From the NCBI RefSeq assembly GCF_015523185.1, contig NZ_WAKV01000048.1:1-43440 (forward strand): DNA of 43,440 nt, in the 5' to 3' direction. A program made the translations under genes and the position numbers. The stretch comes from Thermococcus sp. GTDB lineage: Archaea > Methanobacteriota_B > Thermococci > Thermococcales > Thermococcaceae. The notes under the pieces are model-generated. The model searched no databases, had not been told where the DNA came from, and saw only the letters and a program-made list of their open reading frames with translations. Positions 1 through 43,440 of this stretch are shown one piece after another; position 1 is the first letter of the stretch, and each line of letters starts with the position of its first letter.

Positions 1-2388
1 AAGGGTGCCAACCTCGGTGAACTTACCAACGCTGGAATACCGGTTCCGCCCGGATTCTGCGTCACTGCTGAGGCCTACAAGTACTTTGTCGAGAACGTTA
101 AGCTCAACAAAGGTGACATCGAAAGGATAATGGGAGAGAAGGCCAAAAGTGGTGTCCTCGCAGAGGTTCTCGCAGAGGCCCCCGATGAACCGAGACCACT
201 TCAGGACTGGATTATGGACATAGTAAGCAGAACCAATGTCGACGACAGCAGGGAACTGCTTGACAATACAGCTGTTATTAGAGAACTAATAGAGAGCATC
301 CCAATGCCCGAAGAGATAAAGACCGAGGTTCTGGATGCATACCACAAACTTAGCCAGAGGTTCGGGAAGGAGGCTGTCTATGTCGCCGTTCGCTCCTCTG
401 CTACTGCTGAGGACCTTCCTGAAGCAAGTTTCGCCGGCCAGCAGGAGACATACTTGGATGTTTACGGTGATAACGACGTCGTAGATAAAGTCAAGAAGTG
501 CTGGGCCTCACTCTGGACCGCCAGAGCCACCTTCTACAGAGCCAAGCAGGGCTTTGACCACAGGAAGGTCTACCTCTCAGCGGTTGTACAGAAGATGGTC
601 AACAGCGAGACCAGTGGTGTCATGTTCACCGCGAACCCGGTCACCAACGACAGAAACGAGATAATGATTAACGCTGCTTGGGGACTCGGTGAGGCCGTTG
701 TCAGCGGTGCCGTTACTCCGGATGAATACATAGTCGAGAAGGGAACTTGGAAAATAAAAGAAAAATATATCGCCAAGAAGGAAGTCATGTACATCCGCAA
801 CCCGGAGACAGGTAAGGGTACCGTTCTCGTCAAAGTTGCCGACTACCTCGGTCCGGAATACGTTGAGAAGCAGGTTCTCACCGATGAGCAGATAATTGAA
901 GTCGCCAAGCTCGGTGCCAAGATTGAAGAGCACTATCAGTATCCGCAGGACATCGAGTGGGCCTACGACAAGGACGACGGAAAGCTCTATATAGTTCAGT
1001 CCAGGCCAATAACAACCCTTAAGGAAGCGCCAAGCGAGGGCGAGGAAGTCGAGGAGACCGAGGAGATGGAGGTCATACTCAAGGGTCTTGGAGCCTCACC
1101 CGGTATCGGTGCCGGTAAGGTCGTCATCATCTTCGACGCCAGCGAGATTGACAAGGTCAAGGAGGGTGACGTCCTCGTAACCACAATGACTAACCCCGAC
1201 ATGGTTCCAGCCATGAAGAGGGCCTCAGCAATAGTTACCGATGAGGGTGGAAGAACGTGCCATGCCGCAATAGTTGGTAGAGAACTCGGAATCCCAACCG
1301 TTGTCGGAACCAAAGAGGCAACTAAGAAGCTCAAGGACGGCATGCTTGTTACTGTTGATGGAACCAGGGGTGTTGTCTACAAGGGCATAGTCAAGAGCCT
1401 CGTAAAGAAGAAAGAAGCGGAAAAAGCCGAGGGCGGTAAGGTTGTCGTCGCAGGCGCTCCACTCATCACCGCCACCGAGGTCAAGGTCAACGTCTCCATG
1501 CCGGAAGTTGCTGAGCGCGCGGCTGCAACCGGTGCAGATGGTGTTGGCCTCCTCAGGGCTGAGCACATGATACTAAGCATCGGTCAGCACCCGGTCAAGT
1601 TCATCAAGGAAGGAAAAGAGGAGGAGCTTGTCGAGAAGCTTGCTGAGGGCATCAGGAAGGTCGTCGAAGCCTTCTATCCGAGGCGCGTCTGGTACAGGAC
1701 CCTTGATGCTCCGACCAACGAGTTCCGCGAGCTTCCGGGCGGAGAGGACGAGCCGGTTGAGAGAAACCCAATGCTCGGATGGCGTGGAATCAGGCGTGGT
1801 CTCGACCAGCCGGAGCTCCTCAGAGCCGAGTTCAAAGCCATCAAGAAGCTCGTTGATGAGGGATACGACAACATTGGCGTCATGCTCCCGCTTGTCAGCC
1901 ACCCAGAGCAGATAAGGAAAGCCAAAGAGATAGCTCGCTCAGTAGGCCTTGAGCCGCACAAAGACGTCGAGTGGGGTGTCATGATTGAGACTCCTGCAAG
2001 TGCCCTCATCATCGAGGACCTCATCAAAGAAGGCCTCGACTTCGTCAGCTTCGGAACCAATGACCTCACCCAGTACACCCTTGCCATCGATAGGGACAAC
2101 GAGCGCGTCTTCAAGCTTTACGACGAGAAGCACCCGGCAGTGCTCAAGCTCATCAAGCACGTCATCAAGGTCGCCAAGAAGTACGGTGTCGAGACCAGCA
2201 TCTGCGGACAGGCCGGCAGTGACCCGAAGATGGCCAGAATCCTCGTCAGGCTCGGAATCGACAGCATCAGCGCCAACCCAGATGCCGTCGAGCTCATCAG
2301 AAAGACCGTCGCTCAAGAGGAGCAGAAGCTCATCCTTGAAGCTTCCAGAAAGAGACTCTTTGAGGATGCGGACGAGCTCGACTTCTGA
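1..2388 (+). CDS. ppsA: phosphoenolpyruvate synthase, 5'-truncated by the window edge
   Basis: The enzyme interconverts pyruvate + ATP and PEP + AMP + Pi and is the gluconeogenic entry point in Thermococcales. The frame is open from base 1, so the start codon lies upstream; 795 residues are visible and perhaps 20-30 are missing. Domain order is the N-terminal pyruvate/PEP-binding ATP-grasp part, the swivelling phosphohistidine domain, and the C-terminal PEP-utilising TIM barrel. The phosphoryl-accepting His lies in GGRTCHAAIVG, with its codon at 1261-1263. The catalytic Cys is in SICGQAGSDP (codon 2203-2205). An acidic linker (EGEEVEETEEME) joins the first two domains. T-rich stretches after the stop (2391-2418) could end transcription. 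The promoter is outside the window. Confidence 0.97.
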   Translation, partial: KGANLGELTNAGIPVPPGFCVTAEAYKYFVENVKLNKGDIERIMGEKAKSGVLAEVLAEAPDEPRPLQDWIMDIVSRTNVDDSRELLDNTAVIRELIESIPMPEEIKTEVLDAYHKLSQRFGKEAVYVAVRSSATAEDLPEASFAGQQETYLDVYGDNDVVDKVKKCWASLWTARATFYRAKQGFDHRKVYLSAVVQKMVNSETSGVMFTANPVTNDRNEIMINAAWGLGEAVVSGAVTPDEYIVEKGTWKIKEKYIAKKEVMYIRNPETGKGTVLVKVADYLGPEYVEKQVLTDEQIIEVAKLGAKIEEHYQYPQDIEWAYDKDDGKLYIVQSRPITTLKEAPSEGEEVEETEEMEVILKGLGASPGIGAGKVVIIFDASEIDKVKEGDVLVTTMTNPDMVPAMKRASAIVTDEGGRTCHAAIVGRELGIPTVVGTKEATKKLKDGMLVTVDGTRGVVYKGIVKSLVKKKEAEKAEGGKVVVAGAPLITATEVKVNVSMPEVAERAAATGADGVGLLRAEHMILSIGQHPVKFIKEGKEEELVEKLAEGIRKVVEAFYPRRVWYRTLDAPTNEFRELPGGEDEPVERNPMLGWRGIRRGLDQPELLRAEFKAIKKLVDEGYDNIGVMLPLVSHPEQIRKAKEIARSVGLEPHKDVEWGVMIETPASALIIEDLIKEGLDFVSFGTNDLTQYTLAIDRDNERVFKLYDEKHPAVLKLIKHVIKVAKKYGVETSICGQAGSDPKMARILVRLGIDSISANPDAVELIRKTVAQEEQKLILEASRKRLFEDADELDF

Positions 2389-2475
2389 ATTCCTTTTCTC
2401 TTCTATCATATTTTGTTCTGTCATCTATAGCCAAACAACATTAATGCAACAATGGAACTTTTATCCATCTTAAGG

Positions 2476-2485
2476 TTTTTATACA
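2476..2485 (+). promoter_or_regulatory. TATA box of the first MATE gene
   Basis: TTTTTATACA is centred about 31 bp before the ATG at 2512. It predicts a start near 2507, so the transcript would have a leader of only a few bases. No Shine-Dalgarno-like sequence precedes the ATG, which agrees with (near-)leaderless translation. Confidence 0.55.
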
Positions 2486-2511
2486 AACGTTTCGACTGAT
2501 ATCTGATTAGA

Positions 2512-3873
2512 ATGTCCCTGGAGGATGTCAGGGAAGATATCCTCAATGGCCCTGTGGAGAGAACGCTCTTCAGGTTAGCCGGCCCTTTAATCGTCAGCAA
2601 CATGGTTCAGGTGCTTTACAACCTTATTGACACCTTCTGGCTCGGCAAACTCGGAAGGGAGGAGCTCTCGGCCCCCGGTGCCAGTTGGCCCTTTATAGCA
2701 ACCCTCATGAGCATTGGCATAGGGTTCGCGGTGGCGGGCTTCGCCTTCGTGACCCAGTATATCGGGGCAAAAAACTTTAAGAGGGCAAACCGCTCTGCTG
2801 GGGCTCTCTATTCCCTGAGCCTCCTCTTTTCGGTTGGGGTGGCCGTAGTTGGCTCCCTCCTCGCACCCACGGTTCTCAGGCTCATGGACGTTTCACCAGA
2901 CGTCTACCCATACGCTCTCAGGTACACCCTCGTCATCTTCATCGGCATACCCTTTGCCTTCACGTACTTTGCATTCACCTTTCTCATGAGGGCGGTTGGG
3001 GACACGAGAACGCCCATGTGGATAAGCTTCTTCACGGTTGGCCTCAACATGCTTCTCGACCCTGTTTTAATTTTTGGAATCGGCCCGTTTCCAGAACTCG
3101 GTGTCGTCGGGGCGGCAATAGCGACGATGTTCTCCAACAGCGTCGGCTCCCTGATAGGGGCCTACTACCTGATAACCGGCAGGAAAGGCATAAAGTTCAC
3201 GCGCGAGGACTTGAAGCCCGACTGGGAGTTTTATAGGAAAATCTTCCGCATCGGTCTTCCCTCCGCGGTGGGTCAGTCACTCAACTCCTTTGGATTCATG
3301 GTCCTCACGAGGATAATCTTTCAGTTCGGAACAGTTGCCTTCGCCGCCTACGCGATAGCCAACAGACTCACCAACTTCATGTTCGCAATAGCGAACGGCA
3401 TAGCCCAGGCAATGGGAACCATGGTCGGTCAGAACATAGGCGCGGGCAGGTTTGATAGGGCTAAGAGGATAGCCGAGAGGACGATGCTCTTGAACTTTGG
3501 AATTCTAACGGCGGGAACGGTGTTAATTGTTACCTTTAACGAACCCATTTTTGGTGCATTTATAAAGGACGACGCGGTTCTTCACGAGGCATCCCTCGTC
3601 GCGAAGTACTTCCTGACCTCACTTCCATTTTTTGGAATTTTCTCCGTGGTCACCAACGTCTTTCAGACCGCTGGAAAGACCCGGGTCAGTATGACGCTTG
3701 GCCTGATAAGGCTCTGGGGCCTGAGGATTCCACTGAGCTATATCCTCGGCTGGATTGTGAGTGCAAGCTGGGGTGTTTACCTTGGCATGGGTTTGAGCAA
3801 CATCTTAAGTGCCTTCCTTGCCCTCATTTGGTTTTTGAAAGGTAGCTGGATGGAAAGGCTCATCGAGGAGTAG
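2512..3873 (+). CDS. MATE-family multidrug/metabolite exporter (copy 1)
   Basis: A 453-residue polytopic membrane protein of the MATE family, which exports cationic drugs or metabolites in exchange for Na+ or H+. The N-terminus carries the family signature around LAGPLIVSNMVQVLYNLIDT followed by FWLGKLG. About 12 hydrophobic segments fall into two homologous halves, the second opening near residue 245 with RIGLPSAVGQSLNSFG. It is closely related to the next gene; the GPLIV-N-VQV-YN-TFWLGKLGRE block and the C-terminal RLWGLRIPLSY block are nearly shared, so the pair looks like a tandem duplication. The ATG at 2512 sits just after its own TATA box. The substrate cannot be read from sequence. 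Confidence 0.93.
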   Translation: MSLEDVREDILNGPVERTLFRLAGPLIVSNMVQVLYNLIDTFWLGKLGREELSAPGASWPFIATLMSIGIGFAVAGFAFVTQYIGAKNFKRANRSAGALYSLSLLFSVGVAVVGSLLAPTVLRLMDVSPDVYPYALRYTLVIFIGIPFAFTYFAFTFLMRAVGDTRTPMWISFFTVGLNMLLDPVLIFGIGPFPELGVVGAAIATMFSNSVGSLIGAYYLITGRKGIKFTREDLKPDWEFYRKIFRIGLPSAVGQSLNSFGFMVLTRIIFQFGTVAFAAYAIANRLTNFMFAIANGIAQAMGTMVGQNIGAGRFDRAKRIAERTMLLNFGILTAGTVLIVTFNEPIFGAFIKDDAVLHEASLVAKYFLTSLPFFGIFSVVTNVFQTAGKTRVSMTLGLIRLWGLRIPLSYILGWIVSASWGVYLGMGLSNILSAFLALIWFLKGSWMERLIEE

Positions 3874-3882
3874 GTTTAAATA
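3874..3882 (+). promoter_or_regulatory. TATA box of the second MATE gene
   Basis: GTTTAAATA lies directly after the stop of the first MATE gene and about 34 bp before the ATG at 3912. The second copy therefore probably has its own transcript although only 38 bp separate the genes. Confidence 0.5.
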
Positions 3883-3911
3883 GGAACCCTTCGACGGCGG
3901 TCTGATAGACC

Positions 3912-5372
3912 ATGAAGCTCAGCGAGATGCGTGAAGAAATAATCAACGGACCAATGGAGAGAACACTCCTCAAGCTAGCGGGCCCGTTGATAGTCAACAA
4001 CCTCGTCCAGGTCGTTTACAACATAACCGATACCTTCTGGCTCGGCAAACTCGGAAGAGAGGCACTCTCAGCGCCGGGAGTAACGTGGCCGATTATCGGG
4101 ACTCTGATGGCACTAGGGATGGGGTTTGCCACAGCCGGCTTTGCCTTCGTGGGTCAATACATAGGCGCAGGGGAGTTCAAAAAGGCAGGTCGCTCCGCAG
4201 GAGCCCTCTACTCCCTCATGGTCTTCTTCTCGGTGGTGACGGCAATCATAAGCGTCCTAATCCTCCCCTACGCACTTCGCTTCATGAAGGTAACGTCAAG
4301 CCTTTACCCCTACGCAAAAACCTATGCGACGATAGTCTTCCTCGGCGTTCCCTTCGCCTTCACATACATGGCCTTCTCGGCTCTGATGAGGGCTTCAGGA
4401 GACACGAAGACCCCGATGAAAATAACCCTCCTGACGGTTTTCCTTAATATAGTCCTAGACCCACTCTTCATCTTTGGTGTTGGTCCTTTCCCAAGGCTAG
4501 ACGTTGCCGGAGCGGCAGTAGCTACCGTTATAGCGAACGCAACCGGCTCGGCAATCGGTCTCTACCTCATGTTCTCGGGAAGGGTAGCGTTAAAACTCAC
4601 CCCCTCAAGCCTCAGGCCGGATTTGGAGTTCTATAAAAGGCTCTTCCGCGTTGGGCTTCCCTCAGGAATCGGCCAATCTGCCAACAGCTTCGGTTTCGTC
4701 GTTCTCACGAGGATTATAATGGGCTTCGGTGACGTCACCTATGCGGCCTATGTCATAACTACGAGGCTGGTGAACTTTCTAACGAGCATTTCCAGGGGTA
4801 TAAGCATGGCCATGGGGACCATGATAGCCCAGAACGTCGGTGCCGGCAAGTTCGAGAGGGCCAAGAGAATAGCCGAGAGGGCGATGCTCATCAACTTCAC
4901 CATAGCAAGCCTCGCAGTTCTAATCATTGGAACCTTCCGTGTTCCAATCTTCAAGGTCTTCCTCGACGACCCCAAGGTCATAGCCGAGAGCAAAATCGTC
5001 CTTGAGTACTTCCTCATCTCGGTTCCATTCTTCAACGGAATCTTCATCGTCGTCAACAGGACCTTCCTTTCGGCAGGACATACCAAAAAGAGCATGGCCC
5101 TAGGCATAATCCGTCTCTGGGGCCTAAGGATTCCACTGAGCTATGCCTTCGGCTACGTTGGGGCCATAACAATCCTTGGGCTAACGATACCCCTCGCGAG
5201 CCTCTTTGACTTCACGAGCAGGGGCGTCTTCTTCGGAATGGGCCTGAGTAACTTCATCGGGGCGTTGATAGCACTCGCCTGGTTCCTTCGCGGGAGCTGG
5301 ATGAGCGCAATAATCGAGAAGAAGTCCAAAGGACTGAGAAAGCTTGGTAAGGTTAAACATTCGGAAGACTAA
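3912..5372 (+). CDS. MATE-family multidrug/metabolite exporter (copy 2)
   Basis: A 486-residue paralogue of the preceding MATE protein with the same LAGPLIVNNLVQVVYN and FWLGKLGRE signatures and about 12 membrane segments. It differs by an insertion of some 20 residues before the last membrane segment (GAITILGLTIPLASLFDF) and a longer basic cytosolic tail (KKSKGLRKLGKVKH). Two exporters in tandem, each with its own TATA element, suggest different substrates or conditions rather than one complex, since MATE proteins work as monomers. The substrate is unknown. Confidence 0.93.
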   Translation: MKLSEMREEIINGPMERTLLKLAGPLIVNNLVQVVYNITDTFWLGKLGREALSAPGVTWPIIGTLMALGMGFATAGFAFVGQYIGAGEFKKAGRSAGALYSLMVFFSVVTAIISVLILPYALRFMKVTSSLYPYAKTYATIVFLGVPFAFTYMAFSALMRASGDTKTPMKITLLTVFLNIVLDPLFIFGVGPFPRLDVAGAAVATVIANATGSAIGLYLMFSGRVALKLTPSSLRPDLEFYKRLFRVGLPSGIGQSANSFGFVVLTRIIMGFGDVTYAAYVITTRLVNFLTSISRGISMAMGTMIAQNVGAGKFERAKRIAERAMLINFTIASLAVLIIGTFRVPIFKVFLDDPKVIAESKIVLEYFLISVPFFNGIFIVVNRTFLSAGHTKKSMALGIIRLWGLRIPLSYAFGYVGAITILGLTIPLASLFDFTSRGVFFGMGLSNFIGALIALAWFLRGSWMSAIIEKKSKGLRKLGKVKHSED

Positions 5373-5377
5373 TAAAC
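5369..5377 (+). promoter_or_regulatory. TATA-like element before upp
   Basis: CTAATAAAC overlaps the end of the second MATE gene and is centred about 33 bp before the upp ATG. It is followed by the ribosome site GCGGTGAGAAC at 5394-5405. Confidence 0.4.
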
Positions 5378-5405
5378 CCTCCCTCCAAGGGCCAGCGGTG
5401 AGAAC

Positions 5406-6074
5406 ATGAAGGCCGAAAGGTGGGATGGCGTTTACTCCTTTGAGGACAGCCCCTTTTTGATGGAAATACTGACCGAACTGAGGGACGAGAGAACGGGGCC
5501 GATAGCATTCAGAAAGGGCCTCGTAAAGCTCGGTCGCTACATGGCCTACGAGCTGACGAAGACTATGGACGTCGAGAGAATTCCCGTGAAGACGTCCCTT
5601 GAGGAAACGGAAGGCGTAATCGTCAAGGACAGGCGCAACGTCGTCATAATAACCGTTCTTCGCGCAGCCATACCACTGATGGAGGGCCTCATCAAGGTCC
5701 TCGAACATGCGCGCGTCGGCATCATCTCCGCCTCCCGCGGAAAGGCGCCGAAGTTTGAGATTGAGATGAACTACGTTAAAATCCCAGAGATAAAACCTGA
5801 AGACACCGTTATCGTAGCCGACCCCATGATAGCGACTGGCTCAACGCTGATTAAGGTTCTCGACGAGGTCAAGCGCTACGGGAAGCCGAAGAGACTCGTT
5901 GTCCTTGGCGTTCTCGCCGCTCCAGAGGGGATAGAGAGAATAAAGGCAGAACACCCAGAGGTTGAAATATTCGTGGCAAAGGTTGACAGGGAGCTAAACG
6001 ATAAAGGCTACATACTCCCCGGCTTAGGTGACGCCGGAGACAGGGCCTTTGGGGCACCGGTTAAACTTCAGTAA
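5406..6074 (+). CDS. upp: uracil phosphoribosyltransferase
   Basis: Salvages uracil: uracil + PRPP gives UMP + PPi, in the cytosol. At 222 residues it has the usual UPRT length. The PRPP-binding loop is visible as [14 protein letters not shown] (about residues 139-152), and the uracil-binding C-terminal segment as [11 protein letters not shown]. The N-terminal region has the conserved [11 protein letters not shown] element. The ATG at 5406 follows a GGTGAG ribosome site. The gene is convergent with, and overlaps by 7 bp, the small membrane protein on the other strand. Confidence 0.96.
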
Positions 6075-6397
6075 AGCCCTCCCCCTTCTTCCCTTAGTTT
6101 CTCCCTCTCCTTCTCGAGTTTCTTTTCGTCCTCAAAGAGCTTGGCCCTGTTTATAAAGGAAACCCTGCTGATGAGTTGAAGGGCGGTGTTCATAAATTTA
6201 CCAGCGAAGGCACCGATGATAGACGCGACCACGAGCAGACCAACGAAAAAGCCCGCCTCCCCCCAGCTGTATCTACCGAGGGTGTGAAGGGAGTAACCCA
6301 GGGCCCCGAGGATAAAGGCGAAGACACCCCCAACGAGAACAACGAGGAGAACCTTGTAGCCATAGCGCTCCATGAACAGCGCGAAGTCCACCTTCAT
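6068..6397 (-). CDS. small two-helix membrane protein, unknown function
   Basis: About 109 residues with two strong hydrophobic segments (residues about 15-37 and 49-70) and a charged C-terminal tail rich in Lys and Glu ([18 protein letters not shown]) that may form a coiled coil. I recognise no family. The start is uncertain. GTG at 6400, ATG at 6397 and GTG at 6391 are all in frame; GGTGAT at 6396-6401 would be well placed only for the GTG at 6391. A TATA-like GTAAATACTT lies near 6424-6433 on this strand. A box C/D RNA gene on the same strand ends about 45 bp upstream. Confidence 0.7.
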
Positions 6398-6442
6398 CAC
6401 CGATTTAACTTCTTCAAAAGAAAGTATTTACGCCTTTCGGTC

Positions 6443-6498
6443 GGGTCGGCCAGTGCCAGTCTCATCACACATCAGACCGGTAAACGCTCGTCATCCCC
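6443..6498 (-). ncRNA. box C/D guide RNA candidate 1 (leftward member of a divergent pair)
   Basis: Read on the minus strand the order is: G-run, box C ATGACGA (6494-6488), a 12-nt guide, box D' CTGA (6475-6472), 3 nt, box C' GTGATGA (6468-6462), a 12-nt guide, box D CCGA (6449-6446), then CCC. The G-run and CCC form a short terminal stem, and a single G precedes box C as in a kink-turn bulge. Two 12-nt spacers are the archaeal C/D sRNA norm. Boxes C and D both carry a U-to-C change at the positions that face each other in the kink-turn. The RNA would direct 2'-O-methylation; predicted target nucleotides are the G in ACCGG (D') and the U in CCAGU (D). Targets are not identified. Confidence 0.75.
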
Positions 6499-6516
6499 CT
6501 TCAAATTTTCCCATGT

Positions 6517-6527
6517 CTTTTTAAACC
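6517..6527. promoter_or_regulatory. shared bidirectional TATA element of the two box C/D RNA genes
   Basis: CTTTTTAAACC reads as a TATA box on both strands. Its centre (about 6522) is 24 bp from the predicted 5' end of the rightward RNA (6546) and 24 bp from that of the leftward RNA (about 6498). No other AT-rich box in 6499-6545 is suitably placed for either. One TATA sequence serving both directions is an inference from geometry. Confidence 0.55.
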
Positions 6528-6545
6528 CACCGACTAACAGGAGAC

Positions 6546-6602
6546 GGCCGATGACGAGCGTTAGCCACGCTGACGATGATGAAAAGAGGGTTAGCCGAGG
6601 CC
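6546..6602 (+). ncRNA. box C/D guide RNA candidate 2 (rightward member of a divergent pair)
   Basis: The order is GGCC stem (6546-6549), G, box C ATGACGA (6551-6557), a 12-nt guide, box D' CTGA (6570-6573), 2 nt, box C' ATGATGA (6576-6582), a 12-nt guide, box D CCGA (6595-6598), GGCC stem (6599-6602). The GGCC arms pair with each other. Two exact 12-nt spacers and the closing stem make chance unlikely. The D' guide predicts methylation of the G in CGUGG within a CGUGGCUAACGC-like target; the D guide predicts the C at position 5 of CUAACCCUCUUU. It shares 13 bases around box C with the leftward RNA, in inverted orientation. Its 3' end overlaps the last codons of the DUF2334 gene, which lies antisense. 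Confidence 0.78.
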
Positions 6603-7307
6603 ACTTTTTGAAACGAACCCCAGGAACTTCCTTAAAAACTCCATCCCGGCTTTGTTGTTAACGGCCTCCGGGTGGATTGAGAGGAAAAACGTCCAGTTCG
6701 TGTTCTCATAGGAGCTTTCGGCACTCGTGAGCTCGTATGGAAGAAGCAACGTGGGGGTATACCACGTGTATTCGTGGTTGTAGATGGGCTTAGTAGTTCC
6801 GTTCGGAAAGTAGATGAAATTCTCCCCAAGGACCGTGATATTGTGCTCAAGGAGAACATCCAGGGCTGGCCTTGAAAGGGAATACCTTGGGGCTATGAAG
6901 TACTTTGGCGTGAGGTTGAGATAGGAAAGGGCCCTTAAGCCCAGTTCGAGCTTCTTCTCGGCGACACTTGCGTTGCAGTTGAACTCATCTCCAATATGGG
7001 TGTATCCATGTAGCTCAATATGGTAACCCTCACGCTTTAACTCCCTGAGAAAGTCCATAAAAGTGCTGTACTTCCACATCGGCATCATTCCGCCGTGGTC
7101 AGGGATAACGAAGAGGTAAGTTCTGTTTTGAAGACCGTACTCATTTATAACGGCAGTTATGTTCCCCAGCTGTGGAAGATAAGCAGGGCTGACGTCGTGG
7201 ACGAGTATGGCAAAACGCCCAAAGGGTTGAATATAGGCCGGACTCGACAGGGAACTTGAGGATAAGAAAACCAAGAGAAATATGACGAACACGAGCAGTC
7301 TCTTCAT
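6591..7307 (-). CDS. secreted DUF2334 / polysaccharide-deacetylase-like protein
   Basis: A 238-residue protein with an N-terminal signal peptide or anchor (MKRLLVFVIFLLVFLSSSS) and a NodB-like fold. Metal and catalytic motifs are visible: the Asp motif ILVHDVSPA (about residue 36) and the H-x3-H motif ELHGYTH (about residue 98), then an APRYSLS element. DUF2334 proteins are distant relatives of polysaccharide deacetylases; the real substrate is unknown. NxT/NxS sequons are frequent, as expected for an exported archaeal glycoprotein. The last codons overlap the antisense box C/D RNA at 6546-6602. The gene follows the hydrolase on the same strand after 34 bp. Confidence 0.85.
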   Translation of the reverse strand: MKRLLVFVIFLLVFLSSSSLSSPAYIQPFGRFAILVHDVSPAYLPQLGNITAVINEYGLQNRTYLFVIPDHGGMMPMWKYSTFMDFLRELKREGYHIELHGYTHIGDEFNCNASVAEKKLELGLRALSYLNLTPKYFIAPRYSLSRPALDVLLEHNITVLGENFIYFPNGTTKPIYNHEYTWYTPTLLLPYELTSAESSYENTNWTFFLSIHPEAVNNKAGMEFLRKFLGFVSKSGLG

Positions 7308-7341
7308 CGGGGAAAGATTGGAAAAAAGCGTAAAAACCTTT

Positions 7342-8205
7342 CTAGAGGTGCCTCCTCAGGAAGTCACCGACCTTCGCTTTCCACTCCTCGGGGTGAAACT
7401 TCAGCGTTCTGACGTGGGGCGAATCAGTGACCCAGAGCTCCACGTTCGGGTTCACCTTTTTGTTCCTCTCATAGAACTCTTTGACCTCATCAACCTTCAC
7501 GAGGGGGTCCTTTTCACCCGCTATGAGGAGGAGAGGTTTTCTGATTTTTTCAGCGTAGGCTAGCATGTTGAGCTCCTTCGCACCGCTGAAAAGCTTTGTG
7601 AAGGGCTTGACAAAGGCGTAGAGCCACTCCGGGAGGTTGGCAAAGTATTTCAAACCGCGCGCACCCGTTCTATCAAGATAAATCGGCGGTGAATCCGCGA
7701 CGCCGCAGGTAACTCGCTCGTCCTCAGCGAGGGCCCTTATCGTTACCACCGCACCCATTGAAAAGCCAACCAAACCTATTTTTCCGGCCTTCTCCGGGTG
7801 GTTCTTTTCCAGCCAGTCCACGGCAGAGATAACGTCAACGAGTTCCCTCTCTCCAACTGTGGTGTAGTTACCCTCGCTCTTCCCGTGGGCACGGAAATCA
7901 AAGACGAGAACGCTGTAGCCTTCCCTGAGTAGGAACTCAGTGGTCTGTTTCATGTAGACTTCATCCCACCTGCTCCTCGTATAGCCGTGCAAAGGAATAA
8001 CCGTCGAGTCCTTCTCGTTGGGAACCCACCAGGCGCTGAGCTTAAGCCCGTCCCTTGTTTCGATGGTAACGTCTTCATATTTGTAGCCAAAGTCTTCCGG
8101 CGTCCAGTTCTTGATAAAGCGTGGTGGTTTGACCAGTTTGTAGGCAATAAAGGCAGAAAAAGCTATGAAGAGCAGAAATAGAAAAATTAAAACTTCAACC
8201 AACAC
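7342..8205 (-). CDS. membrane-anchored alpha/beta hydrolase
   Basis: About 287 residues. A hydrophobic N-terminal anchor (VEVLIFLFLLFIAFSAF) is followed by an alpha/beta-hydrolase fold. The oxyanion-type HGYTRSRWDE precedes the nucleophile elbow GFSMGA (GxSxG). The acid is likely the Asp in AGEKDPLV, and the His that in DSPHVRTL near the C-terminus. It resembles BEM46/YqkD-like esterases. The start is uncertain. I favour GTG at 8205, 4 bp past the MFS stop and preceded by a G-rich stretch; an upstream TTG at 8235 would overlap the MFS gene by 26 bp. It is probably co-transcribed with the MFS gene. Confidence 0.9.
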   Translation of the reverse strand: MLVEVLIFLFLLFIAFSAFIAYKLVKPPRFIKNWTPEDFGYKYEDVTIETRDGLKLSAWWVPNEKDSTVIPLHGYTRSRWDEVYMKQTTEFLLREGYSVLVFDFRAHGKSEGNYTTVGERELVDVISAVDWLEKNHPEKAGKIGLVGFSMGAVVTIRALAEDERVTCGVADSPPIYLDRTGARGLKYFANLPEWLYAFVKPFTKLFSGAKELNMLAYAEKIRKPLLLIAGEKDPLVKVDEVKEFYERNKKVNPNVELWVTDSPHVRTLKFHPEEWKAKVGDFLRRHL

Positions 8206-8209
8206 CGGG

Positions 8210-9535
8210 TCATACCCCCACTTCCGTTTCTTCAATGTCTTCTATATCGGGCTTGTCTTCAGAGACAACATCGAGGTTCTTCATTCCCCAAATAAGGGGC
8301 AGGGCAATTATTACAAATATGGCACCAACGGGGAAAAGGACTCTATAATTACCTCCCGCAAGCTGAACTATTGCACCACCGACCAGACCGGCTATCAGTA
8401 TCGGGAAGGATTTTGTTGCCTCAAAGAAGCCGTAATAGCGGCCGTTAAATGCTTCACGCTCGTACTTAGTGAGAAGGTCACCAATGACAGGCCAGGATGT
8501 AGCCATCAACATTCCCCAACCTATTCCGGCTATTCCAATCAAAGCCGTTATCTGTACTTTGGTGTAAACAAACCAGCCCGCGAGGAAGGGCACCAAGAAG
8601 ATTATTCCCCCGAGAACAATGGACTTCCTCCTGCCCATTCTGTCGTAGAGTACTCCCCCAACAACGGCACCTACAAGTACAAGGACATTGAAAAGAGCCA
8701 TTATTGCGTTTCCAAGGGCAGTGACATCCTTTGTTCCAAGAACTGATTCGAGGATTCCAAAGAGGAAGACAGCCACGAACTCGAAGCTCATCCACCATAG
8801 TATTTGAGCCGAATAGAACTTCAAGAAGTCTTTGTCGGAAACTATTGAACGGAGATACGCTGTAAGGCCCTCTTCCGGCATTTCCTCGGGTAAGGTGGGT
8901 TCTCTAACCTTCATATAGACGACGAGCGCTGAGAGCATCAGGAATCCAGAGACAACAGCAAAGGGAACCCACATGTATCCTGCCTGTATTAGGGCGTTTA
9001 TTTCGTTTTTAATGTTTGTTTTCTTGGTTGCCTCAATTATTAAAAATGCTAAGCTTCCAAACAGGAAGAGGTTACCCGCCCACTCAAAGAGCGTTATTAT
9101 ACCGCTCGCCCTTCCGCGCTCGCCACTTGGGATAACATCCGGCATCAGTGAACGGTACTGGGCAACGTAGAAGTACATGGCGAAGTAGAACAGCGCGAGC
9201 ATCGCTGCAAAAGCCAGCAATGGAACCTTTGCTATGTAGCTGAAGTAAACACCAAGGACTACAAAGCCAGCAAAGATACCACCAGCAAGAATAAAGGGCG
9301 TTCTCCGTCCCCTGCCAAAACGGCTCTTGTCACTGTAGTATCCCATTAGAATTGGAACAAAGATTCCCATCAGCCCTTGAAGTGAAAGCACAGCACCAAT
9401 CACAAAGGCGGAATTGGTGTACTCATTCTGAAGCAACTTAAAGGAAAGTCCCTTGTTTAGGGCCCATCCTGTACTCATACTAAAGCCCAAGAGGGCCAGT
9501 CCCAAAACGGTTCCCCAGCTAAATTCCCGTTTCAT
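8210..9535 (-). CDS. MFS transporter (SLC45/GPH-like sugar carrier family)
   Basis: A 441-residue protein with about 12 membrane segments. The loop between segments 2 and 3 reads GYYSDKSRFGRGRRTPFILAGG, the hallmark of SLC45/sucrose and GPH-type carriers, and LYDRMGRRKS marks the second half. The substrate is likely a sugar or glycoside, but this is inference. The ATG at 9535 is chosen because GGAGGGGAGGG stands right before it; an in-frame ATG at 9550 lies inside that ribosome site. The downstream hydrolase starts about 4 bp after the stop, so the two may act together on an imported ester or glycoside. That link is speculative. Confidence 0.88.
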   Translation of the reverse strand: MKREFSWGTVLGLALLGFSMSTGWALNKGLSFKLLQNEYTNSAFVIGAVLSLQGLMGIFVPILMGYYSDKSRFGRGRRTPFILAGGIFAGFVVLGVYFSYIAKVPLLAFAAMLALFYFAMYFYVAQYRSLMPDVIPSGERGRASGIITLFEWAGNLFLFGSLAFLIIEATKKTNIKNEINALIQAGYMWVPFAVVSGFLMLSALVVYMKVREPTLPEEMPEEGLTAYLRSIVSDKDFLKFYSAQILWWMSFEFVAVFLFGILESVLGTKDVTALGNAIMALFNVLVLVGAVVGGVLYDRMGRRKSIVLGGIIFLVPFLAGWFVYTKVQITALIGIAGIGWGMLMATSWPVIGDLLTKYEREAFNGRYYGFFEATKSFPILIAGLVGGAIVQLAGGNYRVLFPVGAIFVIIALPLIWGMKNLDVVSEDKPDIEDIEETEVGV

Positions 9536-9685
9536 ATCCCTCCCCTCCATTTGAGGCCGAAGGCATTTTCATTATTCCAGCACAGATTCAACATTCATAC
9601 CCCTTTTTCATTCGTAGAACATATTGATACGATGGTGCCATAGGGCTTTTAAGGGTTGTGAGTTCATTTTTGGGCGGTAGTAAAG

Positions 9686-10435
9686 ATGACAATTCCGAAC
9701 ACTGAGAGAAACTTCATGCTATTAGGTCACAGAGGGTTTCGAGGTGTCTTGGAGAACACCCTACCCGCGTTCAGGAGGGCTCTCAAATACGCTGATGGAA
9801 TAGAGTTCGACGTCAGGTTGACAGGTGACAGAAAGCTTGTAACACTCCACGATGGTGAGTTCCGGGCAAACGGAAAACTCTACAGAGTAAGAGAACTGAC
9901 CTACAGGGAACTTCTCAGACTGCACCCTCACGGAAGATTAGTTCCAAGGGTGAAGGACGTTATAAAGCTCTCGCCGGAGATTTTAAACGCCGATATTAAA
10001 GACCCCGAAGTCGTTGAGAAACTGATTGAAAAACTCGAACGAAGAAATCTCCTGGAGAGAACCGTCATCTCCGCAGACAACCTCGGACTCGCCCTGAAAA
10101 TTCAGAGGGAATGCCCAGACTGTCGGGTCGGATTTTCGATAATCAGCGCACGCAACCTTTTGATGAGCTTAAGATTAATGAGGAATGTTTACTCTATCCA
10201 CATCCCCCTCGACCTGACCTCTTACCTCGGAGTGAGAGGAGTATTAACGCTGATAGAGCTCTACCGCCGGAAGGGTCTCAGGGTATGGCTCTGGAACTAC
10301 AGAATGGACGAGCTTGCCCTCCTGCCGGAGCTTATGGACAGGGCGGATGCTGTTATAGCGGATGACCCTGCCAGGGTAAAAAGGTTTATATCTCTCCAAC
10401 CCATTGGCATTGAGGCGACCAGATATGTGGGATGA
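9686..10435 (+). CDS. glycerophosphodiester phosphodiesterase family protein 1
   Basis: A 249-residue GDPD-type TIM barrel. Such enzymes hydrolyse glycerophosphodiesters (deacylated or de-alkylated lipid head groups) to glycerol phosphate and an alcohol. The catalytic His of LLGHRGFRG and the second His of TLHDGEF are present, as are metal ligands in GIEFDV. It is more divergent than the next gene: the usual E-x-K after the second strand is replaced by NADIKD. The start at 9686 follows GGCGGTAG; an in-frame ATG at 9716 lies just before the first motif. A TATA-like CTTTTAAG lies near 9647-9654. The next gene overlaps its end by 11 bp. Confidence 0.88.
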
Positions 10436-11168
10436 GAAGGTAATAGTGCTCGGCCACAGGGGTTACATGGGCAAGTTCCCAGAGAACAGCCTTTTAGCGT
10501 TTAAAAAGGCCGTTGAAGCAGGAGCCGATGGTGTTGAGCTCGACGTCTGGCTAACAAAGGATGGAAAGGTAGTGGTAATGCACGATGAGACTATAGACAG
10601 GACAAGCAACATGAAGGGAAGGCAGAAGGAAATGACGCTTAAAGACCTCAAAAAGGCCGATATCGGCTTGGGCGAAAGGATTCCAACTCTTGAGGAGGTC
10701 TTTGAAGCCCTTCCAGAAAGCGCTCTAGTCAACGTCGAGCTCAAGGATAAGGATGCCGTTGGGGAAGTTGCTAGAATCGTCAAGAAAAACAACCCCGAGA
10801 GAGCCCTGATTTCTTCTTTCGACGTTGATTCTCTCAGGGAATACCGAAAGTTTGATGGGGAAACTAGAATGGGCCTCCTGATTGACAGGGAAGAGGTCGT
10901 CCCGCTCATCCCAAAGCTTAAGGAGGAGCTTAACCTCTGGTCAATAAACATCCCGATGGAGGCAATACCGCTTCTCGGCCTCGAAAAAACCCTTCAGGCC
11001 ATAAAGTGGGCCCGCTCCCTTGGGCTAAAAGTCGTCCTGTGGACGGAAAACGACGAGCTCTTCTACCTCAACGACAACCTTGCAAAACTCAAGGGGCTTT
11101 TTGAGGTGGTCATTGCGAACGACGTGAAGAGAATGATTGAATACCTCAAGAAACAAGGGCTGAGATGA
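10425..11168 (+). CDS. glycerophosphodiester phosphodiesterase 2
   Basis: A 247-residue canonical [43 protein letters not shown] and VELKD are all intact. These give both catalytic His residues and the Glu/Asp/Glu metal site. The product would be glycerol phosphate feeding the kinase/dehydrogenase genes downstream. The start is chosen at ATG 10425, with GAGGCG nine bases upstream; a TTG at 10404 is possible but has no such site. Translation is probably coupled to the preceding gene, whose stop lies inside this reading frame. Confidence 0.94.
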
Positions 11169-11204
11169 AAACCCTGTTGTCTATATTTTTTCCGTTGGCG
11201 GACT

Positions 11205-11975
11205 GTGAAGAGGAAATCCAGAGCGCAGGTGCGGGAAGTGAAGCGTGAGAACCTGAGGACATTCCTTCTACTCACACTTCTTTTTGTTTTCTCAATCACC
11301 CGTCTTCAGCTTTCAGGGGACGAATCTGTCCCGGCATATCTACTCCCGGTTGTGTGGGGGTGCCTTCTCCTGCTGGGAACAGCAGGGATACTTTTAAGTG
11401 TCAGGGAAGACAAGCGCGATTTTCTCGTGTTCACAGCCTTGGTAATTGTCGCGCTGTTCTTCACGGGAAGCTACATGGGGAACATCTATTTAAGAAAGGA
11501 AAGTGCCGAAGCCATCGCCTCAATACTGGCACTCTCTAAGGATTCGTATCCATGCGAAGGTTCCGATGTCTGGCTGACGTTGGGGATACCAATCAAAGAT
11601 GACAAAGATGTCAAGAAGTTCGAGAACTTTCTGGAGGAGTTTAATCTCAGTCCCCACCTGCAGGATAAAGATACCATAGAAAACACCGCATACGTGTCAA
11701 TGTGTGCAATGGGGAAAAGCTCAGAGCTCCCTGGTATGGAAAGAAAGGCACCGGAACTTGGCTGGTCATATTACGTCACCAACCTGACGGCACTGAGGCA
11801 AAAGACCTACAGAGAAGAGGTTGCAGATGAAAATACCATACGGATAGATTTCTTCATACAGGCATCAATGGGGCACACTGAATCCTATTTCACGTGCATC
11901 TCCCGGAAACTGACAGGGGTTGGCATTATACTTTCATTACTGGGCCTCTTACTGAGACTGCCCCGGGGAGAGTAA
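11205..11975 (+). CDS. membrane protein of unknown function within the glycerol cluster
   Basis: A 256-residue protein I do not recognise. Three hydrophobic segments fill residues about 20-100, a mainly hydrophilic domain of about 130 residues follows, and a final hydrophobic segment near the C-terminus ends in a basic tail. The soluble domain has Cys residues at YPCEGS, SMCAMG and YFTCIS that could form a disulphide if external. The start is GTG at 11205; a GTG near 11239 is an alternative. It lies between the phosphodiesterase and glycerol kinase genes on the same strand, so a role in handling glycerol compounds is possible but unsupported by homology. Confidence 0.7.
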   Translation: MKRKSRAQVREVKRENLRTFLLLTLLFVFSITRLQLSGDESVPAYLLPVVWGCLLLLGTAGILLSVREDKRDFLVFTALVIVALFFTGSYMGNIYLRKESAEAIASILALSKDSYPCEGSDVWLTLGIPIKDDKDVKKFENFLEEFNLSPHLQDKDTIENTAYVSMCAMGKSSELPGMERKAPELGWSYYVTNLTALRQKTYREEVADENTIRIDFFIQASMGHTESYFTCISRKLTGVGIILSLLGLLLRLPRGE

Positions 11976-12018
11976 AGCATAATTATGGGAAGCACCCCAT
12001 GTTCTAAGGTGGTCAAAG

Positions 12019-13500
12019 GTGGAGAAGTTCATACTCTCACTCGACGAGGGGACGACTTCGGCAAGGGCGATAATCTTCGATAGGGAAAGCAACATCCTTG
12101 GAATCGGCCAGTACGAGTTCCCCCAGCACTACCCTAGGCCCGGCTGGGTGGAACATGACCCGGAGGAAATCTGGGAAGCGCAGTTCAGAGCGATAAAGAC
12201 TGCCATTGAAAGGGCCAAAATAGAACCTGGCCAGATAGCCGCTATCGGAGTTACCAACCAGCGCGAGACGACGATAGTCTGGGACAGAAACGGGAAACCA
12301 CTTTACAACGCAATAGTGTGGCAGTGCAGAAGGACGGCGGAGATGGTTGAGGAAATAAAGAGGGAATACGGCGATATGATAAGGCAGAAGACCGGCCTTG
12401 TGCCCGATGCCTACTTCTCAGCCTCAAAGCTCAAGTGGCTCCTTGATAACGTGCCCGGTCTAAGGGAGAAGGCGGAGAAAGGCGAGGTCCTCTTCGGGAC
12501 CGTGGATACCTTCCTCATCTACCGCCTAACCGGGGAGCATGTTACGGACTACTCGAACGCCTCCAGAACGATGCTCTTCAACATCAAGAGGTTAGACTGG
12601 GACGACGAGCTCCTTGAGATATTTGGAATTCCCAGAGACATCCTGCCCGAGGTGAGGGAGTCGAGTGAGGTCTACGGCTATACCAGGAGGGACCTCCTCG
12701 GTGCAGAGATTCCGGTAAGTGGGGACGCCGGCGACCAGCAGGCCGCTTTATTCGGTCAGGCGGGCTTTGAAACGGGAATGGTGAAGGCCACCTACGGAAC
12801 CGGGAGCTTCATATTGGCAAACACGGGAAAGACCGTCCGCTACTCAAACAACCTGCTCACAACGATAGCGTGGGGGCTGAAGGGAAAGGTCACCTACGCC
12901 CTCGAGGGAAGCATATTCGTAACTGGAGCGGCAGTTCAGTGGCTCCGCGACGGAATAAAGATTATCAGACACGCCGCCGAAACCGAAGAACTCGCAGAAA
13001 AGCTGGAGAGCAACGAGGGGGTTTACTTCGTCCCGGCCTTTGTCGGCCTTGGAGCACCGTACTGGGACCAGTTTGCAAGGGGCCTCATAATAGGCATAAC
13101 GCGCGGAACCGGCAGAGAACACCTCGCGAGGGCAACGCTGGAGGCGATAGCCTACCTCACACGGGACGTCATCGAGGAGATGGAAAAGTTGGTCGGAATA
13201 AAGGAGCTCCGCGTTGACGGTGGGGCAACTGCCAACGACTTCCTGATGCAGTTTCAGGCGGACATACTCAACAGGCGTGTCGTGAGGCCAGTGGTGAAGG
13301 AAACTACTGCCCTTGGAGCGGCCTATCTTGCAGGACTGGCCGTGGACTACTGGGAAAGCCTTGAGGAGATAGAGCGCCTCTGGAAGGTCGAGAAGATTTT
13401 CGAGCCAAAGATGGACGAAAAGACCCGGGAAAAGCTCTACCGCGGCTGGAAGGAAGCCGTGAAGAGGGCGATGGGCTGGGCAAAGGTCGTCGGAGAGTGA
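12019..13500 (+). CDS. glpK: glycerol kinase
   Basis: Phosphorylates glycerol with ATP to sn-glycerol 3-phosphate. At 493 residues it has full FGGY-kinase length. The N-terminal phosphate loop [15 protein letters not shown], the substrate segment TNQRETT, the catalytic [13 protein letters not shown] and the adenosine motif VDGGATAND are all visible. It starts with GTG at 12019, supported by GGTGGTCAAAG immediately upstream. It belongs with the two upstream phosphodiesterases and the downstream GlpA-like dehydrogenase set. As I recall it, the T. kodakarensis glycerol kinase is very similar from the first residues on. Confidence 0.97.
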
Positions 13501-13556
13501 GTTACTGTTCTCCCCATATTTTTTATACTTTCGGGCGTATAACAATGGGGGAGAAC

Positions 13557-14252
13557 ATGAAGAGGCAAATAGTTCTTTTTAGCGTGTTTGTGATTCTCGT
13601 AATACTCGGATATGCCCTGCATGGGGACCAAGGCACACCAATCCACTCGGCAGTCCCCAATGAGAACTCCACGCACACCCCAGTCGGAGAGAAAGCTCCA
13701 TCAGTCAACGAGGTACTTATTAGCTTGGGCTCCTATGAATCTTTCTGCTGGGTCGTTAATGGAACTTCACTTCCGGTTCCTTTCTTCGGGATTCAGGCCA
13801 AGTGGGTAAAGGGTTGCGTGAACTACGCCAACGGCTCCGCCGTTTACTGGGTTAAAAAAACAGACGGAAGAAGCTTCCATTACATAGTAAACGCCACTTT
13901 GGATGACCTTGACTGGTCAGTTATTACTCACACGTATTCCCCGGGACTCAACATCATGAACTTCCTGTCGTGGGTTCTGACAGACGGGAACGTCACGGAC
14001 GTTAAACGAGCTGGGAATCTCTACCAGCTCAACCTGTCATTAGATTACGTGGACGAATCCAACGCAGGAACTATTGAAAATCCACACATAATCAGGATTT
14101 ACATAACCTGGAACGTTACACTAATCGTCAACGCCGACGGGGAACCAATCGGGGGACACTTCGTGGGAAAGAGTCGCGGTCCCTCCAATGTTAACAGTGC
14201 CAACTGGTTCCAAGAGGGAAACTTCACCCTCCTCGGCGAGTGGAAGCAATGA
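13557..14252 (+). CDS. exported or membrane-anchored protein, unknown function
   Basis: About 231 residues. An N-terminal hydrophobic segment (KRQIVLFSVFVILVILGYALHG) acts as signal or anchor, followed by a Thr/Pro-rich linker and a beta-rich extracellular domain. Many N-x-S/T sequons (NGT, NAT, NVT, NLS) and several Trp residues suggest a glycosylated surface protein. Two Cys (SFCWV and KGCVN) may form a disulphide. No family recognised. The ATG at 13557 follows GGGGGAG; TTTTTTATACTT (13520-13531) is a good TATA box. It interrupts the glycerol gene set and resembles in style the lipoprotein at 17479-18270. Confidence 0.75.
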   Translation: MKRQIVLFSVFVILVILGYALHGDQGTPIHSAVPNENSTHTPVGEKAPSVNEVLISLGSYESFCWVVNGTSLPVPFFGIQAKWVKGCVNYANGSAVYWVKKTDGRSFHYIVNATLDDLDWSVITHTYSPGLNIMNFLSWVLTDGNVTDVKRAGNLYQLNLSLDYVDESNAGTIENPHIIRIYITWNVTLIVNADGEPIGGHFVGKSRGPSNVNSANWFQEGNFTLLGEWKQ

Positions 14253-14397
14253 ACGTTCATGTCCATTCTCCTTCTGTTCTCCCCTGTTCTCCCTCTCAAT
14301 GCCCCGAACAGTCCTCTCTACTCTTTTTCACAAAACCAAAGGTTTGAGAAAGCTTTAAAACGTGGAAGGAATTTTTAAGCTCACCGGAGGGTGGCGT

Positions 14398-15888
14398 ATG
14401 AAAACGAAAGTTGCCATAATAGGCGCGGGAATAAGCGGTGCGAGCATAGCGCGCGTTCTGAGCAGGTTCGAGAACCTTGAGATTCACCTAATCGAGAAGG
14501 CACCCGACGTTGGCTGGGGTGTGAGCAAGGCCAACACCGCCTTAATTCACGGCGGTTACGACGACGACCCGGAAAAGTATCCGACGAGGGCGAGGCTCTG
14601 CATAAAAGGCAATAGGCTCTGGCATCAGTGGGTTAAGGAACTCGAGATTCCCCACGTCTGGAACGGGGCTTTGATAGTTGCAACAAAGGAGGAAGACTTT
14701 GACGAGCTCGAGAGGCTTTTGGAGCGCGGGAGGAAAAACGGCGTCCCCGAGATGAGAATAGTTGATAAGGAAGAGCTCTTCCACCTCGAGCCGGGCCTCA
14801 CACCCAAGGCTATCGGCGCTCTATGGGTTCCTATAGTCGGCCAGATAGCACCGATTCCGGCGGTTATAGCAATTGTGGAAAACGCCGTTGCCAACGGGGT
14901 AAAGACCCACCTCGAAACGGAAGTGAGGGGCATAAAGGTTGAGAACGGGGAAGTTAAGGGCATTGAAACAAACAACGGTTTCATCGAGGCTGACATCGTA
15001 ATAAACGCGACGGGCCTTTATGCCGATGAGATAGCGAGAATGGCAGGAATAGACTACTTTGAGATTCACCCGAGGAAAGGGGAATACTGGATTTTCGATG
15101 ACGACGTCCCTGGGCCGAGGAGGGTTCTTTTCCCTACGCCGACGCCGATAAGCAAGGGAATCGTCGTGACCACGGAGATTTCAGGTCACCTCATGATAGG
15201 ACCCAACGCCCAGGATTTGCCACCAGAGGAAAAGGAAAACTTCGCCACGACAGAGGAGGGTCTCGAACAGGTCTGGGAAGGTGCCAAAAAGCTCTGGCCC
15301 CGGCTACCCCCAAGGAGCAAGGTCATCAGAACCTTTGCCGGGCTGAGACCTGAGCCAACCGGGGGAGACTTCATAATCAAAGCGGAGGAAGAGGTCTGGG
15401 GTTTTATCAATGTTGCAGGCATTCGTTCGCCCGGTTTGACAAGTGCACCGGCAATAGCCTACGAGGTGGTTCAAATAATCGAGAGCGACCTCGGAATTGA
15501 GCTGAAGGAAAAATCCAAGTGGAACCCCTACAGGAAGGAGATAAGCCACTTCTTCATGATGACACCCGAGCAGGTGAACGAAGCGGTTAAGAGAAACCCG
15601 GCCTACGGGAAGATAGTGTGTCGGTGTAACAACGTCAGCGAGGGGGACATTCTGGAGGCAATCGAGAGGATGAAGTTCATAGGCGTTAAAACGCCGAGCG
15701 TTGATTCCGTCAAGTTCAGGACGAAAGCTACCACTGGAACCTGTCAGGGAAGCTTCTGCAGGCCGAAAATAGTCCAGCTTTTAGCCAAAGAGTACGGAGT
15801 CGAGCCCTGGAAAGTAACGCTGAAGGGCAGGGGAAGCGAGATTGGAATAGGAGACGTCAAGGTCCTGCTCAGGGGGGATGGTGCATGA
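14398..15888 (+). CDS. GlpA-like FAD-dependent glycerol-3-phosphate dehydrogenase
   Basis: About 496 residues. It oxidises glycerol 3-phosphate to dihydroxyacetone phosphate. The N-terminal FAD-binding fold opens with VAIIGAGISGASIARVL and continues with KANTALIHGGYDD, typical of the DAO/GlpA family. The C-terminus carries a BFD-like [2Fe-2S] domain with Cys in CRCNN (residue about 410) and GTCQGSFC. The ATG at 14398 follows GGAGGGTGG; an in-frame ATG 36 bp upstream lacks a ribosome site. TTTTTAAG at 14372-14379 and CTTTAAAACG at 14352-14361 are TATA-like. The stop overlaps the next start (ATGA), so translation is coupled and a complex with the next two products is likely. Confidence 0.92.
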   Translation: MKTKVAIIGAGISGASIARVLSRFENLEIHLIEKAPDVGWGVSKANTALIHGGYDDDPEKYPTRARLCIKGNRLWHQWVKELEIPHVWNGALIVATKEEDFDELERLLERGRKNGVPEMRIVDKEELFHLEPGLTPKAIGALWVPIVGQIAPIPAVIAIVENAVANGVKTHLETEVRGIKVENGEVKGIETNNGFIEADIVINATGLYADEIARMAGIDYFEIHPRKGEYWIFDDDVPGPRRVLFPTPTPISKGIVVTTEISGHLMIGPNAQDLPPEEKENFATTEEGLEQVWEGAKKLWPRLPPRSKVIRTFAGLRPEPTGGDFIIKAEEEVWGFINVAGIRSPGLTSAPAIAYEVVQIIESDLGIELKEKSKWNPYRKEISHFFMMTPEQVNEAVKRNPAYGKIVCRCNNVSEGDILEAIERMKFIGVKTPSVDSVKFRTKATTGTCQGSFCRPKIVQLLAKEYGVEPWKVTLKGRGSEIGIGDVKVLLRGDGA

Positions 15889-17141
15889 TGTTCCCAAATA
15901 TCCCGGCCCTTAGCTACGACGTCGTCGTCATAGGCGGTGGGCCCGCGGGAATGGCCGCGGCAATAAAGGCCAAGGAACTCGGTTTAAATGTTCTCCTACT
16001 AGATGAAAACGACTACCTCGGCGGTATTCTGCCCCAGTGCATTCACCCAGGCTTTGGACTTCACTACTACAGGGAAGAACTAACCGGACCTGAGTTCGCC
16101 TCGCGCCTCGCCAAGAATCTTGTCGAGTTGGGTGTGGAGTACCGAACCTCGGCGAGGGTTCTCGAAATCAGGAACTACTCCGACCTCGAAAAGTTCGTGC
16201 TCTTCACGTCTCCAGCCGGAATCTATGGGGTCTGGGCCAAGGCGATAATCTACACCGCTGGGGCTCGCGAAAGGCACGCCTTTGAAATTGGAATAGTTGG
16301 TGACAGGGTTGCCGGGATTTACACGGCAGGAGAAGCCCAAACGCTTATGGACATTTACGGAATAATGCCGGGCAGAGAAGTCGTTATCGTCGGTTCCGGC
16401 GACGTTGGTCTGATAATGGCCCGGCGCTTTGCCCTTGAGGGAGCGAAGGTAAAGGCCGTTGTGGAACTTATGCCGTATCCCGGCGGACTGGCGAGGAACG
16501 TCATGATTCTCAGGGACTTTGGAATTCCCCTCTACCTGAGCCATAAGGTCGTAGAAGTTCGCGGAAGGAGAAGGGTCGAGAAAGTTAAGGTCGTTAAGGT
16601 TGATGAGAACCTCAACGAGACGGGCGAAGAGTTCTGGATTGAAGCCGATACCCTAGTTGTCTCAGCGGGCCTTGTTCCTGCGGTGAAGAAGCTGAAGAAG
16701 GTTGGGGTTGAAATTGACCCAGCAACCGGTGGGCCAGTTGTCAACGACAGGCTTGAGACGAGCGTTCCCGGAATCTTCGTTGCCGGGAACTCACTCCTTA
16801 TAAACGACCTCGTTGATTACGTGGCAGAGCAGGGTGAACTTGCCTCTGAGGGGGCCAAAGAGTTCATTGAAAACGGCGGAATCGAGAGCAGAAAGTGGAT
16901 TAAGGTTAATAGGGGAGAAAACGTTAGGCTCATCGTTCCCCACTACCTGAGCGGAGAGAGGGACGTTTACCTCTACCTCCGCGTTGCAAAGCCAATGGAA
17001 AACGTTGAGCTCAGGATTCCAGAGATAGACAAGAGGATAAAGCTTCCTGTGGCCAAGCCCGCTGAGATGCTCAGGATAAAGCTCAAAGCCGAGGAAATCA
17101 GGAAGGCAGAGAGGCTCACCGTGGAGGTGGTGAAGGCATGA
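15885..17141 (+). CDS. GlpB/NADH-oxidase-like FAD-NAD(P) oxidoreductase
   Basis: A 418-residue pyridine-nucleotide disulphide oxidoreductase-like flavoprotein. The FAD loop is VVIGGGPAGMAAAIKA at the N-terminus, and a second Rossmann motif VVIVGSGDVGLIMARRF near residue 165 should bind NAD(P)H. A Cys lies in GGILPQCIHPGF. ETSVPGIFVAGNS is the second FAD contact. In known glp clusters such a protein passes electrons from the GlpA flavin/Fe-S centre to another acceptor. It overlaps the upstream gene by 4 bp and the downstream gene by 4 bp. A second ATG follows the first directly, so the exact start is off by at most one codon. Confidence 0.92.
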   Translation: MMFPNIPALSYDVVVIGGGPAGMAAAIKAKELGLNVLLLDENDYLGGILPQCIHPGFGLHYYREELTGPEFASRLAKNLVELGVEYRTSARVLEIRNYSDLEKFVLFTSPAGIYGVWAKAIIYTAGARERHAFEIGIVGDRVAGIYTAGEAQTLMDIYGIMPGREVVIVGSGDVGLIMARRFALEGAKVKAVVELMPYPGGLARNVMILRDFGIPLYLSHKVVEVRGRRRVEKVKVVKVDENLNETGEEFWIEADTLVVSAGLVPAVKKLKKVGVEIDPATGGPVVNDRLETSVPGIFVAGNSLLINDLVDYVAEQGELASEGAKEFIENGGIESRKWIKVNRGENVRLIVPHYLSGERDVYLYLRVAKPMENVELRIPEIDKRIKLPVAKPAEMLRIKLKAEEIRKAERLTVEVVKA

Positions 17142-17482
17142 TTTACCGCTTTACCTGTATAGTCTGCCCACTTGGCTGTTCCATTGAGGTTGAAGTTGAG
17201 GACGGGAAGATTAAGGATGTCAGGGGTTGTACATGTCCCAGAGGAGAGGAATGGGCAATACAGGAAGTTATAAACCCCAGGCGAGTAGTGATGAGCGTTA
17301 TTCCTGTTGAAGGTGGTGCTCTTCCAACGGTGAGCGTCAAAACTGCCGAACCAGTCCAGAAAGAAAAGATACCCGAGCTTATGAAATTCCTGGCAAACCT
17401 AAGATTAAAAGCCCCCGTAAAAATTGGGGACGTCGTTGCCGAGTGGGAAGGGATAAAAATAGTTGCAACAAGAGGGGCTTAG
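17138..17482 (+). CDS. DUF1667 iron-sulphur protein of the GlpA/GlpB-like set
   Basis: A 114-residue protein with Cys pattern CIVCPLGC near the N-terminus and GCTCPRG near residue 30, matching DUF1667 and resembling the Fe-S region of molybdopterin oxidoreductases. It follows the GlpB-like gene with a 4-bp ATGA overlap. A GlpA / NADH-oxidase-like / DUF1667 gene order also occurs in anaerobic bacteria, which supports a role as electron-transfer subunit of an anaerobic glycerol-3-phosphate dehydrogenase complex; that role is inferred. The gene is convergent with the lipoprotein gene and overlaps it by 4 bp. Confidence 0.88.
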   Translation: MIYRFTCIVCPLGCSIEVEVEDGKIKDVRGCTCPRGEEWAIQEVINPRRVVMSVIPVEGGALPTVSVKTAEPVQKEKIPELMKFLANLRLKAPVKIGDVVAEWEGIKIVATRGA

Positions 17483-18270
17483 TCCCAAAGACCGTTGAAA
17501 GGTGGGGCATTCTCAATGCCCTCTGGCCTTTTTATTATAACCGGCTCGTTTATCTTTGTCAGCGCTTCTCTATCATGGACGCGGAGGTGAACCGGCACGC
17601 TCTCCTTAGTGATGGGGTCTGGAATCATGAGTGTTAGGTCAAAGTAAGTTTCAATGTAATAGGGTGTTCCATCGTTTTTGAGTTTCACGAGCACCCAGCC
17701 CTCGTTTGTTTTGACACTTCCATTGAGCCTAAAGAGTTTATCGAGAGCATAAGTTCTTCCCGTTGCATTGACAAACTGTTCAAAACTGAGGTTAAGTTTG
17801 AACTGATATCCGTCAGCGGTGGGGAGAATAGTCACGTTTGTCGAGTTCAGCAGAGAGCGAATGGCGTCGAGGTTGTAGGAGCCGGAACCGCTTTCCTGTT
17901 TGTCGGTTGCATTGTACCACCTGTTGTTTACTTGAAGGTAGGTATAGTTTCCCTCAATGTAGACGGGCCAGTTGAACGATATGTTCAGGCCGTTGTAATA
18001 GGCCCAACCAGTGTAGTTCCCCAGAGCCCTTTTGTTGACCCTATCTAACATGGCGGTGATTCTCAGGCTCATGGTCAGGTTAACGGTCGTGTTCTCCTCA
18101 GGCAGGGTAAAGTCCATGGCCATTGTGAAGTTCTCATCATAGTGGGCAGTTTTTATGTTCCTGATGGCATGGATGACCTTCTCCTCCGTTAGACCCGTGC
18201 TTTTGCCTACACATCCCGCGGCAAATACGACCAGTAGAGCGACAACAGCTGATAGGAGGGCCTTCTTCAT
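17479..18270 (-). CDS. putative lipoprotein, unknown function
   Basis: About 263 residues. The N-terminus is a lipoprotein signal peptide (KKALLSAVVALLVVFAAGC) with lipobox FAAGC. The rest is beta-rich with many N-x-S/T sequons and the pattern of a LolA/LppX-like barrel (alternating strands such as FTMAMDFTLPEENTTVNLTMSLR); that fold is a guess. The ATG at 18270 is chosen over one 24 bp upstream because GGAGGT stands six bases before it. It may be cell-surface and glycosylated. It does not clearly belong to the convergent glycerol cluster. Confidence 0.82.
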   Translation of the reverse strand: MKKALLSAVVALLVVFAAGCVGKSTGLTEEKVIHAIRNIKTAHYDENFTMAMDFTLPEENTTVNLTMSLRITAMLDRVNKRALGNYTGWAYYNGLNISFNWPVYIEGNYTYLQVNNRWYNATDKQESGSGSYNLDAIRSLLNSTNVTILPTADGYQFKLNLSFEQFVNATGRTYALDKLFRLNGSVKTNEGWVLVKLKNDGTPYYIETYFDLTLMIPDPITKESVPVHLRVHDREALTKINEPVIIKRPEGIENAPPFNGLWD

Positions 18271-18430
18271 GCTACTACCTCCAGTCGTTTTCACTGAGAG
18301 AGGACAGGTCTTCCTTAAATACTTTTCGAATTAAGAAAGCTTAAACAAAAGCACATTGGAAATAGTTCAATCGTAAAAACATGAAAACATAACAAAAAGA
18401 ACAGTATACTACAGAATATAAACCAAAAGG

Positions 18431-18649
18431 TCAGTCCTCAATAGCTTCAAGCTTCTGAAGGAAAATCCTCAAATCCGTTTTAAAGGGCTCTTCCACCCGC
18501 TGGAGTTCCTCCTTTAAGCGCTCAATGAACTCTTCTTCGTTCTCCGCTTTTCTCCAAAGTTCTTTCACGAGTTTTTCCAGCCTGTCCCAGTACTCCACAT
18601 AGGGTCGGGTCTCAAAGAGGACCACCTCAAGCTTTTGCGAGTCCTTCAT
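18431..18649 (-). CDS. small soluble protein translationally coupled to the PrsW-like gene
   Basis: A 72-residue, highly charged, probably all-helical protein (LEKLVKELWRKAENEEEFIERLKEELQRVEEPF) likely to form a coiled coil or helical hairpin. No family recognised. The ATG at 18649 shares a base with the stop of the PrsW-like gene (TGATG), so translation is almost certainly coupled. A reading frame extending to 18679 would need an upstream start inside that gene and is less likely. A partner or regulator of the membrane protease is a reasonable guess but has no direct support. Confidence 0.75.
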   Translation of the reverse strand: MKDSQKLEVVLFETRPYVEYWDRLEKLVKELWRKAENEEEFIERLKEELQRVEEPFKTDLRIFLQKLEAIED

Positions 18650-19350
18650 CACCAACCCCTCCTGATGAGATAATACCAAAACCTCTGTCTGTCCTCTTCC
18701 TCACCGAGGATTAGGAAGTAGCGCAGGATTGACAGATTAACTAGGAGCAGGAATATGAGCATTATGTTATAGGCAGGAACCGTTACACTCAGGAACGCGA
18801 AGTAGTCCCATATGAAGTGGAGAAATATCGCAAGGGCGTAGAACTGAGAGAGGGACTCAACTTTCCCCTCAGCCTTGAGACCATAACCAACACCGATTAT
18901 GGCCGTCCACGTCCCATGGGCAAAGGGCGTGAGGAAAGCCCTTGTAAGTGTTACGGCCACGCCCCAACCGAGGCCATAGAGGAAGTTTTCGGTAGCCGCG
19001 AAGCCGAGACCCGCCGCGACGCCGTAGACTAGGCCGTCCATTATGCCATCCATCTGACCGGCTTTGTAGGGGAATCTAACCGCAAGGGCCTTTGCCGGCT
19101 CTTCAACAAGCCCTGCAACCAATGCAACATAGAAAGCTGTGGTCGGAAGTATCGGCTGTATCAGACCTCCAACAGTCAAAACGCTTTCGACGATGTAGGC
19201 AATGCCCACCGATAAAGTGGCACCCAGAAGAAACGTTGCTATGACGTATCTCTTGGGTTCTGGCTCGTATCTGTCCTTGTGATAGAAATACCAGAGTATC
19301 GCGAGGGCTGGAGCGTATGCAAAGAATACCAACGCCGTCAGCACGTTCAT
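18649..19350 (-). CDS. PrsW-like intramembrane metalloprotease
   Basis: A 233-residue protein with about seven membrane segments. PrsW (M82) motifs are visible: LVEEPAKALAV (the E-E pair), GFAATENFLYG, PFAHGTWTAIIG and FLHFIWDYFA, giving the Glu and His residues thought to bind the metal. Family members cleave membrane proteins such as anti-sigma factors in bacteria; archaeal substrates are unknown. The ATG at 19350 is chosen because GGGTGAT stands four bases upstream; a TTG at 19365 is less likely. The palindrome GGTTTAAACC at 19381-19390 is a plausible TATA box. The 72-residue partner follows with a one-base overlap. Confidence 0.9.
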   Translation of the reverse strand: MNVLTALVFFAYAPALAILWYFYHKDRYEPEPKRYVIATFLLGATLSVGIAYIVESVLTVGGLIQPILPTTAFYVALVAGLVEEPAKALAVRFPYKAGQMDGIMDGLVYGVAAGLGFAATENFLYGLGWGVAVTLTRAFLTPFAHGTWTAIIGVGYGLKAEGKVESLSQFYALAIFLHFIWDYFAFLSVTVPAYNIMLIFLLLVNLSILRYFLILGEEEDRQRFWYYLIRRGW

Positions 19351-19395
19351 CGCTATCACCCACAAAAGTAATTCCTGAGAGGTTTAAACCTTTCG

Positions 19396-20073
19396 CTAAA
19401 GCCTCTTTAAAACCTCTCGGAGACGGGAAAGCCTACCAAAATCGAGAAGTTCTCCCTCAACGGGAACAACCACTCTAAAGTCCTCCTTGTAAAACCTCAG
19501 AAAGGGAGAGACAACCTCCCTGAGGACATCGTTTCCATACGCCCAGGGGCTGAAAGCAGGGAGAACGATAAGCCTTTCGCCAAAGAGAAATGCCGGAACC
19601 TTTAGGATGGCACCAACTTCGTCGCGGAGCCTTATAGCGGGGTGCTCATGGCCAATTATAAAGCACTCACCCTCAACCAGTTTGTGGCCATGGACAAGCT
19701 TCCAACCATAGATTTCGAGCTCATCAACTATCTCCACTCCCAGCTCCCTGAGCCACAGAATTCCAACGTCGTGGTTACCCCTGACGAGAACTACCTCTCC
19801 AACAAGATTGCTTATTTTGTCAAAAAAAGCCTTCAACTCAGCCCTCTCCCTCCACTCGGGGATAAAGGAGTGTTTTAAGTCGCCGTCTATGATAAGTCTT
19901 TTTGGCCTCTCCCGCTCTATAAGACCTTTTAGATTTTCAACGACTTCGTGAAATATCCTTGGAAGGTAAAAACCTTCCTTTGCCATCGCAACTTCATAGC
20001 CGAGGTGCAGGTCAGCTATTATTAGGTTTTTCCCCAGTTTCAATGCCTTCTCCGGGAGTGGCTCGGGCTTCAT
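19396..20073 (-). CDS. metallophosphoesterase (calcineurin-like)
   Basis: A 225-residue calcineurin-like phosphoesterase with the full metal-ligand series: IADLHLGYE, IDGDLKHSF, VRGNHDVG and IIGHEHPA. It belongs to the archaeal MJ0037-like group, whose genes often sit near DNA or RNA processing genes; the substrate is not known. CTTAAAAGG at 20094-20103 is about 25 bp upstream of the ATG, so the mRNA is probably leaderless, in line with the absence of a ribosome site. Confidence 0.92.
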   Translation of the reverse strand: MKPEPLPEKALKLGKNLIIADLHLGYEVAMAKEGFYLPRIFHEVVENLKGLIERERPKRLIIDGDLKHSFIPEWRERAELKAFFDKISNLVGEVVLVRGNHDVGILWLRELGVEIVDELEIYGWKLVHGHKLVEGECFIIGHEHPAIRLRDEVGAILKVPAFLFGERLIVLPAFSPWAYGNDVLREVVSPFLRFYKEDFRVVVPVEGELLDFGRLSRLREVLKRL

Positions 20074-20164
20074 AAGAGTAAGTTTGATGAAGCCCTTTTA
20101 AGCTTTGTTAGGGGAACCGAAAAGGTTTTAAATCTGACCAATAAGGTAGCAATGGTGAGTAAAA

Positions 20165-20443
20165 ATGGCCTACATTGGGTTCGCCAAGAGTTCTTACGGC
20201 CCGGCAAAGACCTACGAGCTAATCCTAGAGGAGCTCAGAAAGATGGGCTTTACAATCGAGTTCTCAAAGCACCACTGGATGGGCGATGCACCCTTTGGGC
20301 TAGTCATGGCGGAGACAGACAGGGGAAAAATCGCCATCAGATGGAACCTCGGAAAGGAATTCAGCGTAAGGCTTGAAGAGGTAAATGAAGAGGACTGGGA
20401 CGAGTTCGTGGAGGACACCCTTGAGTATCTCAGCGGCGATTGA
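20165..20443 (+). CDS. conserved small protein, unknown function
   Basis: A 92-residue acidic alpha/beta protein (MAYIGFAKSSYGPAKTYELI ... EEVNEEDWDEFVEDTLEYL). I recognise no family and see no membrane segment. The start at 20165 is supported by GGTGAGT four bases before the ATG, and by a TATA-like GGTTTTAAA at about 20123-20131. The last 14 bp overlap the convergent gene at 20430-21005. Confidence 0.75.
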   Translation: MAYIGFAKSSYGPAKTYELILEELRKMGFTIEFSKHHWMGDAPFGLVMAETDRGKIAIRWNLGKEFSVRLEEVNEEDWDEFVEDTLEYLSGD

Positions 20444-21005
20444 TGTAGTGGATTCCAGTTTCGTTTACCATTCTCCTAACCGCGTTGAGGTTAAGGAGCA
20501 TGTAGTTCTTGTCCATGGGCGGGGCTATGTAGCCGATGTAAGAACCGTTGACGAACCTCCAGCTACCGAGTTCCACAAAGTAAACGTCCTGACCGTTTGA
20601 AGAACTTTTACTCGTCCAGACAACTATTGATAGGGAATCAATTTTCTGACTTATGTTCACCGCCACGTAACCGTATTCAAGGTTATCCGTGCAACGGGTT
20701 GTGTTTGCCTCAAAGCCCAAGGCCCTTAGGGTTCCTTCGTCGATTTCGTAAATCGTGAGAACGCCAGTCGGAGTGAAGTTGTAGACATAGGCCACGGAGC
20801 AGTCACTGAGGAGTCTATCCCCAACGACGAACTGCCACTCACCCGCAGGTGGAGAAACCCCAAGGTAGATTGCTGTAACGTTTGGCGGTTGAGAGGTCAC
20901 GCTACCCATTAAGTCCTTCCACCAGGGGCCAATAGAGAGGACTAGTATTGCAGTGAACGCAACCAGTGACAGTATCACTACCCTGCTCCTTAGGGGATTT
21001 TTCAT
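20430..21005 (-). CDS. membrane-anchored exported protein, unknown function
   Basis: About 191 residues. One N-terminal hydrophobic anchor (SRVVILSLVAFTAILVLSIG) is followed by an external beta-rich domain with several N-x-S/T sequons and two Cys (SDCSV and TRCTD) that may pair. No family recognised. The ATG at 21005 is chosen because GGAGG precedes it by six bases; frames extending to 21035 place the ribosome site inside the gene. It lies 42 bp after the HAD gene on the same strand, so both may be co-transcribed. Confidence 0.75.
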   Translation of the reverse strand: MKNPLRSRVVILSLVAFTAILVLSIGPWWKDLMGSVTSQPPNVTAIYLGVSPPAGEWQFVVGDRLLSDCSVAYVYNFTPTGVLTIYEIDEGTLRALGFEANTTRCTDNLEYGYVAVNISQKIDSLSIVVWTSKSSSNGQDVYFVELGSWRFVNGSYIGYIAPPMDKNYMLLNLNAVRRMVNETGIHYINRR

Positions 21006-21047
21006 GGGCATCCTCCAAGGGTAATTGGAAAACATCCTAAAAATATT

Positions 21048-21731
21048 TTATCCTTCTGGATGTTTTCTCTTTTTCACATTCTCAATCACATCGAATAGAC
21101 TCCAGAGGTCCCTTATGACGTGAAGGTGCGGAATTAGGGCAAGTTTTTCACGATTCTTTTCAACGAACCTGGCTGTGAAGGGAAAGTAGTACCACACGAA
21201 CTCGGTGTTCTCATCACCCCTGCCGATGAAGCGCCAGGGCTTGTCGTCCACCCAGATAAAGGTCTCGTTTCCGTATTTTTCCCTAACGAGCCGAAAGGCC
21301 TCGTCAAGTGTCATTTCACGACCGAAGACGATAACATCATCGAAGAGGTCGTACAGGCCTACCATCTTGAGCCTTTTAACCTTCATGCCCTCTATGAAGT
21401 CCTCGGCCGAGAAAGAAATAACGGTGTGTCCCCCTTCCTTGAGTTTTTTGAGCAGTTCCAGTGAATCGTCTATCGGCTTAGTCAGCTTTGCCCTCTCGAT
21501 GAACCAGGTCTCGAAGAACTTAGTCCTCAGGAAAAAAGGGGGCTTATGGGTCTTCTTATGTCCCCCTAAGCTCGGTCTCTCGAACTGGAGTTCAATTTTT
21601 GTTAGCAACTTCGCCCAGAGCTTTTTTCCGGGAAGCCAGCGATAACGCTTTTCAAGCGCTCGAAGGAAGGCCTCCTCGATACAAGAATAACTGTCAACGA
21701 GTGTTCCGTCGAAATCAAATGCTATTATCAT
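21048..21731 (-). CDS. HAD-superfamily hydrolase
   Basis: About 227 residues. Motif I is IIAFDFDGTLVDSYS at the N-terminus, motif II is TVISFSAED (Ser), and motif III/IV is FIWVDDKPWRFIG with a Lys in the preceding helix region. These are the catalytic Asp pair and metal ligands of HAD phosphatases, with a helical cap inserted after motif I. The substrate cannot be assigned. The ATG at 21731 follows GGGGATG; another ATG two codons earlier abuts the G-run and is less likely. Confidence 0.88.
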   Translation of the reverse strand: MIIAFDFDGTLVDSYSCIEEAFLRALEKRYRWLPGKKLWAKLLTKIELQFERPSLGGHKKTHKPPFFLRTKFFETWFIERAKLTKPIDDSLELLKKLKEGGHTVISFSAEDFIEGMKVKRLKMVGLYDLFDDVIVFGREMTLDEAFRLVREKYGNETFIWVDDKPWRFIGRGDENTEFVWYYFPFTARFVEKNREKLALIPHLHVIRDLWSLFDVIENVKKRKHPEG

Positions 21732-21857
21732 TGTCATCCCCTTTTGCCCGAGACATTAGGGTGCTTTAAACTTTTGCCCCCCGGGAACAGTCTGGGAACG
21801 TTGAATTAAAGTTTGTTCAATTGTTTTCCAACCATCATAACTATTGTCACTCAAAAA

Positions 21858-21901
21858 ATTTTTATTCGGGTATCATTAACACCATCCCTGCCAAGGAGGT
21901 G
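21858..21901 (+). promoter_or_regulatory. promoter and strong ribosome site of the phospholipase-like gene
   Basis: The TATA element ATTTTTATT (21858-21866) predicts a start near 21887. AAGGAGGTG (21893-21901), a near-perfect match to the 16S 3' end, stands five bases before the ATG. Efficient expression is expected. Confidence 0.55.
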
Positions 21902-21906
21902 TTAAA

Positions 21907-23205
21907 ATGAAAAAAGTAATTGCTACAATCATGGTAGTTGTTTTTGTTCTTTTTTCAAGCACCTACGCAATAGCATGGCCGACCAACGGACCCAGTCTAA
22001 ATGACAAAATGAACGTCCACCAGAGGCTTACCTACATGGCAATAAAGGCCGTCTATCAGGACGACCCCAAACTCGGTGAAATCCTGGTGAAATACCAGAA
22101 CCAGCTTCTCTACGGTGCCTATGACGAGGACTGGAGAGGCGGGAGCATAACAATCGGGGGCAAGACGTACACCCTTGAGAGCCAGTATCATTTTATAGAC
22201 CCAATGGACCATGCAGGGCTATTCATCACAGATATAGCGACTGGACACGATGTTTCCGCCGCGGACAAGGCTCAAGAGCTCTATGAGAAGGCAGTGCAAC
22301 TCTGGAAAGAAGGCAACTACAGTGGGGCCATGCTATACCTTGGCAGGACTGTGCACATACTTGAGGATGCATCGATGATTATAGCCCATAACACTCCCCA
22401 CCTGTTTGAGGTCCTCGAAGAGTTCAAATACGCCGAGGACGCCCATGATTTCGTTGAAAACAACGTCTCCCCTACGGTTGCCGACGACATGCTAAACGGA
22501 AGAGTCCCCCTTAACCTGACCCCCATAAAGTGGTGGCAGATTCCCGAGGAGAAAAAGAAGTTCATTCAGGGGGAGGACATATACCTCGGGCCTCACGAAA
22601 ACGGCCACATGAGCCTGTCCAATGGCGTCGCTTGGGCCTACGTGGACCTCGCCGCCCACAACTCATGGCGCTATATGGCCTATGCCACAGGAAAAGACAT
22701 AAACCTCTGGGGGCCCCTTGGTCATTTAGGCCCCTACTTCTGGACGAAGGAGCTCAAAAAGGGCGACTGGAGTGTTCTTAAGCTCCAGTTCCTTGGAGCC
22801 AGCTCTATAACCCTTGTCTTCTTCGACATTGACATGCAGAACTTCTACGGAAAAACTCTCGGCTACGTCGAAATCTACGATAAGAACCACAACCTCATAG
22901 CCAAGTACTCCCAAGACCCGAACCTTATAGGGCCCACTGAAGTTACCGTTCCAGGGGACACCGTTTACATCTACACCCACGTTGACAAGGATGACTGGCT
23001 GGACGACACGGTTGACGGCTGGTCCATCAGAAACATAGTTATTCACGCAAACTTCAACCCCAACTCCCCCAGTAACTTCAAAACCCTGGATGGCAGGACG
23101 TATACCAAAGTCCAGTGGGCGGTATATCAGACGATGCAGTATGACATCCAGCTCGTCGCGGGGCTTATGGAGAAGTTCTTTGAGGATGTAGGCGTTACCA
23201 GCTGA
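21907..23205 (+). CDS. secreted zinc-dependent phospholipase C / S1-P1 nuclease-like protein
   Basis: A 432-residue protein with a cleavable signal peptide ending in Y-A-I-A before a Trp. The mature protein would thus begin with Trp, the N-terminal zinc ligand of Bacillus-type phospholipase C and S1/P1 nucleases. The other ligand motifs follow in order: NVHQRL, LYGAYDEDW, YHFIDPMD, GRTVHILEDAS (H-x3-D), AHN and DAHDFVE (H-x3-E). That is a complete trinuclear zinc site. After about residue 265 comes a beta-rich domain (LKLQFLGASSITLVFFDIDM and following) that may bind lipid or surface. Its substrate could be a phospholipid head group or nucleic acid. It is monocistronic. Confidence 0.85.
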   Translation: MKKVIATIMVVVFVLFSSTYAIAWPTNGPSLNDKMNVHQRLTYMAIKAVYQDDPKLGEILVKYQNQLLYGAYDEDWRGGSITIGGKTYTLESQYHFIDPMDHAGLFITDIATGHDVSAADKAQELYEKAVQLWKEGNYSGAMLYLGRTVHILEDASMIIAHNTPHLFEVLEEFKYAEDAHDFVENNVSPTVADDMLNGRVPLNLTPIKWWQIPEEKKKFIQGEDIYLGPHENGHMSLSNGVAWAYVDLAAHNSWRYMAYATGKDINLWGPLGHLGPYFWTKELKKGDWSVLKLQFLGASSITLVFFDIDMQNFYGKTLGYVEIYDKNHNLIAKYSQDPNLIGPTEVTVPGDTVYIYTHVDKDDWLDDTVDGWSIRNIVIHANFNPNSPSNFKTLDGRTYTKVQWAVYQTMQYDIQLVAGLMEKFFEDVGVTS

Positions 23206-23271
23206 TTTTCTTTTACCCTTTCAATACCCTTTTGCACACTTCCGATGTCGTGTCTACAATTGAGCACAAAA

Positions 23272-23280
23272 CATATATTC
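23272..23280 (+). promoter_or_regulatory. TATA box of the gcvPA-gcvPB operon
   Basis: CATATATTC is centred about 53 bp before the gcvPA ATG. It predicts a leader of about 28 nt that contains the ribosome site GAGGTGATT (23317-23325). Confidence 0.5.
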
Positions 23281-23328
23281 TAACCATCCAACTTTCAACG
23301 ACCGTCTTAACCTTTCGAGGTGATTGGC

Positions 23329-24675
23329 ATGGGAAAGCATTACCTTCCAAACCTCGCCCAGAGGGATGAGATGCTGAGGGAAATCGGGTTCGGTTCTATT
23401 GATGAGCTCTTCTCCGACGTTCCTGAGGGCATGGTTAGGGAGTTTGGCCTCCCCGAGGGAAAGAGCGAGTACGAGGTCTTCCTAGAGCTCAACGAAACCC
23501 TAAACAAGAACAAAACCGTTCTTGAAATGCCCAGCTTCCTCGGTGCGGGAACATACTTCCATTATATTCCCGCTCACGTCAAATACATAATCGAGAGGAG
23601 CGAGTTCTTGACGTCATACACACCCTACCAAGCGGAGATAAGTCAGGGCATGCTTCAAGCCCTTTTCGAGTACCAGAGCATGATGGCTGAACTCTACGGT
23701 CTTCCCGTTGTCAACTCCTCGATGTACGACTGGGGAACGGCAATAGCCGAAGCGGCCCTGATGACCGTGAGACTTCATAAGGGTAAGAGAAAGCGCTTCG
23801 TAATCCCGAAGGCACTCAGCCCAGAGAAGAGAACTGTTATAGAGACTTACACCAGGGGTGCAAACCTAGAGGTAATCGAGGTCCCCTGGAACGATGAGGG
23901 CAAGCTTGACATGGAAAAGCTCAAGGAGGCAGTTGAGAACTCGGCCGGTGTTTACGTCGAAATGACCAACTTCTTTGGACTGGTCGAAGAGAACGTGAGG
24001 GAAATAGGAGAGATTGCCCACGAAGCAGGAGCTTACTTTGTGGTAGGGGCAGACCCCACGATGCTCGGAGTTTTTGAAGCTCCTGGAGAACTCGGAGCGG
24101 ATATAGCCGTCGGCGAGGCCGCTTACCTCGGTAACCCCATGAACTTCGGCGGGCCGAGGGCAGGCATCTTTGCCGTCAGAAACGACAAAAAGCTCATCCG
24201 CCAGATGCCAGGAAGGATAATCGGAATGACGAAAGATGCCGAGGGAAGGAGGGCCTTCGTCATGACATTACAGACGAGGGAACAGCACATAAGAAGGGCC
24301 AAGGCCACCTCGAACATCTGCTCCAACGAGGCTCTCGTTGCCATCGCTTCGGCCATACATCTCGCGAGCCTTGGGCCAAAAGGCTTGAAGGAGCTCGGCG
24401 AGACAATCCTTAAGAACACGGCCTACCTCATGAAACGCCTTTCCGAAATTGCCGAGGTTCCATTCGAGGGACTCTACTTCAAGGATGTTCCTGTTCGCTT
24501 CGAAAGGCCCTACAGGGATATACACGAGGCCCTTCTCGCGAGGGGAATCCACGGTGGTTACTACCTCGGAAAGCACTTCCCGGAGCTCGGAGAGACGGCG
24601 CTATTCTCAGCAACTGAAACGACGAGGAAAGAATGGGTTGAAGCTTTAATCAAGGCCCTCAGGGAGGTGGCCTGA
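23329..24675 (+). CDS. gcvPA: glycine dehydrogenase (decarboxylating) subunit 1
   Basis: The N-terminal-type half of split glycine decarboxylase (P-protein) of the glycine cleavage system, about 448 residues. It pairs with subunit 2 in a heterotetramer; this subunit has the aminotransferase fold but no PLP lysine. Recognisable blocks are [20 protein letters not shown] and [15 protein letters not shown], plus [18 protein letters not shown]. The ATG at 23329 has GAGGTGATT three bases upstream; a GTG at 23320 lies inside that site. The next gene starts on the base after its stop. GcvT, GcvH and Lpd are not in the window. Confidence 0.96.
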
Positions 24676-26184
24676 ATGTTCCGCCAGGCTAAATGGGACG
24701 AACCGCTCATCTTTGAGCTCTCCCGCGAGGGGAGAATTGGCTACACCCTGCCGAAGCCGATTGAAGATGTTGATGTAGAAATCCCCGAGAAGCTGAGAAG
24801 GAAAAGCAGACTCAATCTCCCTGAGCTAAGCGAGCCGGAGATAGTCAAGCACTATACCCGTTTGACCGAGATGAACTACGGTGTTGATTCAGGCATTTAT
24901 CCGCTCGGCTCGTGCACCATGAAGTACAACCCCAAGATAAACGAGGAGATAGCCTCACACCCCGGCGTCGCCTACATCCACCCGTATCAAGATGAAAGAA
25001 CCGTCCAAGGAGCGCTCAAAGTTATGTGGGAGCTAGAACAGTGGCTGAAAGAGATAACCGGCATGGACCGCTTCACTCTCCAGCCGGCGGCCGGAGCGAA
25101 TGGAGAATTTACTGGCGTTTCAATAATTCGCGCCTACCACCTCGATAACGGTGAACCGCAGAGGGATGAGATGCTTGTAGCCGATTCAGCCCACGGAACT
25201 AACCCTGCAAGTGCAGCGATGGCGGGCTTTAAGGTCATAGAGATTCCTTCAACGGAAGAGGGAACGATGGACCTAGAGGCCCTTGAAAATGCCGTGAGCG
25301 AGAGGACAGCTGGCTTAATGCTCACAAACCCCAACACGCTCGGCATCTTCGAGGACGAGATACTGGAGATAGCGAGGATAGTTCACAAGGCCGGAGGTTT
25401 GCTCTACTACGACGGCGCGAACCTCAATGCCGTTCTCGGAAAGGTCAGGCCCGGGGATATGGGATTCGACATAGTGCACCTTAATCTCCACAAAACTTTC
25501 TCGACCCCACACGGTGGTGGTGGTCCTGGGAGCGGGCCAGTAGGAGTAAAGGACTTCCTGGAGGACTACCTGCCGGTTCCGCTCGTGAGTTATGACGAAG
25601 AAAACGACCGTTACTACCTCGACTACAACGTTCCCAAGAGCATAGGCAAGGTCAAAGAACTGTACGGCAACTTCGCGGTCATGGTGAGGGCCTTAACTTA
25701 TCTCAAAATAATGGGACGCGAGGGATTGAGAAACGCAAGCGAGATAGCGGTTCTCAACGCGAACTACATTACTCAAAAGCTTAAGGGAACGAGAGGCTAC
25801 GAACTCCCGGGGAAGAAACTCAGGAAGCACGAGACTGTCTTTTCAGCCGAGCCTATGAAGAAGGAGACCGGAGTTACCGCGATGGACGTGGCAAAGAGAT
25901 TGCTCGACTTTGGAATGCACGCGCCGACAGTTTACTTCCCGCTGATTGTTCATGAGGCTTTGATGATAGAACCAACCGAGACCGTCAGTAAGGAAGAGCT
26001 CGACGCCTATGTGGAAGCGCTGAAGAAGATAAGCGAGGAGGCCTACAGCAATCCCGAAGTTGTGAAAAGCGCCCCCCACAACACCGCCGTCAGGAGAGTT
26101 GACGACGTTTTGGCAGCTAAGAAACCTATCCTCAGCTGGAGGATGTACCTTGAGCTGAAGGAGAAGGGCGAGATAGACCATTAA
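24676..26184 (+). CDS. gcvPB: glycine dehydrogenase (decarboxylating) subunit 2
   Basis: The PLP-carrying C-terminal-type half of glycine decarboxylase, 502 residues. The PLP lysine is in [19 protein letters not shown]. Also visible are [28 protein letters not shown] and [13 protein letters not shown]. It is directly joined to gcvPA (stop TGA then ATG), with GGAGGTGG inside the end of gcvPA as ribosome site. Together the two decarboxylate glycine and transfer aminomethyl to lipoyl-GcvH. A T-rich stretch after the stop (26188-26208) may terminate the operon. Confidence 0.97.
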
Positions 26185-26272
26185 CTGTCCTTTTCTACCC
26201 ATTTTTGTTCAGAAAGGTTTTTAAGGTAAGAGGGCAAATATGTAATAGAAAACTTACACATGGGTGATTAAG

Positions 26273-26566
26273 ATGACAGTTGGGGTCGGACGTGTTGAAA
26301 ATGCCAGATACGATGTGGGATTTGATGAATACGTGATCCCAGTTAGGGGATTCCTCCTTCAAAGAGGCAAACTGGCCGGAATATACGTGAAGGAAGGAAT
26401 AATCCCCGTGACTGAGGAGCTACCCAAGGAGGTTCACAGAGCCGTTGTGAAGGGCCGCGTTAAGAACGAAATAACAGTGAGGGAGATACACTACAGAGAA
26501 GAGGACACCATTGAGGTTCTTATCGAAGCAGATTACCAGAGCTGGACAGTATTCACAACGGGCTGA
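26273..26566 (+). CDS. small conserved protein, unknown function
   Basis: A 97-residue soluble protein, predicted mostly beta (VENARYDVGFDEYVIPVRGF, then LAGIYVKEGIIPVTEEL). No Cys, no membrane segment; no family recognised. GGTTTTTAAGG at about 26215-26225 is a good TATA box. The ATG at 26273 follows GGGTGATTAAG; the GTG at 26264 lies within that site. The next 600 bp carry no gene, so it is a single-gene unit. Confidence 0.78.
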   Translation: MTVGVGRVENARYDVGFDEYVIPVRGFLLQRGKLAGIYVKEGIIPVTEELPKEVHRAVVKGRVKNEITVREIHYREEDTIEVLIEADYQSWTVFTTG

Positions 26567-26717
26567 AAGGGACATCGTGAGGCTTTTAAAAGAGTTTCCC
26601 GGACAAAGTTTCATAAAAGTTCGCGGAGTGTGTGGTCAATTATCTCCACATTCAAAACCGCTCGTTTAAGATAGAATTTCCATTCTACAAGCCCAGAATA
26701 CAGGCTCAACTATGAGG

Positions 26718-26734
26718 AGCGCTCCTTCGGAGCG
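26718..26734. repeat. hairpin with UUCG-type loop
   Basis: GAGCGCTCC TTC GGAGCG folds as a 6-bp stem CGCTCC/GGAGCG closed by C(UUCG)G, an extra-stable tetraloop in RNA. A similar hairpin (CGCCC TTC GGGCG) occurs at 42821-42833 in the other gene-poor stretch. It could mark an RNA 3' end or a structured RNA. Confidence 0.5.
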
Positions 26735-26928
26735 TAAAAGAGCGCAAACCCCTAAACCATGCAACTTAGAGGGAGAAAATGACAACACCAGGACAAACAT
26801 ATAAAAAAGCACACCCTAAAAGGACTTCATAGGGCCACAATCTTTTAGTCGAACTCACGGGAATATTGTCCAATGAGTGGAGCTCTGTTCTAACGTCGCG
26901 TAGGTAAGCAATCTTTTGGAAAGGACTC

Positions 26929-26965
26929 GACCAAAAATGTTCTTGCCATTTAAGAAGGGCAAAAG
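26929..26965 (+). repeat. repeat module GACCAAAA...GGGCAAAAG, copy A
   Basis: It begins GACCAAAAATG and ends GAAGGGCAAAAG. The copy at 42701-42735 has the same ends and near-equal length (37 versus 35 bp) with a diverged middle. Confidence 0.4.
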
Positions 26966-26983
26966 ATTAGCAGTGTACTCTTC

Positions 26984-27003
26984 AAAAAGCAACTCAAAAC
27001 AGG
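26984..27003 (+). repeat. repeat module AAAAAGCAA...AAAACAGG, copy A
   Basis: It matches 43148-43167 at 18 of 20 positions by hand count. It lies before the 92-bp module here but after it in the other stretch, so the modules have been shuffled. Confidence 0.45.
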
Positions 27004-27075
27004 GTTTAACACCAAACGAAGCCTTCTTAGTAGTTCCACCTTTGTTTTGACGCTCTCCTGACGCCGTTTAGAAAA

Positions 27076-27167
27076 TGAAACACTCACTAAAGGGACAAAT
27101 CTGATTGTAAATCCCCCTTAAAAACAAACCTTTAGGAAAAGGCACCTAATCATCTGCCAGCGCTTGC
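27076..27167 (+). repeat. 92-bp repeat module, copy A
   Basis: It starts TGAAACACTCAC and ends GCCAGCGCTTGC. The copy at 42944-43035 is exactly as long, with both 12-base ends identical, an internal GCACCTA block in the same place and about 58 of 92 positions equal by hand count. Conserved ends with a variable centre suggest a mobile or structured element rather than coding sequence. It is followed by GAAGCAAG, which closes the hairpin CTTGC-GAA-GCAAG next to the tRNA 3' end. Confidence 0.6.
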
Positions 27168-27183
27168 GAAGCAAGAGCTGTAA

Positions 27184-27261
27184 TGGTGGGCCCGGGGGGC
27201 TTTGAACCCCCGACCACGCGGTTATGAGCCGCGCGCTCTGACCAGGCTGAGCTACGGGCCC
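27184..27261 (-). tRNA. tRNA with CAU anticodon (elongator Met or Ile2)
   Basis: A complete cloverleaf on the minus strand. The acceptor GGGCCCG pairs with CGGGCCC, the anticodon stem CGCGG/CCGCG encloses loop CTCATAA (anticodon CAU), the T-arm is GGGGG-TTCAAAG-CCCCC, and CCA is encoded. It is not the initiator, which in archaea begins AGCGGG. CAU could be elongator Met or, after agmatidine modification of C34, Ile for AUA codons. The GGGCCCG acceptor resembles archaeal tRNA-Ile, so Ile2 is a real alternative. It lies 5 bp behind tRNA-Asn and is surely co-transcribed with it. Confidence 0.93.
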
Positions 27262-27266
27262 ACTAC

Positions 27267-27342
27267 TGGCGCCGCCGCCCGGATTCGAACCGGGGACCGC
27301 CGGATTAACAGTCCGGCGCTCTACCAACTAAGCTACGGCGGC
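27267..27342 (-). tRNA. tRNA-Asn (GUU)
   Basis: A minus-strand cloverleaf of 76 nt with encoded CCA. The acceptor GCCGCCG pairs with CGGCGGC; the anticodon stem CCGGA/TCCGG holds loop CTGTTAA, giving anticodon GUU. It is transcribed from the TATA element at 27371-27380 together with the CAU tRNA that follows after 5 bp. Confidence 0.96.
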
Positions 27343-27370
27343 TCGACCCAATGTAGGGGATACAGGGGAC

Positions 27371-27380
27371 ATTTATAAAT
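27371..27380 (-). promoter_or_regulatory. TATA box of the tRNA-Asn / tRNA(CAU) unit
   Basis: ATTTATAAAT is a near-palindromic TATA box about 34 bp before the 5' end of tRNA-Asn on the minus strand. Confidence 0.55.
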
Positions 27381-27404
27381 TTTGCGGTTGGCAAAAGTAG
27401 AAAG

Positions 27405-27412
27405 ATTTATAA
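27405..27412 (+). promoter_or_regulatory. TATA box of tRNA-Thr
   Basis: ATTTATAA is centred about 31 bp before the tRNA-Thr 5' end. It is divergent from the tRNA-Asn promoter 30 bp away. Confidence 0.55.
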
Positions 27413-27439
27413 CTCTCAAATTAATCCTAAAAGCTGACT

Positions 27440-27516
27440 GCCCCGGTAGCCTAGCCTGGCGGGGCGGCGGACTTGTAATCCGCCGGTCGCGGGTTCAAAT
27501 CCCGCCCGGGGCTCCA
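27440..27516 (+). tRNA. tRNA-Thr (UGU)
   Basis: A plus-strand cloverleaf of 77 nt with encoded CCA. The acceptor GCCCCGG pairs with CCGGGGC; the anticodon stem GCGGA/TCCGC holds loop CTTGTAA, giving anticodon UGU for Thr. Its end is one base from the stop codon of the convergent tmk gene, so the two transcripts must overlap or end very precisely. Confidence 0.96.
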
Positions 27517-27517
27517 T

Positions 27518-28138
27518 TCATTTCTCGAGTAATGATTCAACCAGGGCAACAATCTGCCTATGAACTCCCTCTACATCCTCAAGTGCGTTGACGATTTTAA
27601 TTTCGGGGAAGCGCTCCGCAAGTTTGAGGTAGTTTTCCCTGACTTTCTTCTGGAGCTCCACTATCTTGTCGAACTCGCTCTTTATGCTCCTCGTCCTTAT
27701 GCGCTTCATACTCTCCTTAACAGGAAGGTCGAGGAGAAGAACGAGGTCGGGCCTTATTGCGAAGCGGTTCAAGTCAATAAGCCAATCAAGGTCAAGCCCC
27801 CTAGCCCACTGGTATGCAAGAGATGAATAGAAGTAGCGGTCAGAGATTACAACCTTTCCGGATTCAAGCGCGGGTTTTATAAGTTTATCAACGTGTTCAG
27901 CCCTATCAGCGGCGAAGAGCAAAGCCTCAGCCTCGTGGCTTATTTTAGCGCCGTCTATGATTCCCTCCCTGCCCCCAGTTAGGACAAGTCGCCTTATGAG
28001 CTTTCCGAAGGGTGTATCAGTTGGTTCCTTTGTTAGAACAACCTCATATCCCTTCTCCTCAAACCAGAGCTTAAGCAACTTCGCCTGCGTTGACTTCCCG
28101 GCACCATCAATGCCCTCAAGCACTATGAATATACCCAA
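27518..28138 (-). CDS. tmk: thymidylate kinase
   Basis: Phosphorylates dTMP to dTDP with ATP. 206 residues, full family length. The P-loop [11 protein letters not shown] is at residues 10-20, the DRY motif in ISDRYFYSS follows, and the LID region has [10 protein letters not shown]. The start is TTG at 28138: GGAGGTGAC stands six bases upstream and the next in-frame candidate would remove the conserved first strand. ATTTTATAAAT (28187-28198, minus) is a good TATA box, giving a leader of about 29 nt. Confidence 0.95.
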
Positions 28139-28202
28139 AGCCCGTCACCTCCAAAATGAAAGAACGTGTAGACCCCTCGGTGGGGGATTTATAAAATTGC
28201 CG

Positions 28203-28922
28203 CTAGACCGAGAGCTCCTTCATGTGTTCAAGCAGAGACCACATACTGGTAAACTCCTTCTGCCCGTCTCCCCGGTAGAACTCCACAACACCATCTGGTC
28301 TGAAGCGCATTCCAAAATCGTAGCCTCCCTTGTTAAGCTTGTGGAGAAAAACCTCCTTGGGTTTCGGTGGCAGGTAGCTGGTCATCATGTCGTTCATGAG
28401 CTCGACCTCGAAGCCAAAGTGCTCGTTCATCCTCGGGAAGAAGAGAACGGCAGGGGTGTTCATAGCATCAACAAGTGCCTTACCCTCAATTCTAAAGTTA
28501 TAACGCTTAAAGAGGTCGTGCATGAAGTCGTCTAAGGCATTGGGATAATATACGGTCGCACCTATATCGTTGGGCTGGGCCTCGATAAAGCTCCTGCTTT
28601 CTAGGATGGCGTTTATCTCGTCAACGTCAATCCCGCTGACGTAAACGCGAACGCCGCTATAGTAGTAGACGTAAGCCAGAGGAAGACCCTTCTTGTGGGC
28701 GAAGTCCTTGAGGGCTATGAGCGGAATCAGGCGAACGTCCATTATGGTAGAGCCCGTGCTGACTATCCCGACAACCATAGCCCTCTTCCCATAGCGTGAG
28801 ATAGCCCTTCCGTCCCTGCCCACTATTATCGTTCCGTGGGAAACCGTCCCTATGGCCCTACCTAGGAGGGCGAGCTCCTCGGGATTGAACCTCTGGGAGT
28901 AATACACTTCCACTTCCACCAC
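28203..28922 (-). CDS. degenerate phosphohexomutase-like protein
   Basis: A 239-residue protein that reads like the first part of phosphomannomutase/phosphoglucomutase (ALLGRAIGTVSHGTIIVGRDGRAIS, then VGIVSTGSTIMDVRLIPLIAL). The catalytic phosphoserine loop (TASHNP in active enzymes) is replaced by YVYYYSGVRVYVSG, the usual N-terminal GTSGIRG is absent, and the second half is short. It is probably not an active mutase. It follows the nucleotidyltransferase with one base between them; bacteria have fused nucleotidyltransferase-mutase proteins with the same order, so it may be a regulatory or structural partner. The GTG start is uncertain; several GTG codons follow GATTGAGGTG. Confidence 0.8.
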   Translation of the reverse strand: MVEVEVYYSQRFNPEELALLGRAIGTVSHGTIIVGRDGRAISRYGKRAMVVGIVSTGSTIMDVRLIPLIALKDFAHKKGLPLAYVYYYSGVRVYVSGIDVDEINAILESRSFIEAQPNDIGATVYYPNALDDFMHDLFKRYNFRIEGKALVDAMNTPAVLFFPRMNEHFGFEVELMNDMMTSYLPPKPKEVFLHKLNKGGYDFGMRFRPDGVVEFYRGDGQKEFTSMWSLLEHMKELSV

Positions 28923-28923
28923 C

Positions 28924-30009
28924 TCAATCCGGGAGTATTATACTTTCCCGACCGATTCTTGACTCCACCCAAATCTTAACGTTTGAACCAATCTTGCTGA
29001 AGTCCTCAATGAGCGTGTTGTCCCCGATAACGCTTCCGGGCTGGATAACAACGCCTTTACCAATGTGGACGTTTTCGCCGATTATCGCTTCCTTAATCTC
29101 GGCACCGTCCTCAATAGTCACTCCTGAGAAGATTACCGAACGCTCAATTTTAACGTTTCTGCCTATCTCAACATCGTTGCCGATGACGGCAAAACCCCTG
29201 ATTTCGGGTTTCCTCAGGATACAACGCCTGCCTGTATAGAGCGCACCCCCGTACTCAAGATTGCCCTTAAGGCTCTCGGTCTTGACCTGAGGAAGTATAA
29301 GTCTGCCGAGAAAGACGTCCTCCGTCGCTTGAAGATAGCTGGAGGGCCTCCCAACGTCGTTCCAGTACTCCTTAAAGGGAAATCCGTAAAGAGCCAAATC
29401 GTTCTCCAGCATCCTCGGAAACAAATCCTTGGAAAAGTCGAAGTTCCTGGCCTTGGGAACTAGGTCAAAAGCTTCCGGCTCAAAGACGTAGATGCCCGCG
29501 TTAACGAGGTTGCTGAAGACCTCCTCAGGCTTTGGCTTTTCCTTGAACTGCTGAATCCTGCCCTCTGAGTCTATTATCGCTATGCCGTATTGGGTGGGGT
29601 CGTCCACCTCAGAGAGGGCTATTGTCGCGAGGGCCTTCTTCTTTTTGTGATAATCATAGAGAGCCTTCAGGTCGAGGTTCGTAAGGACGTCACTCGAAAC
29701 CACCAGAAATGTGTCGTCCATGTGTTTCACGACCTTTTTCGTTGCCCCAGCCGTTCCTAGCTTCACGTTGTCCTTGTTAGAGTAGTGAATCTCTATCCCC
29801 CACTCGCTCCCGTCACCAAAGTACTCAATGATGCGCTCCTTTAGATAACCTACGAGGACGTAGACTTCATCGACGCCAGCCTTGGTAAGGTTCTGGAGGG
29901 CGTATTCCATAAGGGGCCTGTTGAAGAAGGGCATCATAGGCTTGGGCCTGTAAACCGTCAGGGGAAGGAGCCTCGTCCCCCTGCCCCCAGCCAAAATCAC
30001 TGCTTTCAT
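28924..30009 (-). CDS. sugar-1-phosphate nucleotidyltransferase with left-handed beta-helix domain
   Basis: About 361 residues. The N-terminal nucleotidyltransferase domain has the signature MKAVILAGGRGTRLLPLT and KPMMPFFNRPLME, plus ELNGAG-type contacts in VNAGIYVFEPE. The C-terminal third is a hexapeptide-repeat helix (IGNDVEIGRNVKIERSVIF, then IGENVHIGKGVVIQPGS). It makes an NDP-sugar, GDP-mannose or dTDP/UDP-glucose type, for glycan or glycolipid synthesis; the sugar cannot be fixed. I chose ATG 30009 because AGGT precedes it and family members begin at MKAVILAGG; an ATG at 30021 is possible. Confidence 0.93.
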   Translation of the reverse strand: MKAVILAGGRGTRLLPLTVYRPKPMMPFFNRPLMEYALQNLTKAGVDEVYVLVGYLKERIIEYFGDGSEWGIEIHYSNKDNVKLGTAGATKKVVKHMDDTFLVVSSDVLTNLDLKALYDYHKKKKALATIALSEVDDPTQYGIAIIDSEGRIQQFKEKPKPEEVFSNLVNAGIYVFEPEAFDLVPKARNFDFSKDLFPRMLENDLALYGFPFKEYWNDVGRPSSYLQATEDVFLGRLILPQVKTESLKGNLEYGGALYTGRRCILRKPEIRGFAVIGNDVEIGRNVKIERSVIFSGVTIEDGAEIKEAIIGENVHIGKGVVIQPGSVIGDNTLIEDFSKIGSNVKIWVESRIGRESIILPD

Positions 30010-30040
30010 ACCTGGCACCATCCTGATATATCACTCCCAG

Positions 30041-30053
30041 TTAAAATATTTTG
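30041..30053 (-). promoter_or_regulatory. promoter of the nucleotidyltransferase gene
   Basis: AAAATATTTTAA on the minus strand is a TATA box. Ten bases downstream is the palindrome TGATATATCA (30024-30033) over the likely transcript start, which could be a regulator site. It contains one TATCAC half of the glycolytic motif but lacks a matching second half. Confidence 0.4.
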
Positions 30054-30108
30054 CGATGTCCCATCCTGAACTTGGAGGTTCATTATCGTACCTGTATAGC
30101 CGCAACAA

Positions 30109-30118
30109 CTATTTTAAG
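30109..30118 (+). promoter_or_regulatory. TATA box of pckG
   Basis: CTATTTTAAG is centred about 38 bp before the pckG ATG. The ribosome site GAGGCGGTC (30138-30146) lies in the short leader. Confidence 0.5.
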
Positions 30119-30150
30119 TCATCGGTTAACATGGTGCGAGGCGGTCAAAA

Positions 30151-32025
30151 ATGGAGGCACTTGAAAAACTCAGAGAGCTCCTCCCCGAGGAGCAGTTTGA
30201 AAAAATAAAGGCCATAGACAACCCCGAGCTTCATTCTTTTCTGGCTGAGTGGATTGAGTGGCTCGAGCCCAGCAAGGTTTTCGTCTGCACTGACAGCGAA
30301 GAGGACGAGCTCTACGTCCGCTGGAAGGCCCTCTACTACGGCGAGGAAAAGATGCTCGAAACGCCAAACCATACAGTTCACTACGACAACTACTACGACC
30401 AAGCGAGGGACAAGGCCAACACCAAGCTCCTTATCCCCGGTGGAAAGGAGGTTCCGTTCCTCAACACGATGGACAGGGAGGAGGGGTTGAGGGAGATAAG
30501 GGACTTGATGAAAGGGATTATGAGGGGCAAGGAGCTCTTCGTATGCTTCTTCGTGTTGGGACCAAAGAACTCGATATTCACGATTCCAGCGGTTCAGCTA
30601 ACGGATTCGGCCTACGTTGCCCACTCGGAGTTCATCCTCTATCGGAAGGGCTACGAGGAGTTTAAGAGACTCGGTAGAAATGCCAAGTTCTTTCGTTTCG
30701 TTCACTCGGCTGGGGAGCTCGACGAGAGGAAGACCAGCAAGAACCTTGAGAAAAGAAGGATTTACATTGACCTCGAAGACGAGACAGTCTATTCGGTCAA
30801 CACCCAGTATGGTGGCAACACGATAGGCCTGAAAAAGCTCGCCTTCCGCCTTACAATCCAGAAGGCCGTTAGAGAGGGGTGGCTGAGCGAGCACATGTTC
30901 CTCATGCGCGTTAACGGTCCAAACGGCAGGAAGACCTACTTTACAGGGGCATATCCAAGTATGTGCGGAAAGACGTCAACCGCCATGATACCCTGGGAGA
31001 ACATAGTTGGTGACGACTTGACATTCATACTCCCCGTTAACGGTATAGCCAGAGGAGCGAACGTCGAGAAGGGTGTCTTCGGCATTATTCAGGGCGTAAA
31101 CCCCAAGGACGACCCAATTATTTGGCAGGTTCTCCATTCCCCAGTCGAGATAATCTTCTCGAACGTTTTGGTGAAGGACGGCAAGCCCTACTGGAACGAC
31201 ATGGGCGTTGAGATTCCGAAGGAAGGAGAAAACCACAGCGGAAAGTGGTGGAAGGGCAAGAAGGACAGGGAGGGCAACGAGATACCGGCAAGCCACAAGA
31301 ACGCGCGTTTCACCGTTTCCCTTGAACACTTTCCAAACGTTGATTTGGAGGCCCTTAACAACCCGTGCGGTGTGGAAGTGGGAGGAATGATTTTCGGTGG
31401 GAGGGACGCTGACACATGGCCTCCGGTGAGAGAAGCCTTCAGCTGGGAGCACGGCGTTATAACGATGGGCGCCTCACTTGAGAGCGAAACAACCGCGGCT
31501 ACTCTCGGAAAGGAGGGCGTTAGGACCTTCAACCCGATGGCAATACTCGACTTCATGAGCGTTCCCCTGGGGGATTACATCAGAAACTACCTCGAGTTTG
31601 GTAAAAAGCTCAGGAAGACGCCGAAAATATTTGCTGTAAACTACTTCCTCCGCGAAAACGGTAAGTGGCTCAACCACAAGCTCGACAAAGCGGTGTGGCT
31701 CAAGTGGATGGAGCTTCGCGTGCATGGTGATGTTGAGGCAATAGAGACGCCAATAGGCTACATTCCTAGGTATGAAGACCTGAAAAGGCTCTTCAAGGAG
31801 GTTCTCAACAAGGACTACAGCAAGGAGGATTACGAGAAGCAGTTCACCATCAGGGTTCCGGAGTTGCTTGCCAAGATTGAGCGCATAGAGAGAATTTACC
31901 ATGAGAAGGCCAAGGACGTCCCCGAGGAGCTCTTCAAAGTTCTTGAAGAAGAGAGAAAAAGGCTCCTTAAGGCTAGGGAGAAGTACGGCGACTACATAAG
32001 TCCGTTCGCACTGGAAGAAGCCTGA
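30151..32025 (+). CDS. pckG: phosphoenolpyruvate carboxykinase (GTP)
   Basis: Interconverts oxaloacetate + GTP and PEP + GDP + CO2. At 624 residues it has full GTP-class length. The GTP-class kinase-1 loop with reactive Cys is AYPSMCGKTSTAM (about residue 270), and kinase-2 is VGDDLTFI. The PEP/OAA site includes YGGNTIGLKKLA. Also characteristic are FAVNYFLR and NPCGVEVGGMIFGGRD. It forms a carbon-node cluster with ppsA in the same window and glucan phosphorylase next to it. GAGGCGGTC precedes the ATG. It is divergent from the nucleotidyltransferase gene with 141 bp between them. Confidence 0.97.
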   Translation: MEALEKLRELLPEEQFEKIKAIDNPELHSFLAEWIEWLEPSKVFVCTDSEEDELYVRWKALYYGEEKMLETPNHTVHYDNYYDQARDKANTKLLIPGGKEVPFLNTMDREEGLREIRDLMKGIMRGKELFVCFFVLGPKNSIFTIPAVQLTDSAYVAHSEFILYRKGYEEFKRLGRNAKFFRFVHSAGELDERKTSKNLEKRRIYIDLEDETVYSVNTQYGGNTIGLKKLAFRLTIQKAVREGWLSEHMFLMRVNGPNGRKTYFTGAYPSMCGKTSTAMIPWENIVGDDLTFILPVNGIARGANVEKGVFGIIQGVNPKDDPIIWQVLHSPVEIIFSNVLVKDGKPYWNDMGVEIPKEGENHSGKWWKGKKDREGNEIPASHKNARFTVSLEHFPNVDLEALNNPCGVEVGGMIFGGRDADTWPPVREAFSWEHGVITMGASLESETTAATLGKEGVRTFNPMAILDFMSVPLGDYIRNYLEFGKKLRKTPKIFAVNYFLRENGKWLNHKLDKAVWLKWMELRVHGDVEAIETPIGYIPRYEDLKRLFKEVLNKDYSKEDYEKQFTIRVPELLAKIERIERIYHEKAKDVPEELFKVLEEERKRLLKAREKYGDYISPFALEEA

Positions 32026-32067
32026 TTGCTCCCTTCTATTTTCCTTCGTCGTCCGCCAAGAGGCAGG

Positions 32068-32076
32068 GTTTTTAAG
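32068..32076 (+). promoter_or_regulatory. TATA box of the glucan phosphorylase gene
   Basis: GTTTTTAAG predicts a start near 32097, inside the glycolytic motif that follows. Confidence 0.55.
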
Positions 32077-32091
32077 GTTCGGGGAAATTAG

Positions 32092-32108
32092 TATCACCCA
32101 TAATGATA
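32092..32108 (+). promoter_or_regulatory. Thermococcales glycolytic motif (TrmBL1/Tgr operator)
   Basis: TATCAC-CCATA-ATGATA differs by one base from the consensus TATCAC-N5-GTGATA bound by the sugar regulator TrmBL1/Tgr. It lies downstream of the TATA box and over the predicted transcript start. In this family of promoters that position means repression in the absence of maltodextrins, which suits a glycolytic gene. Confidence 0.75.
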
Positions 32109-32121
32109 TGCGGTGGTTTCT

Positions 32122-34620
32122 ATGGTGAGGGTTGATAACTGTCTCTGCGAGGCCATTCGCAAGAGGCTTCCAAGCCCGCTCCGGGGTCTGGTAGACTTGG
32201 CATACAACTATTGGTGGAGCTGGAACAGGCGAGCAACGAAACTATGGAAGAAAATAGACCCCGAGCACTGGGCCGAATACAAGAACCCAGTAAAACTACT
32301 TCTTGATACTCCAACCCACAGGTTCAAGGAGCTACTCCGAGATGATGATTTTATGAACCTCTACGAGCTCGTCATGGAGCAGTTTGAGGACTACATAAAC
32401 CAGGAATCAACATGGTTTTCGACCAACTACCCAAAATGGGACAGGCCAATAGTCTATTTATGTATGGAGTACGGCATAAGCAAAAGCCTGCCGATTTACT
32501 CCGGCGGTCTTGGAATCCTTGCCGGAGACCACGTTAAAACAGCCAGCGACCTAGGGTTGCCCTTCATAGCCGTTGGTCTACTCTACAAACACGGTTATTT
32601 CAAACAGGAGATAGACGAAAAGGGTAACCAAATTGAGATTTTCCCAGAATACAGGCCCGAAGAGATGCCAATAAGACCCGTTCTTGATAAGGGCGGCAAG
32701 AGACTACTTGTAGAGGTTCCTATAGAAGATAGAACAGTATACGCAAGGGCCTTCGAGGTCCAGGTGGGACGGGTCAGAATTTACCTTCTCGACACTGACG
32801 TTCCCGAGAACAGCCCCGAAGACAGAACCATATGCGATTACCTTTACAACGCCGATATGGACAAGAGGATAAAACAGGAGATACTCCTCGGCATCGGCGG
32901 AATGAGGCTCCTCAAAGCCCTTGGCATTGAACCCGGGGTAGTCCACCTAAATGAGGGACACCCGGCCTTCGCCAACCTCCAGAGGATTGCATGGCTCATG
33001 GAGGAAGGCCTCACATTCACCGAGGCCCTGAGCGTTGTTAGGGGAACGACTGTCTTCACGACCCACACACCGGTTCCAGCTGGTCACGACAGGTTTCCCA
33101 TTGAGGAAGTCAGAAAAAGGCTCTCGCAGTTTCTCAAAGGAAGGGAGGAGCTCATTAAGTTGGGGAAGGAAGGAGACCAGTTCAACATGACGCTCCTAGC
33201 CATAAGGACGTCGAGCTACGTGAACGGTGTCAGCAAGTTACATGCCCAAGTGAGCAGGAGGATGTGGCAGAACCTCTGGCCCGGCGTCCCCCTAGACGAG
33301 ATACCGATAGGGGCGATAACCAACGGTGTCCACACGATGACGTGGGTGCACAACGAGATGAGGAAGCTCTTCGATAGATACATCGGCAAGATCTGGCGCG
33401 AGCACACGAACCTAGAGGGAATATGGTTCGCCATCGAGAGGATTCCTGACGAGGAGCTCTGGGAGGCCCACCTTGAGGCGAAGAGGCAGTTTATCGAGCT
33501 CCTCAGGAGAAAAGCCATAAAAAGAAACGAGCGCCTAGGGATAGACGACCCAATTCCATCTATAGATGAGAACGCACTCATAATAGGGTTTGCAAGAAGA
33601 TTTGCAACGTACAAGAGGGCTACCCTCCTCTTCACGGACCTTGAGAGGCTCAAGAAACTCCTGAACGACCCGACCAGACCGGTTTACCTCGTCTTCGGAG
33701 GGAAGGCACATCCAAACGACTGGGGAGGAAAGGAGTTCCTGAGGAGGGTCTACGAGGTCAGCCAGATACCGGAGTTCAGGGGAAAGATATTCATCTTGGA
33801 GAACTACGACATGGGTAGTGCGAGGCTGATGGTGGCTGGAGTTGATGTCTGGCTCAACACGCCAAGGAGACCGTTAGAAGCGAGTGGGACGAGCGGAATG
33901 AAGGCAGGTCTCAACGGCGTCCTCAACGCGAGCATCTTCGACGGCTGGTGGGTCGAGGGCTACAACGGCAAGAACGGCTGGGTTATCGGTGAGGAAAGCA
34001 CCGGGCCGGAGAGCGAGGAAGACGACGTTAAGGACGCCGAGTCCCTATACGACCTCCTCGAGAGGGAAATAATCCCTACATACTATGGCAACCGCGAGAA
34101 GTGGATTTACATGATGAAGGAGAGCATAAAGAGCATCGCACCTCGCTTTAGTACTCACCGGATGGTCAAGGAGTATATGGACAGGTTTTATTCCAAAGCC
34201 ATGAGCAACCACATTTGGCTTACCCGAGATAATTACAAGGGAGCAAAAGAGATAGCGGGATGGAAGGACAGGGTCACGGAGTCATGGTCTAAAGTCGGTT
34301 TCGTTGACGTCAGGGTTCTCGACAATCGCTCGGGCCTTGAGGTACTGATTGACCTCGACGGCCTCAAGCCAGAAGACGTTCGCGTCGAACTCTATTACGG
34401 TGTCCGCGCCGAAGGGTACCACATCGAAAGACCCCATATAATCGAGCTCAGACACCCACGGAGGCTTGAAGGTAGAAAGTGGCTCTATTTATACAGAGGA
34501 AACGCATTAAAACACCTTGGGAATCCCTGCTGGCACTACGCTCTAAGGGTCTATCCGTACCATGAGAAATTACCCCACAGGTTCCTCCTAGGATTTGTTA
34601 AGTGGTTTGGATTGGACTAA
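32122..34620 (+). CDS. alpha-glucan (maltodextrin/glycogen) phosphorylase
   Basis: A 832-residue GT35 phosphorylase that releases glucose 1-phosphate from maltodextrins or glycogen. The N-terminus has LRGLVDLAYNYWWSWN, shared with the alpha-glucan phosphorylase subgroup of archaea and Thermus. The active-site blocks are YSGGLGILAGDH, LNEGHPAFANL, TTHTPVPAGHD and EASGTSGMKAGLNG, the last holding the PLP lysine. A C-terminal beta domain of about 120 residues is typical of this short subgroup. The ATG at 32122 has GGTGGT four bases upstream; a GTG at 32113 lies within that site. A glycolytic-motif operator controls it. Confidence 0.95.
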   Translation: MVRVDNCLCEAIRKRLPSPLRGLVDLAYNYWWSWNRRATKLWKKIDPEHWAEYKNPVKLLLDTPTHRFKELLRDDDFMNLYELVMEQFEDYINQESTWFSTNYPKWDRPIVYLCMEYGISKSLPIYSGGLGILAGDHVKTASDLGLPFIAVGLLYKHGYFKQEIDEKGNQIEIFPEYRPEEMPIRPVLDKGGKRLLVEVPIEDRTVYARAFEVQVGRVRIYLLDTDVPENSPEDRTICDYLYNADMDKRIKQEILLGIGGMRLLKALGIEPGVVHLNEGHPAFANLQRIAWLMEEGLTFTEALSVVRGTTVFTTHTPVPAGHDRFPIEEVRKRLSQFLKGREELIKLGKEGDQFNMTLLAIRTSSYVNGVSKLHAQVSRRMWQNLWPGVPLDEIPIGAITNGVHTMTWVHNEMRKLFDRYIGKIWREHTNLEGIWFAIERIPDEELWEAHLEAKRQFIELLRRKAIKRNERLGIDDPIPSIDENALIIGFARRFATYKRATLLFTDLERLKKLLNDPTRPVYLVFGGKAHPNDWGGKEFLRRVYEVSQIPEFRGKIFILENYDMGSARLMVAGVDVWLNTPRRPLEASGTSGMKAGLNGVLNASIFDGWWVEGYNGKNGWVIGEESTGPESEEDDVKDAESLYDLLEREIIPTYYGNREKWIYMMKESIKSIAPRFSTHRMVKEYMDRFYSKAMSNHIWLTRDNYKGAKEIAGWKDRVTESWSKVGFVDVRVLDNRSGLEVLIDLDGLKPEDVRVELYYGVRAEGYHIERPHIIELRHPRRLEGRKWLYLYRGNALKHLGNPCWHYALRVYPYHEKLPHRFLLGFVKWFGLD

Positions 34621-34660
34621 ATGTTCTAAATTGTTTCCTTAATTTTTAAAATAGTCCGTA

Positions 34661-34680
34661 TTTCCAAATTTTTTTGGAAA
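34661..34680. promoter_or_regulatory. perfect inverted repeat upstream of the transporter TATA box
   Basis: TTTCCAAA-TTTT-TTTGGAAA is an 8-bp perfect inverted repeat. It lies about 13 bp upstream of the TATA box, where an activator would bind. It could also be part of the terminator of the upstream gene, given the T-run. Confidence 0.45.
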
Positions 34681-34692
34681 ATCTGCACGGCA

Positions 34693-34722
34693 AAGCTTTT
34701 ATTTTTCGGAGTTCTAACTCCG
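34693..34722 (+). promoter_or_regulatory. TATA box and downstream operator-like palindrome of the NSS transporter
   Basis: The TATA box is AGCTTTTATTT (34694-34704). CGGAGTT-CT-AACTCCG (34707-34722) is a perfect 7-bp inverted repeat between the TATA box and the predicted transcript start, the classic place for an archaeal repressor. Confidence 0.5.
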
Positions 34723-34751
34723 CAGAAAAACCTTAAAGGGGGGCATGGGGG

Positions 34752-36062
34752 ATGGATGAAATAAGGAAGTGGACACTCTACCTGATGTTTATGGTCGCGG
34801 GTTTCACGACGGGAATAGGGACAATAGGACTGTTCCCCCAGTTCTGGATGGAGTACGGTCTAACAGGACTGGCTGTGTACCTATTTTTCCTAGCGATATT
34901 CACATACGTTGCAATAGTTGAGGCAGAGAAGGTCATCAGGTCAGGCTACTACTTCGTTGAGCTCTACAACAAAATCCTGAAAAAACCAGCGATGATACTT
35001 GCCATACTGACGACGATAATCGTGTTCCTCTCATATTATACTGCCAACACCATGCTTGTTCTTCTATCCCCTGTGGTTGGAACTGGCACAGTTGGAAGGC
35101 TCATAGCCAAAGTCCTGATGATTGCCATCGTGTTTATAGTCCTCACAAGGGCCAAGGAAAAGACATTCGCAATAATGTCAGCGGGTTCAATGATTCTGGT
35201 CATCTCGGTAATAGTGACCACGATTGCATTTGTCTCAAAGATACCTCCAACAGCAGCATTCCTAGGCATGGCAAAGCACATGATAATGAGCAGGAACCCC
35301 CTAACGGTAAGGATGATTATGGCCGCAATCGAGAAAGCTCTCTACGGAGTGGGGCTTGGATTTGCGTTTTACCTAATGCTCGGAAGTTTTATGAACGAGA
35401 GATTCAACGCGAGGCTAATTATAGCTGTTGGTGTCCTGATACAGGCTATTCTGGGAATCCTGGCCACAATAACAATAGTTTACGCAATAGCACCATCAAC
35501 ACCAGGGGACCTCTTGAAGTACGTGTATGGGGGAGAAGAGGGGGCAATTCGCCTGATGGGACAGCTCCCCTCCATTCTAGCAGATTACAGGTTTCTTTTA
35601 ATCCTAATAGCCGTTTCGATATTCCTGGCTGGAGTTACAAGCATCCTCCCAACGGCAGAGGTCGGGCTTCAGATTCTTGAATTCAACATGAAAGTCGGAA
35701 GAAACAGAGCTGCCGCCTATCTGCTGGGACTTGCCCTCCTCATAGGCATTCCTGACTCCGTTCCAAAACTTGCCCAAGCACTACTACTCGCCGTGTCCAT
35801 ATCAATATTCTTTACCGCTTTGTTTGAGTACTACCCAGTAATCTCGAAGGAAGTAGAGAGGATAAAAGGACTGAAACCAACAACCGCACAGTTAATAGCG
35901 GGTGCAATACTCTTCGGCGTCCTTATCCCAATGGGTCTATACGCCCTATACGAGACGGCCAAAAAAGGAGGGGCCGACATTATCGGGGCATTACTGGCGG
36001 TCATAATAGTAGCAACTGGCATCTTTGCCAACAACCCCATTAAAAAGAAAAAAGAAGAGTAA
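34752..36062 (+). CDS. NSS-like (sodium:neurotransmitter symporter family) transporter
   Basis: A 436-residue protein with about 11-12 membrane segments. The first segment, VAGFTTGIGTIGLFPQFWMEYG, follows the unwound Na+-site pattern of NSS proteins (GLGNxWRFPY), and AIEKALYGVGLGFAFYLMLGSFM resembles NSS segment 6. Family members import amino acids with Na+. The substrate is not readable, and divergence from typical NSS proteins leaves some doubt. The ATG at 34752 follows a G-rich stretch (GGGGGGCATGGGGG). The promoter is flanked by two perfect inverted repeats, so uptake is probably regulated. Confidence 0.78.
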   Translation: MDEIRKWTLYLMFMVAGFTTGIGTIGLFPQFWMEYGLTGLAVYLFFLAIFTYVAIVEAEKVIRSGYYFVELYNKILKKPAMILAILTTIIVFLSYYTANTMLVLLSPVVGTGTVGRLIAKVLMIAIVFIVLTRAKEKTFAIMSAGSMILVISVIVTTIAFVSKIPPTAAFLGMAKHMIMSRNPLTVRMIMAAIEKALYGVGLGFAFYLMLGSFMNERFNARLIIAVGVLIQAILGILATITIVYAIAPSTPGDLLKYVYGGEEGAIRLMGQLPSILADYRFLLILIAVSIFLAGVTSILPTAEVGLQILEFNMKVGRNRAAAYLLGLALLIGIPDSVPKLAQALLLAVSISIFFTALFEYYPVISKEVERIKGLKPTTAQLIAGAILFGVLIPMGLYALYETAKKGGADIIGALLAVIIVATGIFANNPIKKKKEE

Positions 36063-36063
36063 G

Positions 36064-37782
36064 TCACTTGTGGGCGAAAATCGCCCTGACCTTTCCATCT
36101 TTTACCTCATCTATTCTCACGAAACCAAAGCGCTCGAACTGAACAACGTCGTCAACCTTAACGTCGGCATTGCTCTCGAGGAGACCGTGTCTTATTATCA
36201 GTTCCTCACCCTCGGGAACCCAGACCTCACAGGGCTTGCCCTCGGTGACCCAGTGGACCATCCTCCAGCGGTTTTTCCTGGCTATTTCGTACTCAACGCT
36301 ATGAAACCTGGCCCTTATACCGTCCTCGTTAACCTCGAGGATTTCAACGTTGAAGAGGTCCTTCAAGCGGACGAAGTTCCCGGGCTTAAAGAGCTCTGTA
36401 TCATCCCCAGAGACATAAACGGGTCTACCTGGCTTGAACTTAAGCCTTCTAACTCCCCTCTCTGGATAATCAGGATGGAGCGGTATCTCGGCTATAAATT
36501 CCTTCTCGTAACCCTCCACGTGCATCGGAATCGGGTCTGCAACGAAGAAGTAGCGGTTGGCTATCGGTTCAACTATCCTCCTGTTTATCGCGGCAAGGTT
36601 ATCCCAGCTGACTGTTGTGTCACTTCTCTTTAGGCCAACCTCGATGATTAGCTCCCTGATTGCCTCTGGCTGAATTCCACGCCTTCTCAAGGCGCGAATC
36701 GTCCCGAGCCTCGGGTCGTCCCAGCCGAGATATTTCCCTTCCTCGATACCTTTCCTAGTCTTTGACTTGCTGAGAATAACGCCTTCAATACTCAGCCTGC
36801 CGTGGTGGACTGTAACCGGGTACTCCCAGCCGAAGTAGTCGTAAACGTAGCGCTGCCTCGTCTCGTTCTCTGCATGCTCCTGTCCGCGGAAAATGTGGGT
36901 AACTCCGAGCTCGTGGTCGTCTATGGCTGAGGCAAAGTTGTAGAGGGGCCAAACTATATACTTGTTTCCAGTCCTCGGATGGTTTGGGTTGTCTATGATT
37001 CTCAGAGCGGGCCAGTCCCTCACCGCTGGATTTGGATGCTTGAGGTCAGTCTTTATCCTGACTACCGCTTCGCCCTCCTTGTACTCGCCGTTGAGCATCT
37101 TCCTCCAGCGTTCAAGCTGAACCTCAACCGGCTCGTCCCTGTGCGGGCAGGCGATGCCCTTGTCGCGAAGCTCGCGGAACTCCTCAGGTTTGCATGTGCA
37201 GACGTAGGCCTTGCCCATCTTTATGAGCTTCTCGGCGTAGTCGTAGTATATCTCAAGTCTGTCGCTTGCTATGTGTATCTCATCAATCTTAAAGCCGAGC
37301 CACTCAAGGTCCTCCTTAATCCACTCGTAAAAGATAGGTTCAGGCCTCTTGACCTTCGGGTCGGTATCGTCGAAGCGCAGGATGAACTTGCCGTCGTACA
37401 TGCGAGCGTATTCATGGCTGAGAATAGCGGCCCTCGCGTTCCCGAGGTGGAAGGCGCCGTCAGGATTTGGGGCGAAGCGCGTAACAACCTTGCCCTTTTC
37501 AGCCTTCGGGAGAGGGGGTAGGCCTCTCTTTTCCTCTTTCTTTCCCTTTTTCTCCTTGAAGAATTCTGGATAAATCTCGCGGAGCTTTGCCTCCTGCTCC
37601 TCAATAGATAGGGAGTTCACCTTCTCGACTATCTCGTTTACGAGCGGGATTATCTCCTTTGCTTTAGGCCTCAGTTCGGGGTTCTCGCCGAGTACCTTTC
37701 CTATGACCGCCTTCGGGTTAGCCTTTCCTTTATGGGTGTAAGCGTTAACCAGCGCGTACTTCCAGATTAGCTCTTCCACCAT
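36064..37782 (-). CDS. gltX: glutamyl-tRNA synthetase, archaeal type
   Basis: Charges tRNA-Glu with glutamate. In Thermococcales, which lack GlnRS, it probably also mischarges nothing but works beside the GatDE amidotransferase route. 572 residues. An N-terminal helical extension of about 90 residues ending in Lys/Glu-rich KEKKGKKEEKRG precedes the class I domain. The HIGH-like motif is APNPDGAFHLGNARA, the Zn-like Cys residues are in YVCTCKPEEF and GIACPH, and the KMSKS-like motif is ILSKSKTRKG. The C-terminal beta-barrels are of the GlnRS-related archaeal type. TTTATAA at 37815-37823 is the TATA box and GGTGGTCAAAG precedes the ATG. Confidence 0.96.
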   Translation of the reverse strand: MVEELIWKYALVNAYTHKGKANPKAVIGKVLGENPELRPKAKEIIPLVNEIVEKVNSLSIEEQEAKLREIYPEFFKEKKGKKEEKRGLPPLPKAEKGKVVTRFAPNPDGAFHLGNARAAILSHEYARMYDGKFILRFDDTDPKVKRPEPIFYEWIKEDLEWLGFKIDEIHIASDRLEIYYDYAEKLIKMGKAYVCTCKPEEFRELRDKGIACPHRDEPVEVQLERWRKMLNGEYKEGEAVVRIKTDLKHPNPAVRDWPALRIIDNPNHPRTGNKYIVWPLYNFASAIDDHELGVTHIFRGQEHAENETRQRYVYDYFGWEYPVTVHHGRLSIEGVILSKSKTRKGIEEGKYLGWDDPRLGTIRALRRRGIQPEAIRELIIEVGLKRSDTTVSWDNLAAINRRIVEPIANRYFFVADPIPMHVEGYEKEFIAEIPLHPDYPERGVRRLKFKPGRPVYVSGDDTELFKPGNFVRLKDLFNVEILEVNEDGIRARFHSVEYEIARKNRWRMVHWVTEGKPCEVWVPEGEELIIRHGLLESNADVKVDDVVQFERFGFVRIDEVKDGKVRAIFAHK

Positions 37783-37830
37783 CTTTGACCACCCGTGGGA
37801 GAATCGGAAAAGCGGTTATAAAGGTTAGTC

Positions 37831-38001
37831 CTAAAGCGGGGTTCTATCTTCCGGAGTTTTCTCCAAGCTAACAAACTCAACGAACATCATGACAATGCCA
37901 ACCCCTCCAAAAATGAGGGCCATCAAGGAAAAGCTCAACACTGCAAGAAGAATCCCCCAGAGAATAAGACCAATCCCAAAGAGCATTTTCCCTAAATCCA
38001 T
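37831..38001 (-). CDS. small two-helix membrane protein, unknown function
   Basis: About 56 residues with two hydrophobic segments (LGKMLFGIGLILWGILLAVLS and ALIFGGVGIVMMFVEF) and a short polar tail. No family recognised. I chose ATG 38001, with GGTGGGG seven bases upstream; an ATG at 38025 after AGGTAAT is an alternative that adds eight residues. It lies between dnaG and gltX on the same strand. Confidence 0.6.
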   Translation of the reverse strand: MDLGKMLFGIGLILWGILLAVLSFSLMALIFGGVGIVMMFVEFVSLEKTPEDRTPL

Positions 38002-38072
38002 TGGAGTTCCCCACCGTAGAAACATATTACCTACTAAAAAGCTTTGCAATTTGCAAGAAGAAAAGAGGGGAA

Positions 38073-39446
38073 TCACTCGGCAAAGGTGATTATCTTCAGG
38101 TTGACCGGCCTTCTAACGACGTTGTACTTCCTCGCCCCAACCAAGTATCTAACCCCGGTTTCGCTGACAGTATCTATGAGTCTCTGGGTTATGACGCCGT
38201 TAAAGACCACGGCGTAAACGTCCTTGCGCTCCTTGAGCTGGTTGGTGAGCTCCCTCACCGGTATCTCGGTTATGACGTTCTTGTTCTCGTCGAGGAGGAG
38301 GGCTATGCCGTCCTTCTTAACACGCTCGATGAACTCGCCGAACTCTTCAAGTTCGGGAGCTTGGGCCTTCTCGATGGGTTTGACTATTTTCTCCTCCTTA
38401 GGAACCGGCTTCTCGACCTTCTCAGGCTTTCCCTCTTCAACCTTAACCGGGACAACCCTTGGTTCTTTTGGTTCAACTTTTCTGGTTTCCTGCTTCTCCT
38501 GCCTCTCCTTTATGATGTCGTAGAAACTCCTGCCCTTGTTGAACATCTCGTTAATGACCTGCTCGGCGGGAACCTTGCTCCTTAGGGCCTTGACGATTTC
38601 CTTCTTGGTGAGCTCCTCAACTTCCTTACCCTCAGGAGCCCTCGCCACGTAGTCCACATCGGCAACCTGAAGGAGCTCCTTGAGGATTAGCTCCCCACCG
38701 CGGTCACCGTCGGTGAAGGCCGTAACTATCCTCTCCTTGCTGAGCTTGATTATGGTCTCCGGAATGGACGTTCCTTCAACGGCTATGGCGTTCTTTATGC
38801 CATGCTTGAGAAGGTTGAGCACATCAGCCCTGCCCTCAACCACGATGATTGAATCCGAAAACGGAACGTGTGGCCCAGCTGGAAGCTTCTCGGGGCCGTA
38901 CTCGATAAGCTCCTTAGCTCTAACAGCTTTCTTAACCTCCTCGGTGAGCTCCTGAGTTTCGGGAATCTCCTGCTCCATGAGGGTTTCAAGTATCTCCTTG
39001 GCCCTCTCGATGATGTACTTCCTCTTCGTTGCCCTCACATCTTCAATGCGGAGAACCCTTATTTTGGCCTCCGCCGGACCAACCCTGTCTATTGTCTCCA
39101 GTGCGGCCGCCAGAATCGCTGTCTCAACCCTGTCGAGGCTCGACGGAACCGTTATTGTTCCGTAGGTCTTGCCGGCCTTGTTGTGGACCTCAACGCGAAT
39201 CCTGCCAATCCTTCCGGTCTTCTGAAGCTCCCTGAGGTCGAGGTCGTCCCCAAGGAGGCCCTCCGTCTGTCCAAAAATAGCACCAACAACGTCGGGCCTT
39301 TCAACGATGCCGTTAGCCTCAAACTCGGCGTAGATGACGTATTTGGTAGTTCCAAACTCGTCCTTTCCTGACATAAAACCACCCTCTTTAGCCTTTTTTC
39401 GTTTTTCAGCCAAAACTTGCTGGAGTATCGTCTTCTTTCTCTTCAT
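38073..39446 (-). CDS. dnaG: archaeal DnaG primase (Toprim)
   Basis: A 457-residue archaeal DnaG. In archaea this protein associates with the RNA exosome and has primase activity in some species. The N-terminal block GTTKYVIYAEFEANGIVERP and GAIFGQTEGLLGDDLDLREL is diagnostic. The central Toprim domain shows IVVEGRADVLNLLKHG and TAFTDGDRGGE (Glu and the DxD acidic residues). A Lys/Glu/Pro-rich linker (about residues 320-370) precedes a final 80-residue domain. The ATG at 39446 has GGAGGGG upstream and overlaps the stop of the preceding gene by 4 bp; an ATG at 39374 with GAGGGTGG is a second possible start. Confidence 0.96.
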   Translation of the reverse strand: MKRKKTILQQVLAEKRKKAKEGGFMSGKDEFGTTKYVIYAEFEANGIVERPDVVGAIFGQTEGLLGDDLDLRELQKTGRIGRIRVEVHNKAGKTYGTITVPSSLDRVETAILAAALETIDRVGPAEAKIRVLRIEDVRATKRKYIIERAKEILETLMEQEIPETQELTEEVKKAVRAKELIEYGPEKLPAGPHVPFSDSIIVVEGRADVLNLLKHGIKNAIAVEGTSIPETIIKLSKERIVTAFTDGDRGGELILKELLQVADVDYVARAPEGKEVEELTKKEIVKALRSKVPAEQVINEMFNKGRSFYDIIKERQEKQETRKVEPKEPRVVPVKVEEGKPEKVEKPVPKEEKIVKPIEKAQAPELEEFGEFIERVKKDGIALLLDENKNVITEIPVRELTNQLKERKDVYAVVFNGVITQRLIDTVSETGVRYLVGARKYNVVRRPVNLKIITFAE

Positions 39447-39844
39447 CGAATCCCCTCCAGCCGGGGGTCAGAAACGGAGATAACCTTTAGGTAAAGGCCG
39501 TAGAGGTCCTCGACGCCCTTGATGTCCTTCTTGACAAGTTTTCTGAGCTCCTTCCATGTTTCAACGTCAACCCTGCAGGGGTAGCCGGCCAGATAGCGGA
39601 GCAACTTCCTAGCCAGCTCTTCACCCTTTCTGTCGAAGTCTGTGAGTATTTTGACGTCCCCATGGGATGAGGCGATGAGCGCGACCTCTGGCAGAGGCAG
39701 ACGGGAGAGCCGGATTATCTCCGCCCTGACCCCCAGATTCCTCAGAGCCACCTCGTCTCGCATGCCCTCAACGATGAGGGCGCCCTCAAACTCTCGCAGT
39801 TCGTCTATAAGCTCCAGGAATCTTTTATAGTTTTCGGCGTACAT
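39443..39844 (-). CDS. small Toprim-domain protein (UPF0292 type)
   Basis: A 133-residue stand-alone Toprim domain: ALIVEGMRDEVALRNLG supplies the catalytic Glu and ILTDFDRKGEELA the DxD metal ligands. Such proteins resemble RNase M5 and the Toprim part of primases; the activity is not established. Its stop overlaps the dnaG start (ATGA), so the two are translated together, which suggests a joint role in RNA or DNA processing. GAGGCG precedes the ATG, and AGCTTTTAACTC near 39873-39884 (minus) is the likely TATA box. Confidence 0.9.
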   Translation of the reverse strand: MYAENYKRFLELIDELREFEGALIVEGMRDEVALRNLGVRAEIIRLSRLPLPEVALIASSHGDVKILTDFDRKGEELARKLLRYLAGYPCRVDVETWKELRKLVKKDIKGVEDLYGLYLKVISVSDPRLEGIR

Positions 39845-39888
39845 AACGCCTCGCTACCGAGTACTCCCTAGAGTTAAAAGCTTTTGGG

Positions 39889-40221
39889 TCACGGTTTCAG
39901 GGAGAACCAGAGACGATAATTGTTTTTCTTTCCGATGAACAGAGCAATAACGGGGCCTATTATAAGGAGCGAGAAGAGTGTGTAACTTCCAATCCTTGAA
40001 TTTTTAAATACCGTTAACCCTAGGAGCAGAGCCAGGAGAAAGCCTCCTAGGAAACCAAGAAGACCATAAAAGAGGGGGCCTCCAATGGAGGGGTTAATGG
40101 TGACAACGTACATTAAAGCACCCATTATCAGAATCGAGAGCCCAAAGTAAGGGTCACCTGAAATGGCGTAAGCCAGCAGGGTTGAAATCACGATAGCCAA
40201 GAGTGGAGCCAATCCCCTCAT
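39889..40221 (-). CDS. small membrane protein, unknown function
   Basis: A 110-residue protein with three to four hydrophobic segments (LAPLLAIVISTLLAYAIS, YFGLSILIMGALMYVVTI, LFYGLLGFLGGFLLALLLGL, YTLFSLLIIGPVIALFIG) and a short basic tail. No family recognised. CTATATTTT on the minus strand (40247-40257) predicts a start within a few bases of the ATG, so the mRNA is probably leaderless. It begins 49 bp downstream of the radical SAM gene. Confidence 0.72.
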   Translation of the reverse strand: MRGLAPLLAIVISTLLAYAISGDPYFGLSILIMGALMYVVTINPSIGGPLFYGLLGFLGGFLLALLLGLTVFKNSRIGSYTLFSLLIIGPVIALFIGKKNNYRLWFSLKP

Positions 40222-40270
40222 GGCAATAAAAATTAGGACGTCTCTTCAAAATATAGTTTTCGCTCATTGG

Positions 40271-41542
40271 CTAACAAACCGGTGTTATCGAACCGTGGTA
40301 ACTCATCGGTTCCTCGTAGAACTCCTCGATGAGTTTCTGAAGTTTTCTCGAGAGCTCTATCTGAACTCCCCACGAGCCCTCGATTTTGCCCTTGGCGGCC
40401 ATCCTCCCTAAAAAGCGCTTCATCTCCTCGCTCAATGGAGAAGGTTTGCACCGTGCCCATGGCGTCCCCGGGAGGGGCATGAAATAGTGGGCCCTCACCT
40501 TTCCACCCTTGCTCATAATCCACTTCATCAGCTCGATGCTCTTACGCTGGCTCTCCTCAGTCTCGTTTGGCAGGCCCACAATGAAGTCCACCACGGGCTC
40601 GAAGCCGTACTCGAGCATGTACTCAACGGCCTGTTTAACATGCTCAACTTTGTGGAGCCTGTGCATCGCTTTGAGCATTGCATCGTCACCACTTTGGGCA
40701 CCAATCGCTAACCTTCTATTGTCGGCATAATCTATGAGTAGCTCAAGTGTCTCGGGTAGAACAAACTCGGGCCTTACCTCGCTTGGAAAAGTTCCATAAA
40801 AGAGCCTCCTGCCTTCTTTCCTTAGCGGCTGGAGGGCCTTGAGAAGGGCCTCGAGCTTGTTCAGCTTAAGTATAGCACCCGGGGAGCCGTAGGCGAAGGC
40901 GTTAGGGGTTATGTAGCGCATGTCCTTCATCCTTCTGGAGTACTTCACAATCTGGTCTATCGGCCTGTGCCTCATTCGGAAGCCCTTTATGTAGGGGGTC
41001 TGGCAGTAATAACAGCGGAATGGACAGCCACGGCTTATTTCTATCGGTGAAATCAGTCGAACGGATTCCGGATACGGTGGAAAGCGCCAGAAGTCCTCGA
41101 CTTTGGCGAAACCCGTAAAGACGAACTCGCCGTTTAGGTAAAACGCCAGCCCCCTTATGTTCGCAAGCTCTGGGGTTATCTTGTAGTCAGTCCTCTTGAG
41201 TGTTGTAAGAAGCTGGTATATTACCTCCTCACCCTCGCCAACAACTGCTATGTCAAAACCGAGCTTTAGGGTATGCCTCGGCATCGCTATGGCATGATAA
41301 CCCCCTGCCACTAAAAGGGCACCCCTCTCCTTGAGGAGCTTAACTTCCCTCGGAAGATTACCCCAGATTTCCTCGGTGAAGAAGGAGTAGAGAACCACCT
41401 TAGGGTTTGCCTTTAGTATCTCGCCAAAGTCCTTGGTTATCAAAAGCTCTCCCAAATCGAAGTCCTGACTCTCAAGGGCCCCTAAAAGGTGGACGAAGGC
41501 GTTGTGATTGCGCTTTGTCATCCTGACAGCTATTTCCGGCAT
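40271..41542 (-). CDS. radical SAM protein with B12-binding-like N-terminal domain
   Basis: A 423-residue protein. The first 150 residues form a Rossmann-like domain typical of B12-binding regions (VVLYSFFTEEIWGN, LLVAGGYHAI, IAVVGEGEEVI), though no DxHxxG cobalt-ligand motif is seen. The radical SAM cluster is SRGCPFRCYYCQT (C-x3-C-x2-C). A C-terminal extension carries GLPNETEESQ and FMPLPGTPW as in MiaB-like and Elp3-like proteins. It matches the MJ_1487-like group, whose reaction is unknown. TTTTAAGG (41564-41572, minus) lies about 25 bp before the ATG and there is no ribosome site, so translation is probably leaderless. Confidence 0.9.
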   Translation of the reverse strand: MPEIAVRMTKRNHNAFVHLLGALESQDFDLGELLITKDFGEILKANPKVVLYSFFTEEIWGNLPREVKLLKERGALLVAGGYHAIAMPRHTLKLGFDIAVVGEGEEVIYQLLTTLKRTDYKITPELANIRGLAFYLNGEFVFTGFAKVEDFWRFPPYPESVRLISPIEISRGCPFRCYYCQTPYIKGFRMRHRPIDQIVKYSRRMKDMRYITPNAFAYGSPGAILKLNKLEALLKALQPLRKEGRRLFYGTFPSEVRPEFVLPETLELLIDYADNRRLAIGAQSGDDAMLKAMHRLHKVEHVKQAVEYMLEYGFEPVVDFIVGLPNETEESQRKSIELMKWIMSKGGKVRAHYFMPLPGTPWARCKPSPLSEEMKRFLGRMAAKGKIEGSWGVQIELSRKLQKLIEEFYEEPMSYHGSITPVC

Positions 41543-41613
41543 GGTCGAAAGCGCGAGAAGAGCCTTAAAACGATAACGGTTCAGAAATGGGAAGTTAAAA
41601 AGTCAAAAAGGGT

Positions 41614-41817
41614 TCAGGCCTTGATGGCAAGCTTGATGTCCTCGGCCTTGACGGTCTTCCTGCCAGCGTGCCTGGCGAACTCGTTGGCCTTCTTGGCGAG
41701 CTCGATGGCGTACTCCTCGAGGTACTCGGCGAGGACCTTGGCGGCCTCCTCGCTGACCCTCTCGGCGCCGGCCTTCCTAATAAGCCTGTCAATTGGAGCA
41801 ATCGGAAGCTCGGCCAT
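41614..41817 (-). CDS. archaeal histone
   Basis: A 67-residue histone-fold protein ([20 protein letters not shown], ending [11 protein letters not shown]) that dimerises and wraps DNA. The RKAGAERVS and ARHAGRKTV loops are the DNA-contact segments. There are no tails, as usual in Thermococcales. It corresponds by position and sequence style to the T. kodakarensis histone near dnaG (HTkA, from memory). GGAGGTG precedes the ATG, and TATATAAAAC (minus TTTTATATA, 41867-41877) is a strong TATA box, consistent with an abundant protein. Confidence 0.97.
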
Positions 41818-41866
41818 TCACAACACCTCCATAAAAACTTTTTCGGTAGTTTCTAGGCATTTCGAG

Positions 41867-41877
41867 GTATATAAAAC
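41867..41877 (-). promoter_or_regulatory. TATA box of the histone gene
   Basis: TTTTATATACC on the minus strand predicts a start near 41846 and a leader of about 29 nt containing GGAGGTG. The remaining 210 bp up to the dUTPase stop at 42090 show no gene. Confidence 0.6.
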
Positions 41878-42089
41878 TTTCGGTAAAAAAGGTCTCTAAA
41901 TGCCCCAAATCGAACATACCCTTAGAAGGAAAGGTTATTCTGGAGGGAAAAAACTCTGCCGGGCTCTGAACATCGTAGGGTTTACGACAATTGTTAAAAA
42001 AGCGTAAAGGGACACCACCTAGATACAGCCCCTAAAACAGTAGAATTACCCAAAACAATGACTTTAGGCACAATGGACACTTTTAGAAC

Positions 42090-42569
42090 TCACTTGGACT
42101 CACGACTCCTGCGCTTGGACAGGACTATTCCCCCGCTCCCCTGATACCGTCCCCTGTAAGGATTTCTGGCCGGACCCTCGAGGCGGATGAAGGCAATCTG
42201 AACAAAGCGCTCGCCGTAGGAGAGCTCAACCGGTTTGTCCGAGGCGTTGTAAACGCCCAGAGTAAGCTTTCCGTCCCAGCCCGGGTCAACCCATGCAAGA
42301 GAACCAATTAAACCCTCCCTAGCTAAACTGCTCCTGAGCTTCATGTCTCCCATGATATCATCAGGAAGTTTAATCCGTTCGAGCGTCAGAATAAGGGCAT
42401 GAGCCTTAGGAGGAATTACCAAAGTTTCAAGCTCCTTAACGTTGACGATTTTACCCCTAAGGTAAGCCTCATCACCGACTCGAAGGTCGTAACCTGCTGG
42501 CTGAAGTGACTCCTCCGAAAAAGGTTCGATTAGAATCTCTTTCCTTATCTTCCAATCCGGAAGCATCAT
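42090..42569 (-). CDS. dut: dUTPase-like enzyme of the dCTP deaminase family
   Basis: About 159 residues. The family fold is clear: PAGYDLRVGDEAYL, the phosphate-binding RSSLAREG, WVDPGWDGKLTLGVYNAS and the C-terminal GSGG tail motif. In dCTP deaminases the catalytic Glu stands in LEFYN/LELxN after DPGW; here that position is Gly (LTLGVYN). dUTP hydrolysis to dUMP is therefore more likely than dCTP deamination, as also annotated for Pyrococcus relatives. The start is set at ATG 42569 (GGTGGT four bases upstream) or the adjacent ATG; the open frame runs further upstream to 42746 but crosses the promoter and box C/D RNA. Confidence 0.9.
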   Translation of the reverse strand: MMLPDWKIRKEILIEPFSEESLQPAGYDLRVGDEAYLRGKIVNVKELETLVIPPKAHALILTLERIKLPDDIMGDMKLRSSLAREGLIGSLAWVDPGWDGKLTLGVYNASDKPVELSYGERFVQIAFIRLEGPARNPYRGRYQGSGGIVLSKRRSRESK

Positions 42570-42584
42570 CGTGACCACCGATGG

Positions 42585-42608
42585 GAATTTAAGGGCTGGG
42601 TATAAAAA
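42585..42608. promoter_or_regulatory. divergent promoter of the dUTPase gene (minus) and box C/D RNA 3 (plus)
   Basis: On the minus strand GTTTTTATACC (42599-42608) is a TATA box with start near 42578, nine bases before the dUTPase ATG. On the plus strand GAATTTAAGG (42585-42594) is centred about 25 bp before the 5' stem of the box C/D RNA. Confidence 0.45.
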
Positions 42609-42614
42609 CAAACC

Positions 42615-42675
42615 GGCCGATGATGAGCGGTTGGCCCGGCACTGAACCGTGCTGAGGGCCACCACTCCTGAGGCC
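42615..42675 (+). ncRNA. box C/D guide RNA candidate 3
   Basis: The order is GGCC stem (42615-42618), G, box C ATGATGA (42620-42626), a 15-nt guide, box D' CTGA (42642-42645), 3 nt, box C' GTGCTGA (42649-42655, one mismatch), a 12-nt guide, box D CTGA (42668-42671), GGCC stem (42672-42675). Boxes C and D are canonical, and the stem and unpaired G match candidate 2 exactly. Predicted methylation targets are the G at position 5 of GAGUGGUGGCCC (D) and of UGCCGGGCCAACC (D'). The C-D' spacer is a little longer than usual. The target RNA is not identified. Confidence 0.78.
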
Positions 42676-42708
42676 AGCAAGATTTGCTTGCGCAAAGCTT
42701 GACCAAAA
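42675..42708. repeat. GCCAGC-hairpin-TTGACCAAA element, copy B1
   Basis: CCAGC is followed by the near-perfect hairpin AAGATTTGC-TTGC-GCAAAGCTT (42679-42700; one mismatch in nine pairs), then GACCAAAA. The same order recurs at 43024-43071, and a short form (GCCAGCGCTTGC-GAA-GCAAG) at 27156-27175. Confidence 0.5.
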
Positions 42709-42735
42709 TGGTTTAACTGTCCGAAAGGGCAAAAG
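42701..42735 (+). repeat. repeat module GACCAAAA...GGGCAAAAG, copy B
   Basis: Counterpart of 26929-26965 with the same ends and a diverged middle. Confidence 0.4.
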
Positions 42736-42820
42736 GAAAGTTGCATGCGTTACCAAGCAGTCCACTGGTTCGGGGTTTACGTTCATGGTGGCGTGAAGAA
42801 AGGCGTTTAATTTAAAACAA

Positions 42821-42833
42821 CGCCCTTCGGGCG
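42821..42833. repeat. hairpin with UUCG-type loop
   Basis: CGCCC-TTC-GGGCG folds as a short stem closed by C(UUCG)G. It parallels the hairpin at 26718-26734. A further stem GGCGC/GCGCC lies at 42918-42934. Confidence 0.45.
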
Positions 42834-42943
42834 CTAATGAGGGGAACACACGCTCAAAACTGGCAAGAGGGTTTATCCTGAAAACAAGTGTTTCTCAAGC
42901 AGTTTTACGTTTTTATCGGCGCTCGAAGGGCGCCTTAGTAAGG

Positions 42944-43035
42944 TGAAACACTCACCGATGGGGCAAATTTAGTAGAAACCATTTTAAGACCTGCAATTTT
43001 CGAAAAAAAGCACCTACTCTTCCGCCAGCGCTTGC
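42944..43035 (+). repeat. 92-bp repeat module, copy B
   Basis: Counterpart of 27076-27167: equal length, identical 12-base ends TGAAACACTCAC and GCCAGCGCTTGC, and shared GGGxCAAAT and GCACCTA blocks in register. Confidence 0.6.
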
Positions 43036-43040
43036 AAAAT

Positions 43041-43071
43041 CAAACTTTACCTTGCAAAGTTTGACCAAAGA
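43041..43071. repeat. hairpin plus TTGACCAAA, copy B2
   Basis: CAAACTTT-ACCTTGC-AAAGTTTG is a perfect 8-bp stem followed directly by ACCAAAG. The stem sequence is shared with the hairpin beside tRNA-Arg at 43287-43310. Confidence 0.5.
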
Positions 43072-43147
43072 GTGAACTTCCACCAAAATAGCCAGAATGA
43101 GTTGGCATGTCTTTTCAACATTTCAAACTCAAAGCGGGTTTTCCTTA

Positions 43148-43167
43148 AAAAAGCAAACCAAAACAGG
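43148..43167 (+). repeat. repeat module AAAAAGCAA...AAAACAGG, copy B
   Basis: Matches 26984-27003 at 18 of 20 positions. Confidence 0.45.
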
Positions 43168-43286
43168 TTTCAACTTTTTATTAACACCTAAAGGGCGTTA
43201 TTCCAAAAAGAAACCACCAAAAACAAGCAAGTTCAAGAATAAACCCCTATTAAAACTGCAACCCAAAAGGACATGCAAACCCCGGC

Positions 43287-43310
43287 CAAACTTCGCGCAG
43301 GCGAAGTTTG
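43287..43310 (-). terminator. perfect 10-bp hairpin just downstream of tRNA-Arg
   Basis: CAAACTTCGC-GCAG-GCGAAGTTTG has a ten-pair perfect stem and a four-base loop. It begins three bases after the encoded CCA of tRNA-Arg on the minus strand. It could help 3' processing or termination, or be another copy of the hairpin repeat; archaeal terminators do not normally need hairpins, so the terminator label is tentative. Confidence 0.4.
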
Positions 43311-43313
43311 TAC

Positions 43314-43391
43314 TGGCGGGCCGGGCGGGATTCGAACCCGCGACCTTCGGCTCCGAAGGCCGACGCCCTGTCCAGACTAGGCCACCGGCCC
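43314..43391 (-). tRNA. tRNA-Arg (UCG)
   Basis: A minus-strand cloverleaf of 78 nt with encoded CCA. The acceptor GGGCCGG pairs with CCGGCCC; the anticodon stem TCGGC/GCCGA holds loop CTTCGGA, giving anticodon UCG (reads CGA codons). The T-arm is GCGGG-TTCGAAT-CCCGC. A TATA-like CTTTATGTTT (43416-43425, minus) lies about 28 bp upstream of the 5' end. Confidence 0.95.
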
Positions 43392-43440
43392 AACCCTACA
43401 TGGGTTAAGTCAACCAAACATAAAGCTTGCGGTTCAGTAA

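Follow-up and report, generated by a model that had tools for sequence, protein, structure and literature searches.

The question raised by this locus was whether two guide RNA genes standing head to head can be served by one TATA element placed between them. The window, i.e., the whole stretch of DNA that was analyzed (43,440 nucleotides, contig NZ_WAKV01000048.1 of Thermococcus sp.), carries two genes for box C/D guide RNAs, sR34 and sR12, on opposite strands. We infer, with good confidence, that both RNAs are functional and that they are transcribed in opposite directions from this single TATA element. The guide RNAs are known and so is this kind of promoter, which is present here in an unusually well-conserved form; what is new is the comparison of the pair across 94 Thermococcaceae genomes.

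The gene for sR34 (RF01273) was assigned to 6546..6602 on the + strand, with mature ends placed according to the terminal GGCC/GGCC pairing, and the gene for sR12 (RF01147) to 6443..6499 on the − strand, with mature ends placed according to the GGG/CCC termini. The covariance-model search of the window yielded matches at 6547-6600 (+) and 6445-6496 (−) with 84 bits (E 1e-14) and 46.3 bits (E 1e-6), respectively, both above the Rfam gathering thresholds of 40 bits for RF01273 and 38 bits for RF01147. When the whole genome was scanned, sR12 of the window reached only 32.8 bits, and the match ended at position 51. Boxes C, D′, C′, and D were read directly in this order in both RNAs, some of them in degenerate form (TGACGA, CCGA), which together with the Rfam scores confirmed the head-to-head pair of complete C/D RNAs proposed in the original prediction. 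The proposed length of 12 nt for all four guide spacers was also correct, and the same length was found in every copy that was parsed in the family (92 of 92 for sR34, 82 of 82 for sR12). A 13-mer, GATGACGAGCGTT, occupies 6550-6562, and its reverse complement was read at 6483-6495, exactly as predicted.

Neither RNA differed essentially in sequence, boxes, or guides from its Rfam family. Many Thermococcus copies of sR12 scored under the Rfam cut-off, probably because the D′-C′ spacer is often 11-12 nt and in some cases 21 nt, compared to about 4. The spacer of 21 nt was observed at loci L021, L024, L089, and L090 (genomes G026, G039, G041, and G029), for instance as GACCGCGCTCCGTGCGGCAC, which looks capable of forming a hairpin.

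In T. kodakarensis, the same two RNAs have been named Tko-sR41 and Tko-sR42 (Jaeger et al. 2014, PMC4247193; PMC9014305). In the genome of this organism (G024), sR34 was located at 1226844-1226898. The circular RNAs tabulated in PMC9014305 are sR41 at 1226838-1226899 (62 nt) and sR42 at 1226948-1227017 (70 nt); read in G024, these coordinates begin exactly with GGCCGATGA and GGGGGATGA, i.e., with the sR34 and sR12 orthologues, respectively. In the same table, 1,967 and 12,085 small-RNA reads are aligned to sR41 and sR42, and start sites are listed at 1226903 (−) and 1226948 (+), which originate from Jaeger et al. 2014. According to these data of others, both RNAs exist in T. kodakarensis in the same divergent order, and their reported starts, 45 bp apart, flank one TATA sequence, TTTTAAAA, at 1226921-1226928. 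One difference concerned sR42, whose D′-C′ loop is longer than that of sR12 in the window, giving the circle of 70 nt. The original prediction could have failed for lack of transcripts; in the closest organism with data this was not so, since both orthologues are listed as detected RNAs.

A reading of the boxes as fortuitous matches, or as remnants of pseudogenes between genes, can be practically dismissed. The degenerate boxes and the weak BRE in the window's genome would fit such an explanation, but it disagrees with the E-values obtained, and it is refuted by the conservation of the boxes across tens of genomes, in which all parsed guides are 12 nt long, and by the fact that the T. kodakarensis orthologues have been detected as RNAs.

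The near-palindromic TATA element TTTTTAAA lies at 6518..6525, within CTTTTTAAACC (6517-6527), in a position suitable for both sR34 and sR12. Its center at 6522 is 24 bp from each of the predicted 5′ ends (6546 and 6498), so that one TATA is situated midway between the divergent starts, in agreement with the predicted coordinates. sR34 was present in 92 of the 94 Thermococcaceae genomes, the remaining two being only 73-77% complete, and sR12 stood divergently beside it in 82 of these 92. For the window's own genus, 60 genomes were comparable, namely those in which both genes could be placed. All 60 retained the pair, with 58-61 bp between the two C boxes, and in all of them TTTTTAA was found 24-27 nt from the C box of sR12 and 25-27 nt from that of sR34. 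This heptamer corresponds to seven invariant columns of the spacer (2.0 bits each), whereas most other spacer columns carried less than 1 bit, the exceptions being a few isolated positions and the edges that adjoin the C boxes.

The spacers themselves were of 57 different sequences among the 60 genomes. The flanking genes, judged from sequence clusters and from reading of the proteins, were of about three kinds on the left (thymidylate kinase, a glycine dehydrogenase subunit, and others) and of at least seven kinds on the right. The linkage of sR34 and sR12 is therefore not plain synteny, and the pair and its TATA element have been retained amid changing surroundings. The proposal of a symmetric TATA placed for two divergent C/D RNAs was thus supported by a geometry invariant through the genus and by the reported T. 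kodakarensis starts on both sides of the TATA sequence. A search for further divergent pairs of canonical C boxes around TTTAAA in 61 genomes of the genus revealed nothing recurrent, with one A+T-rich match in each of two genomes.

While the TATA element is symmetric, the BREs are asymmetric. For their evaluation, a BRE+TATA scoring matrix was built from the tRNA promoters of the window's genome; with a near-identical matrix, tRNA promoters score about 13. The BRE position for sR12 (6526..6531, − strand) reads GGTGGG toward the TATA, and that for sR34 (6511..6516, + strand) is CCATGT. In the sR12 direction, the mean score of the genus was 10.2, which is good in most of its members and weak in the window (3.4). 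The sR34 direction was poor, with a genus mean of 3.9 and a value of 1.1 in the window, and its BRE was weak in those species that have only one TATA. It is mainly because the BRE is good on the sR12 side only that we do not place more confidence in a shared promoter. The spacings in T. kodakarensis also count against it, as the TATA sequence is 18 and 20 bp from the two reported start sites, compared to the usual 23.

Promoters of P. furiosus consist of a BRE (RRAAA) followed by a TATA box (WTTTAAAW), and some of the TATA boxes start transcription both ways, with starts separated by about 50 bp; this was demonstrated in vitro for PF1918, where the distance is 49 bp (PMC6640164). These bidirectional BRE-TATA-BRE promoters resemble the locus in the window in having a TTTAAA-type TATA midway between the starts. 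The second transcript in P. furiosus was taken as a non-functional antisense RNA, whereas both products of the pair described here are conserved guide RNAs; moreover, and unlike the P. furiosus case, the spacing is fixed genus-wide and one of the two sides has a poor BRE. The symmetric promoter had been predicted to be unusually compact. A single TATA does lie at a serving distance from both genes, but as two-way TATA promoters had already been described in P. furiosus (PMC6640164), this part of the claim stood only partially. Among the papers searched, no description of sR34 and sR12 as sharing one TATA was found.

Other lineages displayed different arrangements. In the sister genera g4 and g5 and in two Pyrococcus genomes (G009 and G005), the gap between the C boxes was 43-45 bp, and two separate TATA-like boxes were observed. 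These boxes are crossed, as the one near sR12 has the usual spacing to sR34 and vice versa, and the distance between each TATA and its own gene is about 23-29 nt. If the gap widens to about 60 bp, both boxes fall on the same position, and this state was found in the window's genus (g1) and in G012. Since G012 was placed at the base of Pyrococcus in the 23S tree, the promoter state must have changed at least twice.

In three Pyrococcus genomes that form a clade in the 23S tree (G004, G006, and G008; loci L003, L002, and L004), only 10 bp separate the C boxes. No promoter-like sequence was found between sR34 and sR12 in either direction in these genomes (scores of −10 and −14), and the pair is squeezed between two convergent genes, so that each RNA presumably originates from read-through, which would also copy the antisense of the other RNA. 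In Pyrococcus G007 and G011 (loci L116 and L118), an insertion of 44 bp, which contains an inverted repeat (as CCTCACCCTTTAGGGTGGG), separates sR34 from its TATA and shifts the latter to 70 nt. Consequently sR34, at least, can be produced when no TATA occupies the standard position, given the promoterless pairs on the one hand and the displaced TATA on the other.

It follows that the central TATA could drive sR12 alone, with sR34 either processed from an extended read-through RNA or initiated at a weak start of its own. Besides the persistence of sR34 without a properly placed TATA in the five Pyrococcus genomes named above, this would agree with the BRE, which favors sR12, and with the report that most archaeal C/D sRNAs studied lack their own promoter (Tripp 2017, as cited in PMC7994747). 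We nevertheless consider it unlikely. A start site at 1226903 is listed for the sR34 orthologue of T. kodakarensis, the TATA is 25-27 nt from the C box of sR34 in 60 of 60 genomes of the genus, and the nearest co-directional gene in the window ends about 470 nt upstream, with the intervening gene in the opposite orientation.

The origin of the pair is a separate matter and is compatible with a shared promoter in any case. To the original prediction, the pair looked like an inverted duplication with subsequently diverged guides; such an event would have copied a single guide RNA along with its promoter. The D′ guides of the two RNAs agree at 7 of 12 positions, which is expected by chance in about 1% of cases for one pair, and the outgroup genera g2 and g6 carry sR34 with sR12 absent. 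The shared 13-mer, however, is mostly C box (8 nt, plus five guide nucleotides, GCGTT), and a comparison of the D guides by eye gave agreement at the chance level only. Unrelated C/D families (sR28, sR1) also give each RNA a higher score than its partner's family does, and the guide of sR12 is additionally fixed by its rRNA target. A duplication therefore appears rather improbable and received weak support from these comparisons. Six g4 genomes likewise have sR34 and lack sR12. Genomes in which sR12 is missing beside sR34 yielded no intact sR12 guide at other places, and its relocation in these genomes was accordingly not supported.

Targets of the guides were searched in the rRNA of relatives because no 23S or 16S match was obtained in the window's own genome. 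The D guide of sR34, AAAGAGGGTTAG (6582..6593, + strand), forms 10 bp with ATAACCCTCTTA in helix 69 (23S 2022-2033). The site of its predicted methylation is a C, which, judging from the known sequence of helix 69, is equivalent to E. coli C1920. The D′ guide of sR12, GCGTTTACCGGT (approximately 6476..6487, − strand), forms 11 bp with ACCGGTAAACGG (23S 1999-2010), and its D guide, GACTGGCACTGG (approximately 6450..6461, − strand), forms 10 Watson-Crick pairs and one G-U pair with CCAGTGCCGGTA (23S 1958-1969). Three of the four guides thus match 23S within 76 nt, at about helices 67-71, and the sequences were nearly the same in 20 genomes. For each guide, the pairing score exceeded those of most, though not all, of 60 shuffled versions. 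As the score alone is insufficient against the shuffles, support for the targets comes from guide conservation together with the long stretch of uninterrupted pairing next to the D or D′ box. Helices 68-71 of domain IV are a reported hotspot of archaeal methylation (PMC7994747).

The remaining guide, the D′ guide of sR34 (GCGTTAGCCACG, approximately 6557..6568, + strand), is located between the C box and the D′ box CTGA, and its core, CGTTAGCCAC, was identical in all variants counted across the family. No match above shuffles was found for it in 16S, 23S, or 30 tRNAs. In four genomes, exact copies of GTGGCTAACG at other places were mostly within unrelated coding sequence. The core could also partly pair with the D guide of sR34 itself.

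The shared use of the TATA element can be envisaged as follows. TBP would bind to the near-palindromic element midway between the genes, and TFB and RNA polymerase could then be recruited facing one way or the other, with transcription beginning about 20 bp from the element on each side and yielding sR34 on the + strand and sR12 on the − strand. Each transcript would begin at, or a few nucleotides from, the mature 5′ end. As expected from the known biology of C/D sRNAs, the products would form kink-turns and assemble with L7Ae, Nop5, and fibrillarin, and the resulting RNPs would direct 2′-O-methylation of 23S rRNA. Because the three paired sites lie in one 76-nt stretch, one small promoter would make guides for neighboring sites. 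Whether the TATA has been selected for its symmetry is evenly balanced in our judgment; one TBP site would then be kept genus-wide in order to make two guides for neighboring 23S sites in step, the sister lineages having changed to crossed promoters or to none, with read-through. If so, these arrangements would represent a natural series on the determinants of promoter direction in archaea. Two-way transcription from archaeal TATA elements has been described mainly as noise, whereas here both products are useful and the geometry is kept genus-wide. The three states of one gene pair (a shared TATA, two crossed TATAs, and no promoter) mean that the contributions of TATA symmetry, the BRE, and read-through to the production of small RNAs are directly testable in T. 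kodakarensis.

Several further features of the window were noted. A convergent neighboring gene (DUF2334) occupies 6591..7307 on the − strand, and its stop codon (6591-6593) lies inside sR34, which results in an antisense overlap of the gene and the RNA at their 3′ ends. A frame of 161 residues (6176-6661, + strand, TTG start), expected to be spurious, was present and is probably so, since it had no Pfam match and overlaps another ORF in the antisense direction. The window also holds a third C/D guide RNA of a known family, sR47 (RF01131, 50 bits), at 42616-42673 (+). At 27187-27513, the genes for tRNA-Met and tRNA-Asn (−) diverge from that for tRNA-Thr (+), the facing 5′ ends being about 97 bp apart.
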